Below, one piece after another: positions 1 through 64,000 of a stretch of DNA of 64,000 bases (positions within the stretch are counted from its first letter, which is position 1; the number at the start of each line of letters is the position of its first letter). A model generated the notes under the pieces. That model ran no database searches and was not told where the DNA came from. It was given only the letters and a program-made list of their open reading frames with translations. Location of the stretch: contig VHCN01000009.1 in NCBI GenBank assembly GCA_016871675.1, positions 1-64,000 of the forward strand, given 5' to 3'. This DNA is from Verrucomicrobiota bacterium (lineage in GTDB: Bacteria; Verrucomicrobiota; Verrucomicrobiia; Limisphaerales; VHCN01). The translations under genes and the position numbers were made by a program.

Positions 1-780
1 ATCGTGATCGAGCACTCCGCGACGGTTTACACGTGGTTCGGACTGATTGACCGGCTGGACGAAAGCCTCGTGAAAGCGGCGGGCGGATTGCCGCCAGCCG
101 GGCCGCCGGTGGGTGTGCGCATCCCGGTGAAGGCCGGGCAGGTCATCGGCCGCACGGGCGGCGGGCACGGCGTGGATTTCACCATCATCAACACCGAGGC
201 CACGTTCAAGGGCTTCATCAACCCGGCACAGTTTCGGCACCGCGACCCGTGGAAGCCCCATGTGACAGATCCGTTCCCATTCATCGACGAACCGCTTCGT
301 TCGAAGCTGCTCGCATTGAACCCGCGCAAAGCCGAGCCGCGCGGCGGGCGCATTGATTACGACGTGGACGGCACGCTCGCGGGCAACTGGTATCGCGAAG
401 GCAGCGGAGGTTATGCGGGGATGAATCGGCGGATGGATTATTGAGTGGGCCACCTGGCGTTTGCGTATCATCACATTGATCCAACGAAGATCGTGGTGAG
501 CATCGGCGACTTCGACGGACAGCCGCGGCAGTTCTGGGTGAAAGGCAACGCACCCCACCCCGCGGCCATCCGCGTCGGCGACGCGCCGGCGAAGTTCGAG
601 TTGGTGTTCGGCTCCATCAACAACGCCGGCCAGCCGTATCCGGGAATTGACACCAACCGCGTCCACGGCGTGCTGGTCGTCCAGTTCGTCGCGAAGCGCC
701 GGCTCAAGGTCGAAGTGTTCCCACGCTCGGCCTTCTCCTTCTCCTTCTTCACCGATGCGGCGAAATACTACGAGCGATGA
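1..780 (+). pseudogene. LytM/M23-like peptidase-fold protein, 5' partial, interrupted by TGA
   Basis: The reading frame is already open at base 1, so the start lies outside the window. The first part resembles the LytM/M23 peptidase fold (IVIEHSATVYTWFGLIDRLD, then VKAGQVIGRTGGGHGVDFTI). The family's HxH zinc motif near the end of the fold is replaced by GVDFT, so it is probably not a working peptidase. A TGA at 442-444 follows MDY, yet the same frame continues at once as VGHLAFAYHHIDP and runs coherently to the stop at 778-780. A TGG (Trp) at that spot would restore one open gene. It could be a real nonsense mutation or a sequence error; a second gene starting at the GTG at 445 is less likely because it has no leader or ribosome site of its own. 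Confidence 0.6.
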
Positions 781-908
781 CCGCGTTTCGTCCCGCCCGG
801 GGGGTCATTCGTCACGTGAACGCGCCGACTCGTCCCCGCGCCGTTGTTAATGCGTCAGTCCTTGTTACCTTCGACGCAGACCGGCAAAGTCAACCAATCA
901 CACCAGCC

Positions 909-2051
909 ATGAAGACACTCGCCTCACTCACAACCGCCGCCGCCCTTTGCGCCGCGCTCGCCACCGCCAGCCTCCAGGCGCAGGACCGGCAGCAACCGCA
1001 ACAGCCAGAACCCAAGCGCGTCCGCGGCGAAGGCCAGCCGCCCGGCGACAGCAAGTCGCGCGAGAGCCAGCCTCGCAACGTGCAACCCCAAGGCGGCGCT
1101 CCGCGCGAACCGCAGGCCGCCGGCCAGCAAGGCCCGGGAGATTTCAACACGCGACTCATTAACGAACTTCGCTCGAAGCTCACGCCCGAGCAGATCAAGC
1201 ACGTCGAGGAAGCGCTTCAGCGCGTCGGCCCGCCGCCGATGGCCCGCATGCAAGCCGGCCCGCAGGCTGGTCCGCGTGAAGGCGAGCCGCGCCGGCCCGG
1301 TGCCGAGGGCGGAGCACCTCCGCAGGGCGGCAGCCGTTTCAATGATCGCGGTGGTTCGCAGCCCGGTCCGCAAATGCAGCGCGGACAACGTGGCGACGGC
1401 CCGCAAGGCCAGCCACAGTTTCAGCGCAATTTCGATCCGTCGCACGGCGAGCGTCCCCCCGGTGAAGGCTCCGGACGGAATGCCGGACCGCAGAACTTCC
1501 GCCCATCAGGCCCGCAAGGTGGCGGTGATTTCAATCGCGGTGGTCCTGGCGGTCCCGACCGCGGCGGTCGCGGTGATTTCGTGCCGCCCGTTGAGCGGTC
1601 GAATCGTCCCGGCGAATTCAATCCGCCCCGCGGCGGCCGGTCGGACTTTGTCCCCCCGATGAAGCGCGAAGGGGGATTTGATGAAGGCCGCGCGCGATCA
1701 CGCGAATCGCAGCCGGGGCCGCGTCCAAACGTCGGTCCCGCGGGCGCGCCTCGCGACAACTTCAACCCGCCCGGCCCGCGTGGTGGACAAGGTCCCGGCA
1801 ACATCAACCCGCCGTTCCGACGCGATGGCGCGCCGCAGGGTGGACCGCGGCCGGAAGGTCCTCAGCCGCAATTCCGCCGTGAGCCGCGCGAAGGCGACTC
1901 CCAACCCGGCGACAGACCTCGCTTCAATCCACCGCAGGACGGTCCGCGCGGCCCCGGCCCCGGCCGTGGCGGCGAGAACGATGATTCGCGACCGCGTCGC
2001 GGCGACGGTGGCGAATCGCGCGAACTCCCGAGGCGTCCCGAAGCCCGCTAG
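909..2051 (+). CDS. Secreted Pro/Gly/Arg-rich low-complexity protein
   Basis: This is a 380-residue protein of unknown function. The ATG at 909 is chosen because it gives a clean signal peptide (MKTLASLTTAAALCAALATA, then SLQAQ); the open frame extends upstream to 777 but that part looks non-coding. After a short helical patch near residues 80-105 (RLINELRSKLTPEQIKHVEEALQRV) the rest is disordered and rich in Gln, Pro, Gly and Arg. It holds RGG-like units and imperfect repeats such as RGDFVPP and RSDFVPP, and FNPP occurs several times. It is likely exported and may bind polyanions or polysaccharide, but no enzyme domain is visible. The composition encourages long false frames on both strands. 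Confidence 0.65.
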   Translation: MKTLASLTTAAALCAALATASLQAQDRQQPQQPEPKRVRGEGQPPGDSKSRESQPRNVQPQGGAPREPQAAGQQGPGDFNTRLINELRSKLTPEQIKHVEEALQRVGPPPMARMQAGPQAGPREGEPRRPGAEGGAPPQGGSRFNDRGGSQPGPQMQRGQRGDGPQGQPQFQRNFDPSHGERPPGEGSGRNAGPQNFRPSGPQGGGDFNRGGPGGPDRGGRGDFVPPVERSNRPGEFNPPRGGRSDFVPPMKREGGFDEGRARSRESQPGPRPNVGPAGAPRDNFNPPGPRGGQGPGNINPPFRRDGAPQGGPRPEGPQPQFRREPREGDSQPGDRPRFNPPQDGPRGPGPGRGGENDDSRPRRGDGGESRELPRRPEAR

Positions 2052-2057
2052 ATTTTC

Positions 2058-2390
2058 ATGAAGCCGCTTGTCGCGCTCGCCGTGTTGGTCGGGTTTTGCG
2101 CGATTGTCGCCGCGCAGCAACCGAAGCGCGGGCCATTCCAGCCTCGCGCCGAGTTTCGCGTCGAAGACATCGCGTCAAAATATCCGGCCGCGCCCGCCGC
2201 GAAACCCGGACGCTTCACCACCGGTCAACCCGCGGACATCGTGCTCGGCGTGGAAGACGACTCCGACCGCAACCCCGAGATCGGCCGCGACAAACTCTTC
2301 CAGGCCGCGACCGTCGCGTTCGACGGCGCCCGGCTGTGGGTCGGCGAGTTCAAGTTCTCGACTCGCGTGTTGCGGTTCACCGCGAAATGA
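2058..2390 (+). CDS. Small secreted protein of unknown function
   Basis: This 110-residue protein has an N-terminal signal peptide (MKPLVALAVLVGFCAIVAAQ). The mature part has no motif that I can name. The C-terminal stretch AATVAFDGARLWVGEFKFST reads like one beta-propeller or sugar-lactone-lactonase blade, so it may be a small beta protein or the remnant of a larger propeller. It starts 6 bases after the low-complexity gene and is probably cotranscribed with it. Codon use matches its neighbours. Confidence 0.55.
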   Translation: MKPLVALAVLVGFCAIVAAQQPKRGPFQPRAEFRVEDIASKYPAAPAAKPGRFTTGQPADIVLGVEDDSDRNPEIGRDKLFQAATVAFDGARLWVGEFKFSTRVLRFTAK

Positions 2391-2532
2391 GCCGCAAGTC
2401 TGCGGCGAAACCCGCGCGCAGCCCCGGTGTTTGAAGTCCGGAACAGTTGTGGGAATCGCGTGGCACGACCGTGTCCGCGCGCGGACCGCGGGCGTTTCGC
2501 GCAACAACCCAAACCCAGCCAGTGCATCAGCC

Positions 2533-3099
2533 ATGAAGACCACACTTCTGCTCAGCTCGTTCCTCGGCATCGCGCTCGCCTCGTCGGCCGCGGATTCACC
2601 GAAGGACGCCGTGAAGGCGGCCGCGAAAAAACTCACCGACAAGGGCAACTACAGCTACGTCTCCACCGCGAAGTTCGCGGGTGGCGGCGGCGGTGGCAAG
2701 GGCGGCTTCGTCCGCGGCTTCGCCGCTACGCGGCTCATCTCCAACTACAAGACTCCGGCTGCGCAAGCTGCGGAACTCGCGGACAAGGCGACCGCGTTGA
2801 AGGAAGCCGACGGCGCAATCTCCGGCGCGCTGCCCGAGGCGACGGCGCGCGAACTGATGTCCTTTGGCGGACGCGGCGGTGGCGGCGGCGGACAAGCCCG
2901 GCAAATCAGCGGCGCGAAGGCGTCGGTGAAGTTCTGGCTCAAGGACGGAATGCTCTCGAAGTATGAGATCACCACCGAGGGTTCGATGAGCTTCAACAAC
3001 AATGACATCAACCTCGGCCGCACGACGACCGTCGAGATCAAGGACGTCGGCACGACGAAGGCGACCATCCCCGAGGACGCGAAAGCCAGGCTGCAGTAG
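2533..3099 (+). CDS. Secreted Gly-rich protein, unknown function
   Basis: The product has 188 residues starting at the ATG at 2533, which gives a signal peptide (MKTTLLLSSFLGIALASSAA). The open frame extends far upstream, but that part has no leader and unlikely composition. The mature protein begins with a lysine-rich helix (DAVKAAAKKLTDKGNYSYV), then has two glycine runs (GGGGGGKGGF near residue 50 and GGRGGGGGGQ near 115), then a beta-type tail with FWLKDGMLSKYEITTEGSMS. The overall pattern resembles a small periplasmic or outer-membrane-associated protein. A strong intrinsic terminator lies just downstream, so it is probably a single-gene transcript or the last gene of one. Confidence 0.6.
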   Translation: MKTTLLLSSFLGIALASSAADSPKDAVKAAAKKLTDKGNYSYVSTAKFAGGGGGGKGGFVRGFAATRLISNYKTPAAQAAELADKATALKEADGAISGALPEATARELMSFGGRGGGGGGQARQISGAKASVKFWLKDGMLSKYEITTEGSMSFNNNDINLGRTTTVEIKDVGTTKATIPEDAKARLQ

Positions 3100-3123
3100 C
3101 CCGCGACTCGTGAGACCCGCACC

Positions 3124-3160
3124 AACGGGCGGTCCCGGAGATCGGGATCGCCCGTTTTCT
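3124..3160 (+). terminator. Rho-independent terminator
   Basis: A 14-bp stem (3124-3137 against 3143-3156, one G-U pair) has a 5-base loop GAGAT and is followed by TTCTT. It sits 24 bases after the Gly-rich gene and before the next start, and is one of the clearest intrinsic terminators in the window. Confidence 0.85.
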
Positions 3161-3178
3161 TGCCTTGACGGCGACCGG

Positions 3179-4168
3179 ATGTGCGGCGAACGACGACGTG
3201 TGAACCGCACACCACGCGCACTCGGGTTTGGCGCGGGCTTTGCAGCGCTCGCGGCGACGGCCTGTCTCACGCTTCCGGGGCACGATTCCGCCGAGGCGCG
3301 GGCGGTTGCCTTTCTTTCGCGCGAAGTTCCTGCGTGGTCGCGCGAGAACCGCTGCTTCTCCTGCCACAACAACGGCGACGCCGCGCGCGCGCTGCTGCTC
3401 GCGTCGCGCCGCGGTTTCGCCGTGCCGCGGTCCGCCCTCGCCGACACGCTTGCCTGGGTGTCGAGGCCAGCGACATGGGACGACAACAAGGGCGATCCGG
3501 CCTTCAGCGACAAGCGCCTGGCAAACATTCAGTTCGCGACGACGCTCGGCGCTGCATTCGTGGCCGGACGCGTCCGTGACATCGAGCCTCTGCGTGTCGC
3601 CGCGCGTCGCGTGGCGGCGGATCAGTCCTCGGACGGCTCGTGGCCGGTGCATCCGCCCGGAACGGTCGGCACGCCGGCGACCCACGGGACTGCGCTGGCG
3701 ACTCACGTCGCGATCCAATCGTTGCAACAGGCGGGCGGGATCGAGTTCGTCGCGGCGATCGAGAGTGGCCAGCGGTGGCTTCGCGCGGCGCCCGCCAATT
3801 CGGTGCCGGACGCCGCGGCCTTGGTGCTGGCGTTGAAGGATGCCGCCGACCCGGCCGCGGAACGCCAGCGCTCGCGCGCGATGGATTTGATCCGCAGTTC
3901 GCAAGGTTCGGACGGCGGCTGGGGGCCGTTTCCCGATTCGCCGCCCGAGGCGTTCGATACCGCGCTCGCGTTGCTGGCGCTTTGGGAACTTCGCGGCGCG
4001 CCGGGAACAGGCTCGATGATTCGCCGCGGCCGCGCATTCCTCGTCGGTTCGCAGAATCCCGACGGAAGCTGGCAGGAATCGACTCGCCCGGTGAAGGCGG
4101 AGAGTTACGCGCAGCGCATTTCGACGACGGGCTGGGCGACGCAAGCCCTGCTGGCCACGAGGGAGTGA
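3179..4168 (+). CDS. Toroid (prenyltransferase/squalene-oxidase repeat) protein with CXXCH haem motif
   Basis: This is a 329-residue exported protein with a hydrophobic N-terminal segment at residues 14-31. The body has the repeats of the terpenoid-cyclase/prenyltransferase alpha-toroid: DGSWPV, SDGGWGPF and PDGSWQES, spaced as in QW motifs. The cyclase DxDD motif is not visible, so terpene cyclase activity is unlikely. Residues 59-63 are CFSCH, a classic c-type haem site, just after the membrane segment. I take the ATG at 3179; the frame is open upstream to 3002 but runs through the terminator. It is likely a periplasmic protein with one covalently bound haem. A structural CxxCH that binds no haem is the alternative. 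Confidence 0.7.
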   Translation: MCGERRRVNRTPRALGFGAGFAALAATACLTLPGHDSAEARAVAFLSREVPAWSRENRCFSCHNNGDAARALLLASRRGFAVPRSALADTLAWVSRPATWDDNKGDPAFSDKRLANIQFATTLGAAFVAGRVRDIEPLRVAARRVAADQSSDGSWPVHPPGTVGTPATHGTALATHVAIQSLQQAGGIEFVAAIESGQRWLRAAPANSVPDAAALVLALKDAADPAAERQRSRAMDLIRSSQGSDGGWGPFPDSPPEAFDTALALLALWELRGAPGTGSMIRRGRAFLVGSQNPDGSWQESTRPVKAESYAQRISTTGWATQALLATRE

Positions 4169-4191
4169 GGCGCAATCCGCGGCGCGTGGCG

Positions 4192-4211
4192 CTTCACTTC
4201 ACTTCACTTCA
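4192..4211. repeat. Tandem pentamer CTTCA x4 across a stop codon
   Basis: Four exact copies of CTTCA (plus strand) cover the last codons and the stop codon (TGA, 4199-4201) of the minus-strand lipoprotein gene. Gain or loss of one copy would shift the frame and change the C-terminus. Confidence 0.9.
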
Positions 4212-5416
4212 AACTCGCGGCTGACGTTGGCTGTCGTGAGCCGGCGCTCGACACGGTCGAACATGTCCACCTCGAATGGCTTGCCGATGTTGTTGCCCGC
4301 GAGATCCTCGATGAGGGTTTGCACGACGAGCTTGTGCAGGCCGGGCTTCCACGGTCGATCCGGCACAAACGTCCAGCGCTGCTCGAAATGGGAGAGCTGC
4401 GGTTCTCCCGCGATGTCCGAGCCGCCCGCGGTGACGCGAATCATCCGAAGCGCGAGCGCGTGGTCCATCGGTTTGTTGAAGGAGACGATCAGCGGGTCGC
4501 GGGAATCGGCGCGCGGCGGTTCGAGCCCCCACTTCGAGGGGTCCGGCGGAGTGCGGTCCTGCGGGCCGACGCGGAATGCCTTCCGGAACTGCTCCTTCAG
4601 CGGAGTGCCCGCGCCGTCCTTCCAGTCGCGCGCGATCACCAGTGTGAAGTTCCTGCCCTCGACGAGCGCGGGACCGATTTCCTCAAGGGGCTTGACGCCG
4701 CGCTTGATGCGGCCGGGGTCGATGAAGAGCGTCAGCCGCGTGCGGTCCGGGCTCCAGAGTTCCTCGTCGATCTCGAGGAAGGGCAGTTCGACCGGCTTGC
4801 CCGCGTCATCGAGCAGGCGGATGTGCTCGTAAATGTTGCCGCGGCTCATCGGCGCCGAGAAATGGAGGTAGAACTTGAGCAGATTCTCCGGCAGCACACC
4901 CGCGCTCGGATACACCGCGCTGACCACGGTCGTCGGTGTGAGCTCGCGCGGCGGAACAAAGTGGACGAGGGTGAGTTTCTGGTCACGTTTCGTGGCGCGG
5001 CCGCCGAGCGCCGCAGGATCGAACACGGCCCGGTAGCGAATGCCCGGCTCAATCGGAAACTGCGGCGTGAATCGCAGCACGCCGCGCTCGTGTGTGTGCG
5101 TGCCGAGCACGGGTGGAAGTCCAGCCGGAGCCGCGGCGCCCGGCGCGTCGGCGAACACGCACAGCAGGCGGTTCCACCACTCAACGGTCATGTCGGCGAG
5201 CTCGATCTGCTTCTGAAGCGCGGGATCGAGTCCGCGGACTTCGACGGCCATGCGGTTCGGCGCGCCCGGAACCGGCACCCACTCCATCGAAAACACCAGC
5301 GGCTGCGCCGCGGATTTCGCCGCAGGCGCAGCCGCCTTGGGATCGGTGGAGTTGGATTCGGGCGCGCAGCCCGCGGCCAGCGCCGCGAGCAGGCACGCCC
5401 CGCGCGCCAGCCTCAC
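4199..5416 (-). CDS. Lipoprotein with bacterial Ig-like domains
   Basis: The 405-residue product starts at a GTG (5416-5414) that overlaps the stop of the upstream propeller gene in a GTGA arrangement. That start gives a lipoprotein signal peptide whose lipobox LAAGC puts the lipidated Cys at residue 17. The mature part is beta-rich, with repeated SbsA-like Ig stretches (TVVSAVYPSAGVLPENLLKF, LHFSAPMSR, LIVSFNKPMDHAL, DLAGNNIGKPF) of the kind found in surface and adhesion proteins. It is probably anchored to the outer membrane. Its function is unknown; translational coupling to the propeller protein suggests that the two act together. The last codons lie in a four-copy CTTCA tandem repeat. 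Confidence 0.75.
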   Translation of the reverse strand: MRLARGACLLAALAAGCAPESNSTDPKAAAPAAKSAAQPLVFSMEWVPVPGAPNRMAVEVRGLDPALQKQIELADMTVEWWNRLLCVFADAPGAAAPAGLPPVLGTHTHERGVLRFTPQFPIEPGIRYRAVFDPAALGGRATKRDQKLTLVHFVPPRELTPTTVVSAVYPSAGVLPENLLKFYLHFSAPMSRGNIYEHIRLLDDAGKPVELPFLEIDEELWSPDRTRLTLFIDPGRIKRGVKPLEEIGPALVEGRNFTLVIARDWKDGAGTPLKEQFRKAFRVGPQDRTPPDPSKWGLEPPRADSRDPLIVSFNKPMDHALALRMIRVTAGGSDIAGEPQLSHFEQRWTFVPDRPWKPGLHKLVVQTLIEDLAGNNIGKPFEVDMFDRVERRLTTANVSREFEVK

Positions 5417-6510
5417 GGCAGCGCGAGCGCCTCGAGGTTGAGCGCGCTGCCCTCGCGCCGGAGCACGAGCGCGTGGTCGTTGCCGAGCTTGTCGAGTTGC
5501 TCGATGCCGGTCCACGCGGAGATGGTCTCGTAGGACTGGCCCTGTTTGTCCGCGACGCGGGCGGTGATGCTCTCGGCCTTGTCGATGTTGTCCGTGGTGA
5601 TCTTCATGATGCCGCGGCTGCTGTTGGCCAGGAGGAGCCAGTCCTTGCCCCCCTTGGTGTAAACGATCATGTCGAGCGGGCGGTTTCGGTTGCCGAGCTC
5701 GGCGATGGTCTTGCCACGGATCTTCGCGCCGGGGGCGAGCTCCTTGATGGGGAACTGCACGAGCGGCGTGCAGGTGTAGGCCGCGAGCAGGCTTGCCTCG
5801 TTGCCGACCTTGAACGGGACGAACGTGCGCACGGGCGAGCGCGTCTCAAACGCGCCGTGGGCGCCGTGGTAGATCTCGACCGCCGTGCCCTTGTCCACCG
5901 ATTGGAACGGGAACGGGATGGAGCGCAGCGTGGAGGCGAACTCCTCGTTCGAAAGTCCCGCGACGAGCACGCGTCCGTCGAGATAGGCGATGTCGGTGAT
6001 GGCCTCGAGGCGCGGGTTGCCCTTCTTGCCGGGCGCGGCCTCGGCGGGAGGATTCGGCAGGTCGGCCTTCGCGAACTTCACCTTGTCGAGCGAGACGGCC
6101 TCGAGCGTTCCGGCGGACTTCACGCGCACGAGCACCGGGGTGGCGTCGGCGCCGCGGCCGCGCGTGACGGCGAGGTAGGCGTTGCGCGAGAGGGGATTGA
6201 CCGCGAGATCGTCGATGGTGAGCTGGTCTGCGGCCGTGCCGAGCAGCGCGCCGAGCTTGACGTTGATGGCCTCGACCTTGAATTGGGGCGAACCGGAGGC
6301 CGCGGTGGTGTCGCCCGTGGCGACCGCGACAACGGCGGCGGACTTCGAATCGCCGACGAACAGCACGCCGTCGGGGCCGAAGGCGATCGGGCCGGCGGAC
6401 TTGAGTTCGACTTTGCCCTCCTTCATGCCGGCGGTCGAACTGGCGGCGGAGGCGGTGCCAGCCACGGCAGCGCAGGCGAGCATGGTGAGCAGGGAACGGA
6501 TCGGTTTCAT
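5413..6510 (-). CDS. Secreted beta-propeller-like protein
   Basis: This 365-residue protein starts with a signal peptide (MKPIRSLLTMLACAAVAGTASA). The mature chain repeats short beta units of the form GVLFVGDSKSAAVVAV, NAYLAVTRG, RVLVAGLSNEEF and WLLLANSSRGIMKI, which fits a WD/NHL/quinoprotein-type propeller. FGPDGVLFVGD near residue 45 is the best-conserved blade. No catalytic residues can be assigned. It overlaps the start of the following lipoprotein gene by 4 bases, so the pair forms a tight operon. The function is unknown; it could bind a partner protein or a ligand at the cell surface. Confidence 0.75.
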   Translation of the reverse strand: MKPIRSLLTMLACAAVAGTASAASSTAGMKEGKVELKSAGPIAFGPDGVLFVGDSKSAAVVAVATGDTTAASGSPQFKVEAINVKLGALLGTAADQLTIDDLAVNPLSRNAYLAVTRGRGADATPVLVRVKSAGTLEAVSLDKVKFAKADLPNPPAEAAPGKKGNPRLEAITDIAYLDGRVLVAGLSNEEFASTLRSIPFPFQSVDKGTAVEIYHGAHGAFETRSPVRTFVPFKVGNEASLLAAYTCTPLVQFPIKELAPGAKIRGKTIAELGNRNRPLDMIVYTKGGKDWLLLANSSRGIMKITTDNIDKAESITARVADKQGQSYETISAWTGIEQLDKLGNDHALVLRREGSALNLEALALP

Positions 6511-6689
6511 GGTCTGTCCTTTGGGTGACGGCGTCGGTGGGACGCCGGGTTCATAAGTGAGGGCGGACTATTTTCGGTTCTGCGGGAACCCGTCAAGCGT
6601 GAAGCCGGAGCCAACAGGGCACTGGACGCGGGCGGGTTCGTGCCGGGTTCAACACCGGCCGCCCACGGTGGTTTCGCGGCAGGGGACCG

Positions 6690-9600
6690 TCACGCTGCGC
6701 CCGAAGCCAAACCTGCCGGCGAAGCCCTCAACTCCCGCTCCCGCAGAAAGGCGAAGATCACCGGCGTCACGATGAGGATGTGGATGAGGCTGGAGATCAT
6801 GCCGCCAATCACCGGCGTCGCGAGCGGCTTCATCACTTCCGCGCCCGTGCGGTCGCTCCACATGATGGGCAGCAGGCTCGCCACGATCGTCGCCACGGTC
6901 ATCACCTTGGGCCGCAGCCGCAGGCGCGCACCGTCCTTCACGGCTTGAATCAAGTCCTCGCGCGTGAAGGGCTGGCCCGCCGCGGCGCGCTCGGCCTTCT
7001 TCTTCTCCAGCATTTCCTCCAGATACACGACCATGACGACACCGGTCTGGATGGCCGTGCCGAAGAGCGCGATGTAGCCGACCCACACGGCCACGCTGAA
7101 GTTGTAGCCGAGCGCCGCCTGCAAAAAAACGCCGCCCGTCAGTGCGAACGGCACCGCGAGCACCACGTGCGCGGCTTCCTTGAGCGAGTGATAGACGATG
7201 TAAAGCAGCAGGAAGATGATGAAGAGCACGCTCGGCACGATGAGTTTCAACGTGCGCTCGGCGCGCAGCAGGTTTTCGTATTCGCCGCTGTATTCGATGG
7301 TCATACCCGCGGGCAGCGTGGGGACGATTTCCTTCGTGAGCCGCGCGCGCACGTCGTCCACGAAGCCGCCGAGGTCGCGGTCCTTCACGTTGGCCTGCAC
7401 GAACACGCGCAAGCGGCCGTTCTCGCTCTGGATTTCGCTCGGACCGAGCGTGCGCCTGAACTTCGCGACCTGCCCCAGCGGGATGAACTTGCCCGACGGC
7501 GTCGCGATGAGCACTTCGCCGAGTCGCTCGATGTCGTCGCGCTCGCCGCGCTCGATGCGCACTTGGATCGGGAAGCGCTGGCGTCCCTCGATGGTGGTGG
7601 AGATGTTTTTGCCGCCGAGGCCGGCCTCGACGGCGTCGAGCACGTCCTGCGCGCGCAGGCCGTAGCGCGCCATCGCCACGCGGTCGGCGGCGACTTCGAG
7701 ATACGGCTTGCCCTGCACGCGCGACGCGGCGACGCCGACGGCGCCGGGGATTTCGCGCACGACGCGCTCGACATCGAACGCCTTGGCCTGGAGCGCGTCG
7801 GGGTTGTCGCCGAGGAGCTTGATGCCGACCTGTGCGCGGATGCCGGTCGAGAGCATGAGGATTCTGTTCTCGATGGGTTGCAGGAAGCTCGGCACGTAGC
7901 CGGGCACCTCGAGCATCTTCTCCGTGAGTTCGTCCTTGAGCTTGGCGATGGTCATGCCCGCGCGCCATTCGGGGTTGCGCGCGAGCGTGGGCCACTTGAT
8001 GAAGCCGAGCACGGTGCGGTTGGTGGGCAGCCACTCGGGCTTGAGCATGATGGTCGTCTCGATCATCTCGACGGGCGCGGGGTCGGTGGCGGTCTCCATG
8101 CGGCCGAGCTTGCCGGCAACGGAGAGCACCTCGGGCGTGGCGCGGATGACCCGGTCCTGCCACGCCATGATGCGCTTGACCTCGGTGAGCGACGTGCTCG
8201 GCAGCAGCACGGGCATGAAGAGCAGCGAGCCTTCGTTGAGCGGCGGCATGAATTCCTTGCCGAAGCCTTTCGTGGCCGCGGCGATTTTCTCCCAGCCGCG
8301 CGCCTGCACCCGCTCGTGCCATGGGCGCGGCAGGCCGAAGCCGACGGCGAGCGCGCACGCGAGCAGCGCGGCAGCTCCGAGCATCACGGTCTTGCGCCAT
8401 GACAGCGCGAAGTCCAGCAGCGGATCGTAAATGGCGAGCAGCCCGCGCATGACCCAGTTGCGGTCCTCGCCGTGGAACGGGCCGCGCACGAGCAGCGTGC
8501 AAAGCGCGGGCACGACCGTCGCCGCGAGCAGCGTCGAGCCGATCATCGCGAAGGTCTTGGTGAACGCGAGCGGATGGAAGAGCTTGCCCTCCTGACCCGC
8601 CAGCGCGAACACGGGGATGAACGCGAGGATGATGATCATCATCGCGAAGAAAATCGGGCGGCCAACTTGCTTGGATGCTTCGAGGGTGACCTGCCACGTC
8701 TCGGCGGCCGTCAGGCGCCCGCCCTTCTCCTCCTCCGCCCGTTCGCAATGGCGGATGACGTTCTCGGTCATCACGATGCCGGCGTCCACGAGCACGCCGA
8801 TGGCGATGGCGATGCCGGAGAGCGACATGATGTTCGAGGTGATGCCGAACTCCTGCATCAAGATGAACGAAATCAAAATCGAAACCGGCAGCGGGAACGT
8901 GACGATGAGAATGCTGCGGAAGTGAAACAGGAAGATGATGTGCGCGAGCGTGACGAGGATGATCTCCTCGGCGAGCGCGTGTTTGAGCGTGTCGATCGTG
9001 CGGTCGATCAGCTCGCTGCGGTCGTAGAAGGGCCGGATGCTCACGCCCGGTGGCAGGCTTGGCGAGATCTGCGCGAGCTTTTCCTTCACGCGGTCGATGA
9101 CGGCGAGGGCGTTGTCGCCGTTGCGCATCACCACGGTGCCGCCGACGACTTCCCGGCCGTCCACGTCGAGCGCGCCGCGGCGGAACTCGCCGCCGATCTG
9201 CACCGTCGCCACGTCGCGCAGGTAGATGGGCGTGCCGTTGCGCTCCATCAACACGATGGTCTCGAGGTCGGCGGTGGATTTCACGAGGCCGATGCCGCGC
9301 ACGACAAACTCCATGCCGTTCTCCTCGATGACCTTGCCGCCGACGTTGAGGTTGCTCTGCTGCACCGCTTCGAGCACGGCCTGCAGCGACACGCCGAGCG
9401 CGCGCATCTTTCGTGGCGAGACGTCGATCTGATACTGCCGCACGAAGCCGCCGACGCTGCCGACCTCTGCGACGCCCTGCACGGCGTTGAGCTGGTAGCG
9501 CACGAACCAATCCTGCACCGCGCGTAACTGCCCGAGGTCGTAGCCGCCGCCCGGCGCCTTCGCGGGATCCACGTGGAGATAGTATTGGTAGACCCAGCCG

Positions 9601-10007
9601 AGTCCGGTCGCGTCGGGGCCGAGCTTGGGAGTGACGCCCGGGGGCAGCGCGTCGCCGAGGTAGTTGAGACGCTCGAGCACGCGCGTGCGGGCGAAGTAGT
9701 TGTCCACCTTGTCCTCGAAGACAATCGTGAGCAGCGAGAATCCGAACATGGAATTCGCGCGCACGGCCTTCACGCCGGCGAGTCCCTGCAAGTTCACGGA
9801 GAGCGGATACGTGACCTGGTCCTCGACCTCCTGCGGCGAGCGCCCCGGCCAGTCCGCGAAGACGATGACCTGGTTCTCGCTGAGGTCGGGGATGGCATCC
9901 ACCGGCGTGCGATAGACCGCGCGAATGCCGAACCCGATGACGAACAGCACGCCGCACAACACGAGGAAGCGGTTGCGCAGCGACCACTCGATGAGGCGGT
10001 TGATCAC
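6690..10007 (-). CDS. cusA: CusA/CzcA-family RND heavy-metal efflux pump
   Basis: This 1,105-residue inner-membrane proton antiporter is the pump subunit of a tripartite heavy-metal exporter. The N-terminus VINRLIEWSLRNRFLVLCG starts at a GTG that overlaps the stop of the upstream adaptor gene (GTGA). The length and motifs are those of the HME-RND group: DAIPDLSENQVIVF, the periplasmic porter regions, LSTGIRAQVGIKLLGDN, and repeated long hydrophobic segments (for example IILVTLAHIIFLFHFRSIL and VPSVLFIIFLLLYIVYHSL). STGIR is typical of CusA/SilA proteins that move Cu(I) and Ag(I), so copper or silver is the best guess; Co/Zn/Cd export is possible. It is the last gene of the outer-channel/adaptor/pump operon. 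Confidence 0.93.
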   Translation of the reverse strand: MINRLIEWSLRNRFLVLCGVLFVIGFGIRAVYRTPVDAIPDLSENQVIVFADWPGRSPQEVEDQVTYPLSVNLQGLAGVKAVRANSMFGFSLLTIVFEDKVDNYFARTRVLERLNYLGDALPPGVTPKLGPDATGLGWVYQYYLHVDPAKAPGGGYDLGQLRAVQDWFVRYQLNAVQGVAEVGSVGGFVRQYQIDVSPRKMRALGVSLQAVLEAVQQSNLNVGGKVIEENGMEFVVRGIGLVKSTADLETIVLMERNGTPIYLRDVATVQIGGEFRRGALDVDGREVVGGTVVMRNGDNALAVIDRVKEKLAQISPSLPPGVSIRPFYDRSELIDRTIDTLKHALAEEIILVTLAHIIFLFHFRSILIVTFPLPVSILISFILMQEFGITSNIMSLSGIAIAIGVLVDAGIVMTENVIRHCERAEEEKGGRLTAAETWQVTLEASKQVGRPIFFAMMIIILAFIPVFALAGQEGKLFHPLAFTKTFAMIGSTLLAATVVPALCTLLVRGPFHGEDRNWVMRGLLAIYDPLLDFALSWRKTVMLGAAALLACALAVGFGLPRPWHERVQARGWEKIAAATKGFGKEFMPPLNEGSLLFMPVLLPSTSLTEVKRIMAWQDRVIRATPEVLSVAGKLGRMETATDPAPVEMIETTIMLKPEWLPTNRTVLGFIKWPTLARNPEWRAGMTIAKLKDELTEKMLEVPGYVPSFLQPIENRILMLSTGIRAQVGIKLLGDNPDALQAKAFDVERVVREIPGAVGVAASRVQGKPYLEVAADRVAMARYGLRAQDVLDAVEAGLGGKNISTTIEGRQRFPIQVRIERGERDDIERLGEVLIATPSGKFIPLGQVAKFRRTLGPSEIQSENGRLRVFVQANVKDRDLGGFVDDVRARLTKEIVPTLPAGMTIEYSGEYENLLRAERTLKLIVPSVLFIIFLLLYIVYHSLKEAAHVVLAVPFALTGGVFLQAALGYNFSVAVWVGYIALFGTAIQTGVVMVVYLEEMLEKKKAERAAAGQPFTREDLIQAVKDGARLRLRPKVMTVATIVASLLPIMWSDRTGAEVMKPLATPVIGGMISSLIHILIVTPVIFAFLRERELRASPAGLASGAA

Positions 10008-11779
10008 GGCTTCACCTCCGTTCCGCAATCGAGCATCGGTGCGCCGTGGAAGGGATTCTGGATCGGGCCTGTGAGCTGCATCCAGTAGGCGGTCATGCCG
10101 GACTTCGGCGCCATCGGACACTCAAAGACTTTCACGTCCTTGAACGGTGCCTGCCGCCGCGCGGCGCGGGTGAGGTCCACGGTCGCGGCGCTCAGCGCGT
10201 AGAACGACTTGCGCGCGGCCGCGAGGTCCGGCGCGGCCGCGAGGTGGCCGCCGGCGTGGAGCTTCGCGAGCAACGGCTGCCAGTCGTCCGCGCCTGCGAA
10301 GGCCCTGCTCAGCGCGGGCAGCTCGGTGTGGAGCCGCGGCACGAGTGCGTTGAAGTCCTCGAGTTTCGCGTGCGCGAGCGCGAGGCTGATGCTGTTGGCG
10401 AGCGCGAGGAAGTTGCTCACGGCGGCCTGTTGCGCGGCGTTCAGCTCGGGCAACGGCGGCAGCGGCAGAAGTTTGTGTCCGGTCCCGCTGCTGCTCGAAC
10501 TTGCGGCAGGTCCGCCATGGTGCTCGGGTCCGCCGGCGGAGCCGCTTTCAAGCTGCGCCTGCGCGTCAATGAGCAGGTTGCCCGTGGTCACGACCTTTTC
10601 GTCTTCGCCGAGGCCGGCGGTGACTTCGATGAGTTCGTCGCCGGTGCGGCCGACCTTGATCATGCGCTGCTCGTAGATGCCGCCCCCCTTGTCCACATAC
10701 ACGACGGGCTGCGCGCCCGCGGCGAGCACGGCGCTGCGCGGCAGCGCGAGCACCTCGGGCACCTCGACCTTCACGAGGCCGTCCGCAAAGAGCCGGTGCA
10801 GAAGCAGCCGGCGCGGGCGACCGGAATCCTCGACGACCGGGTTGTCGAGCTCGACGCGCACCTTGGCGCTGCGGCTCATGTCCTTGATGTTTGGATCAAT
10901 GAACGCCACCGCCCCGGTGAAGGACTTGCCGGGCACGGACGGTGTGGTGACTTCGACCGTCTGCCCGGTGCGGATCCACGGCAGGTCGCGCTCGTAGGCG
11001 TCGAATTGGAACCACATCGTCGAGAAGTCGGCGAGTTCGAGGAGCTTGTCGCCTTCCTTCACATACTGGCCCTCGTAAACGAAGCGGCTGATGACCGTGC
11101 CCGCGGCGGGCGCGAGGAGTTCCGTGTGGAGATTCGTCGCGGACTTGTCGGGCAACGCGGCAATCTGCGCGTCCGTGAGGCCGAGTCGCTTGAGGCGCAC
11201 GACGACGGCGTCCATGAACCGGATGCGCTCGGCCTGCACGAGGGCGTTGGTCGGGGTGGGCAGCCGCGCGAGCGAGGCGTATTCGCGCTCGGTGTTGAGC
11301 AACGTCGGGCTGAAGAGTGTGGCGAGCGGCTGGCCCGCGGCGACTTCCGCGCCGACGAAGTTGATGAAGAGGCGGTCCACCCGGCCGTCGGCGATGGCCG
11401 AGATGAAGCGGCGCCGCGTGTCGTTGTCGTCAATGGTGCCGGCGACGCGCAGCGTGCGCGAGAGCGGCTGGCGCTTCGCGACGGCGGTTTGCACGTGGAT
11501 GGCGTTGATTCGATTGGTGCCGAGCATGACCTGGCCGGGCAGGAGGTTCGCGGCCGGGCCCGCGCCGAGCGGCGCGAGCGCCATGCCGCAGAAGGCGCAC
11601 GTGCCGGGCTTCTTCTCGCGCACCTGGGGGTGCATCGAGCACGAGTAAGTTTTCTCCGCGCCGGCACCGTGACCGCCGGGAGGGTCGCCGGGGCGCGAGG
11701 AAAACCGGGCTGCGAAAAAACCGCCCGCGACGCCGAGCAATGCGGCGGCGAGGATGATGAGCGGGGTTTTGGATTTCAT
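10004..11779 (-). CDS. cusB: CusB-family periplasmic adaptor (membrane fusion protein)
   Basis: This 591-residue adaptor links the RND pump to the outer-membrane channel. An N-terminal membrane anchor (residues 6-24) is followed by a heavy-metal-binding domain with C47, H50, C61 and C64 (YSCSMHPQV then GTCAFCGMAL). Next come the lipoyl/barrel-sandwich and beta-barrel parts (APAAGTVISRFVYEGQYVKE, TGQTVEVTTPSVPGKSF). Residues from about 470 form an extra helical DUF3347-like domain, and near 555-586 is ECPMAPKSGM with a second Cys/Met cluster and HGAPMLDCGT. These soft ligands suit Cu(I)/Ag(I). The ATG at 11779 overlaps the stop of the upstream channel gene (ATGA), and its own stop overlaps the pump start. 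Confidence 0.92.
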   Translation of the reverse strand: MKSKTPLIILAAALLGVAGGFFAARFSSRPGDPPGGHGAGAEKTYSCSMHPQVREKKPGTCAFCGMALAPLGAGPAANLLPGQVMLGTNRINAIHVQTAVAKRQPLSRTLRVAGTIDDNDTRRRFISAIADGRVDRLFINFVGAEVAAGQPLATLFSPTLLNTEREYASLARLPTPTNALVQAERIRFMDAVVVRLKRLGLTDAQIAALPDKSATNLHTELLAPAAGTVISRFVYEGQYVKEGDKLLELADFSTMWFQFDAYERDLPWIRTGQTVEVTTPSVPGKSFTGAVAFIDPNIKDMSRSAKVRVELDNPVVEDSGRPRRLLLHRLFADGLVKVEVPEVLALPRSAVLAAGAQPVVYVDKGGGIYEQRMIKVGRTGDELIEVTAGLGEDEKVVTTGNLLIDAQAQLESGSAGGPEHHGGPAASSSSSGTGHKLLPLPPLPELNAAQQAAVSNFLALANSISLALAHAKLEDFNALVPRLHTELPALSRAFAGADDWQPLLAKLHAGGHLAAAPDLAAARKSFYALSAATVDLTRAARRQAPFKDVKVFECPMAPKSGMTAYWMQLTGPIQNPFHGAPMLDCGTEVKP

Positions 11780-13119
11780 GGTTGTTCCTTCTCGTTTTCG
11801 GACGGCAGTTTGCCGGTGCGATAATAGCGTTCGAGCGCGGTGAAGTCTCCGAGGCCGCAGCACAGCACGAGCTCGGCGAACATCTGGTGCTGCTCGGCCG
11901 TGGCGCGGGCGATCATCACCTGCGCCTCGAGCAGCATGCGGCGGAGGTCGATGACATCGCGCGCCATGCCGCGGCCGGCCTCCCACGCGGTGCGCGCGCT
12001 GCCGAGCGCCGCCTCGGTGCGCGGCGTGACTTCGTCGCGATACACCAGCGCCTCGCGTCGCGCGGAGTCCAATTGCGTGGTGAGACGAAAGACCTCCTCG
12101 CGGATGCCGGCCTCGCCGTCAGCCAGGTCGTGTTCGAGCGCACGGGCCTTTGCCTCGTCGCGCAACACGTCGCTGCGATAGCGTTCGCGATTGCCCCACG
12201 GGAGGTTGAACTTGAGCGAGACCATCGCCTCGCGGTAGCCGAGGTTTCCCGAGAACTGCCGCGTCTGCATCCCGGCGGTGACGTCCGGCTTGCGCATCGC
12301 ACGCGTGGAGCGGGCCATCGCCTCGGCCGCGAGGATGTCGTCGCGGATGACTTTGAGGCGCGGCTCCTGCCGGCACGCGAGGTCGGCAAGCGCGGGACGA
12401 TAGGGCATGGGGTCGGCGAGCGCGGGAAGCACGAGCCCCGGCCACAGTGCGGCGACATCGCGGCCAAGCGCGCGGTTTACTGACGAAAGTTCGGCGGCGA
12501 GCTTGTTGGTTTCGGCGTGGAGTTCGTGGACGCGGCGCGAGCGCTCGTTCTGAAGCAGCACGACGTCGGCCTGCGTGCCCGCGCCGGCGCGCAGGCGTTC
12601 CTCAGCAAGCGGGATGAGTGTGTCGAACCACGTGAGGTCTTGTGCGACGATCTCGGCCGTGCGGTCGGCGAGCGCGGCGCGGAGCAGCGCCTTGGCAAGG
12701 TCGCGCCGGAGATACTGAAACGCGGCGTCCACCTCGCGGTCGCGGGTCTTCGCGTCCGCGATGGCGGCGGCGCGCGCGAGTTGCGGCTTGTTCCAGAGCG
12801 GCAGCTTCTGCTCGACGCCGTAAACGAGGTTGCCGTCTTCCTGCACAGCCATCGAGCGCCCGGGTCCGGGGACGACGTTGCCGAGCATCAGCATCGGGTC
12901 GTCCCATTTGCGAATGCCGTTGGCGTTGAAGAGGGCGGCATCCGCGCGCGACTGCGCGGCGCGGAGCGCGGGATGATTCGTGCGCATCTCTGCGGAAAGG
13001 GATTTGAGGAGCGCGGGGGTGAGCGCGAGCGGTTCGGGCGCGGGGGCGGAGGAGACGGGCGCGGCGCTCGCGAGGGCGGCGGCGGCCAGTGCGTAATGAG
13101 TCATGCGTAATGTGTTCAT
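11776..13119 (-). CDS. cusC: TolC/CusC-family outer-membrane efflux channel
   Basis: This 447-residue outer-membrane factor is the exit duct of the metal exporter. A signal peptide is followed by two alpha-helical repeats rich in Ala, Arg, Leu and Glu (ALRAAQSRADAALFNANG; LARAAAIADAKTRDREVDAA; EAMARSTRAMRKPDVTAGM), as in the OEP family. I use the ATG at 13119. ATGs at 13137 and 13104 in the same frame are also possible, and no strong ribosome site separates them. It is the first of three genes joined by 4-base overlaps. In the mature region, PGPGRSMAVQEDGNLVYGVEQKLP and NLPWGNRERY match the CusC-like subgroup. Confidence 0.88.
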   Translation of the reverse strand: MNTLRMTHYALAAAALASAAPVSSAPAPEPLALTPALLKSLSAEMRTNHPALRAAQSRADAALFNANGIRKWDDPMLMLGNVVPGPGRSMAVQEDGNLVYGVEQKLPLWNKPQLARAAAIADAKTRDREVDAAFQYLRRDLAKALLRAALADRTAEIVAQDLTWFDTLIPLAEERLRAGAGTQADVVLLQNERSRRVHELHAETNKLAAELSSVNRALGRDVAALWPGLVLPALADPMPYRPALADLACRQEPRLKVIRDDILAAEAMARSTRAMRKPDVTAGMQTRQFSGNLGYREAMVSLKFNLPWGNRERYRSDVLRDEAKARALEHDLADGEAGIREEVFRLTTQLDSARREALVYRDEVTPRTEAALGSARTAWEAGRGMARDVIDLRRMLLEAQVMIARATAEQHQMFAELVLCCGLGDFTALERYYRTGKLPSENEKEQP

Positions 13120-13223
13120 GGCGGCAAACAGGGACACTTCGAGCTGGTGACAGGGACACGGGGAGACACGACGTCCGCAATGCGCGCCGGCTCAGGGCGC
13201 ACCACAGGCGTGAGAGGAAGGAA

Positions 13224-13565
13224 TCAGACGAGGTAACTGCAGTGCCGTGTGAACAGCGGCACTGAAGCGGCCTGAAGCAGTGCGGACCCGGACGGAACAG
13301 CAACAAAAACCTCGCGGGCGGGTTCGGGGATGAAGACAACACTGGCGACGAACAGAAGCTGGATTTGCTGTGCCGAGAGTGATCTCGCGGGGATTGGCGC
13401 TTGTTCGCCGCGCTGCGGCAGCGAGGATTTGGAGCAGCATTGCGCGCAGTTGTCACAGCACGCTGGCGCGCTGTCCGCGCAGGACGGCGCCGGGGCCGGA
13501 GCTTGCGTCCACGCCGGCGCGACTGCCATGAGCAGTGTGAGGATGAGCGCGGCGGCGGTTTTCAC
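13224..13565 (-). CDS. Small Cys-rich exported protein at the head of the efflux operon
   Basis: This 113-residue protein has a signal peptide (MKTAAALILTLLMAVAPAWT). A cysteine cluster at residues 29, 36, 37, 40, 43 and 44 (CADSAPACCDNCAQCC) follows, then a hydrophobic stretch near 65-80 and a C-terminal RHCSYLV. The Cys spacing suggests soft-metal binding, which fits the operon directly downstream on the same strand (104 bases to the channel gene). It may be a periplasmic metal chaperone or sensor-like partner comparable in role, not in sequence, to CusF. I know no named family for it. Its membrane attachment is uncertain because the hydrophobic stretch is short. Confidence 0.6.
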   Translation of the reverse strand: MKTAAALILTLLMAVAPAWTQAPAPAPSCADSAPACCDNCAQCCSKSSLPQRGEQAPIPARSLSAQQIQLLFVASVVFIPEPAREVFVAVPSGSALLQAASVPLFTRHCSYLV

Positions 13566-13678
13566 GGTGGGAGAGTAGCCTTTCGGGGCGGTCGGGTCAA
13601 ATGCAGTTCTTGGCCGGGGCCGCGCTCATTTGGGCGTGCGGCGCCGGGATGCGTGCGGACGGGCTTCTCGCCGGGCGG

Positions 13679-13777
13679 TTACAGGCTGCGCAGTGAGAAA
13701 GAGCCGGTGAGAAACAAGGCGATCAGCAGGAGGAACATCATGTAGAACGTGAGCTCGAGGCTGAGCGTCCACGCCAT
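13679..13777 (-). CDS. Possible 32-residue single-pass membrane peptide
   Basis: A short frame encodes MAWTLSLELTFYMMFLLLIA and ends FLTGSFSLRSL. The central 18-20 residues are strongly hydrophobic with a positively charged C-terminal end, so it would sit in the membrane. It lies 73 bases downstream of the HpnH-like gene on the same strand, and an in-frame ATG at 13843 would lengthen it to 54 residues. No homologue is recognised. The composition, with few of the Arg/Gly/Pro codons that dominate false frames here, is the reason for listing it. Confidence 0.35.
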   Translation of the reverse strand: MAWTLSLELTFYMMFLLLIALFLTGSFSLRSL

Positions 13778-13850
13778 GTCGGGAAACGGCGCGCAGACTC
13801 TCCCGCGGTGGGCGTCGCCGGAGCGCCGGCCGGGTTCCAGCATGCCGGGA

Positions 13851-15281
13851 CTACTCGGCTTTGACGGCCACCTTCTTCAGATCTGCAATTTTCCCGAGCA
13901 AATCATCCCGCTGGGAAGTGTCGCCGCTGCCGCAGGAGCCATTGTTTTCGTGCGTGTGCTGCTCTTCCCTCCGGGAGAAGGCGCCGCGGGCATTCGCCGC
14001 GGGGTTGATCGCGGCCTTGGCCTCGGCAAGGTGGCCCTTGCCCATGGAGACGCCGTTGAACGCGCGTTTCTCAAGCTCGGGGGTCGGCCGCACGGGGGCG
14101 GGCCGCGGGAAGAAGTTGTATTTGAAATTCATGAGCGTGTCGCGGGGGCTGGTGCTCAGCGCGCCGCTCGGGTCGTAACCGCAGTGGACCATGCAGTTCT
14201 CGCAGCGCGGGTCGCGGGCCTTGCCGTTCACGACGCCGTAGGTTTCCCACTTCACGTTGCCCAGCATCTCGGCGTAGGTCGGGTAGTGGCCGTCGGTCAT
14301 CAGGTAGCACGGGGCCTTCCAGCCTCGGACGTTGAAGGTCGGGATGGCCCACGCCGTGCAGGTGAGCTCGCGCTTGCCGGCGAGGAATTCCTGATAGACG
14401 GGCGTGCCGAAGATGGTGAACTTCTCGCCCCACTCCTGGATCTTCGCGAACTTCTCGCGGGTCATCGCGCGTGTGAGGAAGAAATCCTCCGGCTTGCGGC
14501 CGAGGCGCTTGACCATGTCTTTCTTGGCGGCGTCGTAATCGTAGCCGGGCGAAATCGTGTGGCCGTCCACGTCGAGCGAGGAGAGGAACGCAAACATGTC
14601 CTCGATCTCCTTGACGTCGGTTTCCTTGTAAACGGTCGTGTTGGTCGCGGTCTGGTAGCCGAGGATCCTGGCCATTTTGATGGCGGCGACGCATTCCTTG
14701 AACACGCCTTCGCGCTCGACGATGAGGTCGTGCGTGAATTCGAGGCCGTCGACGTGCACGTTCCAATACATCCACTGGCTCGGACGGATGACGGTCTTGG
14801 CGCGGGCCTTGTCGTCGGCGTTGCGGATGGCTTCGGCTTCTTTCTCGGTGATGAGCTTCTCGGCCAGGAGGCGGGTCAGATACGACTCATGAGTCTCATT
14901 TGACCGATCGTAGAGGGCGGCAAGATACTCCCGCATCTTTTTCCGCATGAACACGCCGTTGGTGCAGATGTAGATGATGCGCCCCTGTTCGCGGAGGCCG
15001 GCGACGAGTTCCTCGATCTTGGGGTAGATGAGCGGTTCGCCGCCGCAGATGGAGACCATCGGCGCGTCGCAATCCTGTGCGGCCGCGAGGCATTGCTCCA
15101 GGGGGACCATGTCCTTGAGCGACGTGGAATACTCGCGGATGCGGCCGCAGCCCGTGCAGGTGAGGTTGCAGGTGTGCAGCGGCTCGAGCTGGAGGACGAG
15201 CGCGAACTTCGGGGTTTTCCGAAGCTTGTGGCGGATGATGTGACGGGCAATCTTGACCGTCAGGGCGAAGGGAAATCGCAT
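13851..15281 (-). CDS. hpnH: HpnH-like radical SAM enzyme of hopanoid biosynthesis
   Basis: This 476-residue radical SAM protein is like adenosylhopane synthase, which joins adenosyl to diploptene as the first step of hopanoid side-chain extension. The Fe-S/SAM motif CNLTCTGC (C38, C42, C45) is intact, followed by SICGGEPLIYPKIEELV and YICTNGVFM. The EPLHTCNLTCTGCGRI signature is HpnH-type. It is longer than most HpnH proteins: an insertion of roughly 45 residues follows MREYLAALYDRSN, and a Cys-containing tail of about 70 residues ends ...DDLLGKIADLKKVAVKAE. The C-terminal half carries CENCMVHCGYDP (a cysteine cluster). The small lipoprotein gene starts 3 bases upstream, so the two are one operon. 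Confidence 0.82.
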   Translation of the reverse strand: MRFPFALTVKIARHIIRHKLRKTPKFALVLQLEPLHTCNLTCTGCGRIREYSTSLKDMVPLEQCLAAAQDCDAPMVSICGGEPLIYPKIEELVAGLREQGRIIYICTNGVFMRKKMREYLAALYDRSNETHESYLTRLLAEKLITEKEAEAIRNADDKARAKTVIRPSQWMYWNVHVDGLEFTHDLIVEREGVFKECVAAIKMARILGYQTATNTTVYKETDVKEIEDMFAFLSSLDVDGHTISPGYDYDAAKKDMVKRLGRKPEDFFLTRAMTREKFAKIQEWGEKFTIFGTPVYQEFLAGKRELTCTAWAIPTFNVRGWKAPCYLMTDGHYPTYAEMLGNVKWETYGVVNGKARDPRCENCMVHCGYDPSGALSTSPRDTLMNFKYNFFPRPAPVRPTPELEKRAFNGVSMGKGHLAEAKAAINPAANARGAFSRREEQHTHENNGSCGSGDTSQRDDLLGKIADLKKVAVKAE

Positions 15282-15284
15282 GGC

Positions 15285-15491
15285 TTACTCGGTCGCGGCG
15301 GGCTGGGTTGCCGGCTCCAGTGCGGTCGAAACGGCGGGGGCGGGCGCCGTCGTCGCGCTGCCGAAGAAGCCCGGCAGGAAAAATGACGCGGGCGACACGC
15401 TCTGGCGGGTCTGAAATCCGCCGCAACCCGTCCCGCAGCACACTGCGAGCGCGAGGATTGCCAGCGAAGCCTGTAACCGGTTCAATCGCAT
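15285..15491 (-). CDS. Small lipoprotein upstream of hpnH
   Basis: This 68-residue protein starts at the ATG at 15491, chosen because it gives a signal peptide ending in the lipobox CGTGC (lipidated Cys at residue 23). The frame is open to 15530 but upstream residues look non-coding. After CGGFQTRQSVSPASFFLPGF the chain is Ala/Thr/Pro-rich. It ends 3 bases before the HpnH-like gene. It may help the hopanoid enzyme or its membrane partner; that is inference from position only. It is divergent from the next plus-strand gene with only 18 bases between the two starts. Confidence 0.55.
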   Translation of the reverse strand: MRLNRLQASLAILALAVCCGTGCGGFQTRQSVSPASFFLPGFFGSATTAPAPAVSTALEPATQPAATE

Positions 15492-15509
15492 CTGCGCACT
15501 ATAGGAAGG

Positions 15510-16265
15510 GTGAACCTCGTGGCAACACATTATTCAGGAACGGCCGCCGCGGCGCTTCTGTTGCTCCTCACGCCGCACGGCCTCGGCCAGACCAACTTCG
15601 CGGGCTACTTCGAGACGCGGCTCCAGCAGGCGCGGGCGCGGTTCCAAGCCGGCACCAACGGCGCGGATGCCGCGTGGCAGCTTGGCCGGGCGTGTTTCGA
15701 CCGCGCGGAGTTCAGCACCAACGACACGCAGCGCGCCGCGCTCGCCATCGAGGGCGTCGGCGTGTGCCGCCCGCTCGTCGCGCGGGAGCCACGGCTCGCG
15801 GCGGCGCACTATTACCTCTCGATGAACCTCGGCCAGCTCGCGCGCACCAAGATGCTCGGAGCCCTGCCGCTTGTGGACGAAATGGAGCGGCACTTCAAGC
15901 TCGCGGCGGCGCTGGATCCGAAGCTCGACCACGCCGGGCCGGAGCGCTGTCTCGGCCTGCTCTATCGCGACGCGCCGGGCTGGCCCGCGAGCGTGGGGAG
16001 CAAGGCGAAGGCGCGCGCTCACCTCGTGAAAGCCGCGGAGATCGCGCCGGAGTTCCCGGAGAACCGCCTCAACCTGCTCGAGTCCGCACTGAAGTGGAAC
16101 GACCGTAAGCTCGGCGTGGCCGAGCTCAAGTCCATGGGCGAACTCCTCCCGTCCGCGAGAACCAATCTCACCGGCGCGGCGTGGGACGCGGCGTGGGCGG
16201 ACTGGTCGGGCCGATGGGATGCCGCGCGGGTCAAAGCCAAGTCGCTTTGGAAGCTGAAAGATTGA
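15510..16265 (+). CDS. Secreted TPR-like repeat protein
   Basis: The 251-residue protein starts at a GTG preceded by AGGAAGG, a good ribosome site. A signal peptide (residues 1-26, ending HGLGQ) is followed by helical repeats: AAAHYYLSMNLGQLARTKML, MERHFKLAAALDPKLDHAGPE, KAKARAHLVKAAEIAPEFPE. The pattern AxxxxxAxxLxP recurs, so it is TPR-like (Sel1/TPR type). LLYRDAPGWPASVGSKAKAR also occurs in a known family of outer-membrane or periplasmic TPR proteins of unknown function. It is divergently transcribed from the hpnH lipoprotein gene with 18 bases between starts. Confidence 0.65.
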   Translation: MNLVATHYSGTAAAALLLLLTPHGLGQTNFAGYFETRLQQARARFQAGTNGADAAWQLGRACFDRAEFSTNDTQRAALAIEGVGVCRPLVAREPRLAAAHYYLSMNLGQLARTKMLGALPLVDEMERHFKLAAALDPKLDHAGPERCLGLLYRDAPGWPASVGSKAKARAHLVKAAEIAPEFPENRLNLLESALKWNDRKLGVAELKSMGELLPSARTNLTGAAWDAAWADWSGRWDAARVKAKSLWKLKD

Positions 16266-16278
16266 CGGGGCGCGATCG

Positions 16279-17271
16279 TTACTTCCCCAAGGGCGGCGCG
16301 CCTTTGGCCTTGCCGGGCGGGCCCTTCTTCCCGCCGGGTCCGCCGCCCGGTCCGCCACGGAAGAAGCTCGCGTCAGGCGTGCCCTTGTAGAGGCGGGGGA
16401 TGAACGGGAAGTCATCCGTCAGCACATAGTGGTAGGTGCCTTTGGGAAACTCCGGCGTGACGCCGGCCCTGCCGTTCGCTTCGTCGAGGTCGCCCGCGCC
16501 CTTCACGAATTGGAAATCCTCCACAAAGGTGCCGTCAAATCTCCCGCCCGGCCCGCCCGTGCGCGTGCCGGGGCGAAGCTGATAGCCGGACTTGAGCCGC
16601 TTCACCGGGCTGTTCGTGTCGCGCGCATCCGAGTGGCCCCACGGGCCGTAGATTGGGAAGCCATCCGCCGCCCATCCAGCGAGCGCGACTTTTTGTTTGC
16701 CCTCCGTGACGCGCTCGATCAGCCCGGTCGGCATGCCGTGGTAATGATACGCGCCCGTCGGCTGCACATGGGCGTTGTGACGGTCGATGCCGAGTTTTTG
16801 GGGCCCACTGATCGGGTCGTAAGTCCAGCCGGACTGCGGGTCCATCTGCCACCACTCGGCGGCGTCGGGGTCGAAGACCACGCCATTGAGCGCGACGCCA
16901 AACGGGTGCATGCGCAGCCGTGTGAACGTGGCGTTCTCCCTCGGCCCGAGCGGCACGCGGAAGTTGTAACTCTGCGGCGCGAGCAGATTCGGGTTGCCGC
17001 GATTCGGGAACTGACCGGGCAGATGGTCGGGCAAACCGTTGGCGCGAATGACCCGGTAGCCCGCGTCGATGGTGATCGTGGCTACGCTGGCGGCGGGGCT
17101 CTTGCCGTCGCCCGCGGGCGCGGCCTGGTTCTTGCCGCCCTTTGGGCCGCCGAAGCCCTGCCCCTTCGCGTCCCCGGGGCCCTTCGACTGCGCGACGACG
17201 AAGACGGCAAGCACAAGCGCGATGCTGGCGCACACCAGCGGGCTGGAATTGGGGCCGGGTTTTGGGTGCAT
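16279..17271 (-). CDS. YHYH domain-containing exported protein
   Basis: This 330-residue protein carries the YHYH domain (named for this motif; residues around 180 read TGAYHYHGMPTG). Domain features visible in order are GYRVIRANGLPDHLPGQFPN, MHPFGVALNGVVFDPDAAEW, GIDRHNAHVQPTGAYHYH, GWAADGFPIYGPWGHSDARD and GTYHYVLTDDFPFIPR. It is exported: the hydrophobic leader lies near residues 10-28. The ATG at 17271 is preferred; one at 17286 gives a longer leader. The ends are Gly/Pro/Lys-rich and disordered. The family's function is unclear; histidine clusters suggest metal binding. It converges on the TPR-like gene with 13 bases between stops. Confidence 0.8.
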   Translation of the reverse strand: MHPKPGPNSSPLVCASIALVLAVFVVAQSKGPGDAKGQGFGGPKGGKNQAAPAGDGKSPAASVATITIDAGYRVIRANGLPDHLPGQFPNRGNPNLLAPQSYNFRVPLGPRENATFTRLRMHPFGVALNGVVFDPDAAEWWQMDPQSGWTYDPISGPQKLGIDRHNAHVQPTGAYHYHGMPTGLIERVTEGKQKVALAGWAADGFPIYGPWGHSDARDTNSPVKRLKSGYQLRPGTRTGGPGGRFDGTFVEDFQFVKGAGDLDEANGRAGVTPEFPKGTYHYVLTDDFPFIPRLYKGTPDASFFRGGPGGGPGGKKGPPGKAKGAPPLGK

Positions 17272-17527
17272 TGGATTGCCGGGCAACCTTGCCCGAGATT
17301 ACAAAAAAATCCGAGCCTTAATCGTCGCGCGACAACGTCAGGCCACTGCGGGCAAGTGCCCGTCGTGTTTGGGTTGCGCGCATTCCCCGTCGAGCCGGTG
17401 GATCAACGCCGCAAGTTGTGATGGCAGCAACGGCCGGGCAAATGTGGGGGCAGGCAAAGGCGTCCGCCGCGGCCACCGCCCGCCGGCCGCGTATTGCACG
17501 CAGTCGCTTCACTGATACACTCGCCGC

Positions 17528-19132
17528 ATGAACCCGCTGCGATTTCTCCTCGCGCTCGCCCTCGTCGCGGTTGAACTTCCGCTCCGTTCCGCTGACCGTC
17601 CCAACATCCTCTACATCCTCTGCGACGACCTCGGCTACGGCGACGTCCGCGCACTCAATCCCAACGGCAAGATTGCCACGCCGCACATGGACCGCATCGC
17701 GCGCGAGGGGATGATCTTCGCCGACGCGCACTCGCCGTCGTCGGTCTGCTCGCCGACGCGCTACGGCATCATGACCGGCCGCTACAACTGGCGCACACGC
17801 CTCCAGTCCGGCGTGCTCGGTGGCCTGAGCCCGCGGCTCATCGAACCCGGCCGCCTCACCGTCGCCTCGTTCCTCAAGCAGCACGGCTATCACACCGCCG
17901 CCATCGGCAAATGGCACCTCGGCATGGATTGGGAAAAACTCCGGGGCAAGGACGTCTCCGAACTCAACATCGAAACGCCCGCGCAGGTCCGCAACGTGGA
18001 CTACTCCAAGCCCATCGCCAACGGCCCGAACGCCGTCGGCTTCGACTACTACTTCGGCCTCAGCGCCTCGCTCGACATGGTGCCCTACACGTTCATCGAG
18101 AACGACCGCGTCACCAAGCTGCCGACCGTGGACAAGGAGTTCCCGCTCTTCCTCGGCCGCGCACAGGGCCGCTGCCGGCCTGGCCCTGCCGCGCCGGACT
18201 TCGAGGTCGAGGACGTGCTGCCCACGCTCACGCGCAAGGCGCTGGATTTCGTCATCAAGCACGCGGAAAGCCCGGACAAGAAGTCCGTGCCGTTCTTCCT
18301 CTATCTCCCGCTCACCTCGCCGCACACCCCCATCGTGCCGACGAAGGAATGGCAGGGAAGAAGCGGGCTTAACTTCTACGCGGACTTCGTGATGCAGACC
18401 GACGCCGCCATCGGCCAACTGCTCGACGCGCTCGACCGCCTCGGCCTCGCGAAGAACACCATCGTCCTCCTCACCAGCGACAACGGCTGCTCGCCGCAGG
18501 CGGACTTCCCCGCGCTGCTCGCCAAGGGCCACAACCCCAGCCACGCCTTCCGCGGGCACAAGGCCGACATCTTCGACGGCGGACACCGCGTCCCCTTCCT
18601 CGTGCGCTGGCCGGCGCGCATAAAGCCCGGCGCCACCAGCACCCAGGTCATCTGCCTCACCGACCTGCTCGCGACCGTCGCCGACATGCTCGGCGCGAAG
18701 CTGCCCGACAACGCCGGCGAGGACAGCGTGAGCTTCCTGCCCGCGCTGCTCGGCAAGGACACGCGGCCGCTGCGCGAAGCTGTCGTGCATCATTCCATCA
18801 ACGGCTCCTTCGCCATCCGGCAGGGGAACTGGAAACTCGAACTCTGCCCCGGCTCCGGCGGGTGGAGCGCGCCGCGCCCCGGCCAGGCCGACACCACCGC
18901 GCTGCCGCTCGTGCAGCTCTTCGACTTCCGCCACGACGTCGGCGAGACGAATAACGTGCAGTCCCGGCACCCCGAGGTCGTCGCGCAACTCACGAAGCTG
19001 CTTGAGAAATACGTGGCCGACGGCCGCAGCACGCCCGGCGCGCCGCAGAAGAACACCGTCGAACCCGACATCTGGAAGGCCGGCAAACAGGCGCACCAGC
19101 CGCCCGCCGGCAAGAAGGGGAAGAAGCAATGA
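17528..19132 (+). CDS. Secreted type I (FGly) arylsulfatase
   Basis: This 534-residue sulfatase hydrolyses sulfate esters, typically on sulfated polysaccharides. The N-terminal leader (to about residue 22) is followed by RPNILYILCDDLGYGDV with the metal-binding D residues. Residues 74-78 are CSPTR, where Cys is oxidised to formylglycine (CxPxR rule), and GKWHLGM is the second signature. The C-terminal part has TSDNGCSPQADF and FRHDVGETNNVQSR, a common sulfatase feature. It overlaps the following ceramidase-like gene by 4 bases (ATGA) and probably works with it on an external substrate. No sulfatase-maturing enzyme lies in the window, so maturation must come from elsewhere. The substrate is unknown. 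Confidence 0.9.
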   Translation: MNPLRFLLALALVAVELPLRSADRPNILYILCDDLGYGDVRALNPNGKIATPHMDRIAREGMIFADAHSPSSVCSPTRYGIMTGRYNWRTRLQSGVLGGLSPRLIEPGRLTVASFLKQHGYHTAAIGKWHLGMDWEKLRGKDVSELNIETPAQVRNVDYSKPIANGPNAVGFDYYFGLSASLDMVPYTFIENDRVTKLPTVDKEFPLFLGRAQGRCRPGPAAPDFEVEDVLPTLTRKALDFVIKHAESPDKKSVPFFLYLPLTSPHTPIVPTKEWQGRSGLNFYADFVMQTDAAIGQLLDALDRLGLAKNTIVLLTSDNGCSPQADFPALLAKGHNPSHAFRGHKADIFDGGHRVPFLVRWPARIKPGATSTQVICLTDLLATVADMLGAKLPDNAGEDSVSFLPALLGKDTRPLREAVVHHSINGSFAIRQGNWKLELCPGSGGWSAPRPGQADTTALPLVQLFDFRHDVGETNNVQSRHPEVVAQLTKLLEKYVADGRSTPGAPQKNTVEPDIWKAGKQAHQPPAGKKGKKQ

Positions 19133-20577
19133 ACCACAACCGCATCCGCTCGATTGCCCTGGCCATCGTTTCAATCTCCGGGATTCTCTGTCCCACACTC
19201 GAAGCCGCCGAGCCCAAGGCCCGCGTTTTCCGCGCGGGAGCGGCCACGAGTAACATCACGCCGGCCATCGGCGCGGGTATCGTCGGCGGGTTCACCGTCC
19301 CGGCCTCGACGCACATCCACGATGAGCTTCACGCGCGCTGTCTCGTGCTCGACGACGGCCAGACCAAGCTTGCCGTCGCGATCATTGACAGCGTTTCCGT
19401 GAACCGCGAGGTGCTCGACGAGGCGAAGCGCCTCGCCAGCGAGTCCACCGGCATCGCACCGGAGCGCATGATGATGGCCGCCACGCACACGCACTCCGGC
19501 CCGAGCGCGCGCGGGGCGAGCGCGTTCAACTTCGGCCAGCCGCTCGACGATTATCAGTCCTTCCTCGCGCGCCGCATCGCGGATGGCGTCCGCCGCGCGC
19601 ACAACAACCTCGCGCCCGCGCGCATCGGCTGGGGCACGGGCGAGCTGCCGCAGCACGTGTTCAACCGCCGCTGGCACATGAAGCCGGGCACGAAACTGGT
19701 GAACCCCTTCGGCGGCGAGGACAAGGTGATGATGAACCCCGGCGTCGGGAACACGAACCTGCTCGCGCCCGCCGGTCCCGTGGACCCGGGCGTGACGTTC
19801 CTCTCCGTGCAGTCCACGAACGGCCGGCCCATCTCGTTGCTCGCGAACTACTCGCTGCACTACGTCGGCGGCGTGCCCGGCACGCACATCTCGGCCGATT
19901 ACTTCGGCGTGTTCTGCGACCGCATCCAGCAACTGCTCGGCGCCGACCGGCTCGACCCGCCGTTCGTCGGGCTGCTGTCCAACGGCACGTGCGCCGACGT
20001 GAACAACATCAACTTCCGCGGCCCTGCGGTCGCGCGCGCGCCTTACGAGAAGATGCGACTCGTGGCGGACGACCTCGCGCACGAGGTCATGCGCTCGCTC
20101 AAGACCGTGCAACACCGCGACTGGGTCGGGTTGAAGTCCGCGCAGTCCGAACTGGCGTTGAAGGTCCGCAAGCCTTCGCCCGAGCTGGTCGCGCGCTCGA
20201 AGGACGTGCTCGCCCGGCCGAAGACGGTTTCACCCATCCATCGCCACGAGGAGACTTATGCGCAGCGGGCGTTGCAGATGGGCGAATGGCCGGACGAGGT
20301 GAGCGTGGTGCTGCAGGCGTTCCGCATCGGCGAACTGGCGGTGGCGGCGATCCCGTTTGAGACGTTCGCGGAGACCGGGCTGGAGTTGAAGGCGACGAGC
20401 CCGTTCAAGCCGACGTTCACCATCGAACTGGCGAACGGCGGCTACGGCTACCTGCCCACGCCCGAGCAGCACGAACTCGGCGGCTACGAAACGTGGCTCG
20501 GCACGAGCCGCGTCGAGAAGGACGCCACGCGCAAGATTGTGGCGAAGCTGCTGGAGTTGTTGGCGCGGGTGAAGTGA
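19129..20577 (+). CDS. Neutral/alkaline ceramidase-like secreted hydrolase
   Basis: This 482-residue exported protein has the neutral ceramidase N-terminal fold. The leader (residues 1-27) is followed by RAGAATSNITPAIG, HIHDELHARCLVLDDGQTKL and the zinc-site stretch MMMAATHTHSGPSARG. The true ceramidase family is longer (about 650-780 residues with a C-terminal Ig-like domain); this one stops earlier, as do many paralogues in Planctomycetes and Verrucomicrobia, so its substrate may not be ceramide. It starts inside the stop of the sulfatase gene (ATGA overlap), which suggests that the two enzymes act together on an amide- or sulfate-bearing polymer. That link is inference. Confidence 0.8.
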   Translation: MNHNRIRSIALAIVSISGILCPTLEAAEPKARVFRAGAATSNITPAIGAGIVGGFTVPASTHIHDELHARCLVLDDGQTKLAVAIIDSVSVNREVLDEAKRLASESTGIAPERMMMAATHTHSGPSARGASAFNFGQPLDDYQSFLARRIADGVRRAHNNLAPARIGWGTGELPQHVFNRRWHMKPGTKLVNPFGGEDKVMMNPGVGNTNLLAPAGPVDPGVTFLSVQSTNGRPISLLANYSLHYVGGVPGTHISADYFGVFCDRIQQLLGADRLDPPFVGLLSNGTCADVNNINFRGPAVARAPYEKMRLVADDLAHEVMRSLKTVQHRDWVGLKSAQSELALKVRKPSPELVARSKDVLARPKTVSPIHRHEETYAQRALQMGEWPDEVSVVLQAFRIGELAVAAIPFETFAETGLELKATSPFKPTFTIELANGGYGYLPTPEQHELGGYETWLGTSRVEKDATRKIVAKLLELLARVK

Positions 20578-20640
20578 GGCAGTTGCGTCACGACACATTG
20601 GACCTTGCGCGGTCGGCACGGGCTGCGAATCTTCCGCCGC

Positions 20641-21978
20641 ATGTTCGACAATCTCACGGGCAAGCTTCAGTCGGTGTTCCGCCATCTGCGCGGCCTCGGG
20701 AAAATCTCCGAGGCAAACATCGCCGAGGCGTTGCGCGAGGTGCGGCTGGCGCTGCTGGACGCGGACGTCAACTTCAAGGTCGCGCGCGATTTCATCGAGC
20801 GGGTGAAGGTGAAATCGCTCGGCGTCGAGGTGGTGCAGACGGTGCAGCCGGGGCAGCAGGTGATCAAGATCATCCACGACGAACTCGTGGAACTGCTCGG
20901 CTCGACGAACGCCGGGCTCAACCTGTCCGCCTCGCCCGCGTGCGTGATGCTCGTGGGGTTGCACGGCTCGGGCAAGACGACGTCGACGGGCAAGCTCGCG
21001 CGGCTGCTGCAAAAGCAGGGCCGTCAGCCGCTGCTCGTGGCATGCGACGTGTATCGGCCCGCGGCGATGGACCAGCTCGAGACGCTCGGCAAACCGCTCG
21101 ACCTGCCGGTTTTCCTCAGGCGCGGCGAGACGGACGTGACGCGCATCGCGACCGAGGCGATGGATTTCGCCAAGGCGAACAATCGCAACGTGCTGCTGCT
21201 CGACACGGCGGGCCGGTTGCAGATTGACGAGCCGCTTGTGCAGGAGCTCGTGCGCCTGCGCGACCTGATGCGCCCGCAGGAAATCCTGCTCGTCCTCGAC
21301 GCCGCGACGGGCCAGGAGGCGGTGAGCGTGGCGACGCACTTCGACGGCGCGCTCGGGTTGACGGGCGCGATCCTTACCAAGCTCGACGGCGACGCGCGGG
21401 GCGGCGCGGCGCTTTCGCTCAAGGCGGTGACGGGCAAGCCGATCAAGTTCGCGGGCACGGGCGAAAAGCTGGAGGACTTCGAACCGTTTCATCCCGAGCG
21501 CATGGCGGGGCGCATCCTCGGCATGGGCGACGTGGTGAGCCTGGTGGAGCGGGCGGCCGAGGCGATCCAGGAGGAGGACGCCAAGAAGCTCGAGGAGAAG
21601 ATGCGAAGGGGGGAGTTCACGCTGGAGGATTTCCTCGATCAATTGCGGCAGATGAAGAAGCTCGGCCCGCTGGAGAACATCGTCGGCCTGCTGCCCGGCG
21701 GCGACCAGATGCTCAAGGGCGCGGACCTGTCCAAGGGCGAGCGGGAGTTTCGCCGGATGGAGGGGATGATCTGCGCGATGACGCCGAAGGAGCGGAAGCT
21801 GCCGCAAATCCTGAACGCCCGGCGGCGCCAGCGCATCGCGAAGGGCAGCGGCGTGTCGGTGACGGAACTCAACACACTGCTGAACAAGTTCGGCCAGATG
21901 CAGCAGATGATGCGGAAGATGGGGAAGTTCCAGAAGATGATGTCGCGGATGGGCGGGAAGCTGCCGGGCAGATTTTAG
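20641..21978 (+). CDS. ffh: Signal recognition particle protein Ffh (SRP54)
   Basis: This 445-residue cytoplasmic GTPase delivers nascent inner-membrane proteins to FtsY. The N domain starts MFDNLTGKLQSVFRHLRGLG. The G domain carries GLHGSGKTTSTGKLAR (G1), DVYRPAAM, DTAGR (G3) and TKLDGDARGG (G4). The methionine-rich M domain near the end (FGQMQQMMRKMGKFQKMMSR) binds SRP RNA and signal peptides. The ATG at 20641 matches the standard Ffh N-terminus; 36 bases upstream are open but not part of the family. It is essential in most bacteria. No SRP RNA gene is seen in the window. Confidence 0.97.
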   Translation: MFDNLTGKLQSVFRHLRGLGKISEANIAEALREVRLALLDADVNFKVARDFIERVKVKSLGVEVVQTVQPGQQVIKIIHDELVELLGSTNAGLNLSASPACVMLVGLHGSGKTTSTGKLARLLQKQGRQPLLVACDVYRPAAMDQLETLGKPLDLPVFLRRGETDVTRIATEAMDFAKANNRNVLLLDTAGRLQIDEPLVQELVRLRDLMRPQEILLVLDAATGQEAVSVATHFDGALGLTGAILTKLDGDARGGAALSLKAVTGKPIKFAGTGEKLEDFEPFHPERMAGRILGMGDVVSLVERAAEAIQEEDAKKLEEKMRRGEFTLEDFLDQLRQMKKLGPLENIVGLLPGGDQMLKGADLSKGEREFRRMEGMICAMTPKERKLPQILNARRRQRIAKGSGVSVTELNTLLNKFGQMQQMMRKMGKFQKMMSRMGGKLPGRF

Positions 21979-22311
21979 CCAGGCGCGCGCCAGAAGATGA
22001 AGGAGCGCGGGCTTCAGCCCGCTTCAGCATCCATCCACGCAAGGGCCCGACGCGACTCCACCGCGACCGCCGGCTTGCGGCAGGTGTGCGTCACCCGGGC
22101 TGGGTCCCGAGGGTTTTTCCAGACTCGCATTCGGGCTCATGCCATTGGCGGGCGCTTTCTGGTAGTGCCGGCGGGCGGGGCTGGCGGAAGAGCGCGAGTT
22201 CCTCCTTCGAAACAGGGGACGGCCTTGGCTTCTGGCGCGGCGACGCGGGCGCGGGCGCGGGCGGCGGCAAGCTCGCGGGCGAGGCGCCCGACCTCGGCGG
22301 CATCGGCTAGC
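21979..22311. other. Non-coding gap after ffh, with a hairpin and remnant frames
   Basis: This 333-base stretch between two convergent genes holds no clear gene. A hairpin (GCGGGC TTCA GCCCGC) lies at 22007-22022. On the minus strand a frame reads LADAAEVGRLARELAAARAR directly beyond the coiled-coil gene's stop, shifted by one base; it looks like real coding sequence, so the true C-terminus of that gene may lie here. A 70-codon minus frame starting at 22303 is Pro-rich and is not counted as a gene. Confidence 0.5.
22007..22022 (+). terminator. Hairpin downstream of ffh
   Basis: A perfect 6-bp GC stem (22007-22012 with 22017-22022) has a TTCA loop, 29 bases after the ffh stop. There is no U tract, so it is only a possible terminator, or a dispersed palindromic repeat. 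Confidence 0.4.
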
Positions 22312-23262
22312 TTACCTCTTTTTTTCGCCGCCGGCCTTGAGCGCGTCGTTGAGTTTTTTCTGGAGGTCGTCGCGCTCCTTCTCGAGTTGCTTCAGCTTGG
22401 AGGCGTCGACGGTCGCGAGGCCGGGGTCGGTGAGGAGTGTCTCCATCTTCTTGTTGTCCTTTTGGAGCGCCTCGTTCTGGACTTGCGTGGCCTTGAGCTC
22501 GGTCTTCACCGCGGCGAGTTGGGCTTGGAGGTCCTGCACTTTCGGCAGGGCGCCGACTTGCCTCGAGAGTTCGCCGACCTGTCGCTTGAGGCCTTCGTTT
22601 TGGGTCTTGAGCATCGGGAGTTCGCGCTTCTCGTCCTCGATTTGCTTTTGGAGCGCGTCCTTCTCCTTGGCGAGGCCTGAGAGTTTGGCGGTCTGCTGTT
22701 CGAGCGTGATCTTCTGGATGTCGAGGTCTTTCTGGATCAGTTTCACGCGATCCTGCGCCTTGGCCATCTCGGCGGGGTCGACGTCTTTGGGGCGGGCGGC
22801 GAGCGCCTCGCGGAGTTTCGCCTCGGCATCGCGCATGGCAGCCTCGGCGCGTTCCTTGTCGGCGCGGAAGCCGATGATCTGCTGGTCCTTGTCGAAGAGC
22901 GCCTTCTCAAGCCCTGAAATCCTGCCGATAAGCGGGTCCATCGTGCCGGGCGGGAGGATGGGCTTGGGCATCGCGGTGCCGGGGAACTGCTGCATGAGCG
23001 GCGTGATGCGGTCGGTGATGTATTTGAGTCGGAAGTTGAGGACGTTCACGTTCCACGACGGGAAGGCGGACTGGATTTTCTTCAAGCCGTCCTGCGCCTC
23101 GAGGTATTTCTCCAGGGATTCGCGGCCCTTGCCGTCCGCGCGGAGGGCGTCGGCTTGCACGATGAGGTTGAAAATCCGGACGTATTGGTCCTCCTGCGCG
23201 GAAGCGGAGGGAGCCAGCACGAGCGAAAGGGACAGTCCAGCCAGGGCGAGTAGGCGTTTCAT
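22312..23262 (-). CDS. Exported coiled-coil protein
   Basis: This 316-residue protein has a signal peptide (MKRLLALAGLSLSLVLAPSASA). The first 100 residues (DQYVRIFNLIVQADALRADG; EKYLEAQDGLKKIQSAFPSW) resemble a TPR-like unit with a signature WNVNVLNFRLKYI. From about residue 115 to the end it is one long heptad coiled coil rich in Lys, Glu, Gln and Leu (VKLIQKDLDIQKITLEQQTA; LEKERDDLQKKLNDALKA). The C-terminus is GGEKKR, where a run of seven A bases (22319-22325, minus strand) lies two codons before the stop. A one-base change there would extend the chain. It is probably an envelope structural protein. The next minus gene is 84 bases upstream of its start. Confidence 0.75.
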   Translation of the reverse strand: MKRLLALAGLSLSLVLAPSASAQEDQYVRIFNLIVQADALRADGKGRESLEKYLEAQDGLKKIQSAFPSWNVNVLNFRLKYITDRITPLMQQFPGTAMPKPILPPGTMDPLIGRISGLEKALFDKDQQIIGFRADKERAEAAMRDAEAKLREALAARPKDVDPAEMAKAQDRVKLIQKDLDIQKITLEQQTAKLSGLAKEKDALQKQIEDEKRELPMLKTQNEGLKRQVGELSRQVGALPKVQDLQAQLAAVKTELKATQVQNEALQKDNKKMETLLTDPGLATVDASKLKQLEKERDDLQKKLNDALKAGGEKKR

Positions 23263-23346
23263 GGGCTCGACCTATGCCACACGGGGGAATTTTTGGCAAC
23301 GGGTTTAATCAACTCATTGCCGGGAGCGATGAGCCCGCGCGAATCC

Positions 23347-23688
23347 TCACGGGGACGCCGCGCAGAAGGCGATGAAGCCGAGGAGCGCCGCGCCTTCGAG
23401 CAGGGTGAGCGAGAGCGCGATGCGCGCGCATTGACGGTCAGGCGCCTTGCCCCAAGCCTGGTCGGTGTAGATGAGCGCCGCGGGCAAACCGCCGAGAACG
23501 AGGCTCGGACCGAGCCACGACAACGGGTGCCCTCAGCAGAACACTGGCGTGAGCCCGGCCCCGGCCGGGGCGACGGCGGCGAGCAGCAACGCGACCTTGC
23601 CGGAGGGGGTGCGGCCCGATGCGAAGAAGCTTCCGAGCGCGAAACCAATCGCAGGGATGGCGACAAAGAAAAGGACGGCTTGAAACAT
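23347..23688 (-). pseudogene. Small membrane protein gene interrupted by in-frame TGA
   Basis: Two open segments share one frame: MFQAVLFFVAIPAIGFALGS at the start and, after a TGA at 23535-23533, GHPLSWLGPSLVLGGLP and later LTLLEGAALLGFIAFCAASP. Together they would make a 113-residue protein with at least three membrane segments. The residue before the stop is Cys and the one after is Gly. A single G-to-A change (TGG to TGA) explains it best. A real nonsense mutation and a sequencing error cannot be told apart here. The function is unknown. The ATG at 23688 is preferred because a membrane segment starts there; an upstream ATG at 23718 adds non-membrane residues. Confidence 0.6.
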
Positions 23689-23878
23689 GAGGAGGTGGGT
23701 TGCGTGTTGTCGCCGCATTCACCGCCCGGCGGCGACAGAACTCAACGAAAAAAATCTTCCGGGCGGGATTCGCGGACGGGGCTTGCGTTCAAGCGGTGTC
23801 TGCACTTTCCTCTGGCGCGTCCATCGGCCGGCAGGAATTCCGCCGGTCAACCCGAAGCCCCGAGGGGCGCCAAGCACT

Positions 23879-24637
23879 TTGAAAGCCGTCATTCTCGCAG
23901 CCGGAAAAGGCACGCGCATGGGCGAACTCACGCACCAGACGCCCAAGCCCATGCTGCACGTGCTCGGCAGGCCCATTCTCGAGCACATCATCCGCGGGCT
24001 GGCCGCGGCGGGCGTGCATGATTTCTGCATCGTCACGGGCTGGCGCGCCGAGGTCATCGAGAAGGGCTTTGGTGACGGCTCATGGCTCAAGCTCAACATC
24101 ACCATCCATTACGCGCGACAAGAAGTGCAGGACGGCACCGGCAAGGCGCCCGAAGTGGCGAAGGAATTTCTCGGCGGCGAGACGTTCTTCCTCACCTACG
24201 GCGACATCCTCGTGCGGCCGGAGACCTACATCCAGATGATCCGGCGATGGGGCGAGGCGCCGTTCTCGGGGCTGATGACCGTGACGGGCAGCGAAGATGT
24301 GACCAAGGGCGGGCTGGTGTTCTTCGACGACGAATTCTGCCTGCGGCGCATCGTGGAGAAGCCGACGCCCACAGACCTGGAGCAACTGCGCGCCGGCGGC
24401 TGGCTCCGGCCCGGCCAGACGGCGTGGTATAACGCGGGGATCCAGATTTTCAGGCCGTCGCTCTTCGACTTCACCTCGCGGCTCAAGAAATCACCGCGCG
24501 GCGAATACGAGTTGACCGACGCCATCAGCGCCATGGTCTCGGGCGGGCACCGCATCGCGGGGCTGGAAATCCTAGGCCGTTGGGTGGATGTGCGCGACCC
24601 GCAAGTGCTCGGCGCGCTCGACCGAGGCGAGCTGTGA
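23879..24637 (+). CDS. Sugar-phosphate nucleotidyltransferase (CugP/RfbF-like)
   Basis: This 252-residue cytoplasmic enzyme has the NTP_transferase fold. It begins LKAVILAAGKGTRMGELTHQ at a TTG start (23879), with the classic GxGTRM nucleotide-binding loop, PKPMLHVLGRPILEHII (metal/sugar site) and FLTYGDILV (catalytic Asp). Near residue 160-175 is GLVFFDDEFCLRRIVEKP and near 200 is NAGIQIFRPSLF, both family features. It activates a sugar 1-phosphate as an NDP-sugar, most like glucose-1-phosphate. CugP and RfbF are the closest described types, but substrate cannot be read from sequence. It is not next to the polysaccharide block. The ATG-less start is inferred from family alignment; a weak GAGGGG lies upstream. 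Confidence 0.82.
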   Translation: MKAVILAAGKGTRMGELTHQTPKPMLHVLGRPILEHIIRGLAAAGVHDFCIVTGWRAEVIEKGFGDGSWLKLNITIHYARQEVQDGTGKAPEVAKEFLGGETFFLTYGDILVRPETYIQMIRRWGEAPFSGLMTVTGSEDVTKGGLVFFDDEFCLRRIVEKPTPTDLEQLRAGGWLRPGQTAWYNAGIQIFRPSLFDFTSRLKKSPRGEYELTDAISAMVSGGHRIAGLEILGRWVDVRDPQVLGALDRGEL

Positions 24638-24742
24638 CCGGCGGCTCGGCGCGGCCAAATGAGGGCTTGCAATGGGGGGCTCCTCCGCTAACTTCCCGCC
24701 TCCGCCGACCTGCTTCCGGACGGCACACATCGAAGACCACTT

Positions 24743-25300
24743 ATGCCGAGCGCGAACGACCTCCGAAAGGGAATGGCCATCAAGCACAACAACGACGTGA
24801 CCGTTGTGCTCGATTGCCAGCACCGCACGCCGGGCAACCTGCGCGCGTTCGTGCAGGTCACGCTCCGCAGCATCAAGACCGGCAAGACGGCCGACCTGCG
24901 CTTCAGCTCCAACGAGCGCATCGAGGTCGTCCCGCTCAACACGCGCAAGATGGAGTTCAGCTACAAGGACGGCGATGACTTTGTTTTCTCGGACCCGGAG
25001 ACTTTCGAGACGGTGACGCTCTCGCCTGAGTTCGTCGGGGATTCGGCGAACTACCTCACGGAAAACGGCAGCGTGGTCGCGACGTTCATCGAGGACAAGC
25101 CGGTGTCCATCGAAGTGCCGCCCAGCGTGGTGCTCGTGGTCAAGGACGCACCCGAGGGCATCCGCGGCGACTCGGCAAACAACGTGCAGAAGATGATCAC
25201 GCTGGAGACCGGCATCGAGATCCAGGCGCCGCTGTTCATCAAGACCGGCGAGAAGATCCGCGTGGACACGCGCTCGGGCAAATACATCGAGCGGGCATAG
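24743..25300 (+). CDS. efp: Elongation factor P, with Asn at the loop-tip site
   Basis: This 185-residue EF-P relieves ribosome stalling at polyproline. The three KOW/OB-fold domains are intact, ending in VPLF-like APLFIKTGEKIRVDTRSGKYIERA. The loop that enters the peptidyl-transferase centre reads RTPGNLRAF; the position that carries the modified Lys34 in E. coli (PGKGQ) is Asn32 here, and no other lysine replaces it. The EpmA/EpmB, deoxyhypusine and EarP modifications would not apply. No modification gene sits nearby. This may be a family-wide feature of this lineage or a variant that works unmodified. A strong hairpin follows the gene. Confidence 0.95.
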   Translation: MPSANDLRKGMAIKHNNDVTVVLDCQHRTPGNLRAFVQVTLRSIKTGKTADLRFSSNERIEVVPLNTRKMEFSYKDGDDFVFSDPETFETVTLSPEFVGDSANYLTENGSVVATFIEDKPVSIEVPPSVVLVVKDAPEGIRGDSANNVQKMITLETGIEIQAPLFIKTGEKIRVDTRSGKYIERA

Positions 25301-25329
25301 CCGCGGGCAGCCGCGCGTTCGGAACGGCA

Positions 25330-25351
25330 AGGCCCGCCGCAAGGCGGGCCT
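25330..25351. terminator. Bidirectional terminator between efp and typA
   Basis: A 9-bp stem (25330-25338 and 25343-25351, GGCCCGCC core) has a GCAA tetraloop, and TTTT follows 6 bases later. It sits in the 80-base gap between convergent efp and typA and could end transcripts from both sides. Confidence 0.75.
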
Positions 25352-25380
25352 GCTGCATTTTCAGGCGGGACGCGGGAGGA

Positions 25381-27216
25381 TCAATTCTCAACCAGCTTGA
25401 TGATGCGCGCCTGGGACGCGCGCTTGCGCTGGGTTTCGTCGAGGAGGCGTTTGCGGAGGCGGAGGTTTTTGGGCGTGGCCTCGACGTATTCGTCGGGGCC
25501 GATGTATTCGAGCGCGCGCTCGAGGGAGAGGATGAGCGGCGCGGTGAGCTGGATGCCCTTGCCGTCGCCTTGCGACCGCATGTTCGTGAGCTTCTTTGCC
25601 TTGCACGGGTTGACGGGGATGTCGTTCTCGCGGGCGTTCTCGCCGACGATCATGCCGGCGTAAATGGCGTCACCGGGCTGGACCATGAGGCGGCCGCGTT
25701 CCTGGATCATGTTCAGCGCGTAAGCCATCGCCTCGCCTTGTTCCATGCTGACGAGCGAACCGTTCTTGCGCGCGGCGATTTCGCCGCGGTCAGGGCCGTA
25801 TTCGTGGAAGAGGTGGCTCATGACGCCAAGGCCGCGGGTGGTGTTGACCAGGTCGGTCTCGAAGCCGATGAGGCCGCGCATGGGGATGAGCGCCTCGATG
25901 GTGACCTGGTCGGCGTGATGGTGCATGCCGCTGATCTCCGCCTTGCGGCCGGCGAGGTTCTCCATGATCGCGCCCATGTGCTCCTGCGGGATTTCGAGGA
26001 ACAGCTTCTCGATGGGCTCAAACAGGCTGCCGGTGGCGTTTTTCTTGTAGAGCACCTCGGGGCGGGACACGAGGACCTCGTAGCCTTCGCGGCGCATCTG
26101 CTCGACGAGGATGGCGATCTGCATTTCGCCGCGGCCGGAGACGGCGAAGACCTTCGGGTCGCTGGTCTGCGCGATGCGGAGGGCGACATTGGTGCGGACT
26201 TCGCGCAGGAGGCGCTCCCAGATGTGGCGCGCGGTGACCAGCTTGCCGTCAAGCCCGGCGAGCGGGCCGTCGTTGACGGCGAATTCCATCTGAATTGTCG
26301 GCGGGTCAATGGGGATGTAGGGCAGCGCGGCGCGGGCCTCCGAGTCGCAAATCGTCTCGCCGATGAAGACATCCTCGAAGCCGGTGAGCCCGACGATGTC
26401 GCCGGCGTGGGCTTCCTGCACTTCGATGCGCTTCATGCCTTCGAAGTGGTAGATGGCGGTGATCTTGCCCTTGGAAATGCGGCCGTCGCCGTGGCGGCAG
26501 ATGGCCGGGTCGCCGAGCTTGACCTTGCCCTCGTAGATTTTGCCGAAGGCGATGCGGCCGAGATAGTCGCTGTAGTCGAGGTTGGCCACGAGCACCTGGA
26601 AGCCCTCGCCCGCGCGCGCCCGCGGCGGCGGGATGTGCTTGGTGATGGAGTCGAAGAGCGGCTCCATGGTGCCGGAGATGTGCTCCAACTCGGTCTTCGC
26701 GTAGCCGGCCTTGGCGGAGCAGTAGATGAACGGGAAATCGAGCTGCTCGTCGGTGGCATTCAGCGACATGAAAAGGTCGAAGACCTGGTCGAGCACCTTC
26801 CTGGGGTTGGCGTTCTCGCGGTCGATCTTGTTGATGACGACGATGGGCTTGGCGCCGGCCTCGAGGGCTTTGCGCAGCACGAAGCGTGTCTGCGCCTGCG
26901 GGCCGTCGGCGGCGTCCACCACGAGCAGCACGCCGTCAATCATGTTCATGATGCGCTCGACCTCGCCGCCGAAGTCCGCGTGACCCGGCGTGTCCACGAT
27001 GTTGACGTGGTAGTTCTTGTATCTGAACGCGGCGTTCTTGGCGCGGATGGTGATGCCCTTTTCCTTTTCGAGGTCCATCGAATCCATGAGGCGTTCCTCG
27101 GAGGATTCGTGCTGGTTGGCGCGGAAGGTGCCGGACTGCTTGAGGAGACAATCCACGAGCGTGGTCTTGCCATGGTCCACGTGGGCGATAATGGCGATGT
27201 TTCGGATGTGCTGCAT
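25381..27216 (-). CDS. typA: Translational GTPase TypA/BipA
   Basis: The 611-residue ribosome-binding GTPase aids 50S assembly and stress adaptation. The G domain begins [20 protein letters not shown] (P-loop), followed by [15 protein letters not shown] and [15 protein letters not shown]. Elongation-factor-like domains follow, and the TypA-specific C-terminal domain ends with [15 protein letters not shown]. It has the usual length (about 605-615). It lies downstream of the Minf_1886-type gene on the same strand with 125 bases between. Its terminator is the shared hairpin after efp. Confidence 0.97.
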
Positions 27217-27341
27217 GAGCGTGGTGCGCGGTGCGTGAAGAAAACCGGAGCCGATCCCCGCTGCTTCGCGATCCCGGCGGTGCGCGCCGGGCCGCGTAAG
27301 ATGGACGTTCCGGTGGAAAGGTCAAGCCCTGCGGCGGCCGC

Positions 27342-27770
27342 TCAGGGAGCTTTGGCTTCGGGCTCGGCGCGGGGATTGGCTGTGCCCTCGGGCAGAAACG
27401 GCTTCTCGAAGGCGTCGAAGAAGTCGTATCCGCCCTTGAAATCCTCGCGGCTGTCCTTGTCGGTCTTCCCGAGGAGGTTGGCCTCGATCATGTTGAAAAC
27501 GAGGTCGCCGAAGTCCTCGCAGCGCTGGACGCCCCATTCGTCGAAGACCACGCGGGCCATCGGTCCGAATTGTTCAAGGGCGAACTGCCGGATGCCTTCG
27601 AGCAACTCCTGCCCGCTCACGTGCCGCGGCTGGGATTTCTGGGACTTGAGCAGGCTGCGCTGCGTGTGGTCGAGGGCGTCGCGGATGAAGTGGTAGGCGT
27701 CGCGCCGGAAGCGCGGATCCTTCGCGACGAGGTCGTCGAGCACGGCGTCAATATCAAGGTTCTTGTGCAT
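27342..27770 (-). CDS. Minf_1886-family conserved protein of PVC bacteria
   Basis: This 142-residue cytoplasmic protein matches the family found almost only in Planctomycetes and Verrucomicrobia (named after Minf_1886). Signature stretches are DPRFRRDAYHFIRDALDHTQ, GIRQFALEQFGPMARVVFDE and CEDFGDLVFNMIEANLLGKT. The function is unknown; a mostly helical fold is likely. Its start codon lies inside the preceding gene's last codons, since the 50-residue membrane protein upstream stops at 27754. Coupled translation is likely. The C-terminal EPEAKAP tail is disordered. Confidence 0.88.
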   Translation of the reverse strand: MHKNLDIDAVLDDLVAKDPRFRRDAYHFIRDALDHTQRSLLKSQKSQPRHVSGQELLEGIRQFALEQFGPMARVVFDEWGVQRCEDFGDLVFNMIEANLLGKTDKDSREDFKGGYDFFDAFEKPFLPEGTANPRAEPEAKAP

Positions 27771-27906
27771 GGCGGGTTGGAGGCGGCCCGGTGTTGGACG
27801 GGGCGGGAGCGTGGGACGTTCGAAAGAGCTTCACGGCCAGACCGGCGAGGAGCAGGAGCGCGAGCGTGACGATCACGAGCTGCTCCTGGCGCGTGAGGCG
27901 GTTCAC
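27754..27906 (-). CDS. 50-residue single-pass membrane protein overlapping Minf_1886 gene
   Basis: This gene is too short for ordinary prediction. A GTG at 27906 starts MNRLTRQEQLVIVTLALLLL, followed by AGLAVKLFRTSHAPAPSN. RQEQLVIV before the hydrophobic stretch resembles the N-terminal segment of verrucomicrobial ComEA-like or competence-associated small proteins. The transmembrane stretch is 16-17 residues long with Arg/Lys ends; the tail is Pro-rich. It overlaps the start of the Minf_1886 gene by 17 bases, so the two are in one transcript and probably translationally coupled. Confidence 0.6.
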   Translation of the reverse strand: MNRLTRQEQLVIVTLALLLLAGLAVKLFRTSHAPAPSNTGPPPTRHAQEP

Positions 27907-28038
27907 GGCGCGAGGATAGCGCGGGGCGGTGCGGGTGCAATCGCGCGCTTCGATCGCCGCGCCCGCGGCATCGGCGATGCCCTCCGCGACATTGCGGCTT
28001 GCTTCGACATTTCCGCTGAATTACAAAGGAATGAAAAC

Positions 28039-29103
28039 ATGGACTTGCCCTTCATCATCAATGGTCGGGGCAAACGTGACCAGGTTGTCGCGGTGGATTT
28101 CGGCTCCCGGATCACCAAAGCCGTCCACGTCCAGCGCGCCGGCGGCGGCTACAGATTCCTTGGCTTCGTCTGCGTCGAGGCCCCGACGTCCGGCGACAAG
28201 CCCCCGACGAAGGAAGTCCTCACGGCGCACCTCAAGAAAGTCCTCGATTCGCTCGGCGCGCACGCCAAGCAAGTCTGCCTCGTCGTGGGCGTGGGCGATT
28301 CGGAACTGCGGTTCGCCGAGATGCCGCTCGTGCCCGTCGACGAATTGCGCGGCGTGCTCCGCATCGCGGGCAAGAACTACGTGCAGCAGGACTTGAAGGA
28401 CAGCCTGTTCGACTGCCACCTGCTCCAGCCCAAGGACGTCTCGAAGGGCGAAAAGGTAAAGGGCGTCGCCAAGACGCGAGTCGTCATCGGCATCGCGAAG
28501 AAGGACTTTGTCGAACACCTCGAAGGCGTGGCTCGTGGTGCGGGCGTGCAAGTGGACCAGGTGACCCTCGGCTATGTCGGCCCCGCGAACGCCTTCGAGA
28601 TGGCGATGCCCGAGGTGTTCGCCAAGGAAGTGGTGGCCCTCGTGGACATCGGCTACCGCAACACCACCATCAGCATCCTGCAATCCGGCCAGCTCATGCT
28701 CAGCCGCGTGGTGGCGTTCGGCGCGCAGCGGCTCACCGCGAGCCTTGCCGAGGCGATGGGCGTGACGCCCGACGAAATCCAGCTCGGCAAGCAGCCCATG
28801 ACGCCCGAGGTGGAATCCGCCGCGATTGCCATCCTGCTCCCGCTCGGCCGCGAGCTCCGGGCCTCGGTCGATTTCATCGACCACCAACTCGACAAGCCCG
28901 TGAGCCAGGTCTTCTTCAGCGGCGGTCCCGCGCGGGAGAACGCGATTGTGCAGGCGTTGCAGACGGAGTTGATGGTGCCGTGCCAGGCGTGGAACCCGAC
29001 GAGCTTCCTGACGCTCTCGCTTCCGGCGCACCAGCTTGGTGAAGTCGAGAACCTCGCGCCGCAACTCGCCGTGGCGATCGGCGCGGCCATGACCTCCTTC
29101 TAG
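28039..29103 (+). CDS. pilM: PilM-like type IV pilus ATPase-fold protein
   Basis: This 354-residue cytoplasmic protein resembles PilM, an actin-like-fold scaffold that links pilus proteins. The N-terminal VVAVDFGSRITKAVHVQ is the phosphate-1 loop; a second loop is VALVDIGYRNTTISIL; VFFSGGPARENAIV is the adenosine motif. The ATG at 28039 has AAAGGA 8 bases upstream. It heads an operon of PilN-, PilO-, PilP- and secretin-like genes. It differs from classical PilM in length and in the C-terminus, as often found in Verrucomicrobia. Confidence 0.85.
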   Translation: MDLPFIINGRGKRDQVVAVDFGSRITKAVHVQRAGGGYRFLGFVCVEAPTSGDKPPTKEVLTAHLKKVLDSLGAHAKQVCLVVGVGDSELRFAEMPLVPVDELRGVLRIAGKNYVQQDLKDSLFDCHLLQPKDVSKGEKVKGVAKTRVVIGIAKKDFVEHLEGVARGAGVQVDQVTLGYVGPANAFEMAMPEVFAKEVVALVDIGYRNTTISILQSGQLMLSRVVAFGAQRLTASLAEAMGVTPDEIQLGKQPMTPEVESAAIAILLPLGRELRASVDFIDHQLDKPVSQVFFSGGPARENAIVQALQTELMVPCQAWNPTSFLTLSLPAHQLGEVENLAPQLAVAIGAAMTSF

Positions 29104-29105
29104 CC

Positions 29106-29768
29106 ATGCCCATCCGGATCAATCTTCTCGCGGAGCAGCAGGCCGAGGAGAAGGCACGCAGGCAAAACCCCGTCAAGCGCGCGGTCCTCGTCGTGCTCTT
29201 CTTTGCCATGCTCCTCGCGCTGTGGGGCAGCTCGGTGTTTCTCAAGAATTCCGCCGCCGCAACCGAGCTCGCGAACACCGAGGCCTCCCTCCACAAAATG
29301 GAGAAGGATGCCGGCGCCACGCGCACCAACCTCTCGGACATCCGCAAGATCGACCAGAAGATGGACGCGCTCTACGCGCTCGCGACCAACCGCTTCCTCT
29401 GGGCGCCGCAGCTCGACGTGATGCAACGCGCCATCTCGCCCAACATCCAACTCTCGCGCGTGCGCACAGAACAGCGATACGTTGCGACCGTGGCGGAGAA
29501 GTCCAGCGACCCCAAGAAGCCCGGCAAGAAGGCGAGCGTCACTGAAAGGATCACCGTCATCATTGAAGGACGCGACTCCGGGCGGCCCGAGGAGCAGTAT
29601 TACGACAAGTTCAAGGAGAAGCTCCTCGCCGACACCTATTTTCGCTCCGTGATGACCAACGAGGCTGGCGTCGGGTTCAAGCAATTCTCGCCGGTGATCG
29701 TGGAAAACAACATGAGCTACTTCAAATTCCAGCTCGACTGCGTGTTTCCCGAGCGCGTCCGCAACTGA
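29106..29768 (+). CDS. PilN-like inner-membrane pilus protein
   Basis: The 220-residue protein begins MPIRINLLAEQQ, the PilM-binding INLL motif of PilN. A transmembrane segment follows at about residues 25-45 (AVLVVLFFAMLLALWGSSVF), then a short coiled coil (TELANTEASLHKMEKDAGAT) and a periplasmic alpha/beta domain. It starts 2 bases after the PilM-like gene, in operon order M-N-O-P. It would form the inner-membrane platform with the PilO-like protein. Assignment rests on order and topology as much as sequence. Confidence 0.75.
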   Translation: MPIRINLLAEQQAEEKARRQNPVKRAVLVVLFFAMLLALWGSSVFLKNSAAATELANTEASLHKMEKDAGATRTNLSDIRKIDQKMDALYALATNRFLWAPQLDVMQRAISPNIQLSRVRTEQRYVATVAEKSSDPKKPGKKASVTERITVIIEGRDSGRPEEQYYDKFKEKLLADTYFRSVMTNEAGVGFKQFSPVIVENNMSYFKFQLDCVFPERVRN

Positions 29769-29774
29769 TCCGCC

Positions 29775-30368
29775 ATGGCCAAGCTCACCCAAGAGAAGAA
29801 GAAACAGATCGCGACGGTCGCCGTCGCCGGCGCGCTCGCGCTTGTCGGCATGTGGTTCTTTGGCATCCGCACGTTGCAGGAAAAGCAGGCGCAGCTCCTT
29901 GCCAAGATCACCGAGACCCAGAACAAGGAGCACGAGGCCCGCAAGCTCGTTCAACAAGCTCCGCAGCGACAGGCGGAACTCGACGAGTCGCTCCGCCGGC
30001 TCGAGGAACTCGAGACCAGGATGGTTTCTGGTGACACCAACAACTGGATTCGCACGGTCATGAACCAGTTCCGCGCCGCAGGCAATCACACCGCCGTCGA
30101 GATCAGCACGTTTTCCAACGCCGAGGAATTCCAGATCGGCATGCTGCCGGACTTCCCCTACAAGTCCGCGCTCTACCGGCTCAACGGCCAGGCGTTTTAC
30201 CACGACATCGGGCGCTTCATTGCGGATTTCGAAAATGCCTTCCCGCACATCCGCGTGCAGAATATCGACCTCCAGCCGATCGACGCATCCCAATCGGCCG
30301 TGCCCGAACGGTTGTCGTTCACAATGGAAATCGTCGCCCTCATCAAGCCCCCGCCGGGGAGCCGTTGA
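29775..30368 (+). CDS. PilO-like inner-membrane pilus protein
   Basis: This 197-residue protein has one N-terminal transmembrane helix (residues 12-30, VAVAGALALVGMWFFGI), then a coiled coil (LQEKQAQLLAKITETQNKEH; LRRLEELETRMVSG), and a compact periplasmic domain ending FTMEIVALIKPP. The topology and place directly after the PilN-like gene fit PilO. It lies in a tight operon: 6 bases from the preceding stop and 2 bases to the next start codon. Confidence 0.7.
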   Translation: MAKLTQEKKKQIATVAVAGALALVGMWFFGIRTLQEKQAQLLAKITETQNKEHEARKLVQQAPQRQAELDESLRRLEELETRMVSGDTNNWIRTVMNQFRAAGNHTAVEISTFSNAEEFQIGMLPDFPYKSALYRLNGQAFYHDIGRFIADFENAFPHIRVQNIDLQPIDASQSAVPERLSFTMEIVALIKPPPGSR

Positions 30369-30370
30369 CC

Positions 30371-31027
30371 ATGCAAGCCGCCCTGACGCCCCTTCGCAGG
30401 CTGGCCTTGCTGCTCGCCCTCGCGCTTTGCGCGGGCGTCGCAGCGCCCGCGGGGTCCGGCGCCGACGCGACCAACAGCCCGGCCAAGTCGGCGGACAAAA
30501 AGGGAACTCCCGACAAGAAGGGCGCACCCGACAAGAAAGGCTCGCCGGCGAAGGTGGAGGCCGCGCCCGTCATCACCAACGTGCCGCCCAAGGTCGTCGT
30601 GATTCCCAAGTCCTCCTTTACTTTCAAGCTGGGTGAAGGCACCGACCCATTTTATCCGGACTCGACCCGGCGCAACCCGCGGGTGGTTGCCCCGCCCCCA
30701 GTCACGCACATCCTGCCGCCGCCCGTCGCCTTCACCAACACCCCGACCGTCCCCGAAGGGACGAACGGGGTCGCGGTTCAGCGCACCGGGGTTCCGCCCA
30801 TCTCCGCCACGTTCACCGTGCGCGGCGTGTTCGTCGGCAAGAAATCCTCCGTGGCCATCAACACCGGGCCCGCGACCTACGACTTTTTCATCGGCGACGA
30901 ACTCGTGGTGCGCACCAAGGAAGGCATCAGCCGTGTGCGCTGCCTCGAGATCAAGGCCGGCGGGGCGAAGATTTCCGTCGAGGGCGAAAAGGAACCGCGC
31001 GAGCTCAAGCTGCGCCCGGACCTATGA
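30371..31027 (+). CDS. PilP-like periplasmic protein
   Basis: This 218-residue exported protein has a leader (LALLLALALCAGVAAPAGSG), then a Lys/Pro-rich disordered region with DKKG repeats at residues 35-65, and a compact C-terminal beta domain (ATFTVRGVFVGKKSSVAINT; YDFFIGDELVVRTKEGISRV). That last part fits the PilP beta domain that contacts the secretin. I use the ATG at 30371; an in-frame TTG at 30365 is a weaker choice. It sits between the PilO-like and secretin genes, as PilP does. Confidence 0.6.
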   Translation: MQAALTPLRRLALLLALALCAGVAAPAGSGADATNSPAKSADKKGTPDKKGAPDKKGSPAKVEAAPVITNVPPKVVVIPKSSFTFKLGEGTDPFYPDSTRRNPRVVAPPPVTHILPPPVAFTNTPTVPEGTNGVAVQRTGVPPISATFTVRGVFVGKKSSVAINTGPATYDFFIGDELVVRTKEGISRVRCLEIKAGGAKISVEGEKEPRELKLRPDL

Positions 31028-31085
31028 ACCCCGTGGACCCTTTGCCGAAGCAAGCGGTGGTCGGGCTGAACAACTGGAATCGCGA

Positions 31086-32693
31086 ATGAAAATCAAACTG
31101 TCCATCGTCCTGACGGCGCTTGTGCTGGCCGCCGCCGCCGCCCCGGCCCAGAACCAGGCCCAGCCGCCGCGCAAGGCCGAGGTGCCCAAGGCGCCCGAGC
31201 AGCCACCCAAGCCTGAGGAACTCGCCGACATCGCCTACGACGACAGCGACCTCATCACCGTCGTCAAGAGCCTCGCGCTGCGCGCCGAGCTCAACGTGTT
31301 GTTCGACCCCAAGCTCGTCGCCACCGCCGCGCCCGCGGACCAAATCAAGGTTCCGGCGTTCCGCATGACGCAAGTCACCCCGCTTCAGGCGCTCGAAGCC
31401 ATCCTGAACAACCACAGCCTGGTGATGGTTGCGGACCCGAAGACCAAGACCGTCCGCATCACCGCCAAGGACGCCGCCCAGCAGGAACCGCTTGTGACCC
31501 GCATTGTCCTGCTCAAGAATGCGAGCCCCACGAACATGGCCTCGGTCCTGCCCGCATTCGTCTCCACCCGTGTGAAAGTCAGCACCGACTCGCGGACCAG
31601 CCAGCTCATCATCGCCGCCACCGAGAAGGAATGGGAAATCATCAACGACCTCGTGGAGAAGCTCGACACACCGATGAAGCAGGTCCTCATCGAGGCGCGC
31701 ATCATGGAGTCCAGCCGCAGCCCGCGCTCGGTCAAGGGCATTGATTGGAGCGGCACCCTGTCCGCGCAAAACGTCTCCTTCGGCAACGGCCGCGTCACGG
31801 GCACCGCCACCACCACCATCCCAGGCACGCCCGTCACCACCACGACCACCCTGCCGAGCGGCAGCGTCGTCACCAGCACCTCCACGCCGAAGTTCACAAC
31901 GGCCAACGCGCTCACCACGGCCATCGGCGGTGTGGGCGCCGGAGGATTCAACCTCAACACCGCCAGCGGCCTCACGCCGGCCATCGGCTTCCTCAACGCC
32001 GACGGCGTCAACGCCGTCCTCTCCTTCCTCAACACGGACAGCGAGACCGACCTCATCGCCACGCCACGCACCGTCATGATGGACGGCCAGACCGCGAAGC
32101 TCTCCGTCACCCGCGCCTTTCCGATCTTCAAGATCACGCCCGGCACGGCGCAGACACCCGCTGGCTCGGAAATCACCTACACGAACCTCGGCACGATCCT
32201 CGAAGTCAGCCCGCGCGTCGCGCCGGACGGACGCGTGATGCTCAAGCTTACCCCGGAAGTCTCCAACATTGACGGCAAGGACACTCAGACCATCAACGGC
32301 CAGCAAAACGTCGCCAACATTTACGCCATCCGCCGCATCGAGACGCAGGTGATCATCCCCAGCGGCGACACGCTGGTCATGGGCGGCCTCATCAACACCA
32401 CGTCGACGAAGGCCTACCGCAAAGTGCCGCTGCTCGGCGACATCCCCGGTTTGGGTGTCGCGTTTCGATACGAGGACAAGAGCCGCCAGAAGCAAAACCT
32501 GATCATCTTCGTCACGCCGACATTGATCGAGGCCGGCCACTTCCAGCCGTCGCAGCCTGACTTCCTTGGCAGCGAGTTCCCGGACTCCGGCACCGAGTTT
32601 CTGAAGACCAAGGCTCCCGTGCAGGCCGCCGACAAGGAACGGCCATTCGACAGCGCGCGGCCCGTGCCCCTGCGTGACTTGAACAAGAAGTGA
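31086..32693 (+). CDS. Type II/IV secretin
   Basis: This 535-residue outer-membrane pore protein begins with a signal peptide (MKIKLSIVLTALVLAAAAA). Residues 45-125 look like an N0/STN-type domain (DSDLITVVKSLALRAELNVL), then an N1-type repeat (IVLLKNASPTNMASVLPAFV; VSTDSRTSQLIIAATEKEWE). The secretin pore spans from about residue 230 with ILIDxxI-like VLIEARIMESSR, DLIATPRTVMMDGQTAKL, NLGTILEVSPRVAPDGRVML and VPLLGDIPGLGVAFRYEDKS then NLIIFVTPTLI. It is shorter than classical PilQ. It forms the exit channel of the pilus system encoded upstream. Confidence 0.9.
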   Translation: MKIKLSIVLTALVLAAAAAPAQNQAQPPRKAEVPKAPEQPPKPEELADIAYDDSDLITVVKSLALRAELNVLFDPKLVATAAPADQIKVPAFRMTQVTPLQALEAILNNHSLVMVADPKTKTVRITAKDAAQQEPLVTRIVLLKNASPTNMASVLPAFVSTRVKVSTDSRTSQLIIAATEKEWEIINDLVEKLDTPMKQVLIEARIMESSRSPRSVKGIDWSGTLSAQNVSFGNGRVTGTATTTIPGTPVTTTTTLPSGSVVTSTSTPKFTTANALTTAIGGVGAGGFNLNTASGLTPAIGFLNADGVNAVLSFLNTDSETDLIATPRTVMMDGQTAKLSVTRAFPIFKITPGTAQTPAGSEITYTNLGTILEVSPRVAPDGRVMLKLTPEVSNIDGKDTQTINGQQNVANIYAIRRIETQVIIPSGDTLVMGGLINTTSTKAYRKVPLLGDIPGLGVAFRYEDKSRQKQNLIIFVTPTLIEAGHFQPSQPDFLGSEFPDSGTEFLKTKAPVQAADKERPFDSARPVPLRDLNKK

Positions 32694-32722
32694 GCGGCCA
32701 GCGACTGAAACGACGCCTCGCC

Positions 32723-35700
32723 ATGAACACCCCCCTGCGCCGAGCCGCACGAGCCGGAGCGTTCGCCCTCGCGGTGCTCGCCTTCGGCGGCACCCTCCGC
32801 GCTCAGACCGTCACCACGATCGGCGGCGGGCCGAAGAGCTTCCCCATCACGATCGGGAATTCCGCGGGCTCCGCCGACGGGAACACGTTTCTCAAGGCGC
32901 AGTTCAACACCCCGTCGGGACTCGCGCTCGATTCGGCGGGCAATCTTTACATCGCCGACCTCGCAAACAACTCCGTCCGCAAACTGTCGTCCGCCGGTTC
33001 CTCCTCGGGCTTCACCACCACCCTCATCGCAAACCTCAGCAGCCCCATCGCGGTCGCCGTGGATTCGACCGACGCGCTTTACGTCCTCACCCAGGGCGAC
33101 GGCACGCTCCGAAAATACACGACGGCCGGCGTGCTCGTTTCGACACTCACCACCACCCTCACCGCGCCGACCGCGATGTCGCTCGACTCCTCGACAAACC
33201 TCGTCGTCACCGAACTCGGCGGCGCCGTGAAGCGCGTGCTCCAGACCGGCACCGTCACCAACCTCGCCGCCGCGGGCACATTCGTCTCGCCCCGCGGCGT
33301 CGCCGTCCTCGCCACCAATTCCATCGCCATCGTCAGCGGCAACGCGGTTGTGAACCTCAATCCCGTTGCCAATACCACCAACATCATCGCCGGCAACACC
33401 ACCGCCGGCATGGTGGACGGGCTCGCCGCCGACGCGCGCTTCAACACCCCGCAGCAGATCACGCGCGGACCCGATGGCAGCATCCTCGTCGCGGACCGCC
33501 TCAACCACCGTGTGCGCGTCATCAAACCCGAGGGCACGGTCAGCACGCTTTACGGAGTAAGCACGAACTTGTGGGTGGACGAACCGCTCGCCAATCCAAT
33601 CCTGCTCGCCGGGTGGGTGGACGGCGCGGTGCCCGCGGCCGCCCGCGACCCGCTTGCCGTCGCGATCCATGCCGGCGGCACCAACCTCTTCACCGCCGAG
33701 GCTGGCTGGCATCTCATCCGCATGGTCAGCGGCGTGAACTTCGCCCCGGGCGCCACCGGGGGCACCGGGTCCGGCGGCTCCGGCGGCGCCATCAACAGCA
33801 ACCTCACCGCGAACCTCATCACATTCGGGTTTCAGAATGGCGAGGGCTCGACGGAATTCATCGGCGCGCCCGGGCAGACGTTCTTCGCGCCCGTCACCAT
33901 CACGCTGCTGCCGGGGCAGGAGATGTATTCGCTCGGGTTCTCCATCGCGGTCACGAATGACCCCGGCGCGCCCGCGGTGACGAATGGCGCGCTGTCGTTC
34001 GACTCGATGCTGCAGCGCCCCGTGCCGAGCAACCCGGCGTTTTTCGAGCCCATCCCGCCGTCATTCGCGTTCTCGTTCATCACGAACCTCTTCACCAACA
34101 CCACCGACTTCACCGTCACCACGAACATCATCCCCACGTTCACCAACTCCGTCTTCATTGACACCAACTTCAACGTGATGAGCGTCGCGTGGCTCGAGAC
34201 CAAGGGCCGCACCAACCTCTACAACTCGCTCGCGCAGGACCTCATCACCTTCTCCCAGGCGCACATCAACCAGTTCAACAAGTCCGGCGGCAGCGTGTTC
34301 GCCGGCGGCTTCGGGTTCCAGATTCCCGCCAACGCGCCGACGGGCACGACGTATCGCATCCAGGTCTTCAACGCCACCGCCGCCACCAATGTCGCCGGCG
34401 GCGTCACCCTCACCGCGCCGACGAACGGCTCCCTCACCGTCGGCCCCATCAACGCCATCAAGCAGGTCACCGTCAACGTCCGCCCGTATCTCGTCGGCGA
34501 CGTCTCGAGCTTCCGCTGGTTCAACGCCGGCGACTTCGGCGACGGCACGCTCACGCTGGACGACGCCTCGCAGACCTTCAATTCCGCCATCTACCTCGTG
34601 AACATCCCGCCGCTGGGAAGCGATTTCTTCGATGCGATGGATTCTTCCAACGGCACCACCAACGGCCTGCTCAACGCCTCCAGCGGCAGCATCGACGCCG
34701 TCGCCATGGGCGATGGCGTGATCGCGGTGGACGATGTCTTCGTCACGCTCCGCCGCTCGCTCAACCCCTTCGCGACGTGGTATGTCCGCTTCTGGACCAA
34801 CGGCGTGCGCACCAACGCCGTCACCACGAACAGCCTCCCGAAGCCCACGTTCGGGTTCCAGCGGCCCGCGATCGAACTCGCGAGCCATCAAGCCGGCCAC
34901 GGCGCCGAGGACTCGCACGTCCTCTTCACGGCGGGCGACGGCGTGCGCGCCGGCCAGACCGTCACCGTGCCCGTAACCGCGAGCCTCTTCGGGCCGTATC
35001 CGCTGCGCGTGCTGATGCTCCGCCTTCGCGTGCAACCGCTCGACAGCTCGCCCGCCATTACGCAGCCGGTTCAGTTCAACTTCCTCCAGGCCGGCCGCCT
35101 CGGGAATCCGTTCCAGTCGGCGAATCCATCGCCCGACGCGTGGGTCGGCATCTGGCTCAACGACCATGCGCCCGGGCTCATCGCGGGCGATTCCCTCCTC
35201 GGCAACCTCGTCGTGACGCTCCCGCCCGGCACGCCCGCCTCGGCGTCGTATCTCATCCGCTTCGACCACGCGTCCGCTTCGCCGAACGGCATCGCGCTCT
35301 TCGCCGCCCGGGCCGTGTCCGGCCTCATCACCGCCACCGACCGCTCGGCGTCGTCCTTCGGCGACACGCTGCCCGACCAATGGAAGCTGCGGTGGTTCGG
35401 CACGCTGTATGACGTCCGCGCGAACCCCACCCTCGACCTCACCGGCGACGGCATGCCCAACTGGGCCAAGCTCCGCGCCGGCATCGACCCGCTCGACCCG
35501 TCGCAATCGCTCCGCCTCGCGCCTCGCGTGACCACCGACGCCCTCGGCCGCCCGAACGGCGTCACGCTCCGCTGGCCGACCGTCCGCAACAAGCGCTACG
35601 TGCTCGAAGGTTCGCCTGGCCTCGGCGCGAACAACTGGTCGGTCCTTTCCACCAACGTCACCGGCAACGGCGGCGACGCGCGGCTCACCAACTCCGCCTC

Positions 35701-35740
35701 GGGCCTGCAGTTCTTCCGGCTGCGCCTCGTCGAGCCGTGA
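32723..35740 (+). CDS. Large secreted NHL-repeat protein
   Basis: This 1,005-residue protein follows the secretin. The ATG at 32723 gives a leader (to about residue 27, FGGTLRAQ). Residues 30-350 hold NHL propeller repeats (GLALDSAGNLYIADLANNSV; GPDGSILVADRLNHRVRVIK). The middle contains Thr/Asn-rich beta repeats and a calcium/dockerin-like patch (WFNAGDFGDGTLTLDDASQT), and GDGMPNWAKLRAGIDPLDPS follows. The C-terminal TLRWPTVRNKRYVLEGSPGL is the small immunoglobulin-like end domain common in verrucomicrobial secreted proteins. It may be a substrate of the pilus/secretin system or a surface glycan-binding protein. A GTG overlapping the secretin stop at 32690 is an alternative start. Confidence 0.75.
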   Translation: MNTPLRRAARAGAFALAVLAFGGTLRAQTVTTIGGGPKSFPITIGNSAGSADGNTFLKAQFNTPSGLALDSAGNLYIADLANNSVRKLSSAGSSSGFTTTLIANLSSPIAVAVDSTDALYVLTQGDGTLRKYTTAGVLVSTLTTTLTAPTAMSLDSSTNLVVTELGGAVKRVLQTGTVTNLAAAGTFVSPRGVAVLATNSIAIVSGNAVVNLNPVANTTNIIAGNTTAGMVDGLAADARFNTPQQITRGPDGSILVADRLNHRVRVIKPEGTVSTLYGVSTNLWVDEPLANPILLAGWVDGAVPAAARDPLAVAIHAGGTNLFTAEAGWHLIRMVSGVNFAPGATGGTGSGGSGGAINSNLTANLITFGFQNGEGSTEFIGAPGQTFFAPVTITLLPGQEMYSLGFSIAVTNDPGAPAVTNGALSFDSMLQRPVPSNPAFFEPIPPSFAFSFITNLFTNTTDFTVTTNIIPTFTNSVFIDTNFNVMSVAWLETKGRTNLYNSLAQDLITFSQAHINQFNKSGGSVFAGGFGFQIPANAPTGTTYRIQVFNATAATNVAGGVTLTAPTNGSLTVGPINAIKQVTVNVRPYLVGDVSSFRWFNAGDFGDGTLTLDDASQTFNSAIYLVNIPPLGSDFFDAMDSSNGTTNGLLNASSGSIDAVAMGDGVIAVDDVFVTLRRSLNPFATWYVRFWTNGVRTNAVTTNSLPKPTFGFQRPAIELASHQAGHGAEDSHVLFTAGDGVRAGQTVTVPVTASLFGPYPLRVLMLRLRVQPLDSSPAITQPVQFNFLQAGRLGNPFQSANPSPDAWVGIWLNDHAPGLIAGDSLLGNLVVTLPPGTPASASYLIRFDHASASPNGIALFAARAVSGLITATDRSASSFGDTLPDQWKLRWFGTLYDVRANPTLDLTGDGMPNWAKLRAGIDPLDPSQSLRLAPRVTTDALGRPNGVTLRWPTVRNKRYVLEGSPGLGANNWSVLSTNVTGNGGDARLTNSASGLQFFRLRLVEP

Positions 35741-35837
35741 TGCGCGTCCGCCGCCCACGCACCGGCGGTGTGCGCCTCGCCATTCCCACAAGCCTGCGGT
35801 TCCCAAACGCCCGCCTTCCTGCTAAGAGCTTTGCCCC

Positions 35838-36446
35838 ATGACGCACGCGCAAACGTATTTCGAGCAGGTCCGGCAGATCGCAGCCGCGTTGGACGCCGGA
35901 CTCATCGAGACGCTCGCGCTCGAACTTGCCGCGCTCCGCGAGCGCGGCGGGCGGCTCTTCCTCCTCGGCGTCGGCGGTAGCGCGGCGAATTGCAGCCACG
36001 CGGTGAATGATTTCCGCAAGCTCGGGGGCATCGAGGCCTACAGCCCGTGCGACAATGTGGCCGAGCTGACCGCGCGCACGAACGACGAGGGCTGGCCCAC
36101 CGTCTTCGAAGGCTGGCTCAAGGTCAGCCGCGCCGGCGAACGCGACGCCATCCTGATCTTCTCCGTCGGCGGCGGCGACGCGGCGCGCAACGTCAGCCCC
36201 AACCTCGTCCGCGCCGTGGACGAGGCGAAGCGGCGCGGCATGAAAGTCTTCGGCATCGTCGGCCGCGACGGCGGCTACACGAAGAAGGCGGGCGACGTGG
36301 TTGTGGTCGTGCCGACGGTGGACGCGAACGCGATCACGCCGCACGCGGAAGCGTTCCAAGCCGTGATCTGGCATTGCTTGGTCACGCACCCGGCCGTGCT
36401 CATGCAGGCGAACAAATGGGAAGGGCTGGAGGCAAAGAAGCCCTGA
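35838..36446 (+). CDS. SIS-domain sugar isomerase, GmhA-like but divergent
   Basis: This 202-residue protein has the SIS fold (LFLLGVGGSAANCSHAVNDF at about residue 40, then IFSVGGGDAARNVSPNLVRA). It resembles GmhA, which converts sedoheptulose 7-phosphate into D-glycero-D-manno-heptose 7-phosphate. The catalytic pattern is only partly kept: the GmhA glutamate and the final histidine positions differ (HAEAFQAVIWHCLV instead of QEIHIKVIHIL). A different ketose phosphate may be the substrate. It is the first gene of the sugar block, 3 bases before the GmhB-like gene. I would not call it gmhA without testing. Confidence 0.75.
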   Translation: MTHAQTYFEQVRQIAAALDAGLIETLALELAALRERGGRLFLLGVGGSAANCSHAVNDFRKLGGIEAYSPCDNVAELTARTNDEGWPTVFEGWLKVSRAGERDAILIFSVGGGDAARNVSPNLVRAVDEAKRRGMKVFGIVGRDGGYTKKAGDVVVVVPTVDANAITPHAEAFQAVIWHCLVTHPAVLMQANKWEGLEAKKP

Positions 36447-36449
36447 GCG

Positions 36450-36971
36450 ATGCGCGCCGTCTTCCTCGACCGTGACGGCGTGCTGACGCGGTCGGAGACG
36501 CGCGGCGGCAAACCCTTCGCGCCGCGCCGGCTGGAGGATTTGGAACTGCTGCCCGGCGTGATCGAGGCGACGCGCGAGCTGAAGGCGGCGGGCTGGCGGC
36601 TGGTCGTGGTGACAAACCAGCCCGACGTGGCGACCGGGAAACTCGACCGCGCCGTGCTCGATGCCATGCACGAGCGCCTGCGCCGCGAACTGCCGCTCGA
36701 CGACATCCGCGTCTGCCGTCATGTGGACGCCGACGCGTGCGCGTGCCGCAAGCCCAAGCCCGGCCTGCTGCTCGACGCCGCGCGCGAGCTGGGCTTGTCG
36801 CCCGCGGCGTCGTTCATGGTGGGCGACCGCTGGCGGGACGTGTCGGCGGGCAAGGCCGCCGGGTGTCGGACGATCTTTGTGGACTGCGGCTACGCCGAGG
36901 CGCTGCGCGACGCGCCGGATTTCACCGTCAGGAATTTACCTGAGGCCGTGCGGATTATCCTCGGCCAGTGA
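36450..36971 (+). CDS. HAD-family GmhB-like sugar bisphosphate phosphatase
   Basis: This 173-residue HAD-IIIA enzyme resembles D-glycero-D-manno-heptose 1,7-bisphosphate 7-phosphatase. The catalytic motif is FLDRDG (D7 nucleophile, D9), motif II is VVTNQ, and the zinc loop has C89, H91, C97 and C99 before RKPKPG, with MVGDRWRDVSAGKAAG as motif IV. All catalytic and zinc residues are present. It starts 3 bases after the SIS gene. It would remove the 7-phosphate after the kinase step and before nucleotidyl transfer. Confidence 0.9.
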   Translation: MRAVFLDRDGVLTRSETRGGKPFAPRRLEDLELLPGVIEATRELKAAGWRLVVVTNQPDVATGKLDRAVLDAMHERLRRELPLDDIRVCRHVDADACACRKPKPGLLLDAARELGLSPAASFMVGDRWRDVSAGKAAGCRTIFVDCGYAEALRDAPDFTVRNLPEAVRIILGQ

Positions 36972-36999
36972 ATCGCGCTATCGTCCGCCTGGAACACCT

Positions 37000-37725
37000 A
37001 TGAAGCAAACCAGCGAACTCAAAGTGAAGGTCTTCGCCGACGGCGCGGACCTCAAAGGCATTGCGACCCTGGCGGCGAACCCGCTCATCAAGGGCTTCAC
37101 CACCAACCCCACGCTCATGCGCAAGGCCGGCGTGGCCGACTACAAGGCCTTCTCGCACGAGGTGCTCAAGATCATCGGCGGCCGGCCGGTGTCCTTCGAG
37201 GTGTTCTCGGACGATTTTGACGAGATGGAGCAGCAGGCGCGAGAGATTGCGTCGTGGGGCGCGAATGTCTATGTGAAGATCCCGGTGACGAACACGAAGC
37301 GCGAGTTTGCCGGGCCGCTCATCCGCCGCCTCGCGCAAGCCGGCGTGCAGCTCAACGTCACCGCGCTGATGACCAACGACCAGGTGCGCGACGTGGTCGC
37401 TTGCCTCTCGCCGGCCGTCGCCAGCTATGTCTCGGTCTTTGCCGGGCGCGTGGCGGACACGGGCCGCGACCCGGTGCCGCTGATGGCCGAGGCGGTGCGG
37501 CTGCTCGCGCCGAATCCGAAGGCCGAACTCATCTGGGCCAGCCCGCGCGAGCTGCTGAACATCTTCCACGCGGACAGCATCGGCTGCCACGTCATCACCG
37601 TGACGCACGACATTCTCGGGAAGCTGAACCTCGTGGGCAAGGACCTCGACGGCTATTCGCTCGACACCGTGAGGATGTTCTACAACGACGCGCAGGCGGC
37701 GGGCTTCCGCATCGTGACCGGCTGA
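37000..37725 (+). CDS. Transaldolase-family protein
   Basis: This 241-residue enzyme belongs to the short (TalC/MipB) transaldolase group. The active-site Lys is K93 in ANVYVKIPVTNTKREF, TTNPTLMRKAG carries the early motif, and LNVTALMTNDQ follows. It transfers a dihydroxyacetone unit between sugar phosphates, so it could help make sedoheptulose 7-phosphate for the enzymes next to it. A true transaldolase and a fructose-6-phosphate aldolase cannot be separated by sequence. The ATG at 37000 fits the family N-terminus; the frame extends upstream without purpose. Confidence 0.85.
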   Translation: MKQTSELKVKVFADGADLKGIATLAANPLIKGFTTNPTLMRKAGVADYKAFSHEVLKIIGGRPVSFEVFSDDFDEMEQQAREIASWGANVYVKIPVTNTKREFAGPLIRRLAQAGVQLNVTALMTNDQVRDVVACLSPAVASYVSVFAGRVADTGRDPVPLMAEAVRLLAPNPKAELIWASPRELLNIFHADSIGCHVITVTHDILGKLNLVGKDLDGYSLDTVRMFYNDAQAAGFRIVTG

Positions 37726-37784
37726 CCGCGCCGGCCGGGTTTTCGCTCGACAGGCCGGACTTCATTCCTACCCTCTGCCCACTT

Positions 37785-38789
37785 GTGAAACGTGTTCTGG
37801 TCACCGGCGGCGCCGGCTACAAAGGTTGCATCCTTGTCCCCAAGCTCCTCGCCATGGGCTGCGAGGTGGCCGTCTATGATTTGATGCTCTTCGGCTCGGC
37901 GGGCTTGACGCCCCATCCCAAACTCACGGTCATCGAGGGAGACATCCGCGACACGAAGAAATACGCCGGCGCGCTGCGCGGCTGCCACGCCGTCATCCAC
38001 ATGGCGTGCATTTCGAACGACCCGAGCTTCGACCTCGACCCCTCGTTGAGCCGCACGATGAATTACGAGTGCTTCGAGCCGTTGATGCAGTCCACGGCCG
38101 CGGCCGGCACGGTCGAACGTTTCATCAACGTCTCCTCCAGCTCGGTCTATGGCGTGAGCGATTCGCCCGAAGTCACCGAGGAGCACCCCTTGGTCCCCCT
38201 CACGGACTACAACAAATACAAGGGCCTCTGCGAACCCATCGCCTTCAAGTATCAGTCGCCGCAGATGACCGTGGTGACGTTCCGCCCGGCGACGGTCTGC
38301 GGCTACTCGCCCCGCATGCGTTTCGACCTCACGGTGAACATCCTCACCAACCACGCCTGCCACAAGGGCGTCATCACCGTCTTCGGCGGCGACCAGCAGC
38401 GGCCCAACATCCACATCGAGGACGTGACGGACCTCTACGCCGAGGCGCTCACGATGCCCAAGGAAAAGCTCGCCGGGCAGACCTTCAACGCGGGCTACCA
38501 GAACCAGACCGTCAACGAACTGGCCGGGATCACCAAGAAGATCGTCGAGGCGGAGTTCCCCGAGCGCCCGCCCGTCCGCATCGAACGCACCTCGACCAAC
38601 GATCCGCGCTCCTATCGCATCACCTCCCGCAAGATCGAGCAGGTGCTCGGCTGGCGGCCCAAGCGCACCATCGAGGACGCCGTGCGCGACCTGTGCCGCG
38701 CCTTCAAGGCCGGCAAGTTCCCCGGCAACACGCTGACAGACGAGTCCTTCATCAACGTGAAGAGCGTCAAAAAGCTCGGGTTGAAATGA
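37785..38789 (+). CDS. NAD-dependent epimerase/dehydratase (extended SDR)
   Basis: This 334-residue enzyme starts at a GTG (37785). VLVTGGAGYKGCILVPKLL is the glycine-rich NAD site (GxxGxxG, G8-G14 region). SSSSVYG and YNKYKGL give the Ser and YxxxK catalytic residues. It acts on an NDP-sugar; the exact reaction (4-epimerase, 4,6-dehydratase, 4-reductase) cannot be read. Its stop overlaps the next SDR gene by 4 bases (ATGA), so the pair is coupled. Confidence 0.88.
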   Translation: MKRVLVTGGAGYKGCILVPKLLAMGCEVAVYDLMLFGSAGLTPHPKLTVIEGDIRDTKKYAGALRGCHAVIHMACISNDPSFDLDPSLSRTMNYECFEPLMQSTAAAGTVERFINVSSSSVYGVSDSPEVTEEHPLVPLTDYNKYKGLCEPIAFKYQSPQMTVVTFRPATVCGYSPRMRFDLTVNILTNHACHKGVITVFGGDQQRPNIHIEDVTDLYAEALTMPKEKLAGQTFNAGYQNQTVNELAGITKKIVEAEFPERPPVRIERTSTNDPRSYRITSRKIEQVLGWRPKRTIEDAVRDLCRAFKAGKFPGNTLTDESFINVKSVKKLGLK

Positions 38790-39790
38790 GCGCCAAACCC
38801 CTCGCCGTCGTCACCGGAGGCGCCGGCTTCATCGGCAGCCACATGGTGGACCTGCTCCTCGCCGAGGGCCACCGCGTCCACGTCATGGACAACCTCGTCG
38901 GCGGCCGGCTCGAAAACCTTCAGCACCACAAGGGCAACCCCGACCTCGTCGTCGAGGTGCGCGACATCCGCGAACTGGCGGCGGACGACCGGCTCTTCGC
39001 CGGCGCGAGCTATGTCATTCACTTCGGCGGCATCGGCGACATCGTGCCGTCCATCGAGCGGCCTTTGGATTACCTCAGCACGAACGTCATGGGCACCGTG
39101 AAGGTGCTCGAGTGCGCGCGGCATGCCGGCGTGCGGAAGTTCGTCTATGCCGCGTCCTCCTCCTGCTACGGCCTGGCCGCCGTGCCCACGCGCGAGGACG
39201 CGCCCATCGCGTGCGAGCATCCCTACGCGTTGAGCAAATACATGGGCGAGGAGGCCGTGCTCCACTGGAGCCGCGCCTACAAGCTGCCGGTCAACTCCAT
39301 CCGCATCTTCAACGCCTACGGCACGCGCTCCAAAACTTCCGGCGCTTACGGCGCGGTCTTCGGCGTCTTCCTCGCGCAGAAGCTCGCAGGCAAGCCCTTC
39401 ACGGTCGTCGGCGACGGCACACAGCGGCGCGATTTCCTCTACGTGACCGACGTGGCGCGCGCCTTCTACCTCGCGGCGAAGACGGGTTTGGTGAACCAAA
39501 TCTGGAATCTCGGCGCGGGCAACCCGCAGCCGGTGAACCGCCTCGTGGAACTGCTCGGCGGGCCGGTGATCCACCTGCCCAAGCGCCCCGGCGAGCCGGA
39601 CTGCACCTGGGCCGACACGGCAAAAATCCAGCGCGACCTCGGATGGCGGCAGCTCGTGCCCTTCGAGCAGGGCGTGGCGAACCTGCTGGCAAACATCGAG
39701 TATTGGCGGCAGGCGCCGGTGTGGGACCAGGCCTCCATCGCGCAGGCGACCAAGACGTGGTTCGCCTTCCTCGGCGGCGGGAAGAACTAA
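38786..39790 (+). CDS. NAD-dependent epimerase/dehydratase (extended SDR)
   Basis: This 334-residue protein has VVTGGAGFIGSHMVDLLL (NAD site), SSSCYG and YALSKYMGEEAV (YxxxK). GTQRRDFLYVTDVARAF is typical for UDP-glucose 4-epimerase-like and GDP-mannose-type enzymes. GGPVIHLPKRPGEPDCTWAD near the end matches the C-terminal NDP-sugar part. It starts in the stop of the previous gene (ATGA). A 77-base gap then separates it from the kinase-nucleotidyltransferase gene. Confidence 0.88.
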   Translation: MSAKPLAVVTGGAGFIGSHMVDLLLAEGHRVHVMDNLVGGRLENLQHHKGNPDLVVEVRDIRELAADDRLFAGASYVIHFGGIGDIVPSIERPLDYLSTNVMGTVKVLECARHAGVRKFVYAASSSCYGLAAVPTREDAPIACEHPYALSKYMGEEAVLHWSRAYKLPVNSIRIFNAYGTRSKTSGAYGAVFGVFLAQKLAGKPFTVVGDGTQRRDFLYVTDVARAFYLAAKTGLVNQIWNLGAGNPQPVNRLVELLGGPVIHLPKRPGEPDCTWADTAKIQRDLGWRQLVPFEQGVANLLANIEYWRQAPVWDQASIAQATKTWFAFLGGGKN

Positions 39791-39867
39791 GTGGCAGTTT
39801 TTCTTCGCCTCGCCTTTTGTGCGCGGCCCGCTAGAGTCCGCGCCCGACAACCGTCCACTCCCTACGC

Positions 39868-41418
39868 ATGAGTGCCGCAGACAAGCACGCCGACTATCGG
39901 CGGAAGATCATGACGCGCGAGCAACTCCGCGCCGCCATTGGCCCGCGCCCGCGCCCGCACAGCGTCATCATGTGCCACGGCACCTTTGACCTCGTGCATC
40001 CCGGCCACATCCGCCACCTGATGTATGCCAGGAGCAAGGCGGACCGGCTCATCGCCAGCCTCACCAGCGACGCCCACATCAACAAGGCCAACTTCCGCCC
40101 GTTCGTCCCGCAGGACCTCCGCGCGATGAACCTCGCCGCCCTCGAGTGCGTGGACTACGTGATCGTGGACGAGAACGCCACGCCCATCGAGAACCTGAAG
40201 TTCATCCAGCCCGACTACTTCGCGAAGGGCTACGAGTATTCCGCCGAGGGCGTCCACCCGAAGACAAAGGAGGAGATCGCCGCGCTCGACAGCTACGGCG
40301 GCGAAGTGGTCTTCACCCCCGGCGACCTGATCATGTCCTCGTCGGCGATCATTGACATGACGCCGCCGAACCTCGCGGTGGACAAGCTCGATGCGCTGCT
40401 CCAGTCCGAAGGCCTCGGGTTCGCCGACCTCCGCGCCGCGCTCGACAAGATGCGTGGCGTGCGCGTCCACGTCCTCGGCGACACCATCGTGGACGGCTAC
40501 ACCTACTGCACGCTCATCGGCGGCACGGCCAAGACGCCGACCTTCAGCGTGAAGTATGAGCGGCAGGAGGACTTCTCCGGCGGCGCGGCGGTCGTCGCCA
40601 AGCACCTGCGCTCCGCCGGCGCGGAGGTTGTCTTCTCCACCGTGCTGGGTAACGACGCCTTGAAGGACTTCGTGATCAAGGACCTCACCGACGCGGGCAT
40701 CAAAGTCGAGGCCGTCATTGATCCGCAGCGGCCCACCACGCACAAGAACGCCTTCATCACGAACGGCTACCGGATGCTCAAGGTGGACACGCTCGACAAC
40801 CGGCCCATCTCCGAAAAAATTCTCGGCAAGCTTCAGGCCCAACTTGCGGCGCATCCCGTGGACGTCGCGGTCTTCAGCGATTTCCGCCACGGCCTCTTCA
40901 ACAAGCACACCATCCCGACGCTCACCGCCGCCGTGCCCGCGGGCGTGATGCGCGTCGCCGACAGCCAGGTTGCCAACCGATGGGGCAATATTTTGGAGTT
41001 CCAGGACTTCGACCTCATCACGCCCAACGAGCGCGAGGCGCGTTTCGCCCTCGGCGACCAGGACTCCACCGTGCGCCCGCTCGCGCTCGACCTCTATCGA
41101 AAGGCGCGCTGCCGGATGCTCATCCTTAAACTCGGCGAGCGCGGCATCATCACCTACCGCTCGCCCAGCCCGGAGGTGCGCGCGTTTTTCACCGTGGACA
41201 GCTTCGCCGGCCACGTCGTGGACGCCGTCGGCGCGGGCGACGCGTTGCTCGCCTACGCCACGCTCTCGCTCAAGGCCACCGGCTCGAACGTCATCGCGAG
41301 CATCCTCGGCTCCCTCGCCGCCGCCGTCGCCTGCGAGCGCGACGGCAACAATCCGGTCGCCCCCGCCGACGTGCTCAAGAAACTCGCGGAGGTCGAGAAA
41401 CGCGCGCGCTTCGAATGA
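39868..41418 (+). CDS. Bifunctional nucleotidyltransferase-PfkB kinase, HldE-like with reversed domain order
   Basis: This 516-residue fusion has, from N to C, a cytidylyltransferase-type domain (residues 32-165, MCHGTFDLVHPGH with H44-PGH47, and SSSAII near 160) and a PfkB sugar kinase domain (residues 180-510). The kinase shows GGAAVVAKHL, FITNGYRMLKVDTLD and GAGD at 455-458, D458 being the catalytic base. HldE (RfaE) has the kinase first; the order is swapped here. The likely reactions are phosphorylation of a heptose 7-phosphate at C1 and later nucleotidyl transfer. It overlaps the next gene by 4 bases. Confidence 0.88.
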   Translation: MSAADKHADYRRKIMTREQLRAAIGPRPRPHSVIMCHGTFDLVHPGHIRHLMYARSKADRLIASLTSDAHINKANFRPFVPQDLRAMNLAALECVDYVIVDENATPIENLKFIQPDYFAKGYEYSAEGVHPKTKEEIAALDSYGGEVVFTPGDLIMSSSAIIDMTPPNLAVDKLDALLQSEGLGFADLRAALDKMRGVRVHVLGDTIVDGYTYCTLIGGTAKTPTFSVKYERQEDFSGGAAVVAKHLRSAGAEVVFSTVLGNDALKDFVIKDLTDAGIKVEAVIDPQRPTTHKNAFITNGYRMLKVDTLDNRPISEKILGKLQAQLAAHPVDVAVFSDFRHGLFNKHTIPTLTAAVPAGVMRVADSQVANRWGNILEFQDFDLITPNEREARFALGDQDSTVRPLALDLYRKARCRMLILKLGERGIITYRSPSPEVRAFFTVDSFAGHVVDAVGAGDALLAYATLSLKATGSNVIASILGSLAAAVACERDGNNPVAPADVLKKLAEVEKRARFE

Positions 41419-42329
41419 GAGTCGCCATCATCGGCCACGGGGTGCAGGGGCGCAAACGCCGCGCCATCGCGGGCGATCGAGTCACCGCCGTCGTGGACCC
41501 CGCCGCCGCGGGTGTGGACTTCAAGGCCATCCAGGAAGTCCCGCTCGACCGCTACGACGCCGCGTGTGTGTGCGTGCCGGACGATGCGAAGGTTCCGATT
41601 CTCCGGCATCTGGTTTCGAACGGGAAACATGTGCTCGTGGAGAAACCGCTGCTTGCCCCGGCCAGCGAGATTCAGGAGCTGATCGCGCGCGCGCGGCGCA
41701 CGAAGGCGGCGGCTTACACCGCCTACAACCACCGATTCGAGCCGCACATTGCCCGGCTCAAGCAGGTGCTCGACTCCGGCGTGCTCGGCCGCGTGTATCT
41801 CACGCGCGTCTTCTACGGCAACGGCACCGCGCGCGACGTGCGCAACTCGCCGTGGCGCGACCACGGCGCGGGCGTGTTGCCGGACCTCGGCTCGCACATG
41901 CTCGACCTGGCGCACTTTCTCACCGGCCCGCGCGATGACTTCGGCCGGGTTTGGAGTGCGAACCGCTTTGAGAACCAATCGCCGGATCACGTCACTTTCG
42001 GCTTCGACGGCCCCGCCGTGTGGGAGATGGAAGCCACACTGCTCTCGTGGCGGAATACCTTCACGCTCGACGTCTTCGCCGAGCGCGGCAGCGCGCACAT
42101 CCACTGCCTCTGCAAGTGGGGCCCGAGCACGCTCACCGTCCGCACGCGGGTCTTGCCCAGCGGCCGGCCCGGGGAAACAGTCGAAACCCTCGAACAGGCC
42201 GACCCGACGTGGAAGCTGGAATACGACCACTTCCTCGCGCTCTGCCGGACCGGCGGGACGAACTGGGAAAACGACCTCTGGATCGGCGCTCAACTCGACG
42301 CGCTCACACGCCAACTCCCGCCACCATGA
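41415..42329 (+). CDS. Gfo/Idh/MocA-family oxidoreductase
   Basis: This 304-residue NAD(P)-dependent enzyme begins MRVAIIGHGVQGRKRRA, the dinucleotide loop, and carries GKHVLVEKPLL with the family's EKP lysine. YTAYNHRFEPHIARLKQVLD fits the substrate-binding domain. It oxidises or reduces a sugar hydroxyl or ketone, typically at C3 in NDP-sugar pathways. Start and stop overlap neighbours by 4 bases (ATGA on both sides), so its supply is tied to theirs. The glycine loop is G-H-G-x-x-G. Confidence 0.88.
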   Translation: MRVAIIGHGVQGRKRRAIAGDRVTAVVDPAAAGVDFKAIQEVPLDRYDAACVCVPDDAKVPILRHLVSNGKHVLVEKPLLAPASEIQELIARARRTKAAAYTAYNHRFEPHIARLKQVLDSGVLGRVYLTRVFYGNGTARDVRNSPWRDHGAGVLPDLGSHMLDLAHFLTGPRDDFGRVWSANRFENQSPDHVTFGFDGPAVWEMEATLLSWRNTFTLDVFAERGSAHIHCLCKWGPSTLTVRTRVLPSGRPGETVETLEQADPTWKLEYDHFLALCRTGGTNWENDLWIGAQLDALTRQLPPP

Positions 42330-43585
42330 TCGGCTTCGCCGGCCTCTCGCATCTCGGCCTCGTCTATGGCCTCGCCTCGGCGGCGAAGGGCTTCGAGGTC
42401 GTCGGTTTCGACCGCGACCCGGCGCTGTGTGCGCGGTTGTCGCGGGGCGATTTTCCTGTCTCCGAGCCGGGACTTGACGACCTGTTTTCGGCGCATCGGG
42501 CGAGGATGAACGTCACCACCGACCCCGCCGACCTCTCCAAGTGCCGCGTCGTGTTCTACTCGCTCGACGTGCCGACCGACGCGGCGAACCGCAGCGACCT
42601 TGCGCCGCTCCGGCAGTTGCTGGAACACACCGCCCCGCACCTCGCGCCGGACGCGACCGCTGTGATTCTCAGCCAGGTGCCGCCCGGTTTCACACGCGCG
42701 CTCCCGCGCCTCGGCGGCGCGTTGCACTACCAGGTCGAGACACTCGTCTTCGGCAACGCCGTCGAGCGCGCGCTCCGGCCCGAGCGCTGCATCGTCGGCT
42801 GCGCCGACCCGCGCGCGCCGCTGCCCGTGGACTATGCGAAATGGCTCGGCGCGTTCGGCTGTCCGGTCCTGCCGATGCGCTACGAGAGTGCGGAGTTGGC
42901 AAAGATCGCGATCAACTTCTTCCTCGTGTCCAGTGTCTCGACCACGAACACGCTTGCCGAACTTTGCGAGCGCATCGGCGCGGACTGGAACGAGATCGTC
43001 CCCGCGTTGCGACTCGACGCGCGCATCGGCCCCAAGGCCTACCTCGCGCCCGGCCTCGGCCTCGCCGGCGGCAACCTTGAGCGCGACCTCGTCACCGTGC
43101 AGGCGCTCGCCGCGCAGCACGGCACGGAGGCGGGACTCGTCAGCGCATGGCAGCGCAACAGCGCCTACCGCCGCGATTGGGTGCTGCGGCTCGTCCACCA
43201 ACGCGTGCTGTCGCGAACGCCCGGGGCCCGGCTCGCGTTGTGGGGGCTGGCCTACAAACAGAACACCCGCTCGACCAGAAACTCCCCGGCCGTCGCGCTC
43301 GCCGAGGCGCTCGCGCCATTCGTAAAGACCGCCTTCGACCCGCAGGTCAAGTCGCTCGGCGCGCCGGTGGCCAACCTCTCCTTCGCGGCCTCCGCGCTAG
43401 AAGCCTGCAGCGGCGCGGATGCGTTGCTCGTGGTGACGCCGTGGCCGGAGTTCAGCAAAGTGCCGCCCGCTGAAGTGAAGTCAGCCCTGCGCGGCAACGT
43501 GGTCGTTGACCCGTTCGCCGTGCTCGATTCCTCCGCCTGCGCCACCGCGGGCTTGGAACACCACCGCCTCGGCGTGCGAAACTGA
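42326..43585 (+). CDS. UDP-glucose/GDP-mannose dehydrogenase family, catalytic Cys replaced by Asn
   Basis: This 419-residue protein has all three domains of the family: N-terminal NAD part (GFAGLSHLGLVYGLASAAKG), middle, and C-terminal part (ALWGLAYKQNTRSTRNSPAV). The structural lysine and asparagine (AELAKIAINFFL) are kept. The motif that holds the catalytic Cys of UGDH, PGxGxGGSCFPKD, reads PGLGLAGGNLERD here, so N250 stands where the Cys should be. A normal two-step oxidation to a uronic acid through a thioester is therefore not expected. The protein may stop at the aldehyde, be an alcohol dehydrogenase or be inactive. The ATG overlaps the previous stop. Confidence 0.85.
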   Translation: MIGFAGLSHLGLVYGLASAAKGFEVVGFDRDPALCARLSRGDFPVSEPGLDDLFSAHRARMNVTTDPADLSKCRVVFYSLDVPTDAANRSDLAPLRQLLEHTAPHLAPDATAVILSQVPPGFTRALPRLGGALHYQVETLVFGNAVERALRPERCIVGCADPRAPLPVDYAKWLGAFGCPVLPMRYESAELAKIAINFFLVSSVSTTNTLAELCERIGADWNEIVPALRLDARIGPKAYLAPGLGLAGGNLERDLVTVQALAAQHGTEAGLVSAWQRNSAYRRDWVLRLVHQRVLSRTPGARLALWGLAYKQNTRSTRNSPAVALAEALAPFVKTAFDPQVKSLGAPVANLSFAASALEACSGADALLVVTPWPEFSKVPPAEVKSALRGNVVVDPFAVLDSSACATAGLEHHRLGVRN

Positions 43586-43592
43586 TTCAGCC

Positions 43593-44498
43593 ATGCTCAA
43601 ACACCACCACGCCACGCCCACGCCTCCCGCGCGCGTCGTCATCCTCGGCGCGACCGGCTTCATCGCGCGCGATCTCGCGCAGTTCCTCGGCTCGCAGCAG
43701 GTGCCCGTCGAACTTGTCGGCTCCGCGCGGGTGGACCTGCTCCAGCCTGACGCCGTCGAAAAACTCCGCGCCCGGCTGCGCCCCGACGATGCGCTGGTCG
43801 TGACTTCCGCCCTGACGCCCGAGAAGGGCAAGGACGTGCCGACGTTCATGAAAAACCTCACCATGGCTGCGAGCGTGTGCGCCGCGGTCGAGGCCTCGCC
43901 GTGCGCGCACCTGGTCTATCTGAGCTCCGACGCCGTGTTCGAGGATCCGCCGACCCTGCTGAGCGAGCAGGCGCCGCGTGCGGGCATCGGCCTCTACGGC
44001 AAGATGCACGCCGCGCGCGAGGAGATGCTGCACTTCTCCGCAGCCGTGGCGAAGACACCGCTGTGCATCATCCGACCGTGCGCCGTCTATGGCGCGGGCG
44101 ACACGCACAACAGCTACGGACCGAACCGCTTTTTCCGCACGGCGCTCAAGGACCGCAAGGTCCAGCTCTTCGGCAACGGCGAGGAACAGCGCGACCACAT
44201 CCACGTGCGCGACCTCACGCGGCTCATCGGGCTTTGCCTCGCGCGCCGCACGGCGGGCGCGCTCAATGCCGCGACGGGCAGGGCGGTGACTTTCATGGAA
44301 GCCGCGCAGCAAGTCGCGCGGCTCTGCCCCCAGCCGGTTGAAATCATCTGCCAGCCGCGCGCCGCCAATGCCGTCATCACGCACCGCCACTTCGATGTCT
44401 CGCTGCTCCTGCGCGAATTCCCGGACTTCCACTGCCAGGCGCTGGCGGACGGGCTGGCGCAGGTGCATCGGCAATTGACGTCAACTCCGGCCACCTGA
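43593..44498 (+). CDS. Epimerase/dehydratase-family SDR with YxxxH
   Basis: This 301-residue extended SDR has VVILGATGFIARDLAQFL at the start, LVYLSSDAVF around residue 110, and Y135-G-K-M-H139 where the family has YxxxK. The catalytic Lys is thus His. IIRPCAVYGAGDTHNSYGPN and EEQRDHIHVRDLTRLIGL are typical NDP-sugar features. Either it is an atypical active enzyme or a non-catalytic partner of the others. It starts 7 bases after the dehydrogenase gene. Confidence 0.8.
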   Translation: MLKHHHATPTPPARVVILGATGFIARDLAQFLGSQQVPVELVGSARVDLLQPDAVEKLRARLRPDDALVVTSALTPEKGKDVPTFMKNLTMAASVCAAVEASPCAHLVYLSSDAVFEDPPTLLSEQAPRAGIGLYGKMHAAREEMLHFSAAVAKTPLCIIRPCAVYGAGDTHNSYGPNRFFRTALKDRKVQLFGNGEEQRDHIHVRDLTRLIGLCLARRTAGALNAATGRAVTFMEAAQQVARLCPQPVEIICQPRAANAVITHRHFDVSLLLREFPDFHCQALADGLAQVHRQLTSTPAT

Positions 44499-44511
44499 GA
44501 AAGTCCGGGCG

Positions 44512-44988
44512 ATGTCGCCAACGCCACCAGCGGTTGCGCGCGCGCGCATCAGCGGCGTGGTGCTCCTGCGCGAGGACGGAGCGTCACTGCTCCAGCATCG
44601 CGACGACAAGCCGGGCTTGAGCGCGGCCGGACAATGGGTCTTTCCGGGCGGACACTGCGAACCGGGCGAAACCTGCCGTGACTGCGCGCGACGCGAGTTT
44701 CTTGAGGAGACGGGTTACAACTGCGAAGCGCTGGAGCTCTTGACAGAGTTCGACTACCTGAGCCCCGATACCGGGCGCGAGTTTCGGCTGAGCTTCTGGT
44801 GGGCAAGCTATGACGGCGTGCGACCGGTGCATTGTTTCGAGGGTCAGGAAGTGCGATTCATGACACGCGCCGAGGCCCCGCGGCATCCGATGCCCGATTA
44901 CGTCACCCGCGTCTGGGACCTCGCGCTGGACCAAAAGAAAACTTCACCGGACGGCCAAAGCAGGCTACTTACAACGCCCTCGCGATGA
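44512..44988 (+). CDS. Nudix hydrolase
   Basis: This 158-residue protein has a perfect Nudix box, from G47 (GHCEPGE) through R61-E62 to EETG at 65-68. The rest reads VVLLREDGASLLQHRDDKPG, so it resembles the small Nudix group close to GDP-mannose or NDP-sugar hydrolases and MutT-like proteins. It could clear off-pathway nucleotide sugars or regulate the pool of the block's product; that is inference from neighbours. It lies in the sugar block with 13 bases to the upstream gene. Confidence 0.88.
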   Translation: MSPTPPAVARARISGVVLLREDGASLLQHRDDKPGLSAAGQWVFPGGHCEPGETCRDCARREFLEETGYNCEALELLTEFDYLSPDTGREFRLSFWWASYDGVRPVHCFEGQEVRFMTRAEAPRHPMPDYVTRVWDLALDQKKTSPDGQSRLLTTPSR

Positions 44989-45013
44989 GCGCCCGCGGCG
45001 GCGCGGGCAACTT

Positions 45014-46009
45014 ATGGCAAAAACCTACGTCATCCTTGGCGGCGGCGGCTCCTTCGGCGTCCACACGGCGATGTATCTGCTCGCGAACACCGACGCAAAG
45101 AAGGTCATCTCAGTCGGTCGCAACCCCGAGAAGCCCGAGCCGTTTTCGCTCGGCGTGGGCCGCGGCGACTCGCGTTACGCCTACCACCAGATTCACATCA
45201 CCCACGAACAGGACCGGCTCTTCGAGTTGTTCGATGCCGAGAAACCCGAGGTCATCGTGAGCTACGCGGCCCAGGGTGAAGGCGCGGTGTCGTGGAAGAA
45301 GTCGTGGCGGTTTTTCGAGACGAACTGCGTCGCGCTCGCCAAGATGAGCGAGGAACTGATGAAGCGCGACTACATGGAGCGGTTCATTCAGATCGGCACC
45401 AGCGAACTTTACGGCTCGGTGGACTTCGCGGCCAAGGAGACGACGCCGTTGCAGCCCACCAGCCCTTACGCGGCGAGCAAGGCGGCGTTTGACATGTATC
45501 TGATGTCCGTCGCGAACGTGCTGAAGTTCCGCATGAACATCATCCGGCCGTCGAACGCCTACTGCCCCGGCCAGCTCCTGCACCGGGTCATCCCGCGCGC
45601 CGTGCTGTGCGGACTCACGGGCCAGAAGCTCCCGCTCCAAGGGGGCGGCCGCGCAAAGAAATCCTACATTCACGCCCGCGACCTCGCCCGCGCCATCCTG
45701 CTCGTCGCCGAGAAGGCGCCGCCTGGTCGCGTCTACAACGCCGGTCCCCCGCTGCCGATCAGCATCCGCGACCTCGTTGCGAAAGTGGCCGAGGGCTTCC
45801 CGATGCCGTTTGACCAGTTGTGCGCCATCGTGGCCGACCGGCTTGGGCAGGACGGCCAATACTGGCTGGACAGCAGCGCCATCAAGCAGGACGTCGGCTG
45901 GGAGCCGCAGATCAGCCTCGAGGAAGGCATCCAGGAAATGATCGCCTGGGGCCGCAAGTATCTGGACCAGATTCGCGACGTGCCCACCGGCTACATCCTC
46001 CGCACGTAG
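45014..46009 (+). CDS. NAD-dependent epimerase/dehydratase (extended SDR)
   Basis: This 331-residue protein starts MAKTYVILGGGGSFGVHTAM with the glycine-rich NAD loop. The catalytic residues are TSELYG (Thr/Ser) and YAASKAAFDMY (YxxxK). ARDLARAILLVAEKAP and VYNAGPPLPISIRDLV match NDP-sugar epimerases. It has intact catalytic residues, unlike the YxxxH protein upstream, so it may provide that activity. It lies 7 bases before the transketolase gene. Confidence 0.85.
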   Translation: MAKTYVILGGGGSFGVHTAMYLLANTDAKKVISVGRNPEKPEPFSLGVGRGDSRYAYHQIHITHEQDRLFELFDAEKPEVIVSYAAQGEGAVSWKKSWRFFETNCVALAKMSEELMKRDYMERFIQIGTSELYGSVDFAAKETTPLQPTSPYAASKAAFDMYLMSVANVLKFRMNIIRPSNAYCPGQLLHRVIPRAVLCGLTGQKLPLQGGGRAKKSYIHARDLARAILLVAEKAPPGRVYNAGPPLPISIRDLVAKVAEGFPMPFDQLCAIVADRLGQDGQYWLDSSAIKQDVGWEPQISLEEGIQEMIAWGRKYLDQIRDVPTGYILRT

Positions 46010-46016
46010 TCTGACC

Positions 46017-46838
46017 ATGGCCCGACCTCCTTTTGATGCGGACGCGGTGCGCGCACGGTGCAAGCGGTATCGGCGGCGCATCCTCGACATTTCGCAGACG
46101 GTCGGCGCGCTGCACATCGCCCCGTCGTTTTCGTGTCTCGAACTGGTGGCGACCTCCTACTTCGGATTGATGAACCGCACCGGCGACGCGGCCACGGAGG
46201 ACACCTTTGTGCTCTCGAAGGGCCACGGCTCGCCCGCGCAATACGTCGTGCTCGAAGAACTCGGCGTCATCCCGACGGCGTGGCTGGAGAACTTCTGCAA
46301 GCCCGGCTTCCCGCTGGCGACGCATCCGGACTATGGCACGCCAGGCATTTCGGCCTCGACCGGCTCGCTTGGGCACGGCCTCGGCCTCGCCGTCGGCATG
46401 GCTTACGCAGACAAGCTCGATGGCAAGGCGCGCGACATCTTCGTGGTGATGAGCGACGGCGAGTTGCAGGAAGGCTCCGTGTGGGAGGCGCTCATGGTCG
46501 CCCCCTCTTTCGGCATCACGCGGCTCGTGGTGCTGGTGGACTTGAACGACTTCCAATCACTCGGCCAGACCAGCAAGACACTGCCAAACTTCTACCCGAT
46601 GCTGGACAAGCTCCGCGCCTTCGGCTGGGAAGCCGCCGAAGTGGACGGCCACAATCCGCAGGCCATCCACGACGCGGTCAGGGCGCGCAGCGGCACGAGG
46701 CCGTTTGTGTTGCTGGGCCGCACAACAAAGGGCAAAGGCGTGAGCTACATGGAGAACGTGCCCATCTGGCACTACCGCGCGCCCAACGCAGAGGAATACC
46801 GGATTGCCATCAAGGAAGTGGAGGGCTGCGCCTCGTGA
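46017..46838 (+). CDS. Transketolase, N-terminal subunit
   Basis: This 273-residue protein is the thiamine-diphosphate-binding half of a split transketolase. FVLSKGHGSPAQYVVLEELG, GSLGHGLGLAVGMAYADKLD and MSDGELQEGSVWEALMVAPS (thiamine/metal site, the family GDGE replaced by SDGE) and LVVLVDLNDFQSLGQT are visible. It moves two-carbon units between sugar phosphates; it can supply sedoheptulose 7-phosphate or add a two-carbon branch to a keto sugar. Its last bases overlap the C-terminal subunit gene (GTGA). Confidence 0.9.
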   Translation: MARPPFDADAVRARCKRYRRRILDISQTVGALHIAPSFSCLELVATSYFGLMNRTGDAATEDTFVLSKGHGSPAQYVVLEELGVIPTAWLENFCKPGFPLATHPDYGTPGISASTGSLGHGLGLAVGMAYADKLDGKARDIFVVMSDGELQEGSVWEALMVAPSFGITRLVVLVDLNDFQSLGQTSKTLPNFYPMLDKLRAFGWEAAEVDGHNPQAIHDAVRARSGTRPFVLLGRTTKGKGVSYMENVPIWHYRAPNAEEYRIAIKEVEGCAS

Positions 46839-47764
46839 GAAACGCCTTCGCCAACGCCTTCTACGAACTGGCGCGCAACGACCCGCGCATCGTCCTCGTC
46901 GTCGCCGACATCACCGCCGCCGCAGGCGTCGCGTCCTTTCAAAAGGAATCGCCCGAACGCTTCGTCAACGTTGGCGTCGCCGAACAGACGATGATCGGAA
47001 TGTGCGCCGGCCTCGCGTTGCGCGGGAAGATCCCGTTCGCCTACACCATTGCCACGTTTACGATCTACCGGCCGTTCGAGCAGGTGCGCGTGGATTGCTG
47101 CTACCAGAATCTTCCGGTGAAACTCGTCGGCGTCGGCGCCGGCGTGAACTACTCGACCCTCGGCGGAACGCACCACGCGCAGGAGGACGTCGCCGTAATG
47201 AGCGCGATCCCCAACATGACCGTGCTCGCGCCGTGCGACCCGGCCGAATCCGCGCTGTGCACACGGGCGTGTGTCGCGGACATTCCCGGTCCGGTTTACC
47301 TGCGTCTCGGGAAGGCCGGCGAGCCGGACCTCACCGCGGGCGCGCCGGATCCGTTCCGACTCGGCAAGGTTCGATGCATCCGCCCCGGCGCCGACGTTTG
47401 CCTGCTTTCCTACGGACCGATCACAAAGATGGCGCTCGACGTCGCCGCGCGCATCGAGAGCGAGCGCGGGCGAAGCGTCGCCGTCCATTCAATCCACAGC
47501 CTCAAGCCTCTCGACACGGAAGGCATCAAGTCCTTGCTTGCCCGATTCCCCGCGATCGCCGTCATCGAGGAGCACGCGCCCTTCGGCGGCCTCGGTCCGC
47601 AGGTCAAGGCGCTCGCGTGGGACTCGGGCGCACGCTGCACGCTTCGCACGTTCGCGTTGCGGGACGAGTTCATCCACGTCTACGGGTCGCACGGCGACCT
47701 CCTCAAGGCGCACGGACTCGAGACCGGATTGCTGGCCCGCGAGATTGGCGCGCTCGCGAACTGA
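46835..47764 (+). CDS. Transketolase, C-terminal subunit
   Basis: This 309-residue partner starts at GTG 46835, inside the stop of the N-terminal subunit. It has the pyrimidine-binding domain (RFVNVGVAEQTMIGMCAGLA, with the catalytic Glu in AEQ), YTIATFTIYRPFEQVRVD, and the transketolase C-terminal domain (HSIHSLKPLDTEGI; IEEHAPFGGLGPQVKALA). The two subunits would form one heterotetramer. The split form also occurs in archaea and in some polysaccharide and antibiotic clusters. It probably depends on the N-half gene for translation. Confidence 0.9.
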   Translation: MRNAFANAFYELARNDPRIVLVVADITAAAGVASFQKESPERFVNVGVAEQTMIGMCAGLALRGKIPFAYTIATFTIYRPFEQVRVDCCYQNLPVKLVGVGAGVNYSTLGGTHHAQEDVAVMSAIPNMTVLAPCDPAESALCTRACVADIPGPVYLRLGKAGEPDLTAGAPDPFRLGKVRCIRPGADVCLLSYGPITKMALDVAARIESERGRSVAVHSIHSLKPLDTEGIKSLLARFPAIAVIEEHAPFGGLGPQVKALAWDSGARCTLRTFALRDEFIHVYGSHGDLLKAHGLETGLLAREIGALAN

Positions 47765-47775
47765 CCTCACCCGCC

Positions 47776-48438
47776 ATGGCCGAGCTGGACTTCATCTCCA
47801 CCGTTCACCAGGCGACCGCGCGCAATTACCTCCAGCGCGTCGTCGAGCACGACAAGGCCGAATGCGCCGCGGTGGCGAAGAAATTCGGGCAGGATTACTT
47901 CGACGGCGACCGCAAGTATGGCTACGGCGGTTTCAAGTATGACGGCCGATGGATTCCATTCGCCCGGCAGTTGGTCGCACATTACGGGCTCAAGCCGGGC
48001 GACCGCGTGCTCGACATCGGCTGCGGCAAGGGCTTTCTCGTGCATGACTTCATGGAAGTCTGCCCCGGCATCGATGTGTCCGGGGTGGACATCTCGGAAT
48101 ACGCCGTCGCCAACGGGATGCCCGAAGTCCGCGACCGCCTCAAGGTCGGCAACGCCGTATCGCTGCCGTATCCGGACAAGAGCTTTGACCTCGTCGTGGC
48201 CATCAACACGCTGCACAACCTGCGGATCTACGACCTCGAGAAGGCGCTGCGCGAGATCGAGCGCGTCGGCCGGGGCGGCAAATACATCGTGAACGACTCC
48301 TACCGCACGGAGCGCGAGAAGGTCAACCTGCTGTATTGGCAGATCACCTGCGAGTCCTTCTACACGCCGCCGGAGTGGGAGTGGATCTTCGCCCGGTGCG
48401 GCTACACCGGTGACTACGGGTTCATCTTCTTCGAATGA
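47776..48438 (+). CDS. SAM-dependent methyltransferase (class I)
   Basis: This 220-residue enzyme has GDRVLDIGCGKGFLVHDFME (motif I, GxGxG-type), VDISEYAVANGM, and DLVVAINTLHNLRIYDLEKA (motif IV). RVGRGGKYIVNDSYRTEREK follows. It methylates a small molecule, likely a sugar in this block, since the following genes are also methyltransferases. Its stop overlaps the start of the next (ATGA). Confidence 0.88.
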   Translation: MAELDFISTVHQATARNYLQRVVEHDKAECAAVAKKFGQDYFDGDRKYGYGGFKYDGRWIPFARQLVAHYGLKPGDRVLDIGCGKGFLVHDFMEVCPGIDVSGVDISEYAVANGMPEVRDRLKVGNAVSLPYPDKSFDLVVAINTLHNLRIYDLEKALREIERVGRGGKYIVNDSYRTEREKVNLLYWQITCESFYTPPEWEWIFARCGYTGDYGFIFFE

Positions 48439-49595
48439 CGCCAAGCGCACAGGCCGCCTGCCACGTCTGCGGTGGCGCTGCGTTGCAATTGCTGCCCGCC
48501 TACGCGGCACTGCGGCGCGTGACCTCGGACTGCAAGCCCTGGCCCGCGGGCGGGCGACTCGCCACGTGCCCCGCCTGCTCGTGCGCGCAAGCCGTGCTCG
48601 ACCCCGCGTGGCACGACCAGTCCCGGCGCATTTACGAGGACTACACCATCTATCATCAGGCGAAGGGCGCGGAGCAGAGCGTGTTCGACCCGCGCACCGG
48701 TCAGCCAGGCACGCGCTCGGCGCGACTCCTGCAACGCTGGCACGCGGAGATGCCCCTCCCGGCTGGCGGCCGGCTTGTGGACATCGGCTGCGGCAACGGC
48801 GCCCTGCTGCGCGCCTTCAGCGCCATGTTTCCCGGATGGTCCCTCGCGGGCGTCGAAGTCAACGACCACTGCAAGTCCATCGTCGAGTCCATCCCTCGTG
48901 TTGAACGGCTCCACACATGCGGCGCGTCCGAAGTGCCGGGCGAATTCGACGCCATCACGCTCCTTCACGCGCTCGAGCACATTCCCTCGCCGCGGGAGTT
49001 TCTCGTCAGTTTGCGGCCCAAGCTCGCCATGGGGGGGCTTCTGCTCGTGCAGGTTCCGGACTGCGGGCAGAACCCCTTCATGTTCCTCGTGGCGGACCAT
49101 GCGTCGCATTGCTTCGTCCCGCCGCTCCGCGAGTTGGTCGAGAGCGCGGGCTTCGAGGTCATCGTTGCCGCGCCCGACTGGGTCGCGAAGGAAATCACCA
49201 TCGTGGCGCGCAAGTCCGGCGCGGGTCCGCGCCCGATGCGGGCCACCGGTGACCTCACGCCCGCCGTGCTTGGTCAACTCGAGTGGCTCACCGCGCTTGC
49301 AAAGGACACGCGCGCGCTTGCCGCCGCGGGCCCGCTGGGCATCTTCGGCACTTCGATCGCCGCGACATGGCTGCAGGGCGAACTCGGCGGACGCGCCGCG
49401 TTCTTCGTGGACGAGGATCCAAGCCGTCCGGGCCAGTCGTTCATGGGACGCACCATTCTCCGTCCGGCCGACGCCCCGGCCGGCTGCCGGGTCATGCTCG
49501 CGTTGCCCGCGGCACAGGCGGCGGACGTGCGCGCGCGGCTGAATCGCCAGTATCCCGCCGTTGACTTCCGGCTCCCACCGGCCGCGCCGGCGTGA
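48435..49595 (+). CDS. Sugar C-methyltransferase-like protein with N-terminal Cys cluster
   Basis: This 386-residue protein has a CHVCGG and CPACSC N-terminal zinc-type cluster (residues 9-12 and 45-50), then a SAM domain (VDIGCGNGALLRAFSAMF) and a C-terminal domain (GIFGTSIAATWLQGELGGRA; VDEDPSRPGQSFMGRTIL). That three-part plan is that of NDP-sugar C-methyltransferases (the methyltransferase 13/12/14 arrangement). The cluster may thus make a C-methylated, branched sugar. Translation is coupled to the previous methyltransferase. Confidence 0.8.
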   Translation: MTPSAQAACHVCGGAALQLLPAYAALRRVTSDCKPWPAGGRLATCPACSCAQAVLDPAWHDQSRRIYEDYTIYHQAKGAEQSVFDPRTGQPGTRSARLLQRWHAEMPLPAGGRLVDIGCGNGALLRAFSAMFPGWSLAGVEVNDHCKSIVESIPRVERLHTCGASEVPGEFDAITLLHALEHIPSPREFLVSLRPKLAMGGLLLVQVPDCGQNPFMFLVADHASHCFVPPLRELVESAGFEVIVAAPDWVAKEITIVARKSGAGPRPMRATGDLTPAVLGQLEWLTALAKDTRALAAAGPLGIFGTSIAATWLQGELGGRAAFFVDEDPSRPGQSFMGRTILRPADAPAGCRVMLALPAAQAADVRARLNRQYPAVDFRLPPAAPA

Positions 49596-49679
49596 ACGCT
49601 TGTCCGGGTCGAGATGCAGGCGGGACACGCGCCAATTTTTGAATGACGGCAGCCTGCGGTCCCCGGCACACTCTCTCCC

Positions 49680-50360
49680 ATGAGTTCCGAACCATTCACC
49701 ACGCGTGAACCGCAGTATCAGCGGACGCTGGACCTCCTCAAGGAAGGTGTCGCGCCGCTGGGTTTGATGACCAATCAGGCCTGGCATGATGACCCGCGGC
49801 ACCTGGTCTTCACGCTCTCGCGCTACAAGTTCGTCGCCAAGATGCTCAGCGGGTCGCGCCACGTGCTGGAGGTCGGATGCGCGGACGCCTTTGGCACGCG
49901 CCTCGTGCAGCAGGAAGTCGCGAAACTGACCGCCACGGACTTCGACCCCGTGTTCATCGAGGACGCCAGGCGCCGGATGGTGGCGCGATGGAAGTTCGAA
50001 GCCGTCGTGCACGATATGGTTGAGCAGCCGTTCCCCGGCAGCTTCGACGGCGCTTACGCGCTCGATGTCATCGAGCACATCGCCGCCGCGCAAGAAGACC
50101 GTTTCATGTCAAACCTCACCGCCTCGCTCGAACCACGCGGCGTGCTCATCCTCGGCTGCCCTTCGCTCCCGTCGCAAGCGCACGCGTCGCCCCCGAGCAA
50201 GGCCGGCCACGTCAACTGCAAGGACGGTCCGGGCCTCAAGGCACTGCTCCTCCGCCATTTCCACAACGCCTTTGTCTTCTCGATGAACGACGAGGTCGTG
50301 CACACCGGCTACCATCCGATGGCGCAATACCTCCTCGGCATCGGCTGCGGGAAACGGTAG
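49680..50360 (+). CDS. SAM-dependent methyltransferase (class I)
   Basis: This 226-residue enzyme carries HVLEVGCADAFGTRLVQQEV (motif I, a GCAD variant), LTATDFDPVFIEDARRRM and GAYALDVIEHIAAAQEDRFM. The residues around the SAM site are enough for binding. VNCKDGPGLKALLLRHFHNA is seen in a group of LPS/EPS-associated methyltransferases. It is the third methyltransferase gene in a row and could modify the same sugar at another position, or a glycan end. Confidence 0.85.
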   Translation: MSSEPFTTREPQYQRTLDLLKEGVAPLGLMTNQAWHDDPRHLVFTLSRYKFVAKMLSGSRHVLEVGCADAFGTRLVQQEVAKLTATDFDPVFIEDARRRMVARWKFEAVVHDMVEQPFPGSFDGAYALDVIEHIAAAQEDRFMSNLTASLEPRGVLILGCPSLPSQAHASPPSKAGHVNCKDGPGLKALLLRHFHNAFVFSMNDEVVHTGYHPMAQYLLGIGCGKR

Positions 50361-50429
50361 CTTCCCATGCGCGCCCCTTGCTCGCGTTCACCGGCTGCGC
50401 CGAGCCACTGACCGCGGAGGCGGCTTGCG

Positions 50430-51407
50430 ATGAACCTTCCCTCACTCTCGGTCATCGTCCCGAACTACAACCACGCCCGCACGCTTCCCGTCTGCCTTCG
50501 CGCCCTGCTTGCCCAATCCGCTCCGGCGCTCGAAGTCATCGTCATCGATGACGCCTCGACCGACGACAGCGTCGCCGTGATCGAGGGCTTTGCAAGGCAG
50601 CACCCGGCGATCCGCTTCATCCGGCACGAGGCCAACCGGGGTGTCGTTGCGGGCATGAACCACGGCCTCGACCTGGCGCGTGGCGACTTCGTGCTTTTTG
50701 CCGCGGCGGATGACGAAGTGCTGCCCGGTCTGTTTGAGAAATCGCTCCGGCTCCTTGCCGCACATCCCGGGGCGGGCTTGTGCTGCGCCATCGGAGACTG
50801 GCGCCAGGCCGAGCGCGGGCTGCGCTGGCACATGGGCGTGGGGATGTCGCCTGAGCCGGCTTTCCTCGATCCCGCGCGGCTCGTCGATTTGGAGCGCACC
50901 GGCCGGCTCTTCATCGCAAGCCACACCACGGTGTTCCACCGCGAGCGCACCCGCGCCGCCGGTGGATTCGCGCCCGCGCTCAAGTGGCATTGCGACTGGT
51001 TTGTGATGCACGTGCTCGCGTTCCGCCACGGCATCTGTCACGTGCCGGAGTCACTTGGCATCCTGAACATCCGCGGCGCGTCCTTCCACGAGCGCGGCCG
51101 GCGCAACCCCGCGGAATACCGCCAGCTCCTCGGCGAGCTCCTTCGCCGTCTCAACTCGCCCGAATGCGCCGACGTCGTCAGCCGCATCCGCGCGTGCGGC
51201 GCGCTTTACCTTTTCGGCGGCACCGTGCTGCGGGCGGTCGCAGGGCAGCCGGCCAACCGGCACTTCCTCACGGCGGCATTCCTTCGGAAGAATCTCTGGC
51301 ACTCGTTCAAGCTCTCCGTGAAGCGCTTCGTCCCAGCGTGGCTCGGCAATCTCTACCTCCGCCTTGCCGGGTTCCGCGTAAAGGACCGAAAACCCGGGAC
51401 GCATTGA
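50430..51407 (+). CDS. Family 2 glycosyltransferase
   Basis: This 325-residue enzyme begins LSVIVPNYNHARTLPVCLRA (GT-A fold), followed by VIVIDDASTDDSVAVIEG (the UDP-binding aspartates) and GDFVLFAAADDEVLPGLFEK (a DxD-like metal site). It transfers the activated sugar onto a polysaccharide or glycan. It closes the sugar block and is the only glycosyltransferase in it, so polymerase and export genes must lie elsewhere. Confidence 0.88.
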   Translation: MNLPSLSVIVPNYNHARTLPVCLRALLAQSAPALEVIVIDDASTDDSVAVIEGFARQHPAIRFIRHEANRGVVAGMNHGLDLARGDFVLFAAADDEVLPGLFEKSLRLLAAHPGAGLCCAIGDWRQAERGLRWHMGVGMSPEPAFLDPARLVDLERTGRLFIASHTTVFHRERTRAAGGFAPALKWHCDWFVMHVLAFRHGICHVPESLGILNIRGASFHERGRRNPAEYRQLLGELLRRLNSPECADVVSRIRACGALYLFGGTVLRAVAGQPANRHFLTAAFLRKNLWHSFKLSVKRFVPAWLGNLYLRLAGFRVKDRKPGTH

Positions 51408-51484
51408 CCCGGGCCGCGGCGTGCGGTCGCTTCCGGCAGCGCGCGTTGACACTGGACACGACTTCTGTTTTTGTCCTCCGGACC

Positions 51485-52435
51485 ATGGCCCAAGCCCACG
51501 ACCCAAGTCCGCTCCGGCGCTGTCTGATCTCCCTCGCCCAGTGGTTTGATGCCGACCACGGCTGTGAGGACCCTGACGCCATCCGTGCGCGCCCGGACAA
51601 GGTCGAGTGGGTGCGATGCATCCCTTTCATCGTGCTGCACGCAGGCTGTCTCGGAATCTTCTGGGTCGGCTGGAGTTGGGCTGCCGTCGGCGTCGCGCTC
51701 GCGCTCTACTTCATCCGCATGTTTGCGATGACCGGTTTTTATCATCGCTACTTCTCCCACCGGACTTTCCAGACGTCGCGGCCGGTCCAGTTTGGCTTCG
51801 CGCTCGTCGGCGCGTCCGCGGTGCAGCGCGGCCCGCTGTGGTGGGCCTGCCAGCACCGGCATCATCACCAGCACTCCGACGAGGAGACCGACGCGCACTC
51901 GCCCCGGCACCACGGGTTCTGGTGGTCGCACATCGGCTGGATCACCAGCGCCCGAAATTTCCCCACGGACTACCGGCTCGTGCGCGACCTGGCGAAGTTT
52001 CGTGAACTCGTCTTTCTCAACCGCTTCGACGCGCTCGTGCCCGCGTTGCTGGCGGTCGCGCTGTTCGTTGCCGGCGGGTTGCTCGAACGCCACGCGCCCG
52101 GCCTTGGCGTGACGGCGGGGCAGTTGCTCGTGTGGGGATTCTTCATCAGCACCACGGTTTTGTTCCACGCCACGTCGAGCATCAATTCGCTCGCGCACGT
52201 GTGGGGCGGCCGGCGGTTTGAGACGGGTGACGACAGCCGGAACAACTTCTGGCTCGCGCTCCTCACGCTTGGCGAGGGATGGCACAACAATCACCACCAC
52301 TACATGCACTCCGCGCGGCAGGGCTTCCGGTGGTGGGAAGTAGACCTCACCTACTACACGCTCAAGGTGCTTTCGTGGACGGGCCTCGTCTGGAACCTGC
52401 GCCCGGTCGCGGCCGAAGCCGTGGCCACACGCTGA
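51485..52435 (+). CDS. Acyl-CoA/fatty-acid desaturase
   Basis: This 316-residue membrane diiron enzyme introduces a double bond (delta-9 type). The three histidine boxes are complete: HRYFSH, HRHHH and HNNHH. Two pairs of hydrophobic segments surround them (for example FIVLHAGCLGIFWVGWSWAA). Length and order match bacterial acyl-CoA desaturases. It probably adjusts membrane fluidity. It is cotranscribed or at least co-oriented with the sugar block but not obviously part of it. Confidence 0.92.
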   Translation: MAQAHDPSPLRRCLISLAQWFDADHGCEDPDAIRARPDKVEWVRCIPFIVLHAGCLGIFWVGWSWAAVGVALALYFIRMFAMTGFYHRYFSHRTFQTSRPVQFGFALVGASAVQRGPLWWACQHRHHHQHSDEETDAHSPRHHGFWWSHIGWITSARNFPTDYRLVRDLAKFRELVFLNRFDALVPALLAVALFVAGGLLERHAPGLGVTAGQLLVWGFFISTTVLFHATSSINSLAHVWGGRRFETGDDSRNNFWLALLTLGEGWHNNHHHYMHSARQGFRWWEVDLTYYTLKVLSWTGLVWNLRPVAAEAVATR

Positions 52436-52510
52436 GCCCGCGGGCGCGCGGCGGACAACGCGCCGCCGTGTTTGCAATCCGGCGCGCCGGGCCGTATCCC
52501 TTTCCGCCAC

Positions 52511-53194
52511 ATGGCCGACGCCGCTCCCATCGTCTCGATCCGATCGCTGACCAAGGTTTACCGGCAGGGCGACATCAACGTCACCGCGCTCAACAACCTC
52601 TCGCTCGACATCGCGGCGGGCGAGTTCCTCGCGCTGATGGGGCCGAGCGGCTCTGGCAAGTCGACGCTCCTGCACATCATCGCCGGCGTGGACCGCCCCA
52701 CGAACGGCCAGTGCCGCGTGCAGGGCATTGACGTCGCGAAGCTCAGCGAGTCCGACCTGGCCGACTGGCGCAACCAGAATGTCGGCTTCGTTTTCCAGTC
52801 ATTCAACCTCATCCCGGTGCTGACGGCGTTCGAGAACGTCGAGCTGCCGCTGCTGCTCACCAAGCTCGGCGGGCGCCAGCGCAAGAAACAGGTCCGCACC
52901 GCGCTCGAACTCGTCGGCCTCGCCGACCGCTCGCATCACCTCCCCCGCCAGCTTTCGGGCGGGCAGGAGCAACGCGTCGCCATCGCACGCGCGCTTGTGA
53001 CCGACCCCGCCCTGATCGTTGCCGACGAGCCGACGGGAAACCTCGATGCGAACTCTGCGAACGAAGCCCTCGGCATCCTGCAAGCGCTCACAACGTCCGC
53101 CGGCAAAACAGTCATCCTCGTCACGCACGACCCGAAGGCGGCGGCGTTCGGCTCGAGGACGGTGCATCTGGAAAAGGGGGAGCTGGTTGTGTGA
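52511..53194 (+). CDS. ABC transporter ATP-binding protein (LolD/MacB type)
   Basis: This 227-residue ATPase has Walker [10 protein letters not shown], the Q-loop [14 protein letters not shown], the signature [15 protein letters not shown], Walker [13 protein letters not shown] and the H-loop [25 protein letters not shown] is typical of the LolD/MacB/FtsE group. The start at 52511 is set by the family N-terminus. It pairs with the FtsX-like permease following it. The substrate may be a lipoprotein, peptide or lipid. Confidence 0.9.
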
Positions 53195-53297
53195 TGAATT
53201 CCGCCCTTCAATGCCCGGTCGCCTGGCGCTTCGCCTGGTCAAATCGATCGTCCCGCCATTCCGCCATCCGCACAACGCACTCCGCGCCGATCGTCCC

Positions 53298-54446
53298 GTG
53301 ACCATCGCGACTTTCATCGCCAAGAACGCGTTGCGCAACAAGCGGCGCGCCGCACTGTGCGTGTTGAGCGTCGCGGTCAGCTTGTTCCTGCTGGTCACCC
53401 TGCTGGTCACGCTGCGCGAGTTCACCATCCCGCCGGAGGACATCGGCGCGGCGGCGCGGATCGTCGTGCGCAACCGTATCTCGCTCGCGAACCCACTGCC
53501 TTACCGGCAACGCGCCGTGATCGAGAAGATCCCCGGCGTCGAGGCCGTCTCGCCGTTCAGCTGGTTTGGCGGCAAGTATCGGAACGAGGAGTTCACCGCG
53601 TTCGCGCAGTTCGCGATGGACCCGAAGCTCCTGCGTCCGATCTTCGGCGAGGCGAAAATGGGCGAGGGGCAGTTCGAGGCGTTCGAGCGCGACCGCACCG
53701 CGTGCATCCTTGGCAAGCTCACCGCCGACAAATACGGCCTCAAGCTCGGCGACAAGATGGTTCTCGAGAGCACGATCTACCCGTGCACCATCGAACTGAA
53801 GATCGCGGGCATCTATTCGGGCACGATTGACGACCGCAACGTGCTCTTCCACCACGACTATCTGGACGAGGCGTCGGGCCTGAAGGGCACGGTCGGCACG
53901 TGGTGGGTCAAGGCCCGCTCGCTCGACGAAGTGGCGCCGGTCGTGACGGCGATCAACGAGGCGTTCAAGAACACGTCGTGCGAGGTGCGCGCGGAGACGG
54001 AGCGGGCGTTTCAACTGAGCTTCGTCTCGATGCTCGGGAACATCCAGGTGCTGATCGGCTCGATCTGCACGGTGGTGGTGTTCTCGCTCGTGCTCGTGGC
54101 CGCGAGCACGATGAGCATGGCCATCCGCGAGCGGATGCGCGAACTCGCGGTGCTCAAGGCGCTCGGATTCCGCCAGCGCGAGCTGTTCGCCTTCATCCTC
54201 GCGGAGAGTTTCGGGCTGGCGATGTTCGGCGCGGCCCTCGGAGTGGGCGGGGCGTGGTTCCTCTTCGAACCCGCGCAACTGATGCAGAAGATCACCGGCG
54301 GGCTGTTCATCACCTTCGAGGTCACGCCGCGCATCATCGGGACCGCCTCTGCGGTCGCGGCCGGGCTTGGCATCGTCGCGAGCATTGCGCCGGCCGCCGG
54401 GGTCGCGAAGATGAGCGTCGTGCAGGGCTTGAAGACGTTGGATTGA
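53298..54446 (+). CDS. FtsX/MacB-like ABC permease
   Basis: This 382-residue permease has an N-terminal membrane helix (ALCVLSVAVSLFLLVTLLVT) followed by a large periplasmic domain and three helices near the end (IGSICTVVVFSLVLVAASTM; SFGLAMFGAALGVGGAWFLF; AVAAGLGIVASIAPAAGV), the FtsX fold. I prefer the GTG at 53298, whose product starts MTIATFIAKNALRNKRR, a normal FtsX N-terminus. An in-frame ATG at 53211 adds 29 unconserved residues. MRELAVLKALGFRQRELFAF is the coupling-helix region. It belongs with the ATPase just upstream. Confidence 0.85.
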   Translation: MTIATFIAKNALRNKRRAALCVLSVAVSLFLLVTLLVTLREFTIPPEDIGAAARIVVRNRISLANPLPYRQRAVIEKIPGVEAVSPFSWFGGKYRNEEFTAFAQFAMDPKLLRPIFGEAKMGEGQFEAFERDRTACILGKLTADKYGLKLGDKMVLESTIYPCTIELKIAGIYSGTIDDRNVLFHHDYLDEASGLKGTVGTWWVKARSLDEVAPVVTAINEAFKNTSCEVRAETERAFQLSFVSMLGNIQVLIGSICTVVVFSLVLVAASTMSMAIRERMRELAVLKALGFRQRELFAFILAESFGLAMFGAALGVGGAWFLFEPAQLMQKITGGLFITFEVTPRIIGTASAVAAGLGIVASIAPAAGVAKMSVVQGLKTLD

Positions 54447-54511
54447 AGCCCGTGGCTCGTCGTCGGTCTCGATCCGGGTTAACTCGGCCCGACTGGCATC
54501 GACAAATGCAA

Positions 54512-54538
54512 GCAAGCGCGTTCCGGTGGAGCGCTTGC
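54512..54538. terminator. Hairpin between the ABC permease and ilvD
   Basis: An 8-bp perfect stem (GCAAGCGC 54512-54519 with 54531-54538) has an 11-base loop. It sits 65 bases after the permease stop and 41 before ilvD. There is no U tract, so it may be a terminator or a leader structure of ilvD. Confidence 0.35.
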
Positions 54539-54578
54539 CAGTCCGTTGGCCTTCGCGCAAGCTGCGCGGCGCTTTGAC

Positions 54579-56291
54579 ATGAGAAAATCTGCCCGCAAAC
54601 CGACCGCTTCCCTTCGCGCGTTTTCATCCGTTGTCGTGGACGGCCCCGAGCGCGCCGCGAGCCGCGCGATGCTGCACGCCGTCGGCTTCACGCGCGACGA
54701 CTTCAAGAAGCCGCAGGTCGGCGTCGCGTCCACGTGGAGCATGGTCACGCCGTGCAACATGCACATTGACCAGCTCGCCGTGAGCGTCGCGCAGGGCGTC
54801 AACGAGGCCGGCGGCAAGGCGGTCGTCTTCAACACCATCACCATCAGCGACGGCATCTCGATGGGCAGCGAAGGGATGAAGTATTCGCTCGTGTCGCGCG
54901 AGGTCATCGCGGACTCCATCGAGACGGTTGTCGGCTGCGAGGGCTTTGACGGCGTGGTGGCCATCGGCGGTTGCGACAAGAACATGCCCGGTTGCGTGAT
55001 GGGGCTCGCCCGGCTCAACCGCCCCGGAATCTTCGTCTATGGCGGCACGATCCTGCCGGGCGATTATCGCGGCACGCCCGCGGACATTGTCACCGTGTTC
55101 GAAGCCGTCGGCAAACACGCCGCCGGCAAGGTGAGCGACGCGGAGTTGCAGGAAATCGAGGAAGTGTCCGTTCCCGGCGCGGGCTCGTGCGGCGGGATGT
55201 ATACGGCCAACACGATGGCCAGCGCGATCGAGGCGCTCGGCATGAGCCTGCCCAACTCCAGCGCGCAGGCCGCGGTGTCGCAGGACAAGACGCGCGATTG
55301 CGAGGCGGCCGGCGCCGCCGTGCTCAACCTGCTCAAGCTCGGCATCCGCCCGCGCGACATCATGACGAAGAAGGCCTTCGAGAACGCGATCACGCTCGTC
55401 ATCGCGCTTGGCGGCTCGACCAACGCCGTGCTGCACCTCATCGCGATGGCGCACACCGCCGGCGTGAAGCTGACGATTGACGACTTCACCCGCATCGGCA
55501 AACGCGTGCCCGTCCTCGCCGACCTCAAGCCCAGCGGCAAATACGTCATGGCCGAACTCGTGAAGATTGGCGGCACCGTGCCGCTGATGAAGATGCTGCT
55601 CGACCGCGGCCTCATGCACGGCGACTGCCTCACCGTCACGGGCAGGACGATGGCGGAGAATCTGAAGAGCGCGCCCAAGTATCCCGCCGGGCAGGACGTC
55701 GTCCGCGGCTTCGATCATCCCATCAAAGCGGAAAGCCACCTCGTCGTCTTCCGAGGCAACCTCTGCCCGACGGGCGCCGTGGGAAAGATCAGCGGCAAGG
55801 AAGGTTTGCAGTTCGCCGGCCGCGCGATCTGTTTCAACAGCGAGGAACTCGCGCTCAAGGCCATCCTCGACGGCACGGTGAAGGCCGGGCACGTCATCGT
55901 CATCCGTTACGAAGGCCCGCGCGGCGGACCCGGCATGCGCGAGATGCTCTCGCCGACTTCCGCCATCATGGGCAAGGGCCTCGGCAAGGACGTCGCGCTC
56001 ATCACGGACGGACGCTTCAGCGGCGGCTCGCACGGATTCGTCGTCGGCCACGTCACACCCGAGGCCTACGAAGGCGGTCCGCTCGCAATCGTGAAAACCG
56101 GCGACACGATCGTCTTCGACGCGGCGAAGCGCGAGATCACGCTCGGCATAGCGAAGGCTGAGATGGACCGCCGGTTGCGCCTTTGGAAGCAGCCCAAGCC
56201 GCGCTACACGCGCGGCGTGCTCGCCAAATATGCCGCCACTGTCCGCCCAGCCAGCGAAGGCGCCGTGACAGATGCTGCGTTGGAAGTTTAG
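54579..56291 (+). CDS. ilvD: Dihydroxy-acid dehydratase
   Basis: This 570-residue Fe-S enzyme makes the branched 2-keto acids for valine, leucine and isoleucine. The cluster-binding cysteines are seen in [14 protein letters not shown] and [12 protein letters not shown], and [10 protein letters not shown] holds the catalytic serine. The length is normal (about 560-615). The ATG at 54579 is chosen; the frame is open for 33 bases upstream. It is alone; no other branched-chain gene is near. Confidence 0.96.
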
Positions 56292-56354
56292 CGAGACCAC
56301 GGGGCGATGATCGACCCGGCGGTTTTCACCGGCCCAGACTCAGGATCCGCGTGG

Positions 56355-56408
56355 AAAATGTTGCGGACTCCGGCGGGCCGACCGCGACAGGCCTGTCGCA
56401 GCATTTTT
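56355..56408 (+). terminator. Structured inverted repeats after ilvD
   Basis: A 16-base palindrome (56384-56399, GCGACAGGCCTGTCGC) is followed by AGCATTTTT and forms a stem with a T run. A second, wider repeat (AAAATGTTGCG 56355-56365 with CGCAGCATTTT 56397-56407, one G-U) shares its right arm. The two stems exclude each other. It probably ends ilvD transcription; an attenuator-like switch is possible. Confidence 0.55.
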
Positions 56409-56552
56409 GCCGGCCTTGGATGCTGCGCGGGTGCGCGCAACTTGCGACTGCCCGGGTTTGTCTTCACCGCGACAAATCCGGGCCGCCGAAAAACTTTGCC
56501 CGGCCGCGGCTGTTCTGCACATCATCGGACAGTCCCGCGAGCGGTTTGACGT

Positions 56553-58979
56553 ATGGCCGTTTGCGGACCGATGTTCATGCATTCCTCAACGCGCGTTCCC
56601 GTCGTTCTCGTCATCGTATTCCTCCTCGCTTTCGCCCGCACCGCCACCCGCGCGCAGGAGCAGTCCGGGCCGCTGCCGGGCCACTCGTATCACGGCGAAG
56701 TCTTCAACGAGGGCGCGCGGCAGAAGGCCTACTTGATGGAAAACACCGGGCGGGTCCACCTGCCGGTGACGACCCGGGACCCGCTCGCGCAAAAGTTCTT
56801 CGACCAGGGCGTCGGGCAATTGCACGGCTTCTGGTATTTCGAGGCGGAGCGCAGCTTCCGGCAAGCCGCGAGCCACGACACGAATTGCGCCATGACCTAC
56901 TGGGGCATGGCGATGGCGAACACAAGCAACCAGAAACGGGCCCGCGATTTCATCAAGCGCGCCGCGGCGCTCAAGTCCGCCGCCAGCCCGCGCGAGCAGC
57001 GCTGGATCGAGCTCTACGCCGAGTTCTGGAAGGACGACAAGCGTCACGACAAGGATCGCCGCACGGCGCTCACCAGCGGGCTGGAGAAACTCGCGAAGGA
57101 ATTCCCCGGTGAACACGCGACCGAGGCGAAAGCATTTTGGGCTTACCACGTGTGGAACAACGGCAGCGTCACCAACCACACCGCCGTGGATGCCGTGCTC
57201 AAGGAAATCTTCAAGGCGAACCCCGCGCATCCGGCGCACCATTACGTCATCCACCTTTGGGATAACAAGGACGCGAAGCTCGCGCTCAGTTCCGCGGCCC
57301 AGTGCGGACAGTCCTCGCCCAGCACGGCGCACATGTGGCACATGCCCGGCCACATCTACGACAAGGTGAAGCGCTACGACGATGCCGTGTGGCAGATGGA
57401 AGCCAGCGCGCGCACCGACCACGCCTTCATGGTGCGCGACCACGTGCTGCCCGACCAGATCCACAACTACGCCCACAACAACGAGTGGCTCGCGCGCAAC
57501 CTCAGCCACATCGGCCGTGCGCGCGACGCCGTGGATCTCGCGCGCAACATGATCGAGCTCCCGCGCCATCCCAAGTTCAATCACACCGGCAAGGGCAGCA
57601 TGCTTTACGGCCGCACGCGGCTCTTCGACACGCTCAACCGCTTCGAGCTTTGGAGCGACGTGCTCGCACTCGCCGACACCATCTACATGGAGCCGACCGC
57701 CCAATCCGGCGAGCAGGCCCGCCGTCTGCGACTCATCGGGCTCGCCCAATCGCACAAGGGAAATTCCGCCGAAGCCGCAAAGCAAATCGCCGCGCTCGAA
57801 GCGATGATGAAGCGCGAACCCGCCACCACGACCAACACGCCGCCCGTAGTCACACCCGCGCCCGCGCCGGCAGCGGCGGCCAAGGCAGCGCCGAAGGTTG
57901 AGGACACCGTTCGCGCCGTCGCAGCCGCCGCGACCGCCGTGACCTCGACGACGAACGCGCCCTCCACGAACCAAACGCCCTCCGCAAGAACCAACACCCC
58001 GCCCGCGCCCAACCGGCTCGCCATCGAGAACGCGCTCGCCGAGTTGCGGCTCGTCCAAGCCATCAAGACGACGAACTTTGCAGCCGCGAAAGAGCAGTTT
58101 GCGAAGTGCAAGGACCTCTCGAAGGACCGTCAGGCGCAGTATGAGTTCGCGATGGGCAACGTCGACGCCGCGTTGCGGCTCGCGCGTGAGTCCGTGCAAG
58201 CCGGGACCAATCAGGTGCAGGTGCTCGCCAACTACGTGGACCTGCTCTACCGCGCGGGCAGATGGAAGGACGCCTACGAACACTTCTACCGGCTCCGCGA
58301 CATCACCCCGCATGCCGACCTCGATGTCCCGGTGATGCAGCGCATCGCGCCCGTCGCGAAGGACCTCAAGTTCTCCGCCAGTTGGCGCCCGGCGGTCGCG
58401 AAGAAGGACGACACGGGCGCGCGGCCCGACCTCGCGAAGCTCGGCCCGTTCCGCTGGCATCCGTGGACCTCGACCGACTTCACACTCGCAAGCGGCGACG
58501 GCCGCCAGGTTTCGCTCAAGTCCTATCGTGGCAAACCCGTCATCGTCATCTTCTACCTCGGCGCGGGCTGCGCGCACTGCATCGAGCAGCTCAACGCCTT
58601 CGCGCCGCTTGCCCAGGAGTTTTCGAATGCCGGCATCTCGCTGCTTGCCATCAGCACCGACAGCGTGGACGGGCTTCGCGCGACGCACGAAAAAGCGAAG
58701 CCGGCCGGCGGATTCCCATTCCCGATCGTCAGCGACAAGTCGCTCAAGACCTTCAAGGCGTGGCGCGCGTTTGACGATTTCGAGAACCAGCCGTTGCATG
58801 GCAGCTACCTCGTGGACGCGGACGGACTCGTGCGCTGGCAGGACATCAGCTACCAGCCGTTCATGGACACGAAGTTCCTCCTCGAAGAATCCAAGCGCCT
58901 GCTCAAGCAGCCCAAAGCCCGCCTCGCGAGCCAGCCGGCGAAGTCAGGCGCTCGGGCAGCCGAAGCCGCCTGCAAGTGA
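56553..58979 (+). CDS. Exported TPR protein with C-terminal redoxin domain
   Basis: This 808-residue protein has a leader (VPVVLVIVFLLAFARTATRA) and TPR-type repeats (QGVGQLHGFWYFEAERSFRQ; MTYWGMAMANTSNQKRARDF; HYVIHLWDNKDAKLALSSAA) up to about residue 410. A disordered Ala/Pro/Thr linker lies at about 425-490, then more repeats. From about 640 to the end is an AhpC/TSA-type redoxin domain with C673-A-H-C676 in YLGAGCAHCIEQL. The CxxC fits a thiol-disulfide reductase or peroxiredoxin-like activity in the periplasm. In-frame ATGs at 56571 and 56577 are possible starts. Confidence 0.8.
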   Translation: MAVCGPMFMHSSTRVPVVLVIVFLLAFARTATRAQEQSGPLPGHSYHGEVFNEGARQKAYLMENTGRVHLPVTTRDPLAQKFFDQGVGQLHGFWYFEAERSFRQAASHDTNCAMTYWGMAMANTSNQKRARDFIKRAAALKSAASPREQRWIELYAEFWKDDKRHDKDRRTALTSGLEKLAKEFPGEHATEAKAFWAYHVWNNGSVTNHTAVDAVLKEIFKANPAHPAHHYVIHLWDNKDAKLALSSAAQCGQSSPSTAHMWHMPGHIYDKVKRYDDAVWQMEASARTDHAFMVRDHVLPDQIHNYAHNNEWLARNLSHIGRARDAVDLARNMIELPRHPKFNHTGKGSMLYGRTRLFDTLNRFELWSDVLALADTIYMEPTAQSGEQARRLRLIGLAQSHKGNSAEAAKQIAALEAMMKREPATTTNTPPVVTPAPAPAAAAKAAPKVEDTVRAVAAAATAVTSTTNAPSTNQTPSARTNTPPAPNRLAIENALAELRLVQAIKTTNFAAAKEQFAKCKDLSKDRQAQYEFAMGNVDAALRLARESVQAGTNQVQVLANYVDLLYRAGRWKDAYEHFYRLRDITPHADLDVPVMQRIAPVAKDLKFSASWRPAVAKKDDTGARPDLAKLGPFRWHPWTSTDFTLASGDGRQVSLKSYRGKPVIVIFYLGAGCAHCIEQLNAFAPLAQEFSNAGISLLAISTDSVDGLRATHEKAKPAGGFPFPIVSDKSLKTFKAWRAFDDFENQPLHGSYLVDADGLVRWQDISYQPFMDTKFLLEESKRLLKQPKARLASQPAKSGARAAEAACK

Positions 58980-59001
58980 GTGCCCCCGCGCGGTGGGCCG
59001 A

Positions 59002-60459
59002 TCAGGCAGCATGCCCTGCGACTTTCACGCAAGGCTCGCCCTCGTTGATCGTCGGGTTCTCCGGGCGGCCCTTGTAGTTGTAGGTGAGGCCGAGGTTCTT
59101 CAGCCCCATCAGCCAGAGGATGGTCGCGTGCAGGTCGTGCACGTGCAGGCGGTCCTCGACGGCGTGCAGCCCGAACTCGTCCGTCGCGCCGATGACCTGC
59201 CCGCCTTTCACGCCGCCGCCGGCCATCCACATCGTGAAGCCGGTCGGGTTGTGGTCACGCCCGTTGCCCTTCTCGCTCATTGGCGTGCGGCCGAACTCGC
59301 CGCCCCACACCACCAGCGTCGTGTCAAGCAACCCGCGCGACTTTAGGTCCTTCAACAATCCGGCAACGGCCCTGTCCGTCTCGCGGAAGCGTTCGCCATG
59401 GTTCTTCTCGATGTCGGAGTGGGCGTCCCACTTGCTGCCCGCGCCGCTGTAAAGCTGCACGAAGCGCACGCCGCGCTCGACGAGCCGCCGGGCGAGCAGG
59501 CACATGCGGCCGAACGTCGCGCTGTCCTTGTCTTCCATTCCGTAGAGGCGCCTGGTCGCGTCAGTTTCCTTCGAGAGGTCCACCGCATCGGGAGCCTCGG
59601 CTTGCATGCGGAAGGCCAGCTCGTAGGCGGCGATGCGCGCGTCGAGTTCGGTCTGTGATGCGCGCGCCGAGGCGTGCCCGCGGTTGAGCGAGTTGAGGAA
59701 ATCGAGCTTGCCGAGCTGCCGCTCGTCGCTGACGCCCTCCGGGGTGTTGAGGTTTGCGATGGGCTCGGAGCCCGGCAGGATGCGCGTGCCCTGATACACG
59801 GCGGGCATGAAGCCCGCGCCCCAGTTGCGCGGGCCATTGACCACGGTGCCGTTGTTGTCCTGCATCACCACGAACGCGGGCAGGTTCTGGTTCACCGTGC
59901 CAAGCCCGTAGCTGACCCACGCGCCGAGCGACGGCCGGCCGGCGAGGATGCTGCCGGTGTTCATCTGGCAGACGCCGTTGGAGTGAACGATCCCGTTCGC
60001 CCAGCAGGAACGCAGGATGCACATCTCGTCCGCGTTTTCGCCTGCGTGCCTGCACCAGTCGGACACCCACAGGCCGCTCTGGCCATATTGCTTCCACTCG
60101 CGCTTGTCGGGGAAGACCGGCGAGTCGTATTCGCCCATCGCGGTGATGAGGCCCTTCGTGAAGCTCGGCGGCAGCGGCTTGCCCGCGTGGCGCTTGAGCG
60201 CGGGCTTCGGATCGAACGTGTCAAGATGCGACGGCCCGCCCTCCATGAAGAGGAAGACGACGCTCCTGGCGCGGGGCGCGAAGTGCGGGGGCTTCGATGC
60301 AAGCGGATTCACGAGGTCGCCCCTCGATGCCTCGGCCGCGGCGGCATCGCGCGCGAGCAGCGATGTGAGCGCGAGACTGCCGAAGCCCGCGCCCGCCTTC
60401 GCGAGGAAGTCGCGGCGCGACGCAGCCCACTCCACCTGGTTGCAGCCGGACTTGGTCAT
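59002..60459 (-). CDS. DUF1501 exported protein
   Basis: This 485-residue protein has a twin-arginine leader (ASRRDFLAKAGAGFGSLALT) and a DUF1501 domain (SVVFLFMEGGPSHLDTFDPK near the start; LVVWGGEFGRTPMSEKGNG; HVHDLHATILWLMGL near the end). DUF1501 is a sulfatase-like fold abundant in Planctomycetes and Verrucomicrobia, and its function is unproven. The ATG at 60459 is used; one at 60486 would overlap the upstream gene by 23 bases. It follows the DUF1549/DUF1553 gene by 4 bases, the usual pairing. Confidence 0.92.
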   Translation of the reverse strand: MTKSGCNQVEWAASRRDFLAKAGAGFGSLALTSLLARDAAAAEASRGDLVNPLASKPPHFAPRARSVVFLFMEGGPSHLDTFDPKPALKRHAGKPLPPSFTKGLITAMGEYDSPVFPDKREWKQYGQSGLWVSDWCRHAGENADEMCILRSCWANGIVHSNGVCQMNTGSILAGRPSLGAWVSYGLGTVNQNLPAFVVMQDNNGTVVNGPRNWGAGFMPAVYQGTRILPGSEPIANLNTPEGVSDERQLGKLDFLNSLNRGHASARASQTELDARIAAYELAFRMQAEAPDAVDLSKETDATRRLYGMEDKDSATFGRMCLLARRLVERGVRFVQLYSGAGSKWDAHSDIEKNHGERFRETDRAVAGLLKDLKSRGLLDTTLVVWGGEFGRTPMSEKGNGRDHNPTGFTMWMAGGGVKGGQVIGATDEFGLHAVEDRLHVHDLHATILWLMGLKNLGLTYNYKGRPENPTINEGEPCVKVAGHAA

Positions 60460-60463
60460 GCGG

Positions 60464-63400
60464 TCAATCGACGTAAACAAACTCATTCGCGTTCAGCAGG
60501 GCGTGGCAGAAGTCGGCGAGCGCTGCGGTGCGGGCGTTGGCGGCGGCCTTGGCGGCGGCGGCGGGCGGGCGGATGTCGTTGCCGCTCGCGCTCGAATCCT
60601 TGAACGCGTTCGGGCGCGACTCGAATTGCCAGAAGCCCGCGGTCTTGTCCGTGGCGGCGTCGTGCGAAAGAAGGAGTTCGTCTTGCTTGAGCGCGCCGGT
60701 CGAGAGGCGCACGTCGTCGATCATGCCGTCAAAACCGCCGGATCTTGCGGCGCGCCCGCCGATTTGCAGGCTGAGTGTGTTCGCGAAGCCGCCGGTGATC
60801 GAATGCGGCACGTTGACGATCGAGATGGGCTCGTCGTCATTCGCGAGGTCCTTCACGTAGAACGTCACCTCGCCGGGTTCCTTGTTTGTCGCGAGCCTCA
60901 CCGACGCTGCGACGAAATACGGCCGGCCGAGTTCGAGCGTCTGATCGGAGAAGATCGCGTCCTCGCCGAACGAGCCGTCGAGTTTCGTGCCGATGAACTG
61001 CATGACAAGCGTGCGCGGCTTTCGACGCGAGCCATCCCCGGTCACGGCGAATCCCCAGCCGGGTTTCTTGTTGTCGCCCGCCCACTTCGCGGCGATCGTG
61101 CGGACCGTGCCTCCCTTGTCCACGGTGCGGACCAGGATCGCCGCCTCGATGGTGAAGTCGGCCTTCGGCAGCGTGGGACTGTCGGGCACAAGGAGCGTCT
61201 CGGAGCCTATCTCGGGCGTGACCACCGCGGCGACGCCGTCGCGATACGGCATCTTCTCGGCGGCGAACGGCTTCGCGCTCGCGGCGGCCTCGGCGGCGCC
61301 GATGCGCTTCATTTGTTCACCGACGAACTTGAGCGCGGCCGCCTTTTCCGCGGCGCGGGGCTCGCGTCCGAAGGCGAGGCGATACGCGGCGCCGATCATT
61401 TCGTCATCGCTGCTGGGGAATTCCTGATCGAGCCGCGACGCGAACGCCCTCGCGTGGCGCAGCATCATCTGGCTGTTGAAGAGCAGCAGCGCCTGCGTGG
61501 GCGTGGTCGTGGTGTTGCGCTGCGCGACGCTGTTGAACGACTCGGCGAGGTCGAACACGTCGAGGATGGGGTCGCGCGCGTTGCGGAGAATCTTGCTGTA
61601 GATCGTGCGCCGCGGCGTGAGGGCGTCGGTGCTCGGGCCGCCCACGGGCTCGAGCTTGAGCTCGCCCGTGACGGAGAGAATCGCGTCGCGAATCTGCTCG
61701 GCCTCGAGGCGGCGCGAGGGGAAGCGCCAGAGCAGCCTGTTTTCGGGGTCCTTCAGGTGAGCTGTGGAAAGGGTGAGGGGGTGAGAGGGGGCAGGGGCGG
61801 CGATCTCCCTCTCTCCTTTTCTCCCGCCCTCCCCCGCGCCCGTCTGACTGCGCTGCCGATACGTCGCGCTGGTCACGATGAGCCGGTGCAACTTCTTCAA
61901 GCTCCAGCCCTCGGCGACGAAGCGCTCCGCGAGCCAGTCGAGCAGTTCCGGATGCGACGGTTTCTCGCCGAGCTTGCCGAAGTCGCTTGCATTCGCAGCG
62001 AGGCCGCGGCCGAAATGCCATTGCCACAGCCGGTTCACCATGACGCGCGCGGTCAGCGGGTTCGACGGCTGCGTGAGCCATTGCGCGAGCGCGGCGCGCC
62101 GACCGGTCGACGTCGCGAACGGCTTCACCGTTGCGGGCTTTTCATCGAGCACGGTCGGGAAGCCCGCGGGGATTGCGCCGAGCGATTCCTTTTTCGGGAT
62201 GAACACGGCCGGCGCGACGGGCCCGACGTCGGTCGCGGCGATGAGCGTCGGCAGCGGCGCGGGCTTGAGCGCGTCAAACTCGGTCAGCTTCTTGCGCAGC
62301 GCGAGCACGCGGTCCTTCGCCTCGCCCTTGAGCTTGGTGTCGAGGCGCTCGATGTCGTAGATGACCTGCCGGTAGGCGAGTTCGGCGATCTGATGCTCGT
62401 AAGGCGTCCGCTCGCCGGGCGGTTTGTTCATCATCACGCGGATGTCCTCGATGAACTTCTCGATCGCGCTCTTCTCCGTGTTGCGCTTCACGGACGCGAG
62501 CAGCTTCGTGATCTCGGTGTGGATGTCGGCGGTGGCCTCGTTCCATTGCTTGAGCTTCACGGCGTGCCCGGCGCGCTCCGCGGGCGTGGCGAGCGTGAGA
62601 TCGTCGCGCGGCAGCAGCGGCGCGAAGAACGCCTGGAAGCGGTAGTAATCCTTCTGAAGAATCGGGTCGAACTTGTGGTCGTGGCAGCGCGCGCACTGCA
62701 GGCCCATGCCGAGGAAGGCGTCGGCCGTCGTGTCCGTGATGTCCTCGAGGATGCGCTGCCACTGCCCGCGCACGTCGCGGTTGTTGTATTCGTAGATGCC
62801 CGCGCGGAAGTAAGCCGTGCCCGCGAGCGCGTCCGGGTTGTCGGCGAAGAGTTCATCCGCGGCGAGCTGCTCCTGCACGAAGCGATGGTAAGGCTTGTCG
62901 TCGTTGAAGGCCTTCACCACGTAGTCGCGGAAGCGCCACGCGTGCGGGCGGAAGTCGTCCGCCTTGTAGCCGTCGCTCTCCGCGAAGCGCACGAGGTCGA
63001 GCCAGTGCCGCGCCCACTTCTCACCGTGGCGCGGACTGGCAAGCAGGCGGTCCACGAGCTTCTCGTAGGCGTCGGCGGACCTGTCGTTCACAAACTCGTC
63101 AATCTCCGTCGGCTTTGGCGGCAGCCCGACGAGGTCGAAGTAAACGCGGCGCGCAAGCGTGACGCGGTCCGCCTCGGGCGACGGCTGCAACCCGGCGTCG
63201 GCGAGCTTGGCGAGGATGAACCGGTCGATGTCGTTGCGGATTGCGGATTGCGGATTGCGGATTGCCGGAACCGCCACCGGCTTCACAGGCTGGAACGCCC
63301 ACCACTGCCGGTCCTCGTCGGTAATCTTGCCGGCGGCGCGCTTCGGCGTGGACGTCTGCGAGCCCGTGCCGGACCACGGCGCGCCCATCTTCACCCACTG

Positions 63401-63742
63401 GCGGAGCGTCTCGACCTCGGCGGACGCGAGCTTCGTCTTCGGCGGCATCTGCAGGTCCTTGTCCGCGCCGGACACGGCCTTGATAAGCAGGCTCTGCCCG
63501 GGCTGTCCGGGGACGATGGCGGGCCCGGTGTCGCCGCCCTGCAACACGCCCGCGCGAGAGTCGAGCACGAGGCCGCCCTTGATCTTTTCCGCGTCGTGCG
63601 AGTGGCACTTGAAGCAGTGCTCGACGAGCAGCGGCCTGACCTTGGACTCGAAAAAGGCCGCGCCAGCCGGCGCAGGCGCGGCCGCCGCAGAGACAATCGT
63701 CGCGCCGCACAGGAACGAAGCGGAAATCAAGCTCTTCATCAC
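60464..63742 (-). CDS. Planctomycete-type cytochrome C, DUF1549, DUF1553 and LamG multidomain protein
   Basis: This 1,092-residue exported protein starts with a leader then a planctomycete cytochrome C-like domain with CFKCH (residues 43-47). DUF1549 follows ([40 protein letters not shown]), then DUF1553 ([35 protein letters not shown]). A LamG-like domain (about 870-1,050; [37 protein letters not shown]) is inserted before the short last DUF1553 element ([15 protein letters not shown]). The stretch [10 protein letters not shown] (about 160-170) is encoded by a TTGCGGA heptamer repeat. Function unknown; the haem suggests electron transfer or a surface-bound enzyme. Confidence 0.9.
   Translation of the reverse strand: [1092 protein letters not shown]
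63234..63261. repeat. Heptamer TTGCGGA x4 inside the DUF1549 gene
   Basis: Four direct copies of TTGCGGA (plus strand) lie in frame in the minus-strand gene and encode the [10 protein letters not shown] stretch. They look inserted: the neighbouring protein sequence is conserved and this part is not. Confidence 0.85.
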
Positions 63743-63801
63743 AGGAATCGGACGGGGCAGACTATGAGAAACTCCGGCGCTTGTCAGCCCTCGGTTGGCG
63801 G

Positions 63802-64000
63802 CTAGCCGAACAACTGCCGCGCCGGTTCGCCGCGGTCGGTGATGGGCACGGGGCGCGAGCCGTCGTAAAGGTTCTTCGCCGGGTTGATGCCGAGCGCGCA
63901 GGCGATGGTCGCGTGCACGTCGGGGACGGAGAGCGGCTGCTTCACGGGCACCTTCGCCATCTCATCTGTTTCGCCGACCGCCTGTCCGGTGCGCAGTCCG
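63802..64000 (-). CDS. DUF1501-type protein, C-terminal end only
   Basis: Only the last 65 codons fall in the window; the start lies beyond base 64,000. The sequence GETDEMAKVPVKQPLSVPDV then HATIACALGINPAKNLYDGS ends GEPARQLFG. The VPDVHATIACALGINP stretch is the typical end of DUF1501 proteins, like the HDLHATILWLMGL end of the gene at 59002. It lies 59 bases upstream of the DUF1549/DUF1553 gene on the same strand, so the row is DUF1501, DUF1549/1553, DUF1501. Confidence 0.8.
   Translation of the reverse strand, partial: GLRTGQAVGETDEMAKVPVKQPLSVPDVHATIACALGINPAKNLYDGSRPVPITDRGEPARQLFG

Follow-up and report, generated by a model that had tools for sequence, protein, structure and literature searches.

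A Cys-free homologue of UDP-glucose dehydrogenase in a heptose-like gene cassette of a Verrucomicrobiota bacterium: a putative two-electron NDP-sugar dehydrogenase

The window analysed here is the whole stretch of 64,000 nucleotides, and the genes and residues of interest are collected in Table 1. At the fold level, the protein named Ugd* is a member of the UDP-glucose/GDP-mannose dehydrogenase superfamily. All three Pfam domains (PF03721, PF00984 and PF03720) score above cut-off, TIGR03026 is matched with 203 bits (cut-off 190), and the top matches in sequence and fold searches are structures of the UDP-glucose dehydrogenase (UGDH) family only. The AlphaFold2 model of Ugd* has a mean pLDDT of 88; the loop 236–246, directly before the active-site motif, falls below 50.

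Table 1. Genes of the cassette and selected residues of Ugd*. N-type and T-type denote Cys-free homologues with Asn or Thr, respectively, at the position of the catalytic Cys.
Feature	Position	Strand	Remarks
SIS-domain isomerase, GmhA-like	35838..36446	+	closest solved relatives are phosphoheptose isomerases
HAD-IIIA phosphatase, GmhB-like	36450..36971	+	family match
Transaldolase, likely supply of sedoheptulose-7-P	37000..37725	+	TIGR02134, 344 bits (cut-off 282)
SDR1, extended SDR	37785..38789	+	nearest solved structure 6VO6/6VO8
SDR2, extended SDR, UDP-glucose 4-epimerase-like, YxxxK kept	38786..39790	+	
HldE-like fusion, swapped order: nucleotidyltransferase (N), PfkB-type heptose-7-P kinase-like (C)	39868..41418	+	
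Gfo/Idh/MocA oxidoreductase	41415..42329	+	in every N- and T-type locus
Ugd* (N-type), Cys-free UGDH-fold nucleotide-sugar dehydrogenase	42326..43585	+	419 aa, complete ORF
His9 (of GLSHLG) replacing Tyr10	42350..42352	+	invariant in N- and T-types
Gln117 replacing Thr118	42674..42676	+	invariant in N- and T-types
Lys193 and Asn197, retained catalytic pair of the active-site helix	42902..42916	+	residue comparison
Asn250 codon AAC replacing catalytic Cys	43073..43075	+	sequence, alignments, residue table
Asp254, general base, retained (S. pyogenes UGDH: Asp264)	43085..43087	+	residue comparison
SDR3, RmlD-like SDR, YxxxK Tyr/Lys replaced	43593..44498	+	(Y/H)GxMH in most
Nudix hydrolase	44512..44988	+	in about one third of loci
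SDR4, GDP-mannose 4,6-dehydratase-like (TSELYG)	45014..46009	+	optional extension
Transketolase, N-terminal half	46017..46838	+	optional extension
Transketolase, C-terminal half	46835..47764	+	optional extension
Class I methyltransferase MT1	47776..48438	+	optional extension

Codon 250 of Ugd* lies in the context CTC GCC GGC GGC AAC CTT GAG CGC GAC. When the protein is aligned to solved UGDHs, by HMM or pairwise, its Asn falls on the catalytic Cys without gaps (GPGYGGSCFPKD against GLGLAGGNLERD of 4a7p, and likewise for 3gg2 and 2y0e). The sequence-only reading, which had set N250 of GGNLERD against the thioester-forming Cys and had described the Lys and Asn of the active-site helix as kept, is borne out on both points: the two residues lie in AELAKIAIN, and the Asp of the motif is retained as well.

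Scanning the genome contigs of bacteria and archaea yielded 19 close relatives of Ugd* (38–68% identity, L005–L023), and additional searches provided three further N-type loci (L028, L072 and L073), giving 23 distinct loci with the window included; L013/L074 and L017/L071 match in every figure and each pair was counted as one genome. The motif GGNLERD, as G-(A/S)-G-G-N-L-E-R-D or equivalent, is present in all 23 loci, down to 38% identity. Because orthologues in many independent assemblies share it, a local sequencing error is excluded, and a decayed gene was ruled out on the same invariance. The loss of the Cys is thus conserved among the homologues: the sequence-only reading had left room for related loci that keep it, and none of the 23 does, while 29 of 29 Cys-type controls have Cys. 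Judged by record titles, which may err for binned genomes, the N-type occurs in Verrucomicrobiota, Planctomycetota, Acidobacteriota and Pseudomonadota, the last including SAR11 (one Pelagibacteraceae single cell). Its distribution is patchy: among 388 sampled genomes of the phylum, two carry the motif; 10 of 236 genomes of the class hold an N or a T type, five each.

The T-type came to light in a profile search among class relatives, in which two proteins (L031 and L032) scored above all Cys-type UGDHs; both read GGTLARD, with Thr for the Cys. The class holds three more T-type proteins. A plasmid of Lawsonia intracellularis (plasmid 3, WP_011527333.1), one of Rhizobium jaguaris and one of Rhizobium sp. 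CB3060 encode a single T-type protein each, and the SAR11 contig L022 carries an incomplete copy (GGTLERD). The T-type set comprised eight full loci (L055, L056, L068–L070 and L075–L077) and a cut ninth, with the motif GGT-LxRD. In a maximum likelihood tree the N clade was supported at 100/100 and the T clade at 100/99; together they were separated from 29 Cys-type sequences at 94/93, at a node that was not starred. A single loss of the Cys, ancestral to both types, is likely, and not proven because long branches were flagged by the tree tool. Phyla are intermixed in the tree, which points to horizontal transfer. Spread of the N-type by phages or plasmids was considered and rejected: its motif had no match in viral_contigs, and no identity above 34% was found among the phage or plasmid records listed. 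Neither the clade-wide spread of the Cys loss nor the Thr-type sister group, with its parallel heptose cassette, had figured in the sequence-only reading.

Eighteen residues are invariant in 229 NDP-sugar dehydrogenases, the catalytic Cys260 (S. pyogenes numbering, used below) among them (PMC4794789). Residues were compared in 21 full N-types and 8 T-types (29 Cys-free sequences) and in 29 Cys-type controls. The position of Cys260 is Asn in 21 of 21 N-types, Thr in 8 of 8 T-types and Cys in every control. Glu141, Glu201, Lys204, Asn208, Asn219, Gly258 and Asp264 are found in each N- and T-type sequence, Lys204, Asn208, Asp264 and Glu141 being invariant across all three sets, and Gly7, Gly12, Lys320 and Ser117 are present in all or most of the Cys-free proteins. 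Replaced in both Cys-free types are Gly9 (by Ser, Thr or Trp), Thr118, Gly257 and Cys260; the Thr118 position is Gln, the Tyr10 position His, and the Ser preceding the Cys has become Gly, each in 29 of 29 Cys-free sequences. Tyr10 catalyses thioester hydrolysis (PMC4794789), and Thr118 has been given a role in thioester hydrolysis or with the catalytic water (PMC4794789, PMC3184952). Thr83, Pro140 and Asn287 are lost in the N-type only. The adenosine ribose of NAD is bound by an Asp at the position of residue 29 of Ugd* (42410–42412); among the 21 full N-types, eight have His there and one has Gly. Because of these losses, cofactor binding or use may differ within the N-type clade.

Since the first-step residues are kept and the Cys, Tyr10 and Thr118 positions are replaced, the alcohol-oxidising first half of the mechanism appears intact and the thioester half gone. 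Human UGDH with the C276A substitution fails to finish the reaction from UDP-glucose (PMC3184952). On this combined basis four-electron oxidation to a uronic acid by Ugd* should fail, in agreement with the prediction of the sequence-only reading. It is very unlikely that all four electrons are removed through another nucleophile or an aldehyde hydrate. Such a route could draw on the retained Asp and Glu and on C73 and C179, which are invariant in the N-type, and the C276A enzyme does oxidise added aldehyde (PMC3184952); however, Tyr10 and Thr118 are also replaced, and in the T-type these two Cys are not conserved, for which reason C73 and C179 were rejected as substitute nucleophiles. A catalytically dead scaffold or regulatory subunit, as might be supposed from the missing signature residue and from the adjoining SDR3, itself devoid of the catalytic Tyr/Lys, is most improbable, because the site Lys, Asn, Asp and Glu are invariant in a clade diverged to 38% identity, and GGNLERD is itself invariant, for which a dead enzyme would have no need.

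The gene order SIS–HAD–transaldolase–SDR1–SDR2–(nucleotidyltransferase + kinase)–Gfo/Idh–Ugd*–SDR3 is conserved among N-type loci, and the cassettes often continue with Nudix, SDR4, split transketolase and methyltransferase genes. T-type loci have the order SDR–Ugd(T)–classical SDR–Gfo/Idh–GHMP kinase–nucleotidyltransferase–SIS–(HAD)–transaldolase, partly rearranged in Lawsonia; L069 and L070 showed no HAD gene. Besides the window, the Gfo gene is present in 22 of 22 N-type loci and the HldE-like fusion in 21 of 22; isomerase, transaldolase, GHMP kinase, nucleotidyltransferase and Gfo genes are found in 8 of 8 T-type loci. None of isomerase, phosphatase, transaldolase, either kinase or Gfo occurs in 23 Cys-type UGDH neighbourhoods. 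Isomerase and phosphatase genes were not found in the available flanking sequence of eight N-type loci, several of which are on short contigs. The swapped domain order of the HldE-like fusion is conserved in N-type loci. SDR3 and its orthologues (L005–L028) mostly read LHGxMH, with His for the catalytic Lys in all aligned copies. About 9 of 23 N-type loci, SAR11 included, have the split transketolase (46017–47764) next to genes for sugar nucleotides; it may serve the lengthening or shortening of the sugar.

The nearest named families of the cassette enzymes are phosphoheptose isomerase, heptose-bisphosphate phosphatase and HldE in the window, and HddA and MurU/HddC in the T-type, all at sub-equivalog level. 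The best match of the T-type kinase is HddA (167 bits against an equivalog cut-off of 600), and its nucleotidyltransferase is MurU/HddC-like, so that two heptose-type activation modules are split by subfamily, HldE-like with N and HddA/HddC-like with T. In the window, the GmhA-like isomerase scores 51 against an NCBIfam equivalog cut-off of 209 bits, and the two HldE domains 92 against 182 and 133 against 345. Because the heptose enzymes stay below these cut-offs, a different C7 sugar or a C6 sugar is possible as the product of the cassette. On the Pelagibacteraceae single-cell contig (L022, 1–21176) an N-type and a T-type cassette adjoin and have one SIS, one transaldolase and one HAD gene in common. 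This is what two routes diverging from a common heptose 7-phosphate would lead one to expect, one with HldE-like and the other with HddA-like activation. The nearest solved structure to SDR1 is 6VO6/6VO8 (8e-40; next best 2e-22), which we take to be Cj1427, the GDP-heptose C4-dehydrogenase of Campylobacter. Distant second copies are present in the same genome for the nucleotidyltransferase (G000:C12:52951-53424), the kinase (G000:C48:10151-11092) and the SIS isomerase (G000:C19:9838-10221); they perhaps represent the ordinary LPS heptose pathway.

We propose that Ugd* is an NAD-dependent two-electron NDP-heptose dehydrogenase with C6 as the favoured site, a proposal that in this full form we hold to be evenly poised. 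Its parts differ in strength: two-electron activity is probable, and an NDP-C7 sugar as substrate somewhat more so. Given both, a C6 ketone would be the reasonably probable product, and the three taken jointly can be put forward tentatively. A C7 sugar phosphate would be made by the transaldolase and the GmhA-like isomerase, after which the HldE-like fusion and the GmhB-like phosphatase would phosphorylate C1, remove the C7 phosphate and add the nucleotide. C6 is most likely the oxidation site from the geometry of the fold, which holds the sugar C6 beside the nicotinamide. In a hexose this carbon is a primary alcohol, and the acid is reached by the thiohemiacetal/thioester route on the Cys; in a heptose it is a secondary alcohol bearing C7H2OH, so that a single hydride transfer would end at a ketone, with no aldehyde to trap and no need for the Cys. 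The Asn (or Thr), with Gly for the preceding Ser, could leave room for the C7 hydroxymethyl group and maybe hydrogen-bond to it. The 6-ketone would be passed to the neighbouring SDR and Gfo/Idh enzymes. Hydroxymethyl ketones are the kind of donor used by transketolases, and where a transketolase is present the 6-ketone may, speculatively, act as its donor.

The sequence-only reading had offered an aldehyde or a ketone for the neighbouring enzymes. The ketone, now placed at C6, is the more likely of the two because the cassette is heptose-like and SDR1 is nearest to 6VO6 (presumably Cj1427); the aldehyde has become the less likely half. Two-electron oxidation of a primary alcohol (hexose C6 or heptose C7) to an aldehyde used by neighbours is unlikely. 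It would be compatible with the kept first-step and lost thioester residues, and one accepted scheme of UGDH chemistry has an aldehyde as its first intermediate (PMC3184952), but free aldehydes are reactive, a Cys-free UGDH (C276A) is able to oxidise added aldehyde (PMC3184952), and a heptose-like cassette would bring a secondary alcohol to the reaction centre of the fold. Rather unlikely, too, is a transient oxidation in which the cofactor is retained and the carbinol epimerised (e.g. C6 from D-glycero to L-glycero, cf. HldD, which has another fold), or an enzyme whose main activity is that of a ketone reductase. There are L-glycero heptoses whose origin is not explained (PMC10680097), and the nucleotide site has odd residues: Gly9 is replaced by Ser, Thr or Trp, and 9 of 21 N-types have lost Asp29, mostly to His and rarely to Gly. 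NAD is, however, normally exchanged freely by UGDH-fold enzymes, and a separate classical SDR with YxxxK in the T-type cassettes could be the reductase.

Ugd* shares with known UGDHs (Ugd, TIGR03026; 4a7p UgdG, 2y0c-e BceC, 2q3e human) the fold, the three domains, the NAD and NDP-sugar domains and the first-step Lys, Asn, Asp and Glu; it differs in the absent catalytic Cys, in His for Tyr10, Gln for Thr118 and the replaced Gly9 and Gly257, and in its cassette. In the WbpA–WbpB/WlbA pairs, a UDP-GlcNAc 6-dehydrogenase is followed by a Gfo/Idh 3-dehydrogenase, so that a UGDH-fold and a Gfo/Idh/MocA enzyme likewise act in one pathway; unlike the window, WbpA-type enzymes keep the Cys, make a uronic acid and are without a heptose module. 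From the HldE/GmhB/HldD pathway to ADP-heptose for LPS, the window has relatives of the kinase, nucleotidyltransferase and 7-phosphatase, but with swapped fusion order, scores far below equivalog cut-offs and distant extra copies elsewhere in the genome. The GDP-heptose pathway of Campylobacter jejuni resembles the T-type in its kinase, near HddA, and the window in SDR1, near 6VO6 (our assignment to Cj1427); the window cassette has the HldE-like fusion instead of HddA/HddC. That pathway runs through GmhA, HddA, GmhB and HddC to the C4-dehydrogenase Cj1427 (PMC10680097), and is alike in its logic, with an isomerase, a 1-kinase, a 7-phosphatase and a nucleotidyltransferase ahead of ketone chemistry on the NDP-heptose; the passages of PMC10680097 consulted describe no UGDH-fold or Gfo/Idh step. 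Among the open-access papers searched, none was found to describe a UGDH clade without the Cys or a cassette of this kind.

Overall, Ugd* is a variant form of a fold already known, set in a new cassette, and should not be filed as a UDP-glucose 6-dehydrogenase, because it lacks the catalytic Cys by which four-electron dehydrogenases are recognised. TIGR03026 would still label the Cys-free branch as nucleotide sugar dehydrogenase, and uronic acids would therefore be predicted where their formation is unlikely. Two related cassettes for a putative heptose-derived sugar are marked by the branch and reach from a SAR11 single cell through verrucomicrobial, planctomycete and acidobacterial genomes to plasmids of Lawsonia and Rhizobium. 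In a broader and still tentative form, an NDP-heptose 6-dehydrogenase may have arisen once by loss of the Cys in the UGDH family and then diverged into Asn and Thr types for beta- and alpha-activated heptoses, respectively. It would then be the central reaction in a pair of cassettes that have been transferred widely and that, in SAR11, Verrucomicrobiota, Lawsonia and rhizobia, make 6-keto-derived sugars, perhaps extended by transketolase. If true, NDP-heptose 6-dehydrogenase would be a previously undescribed enzyme activity.
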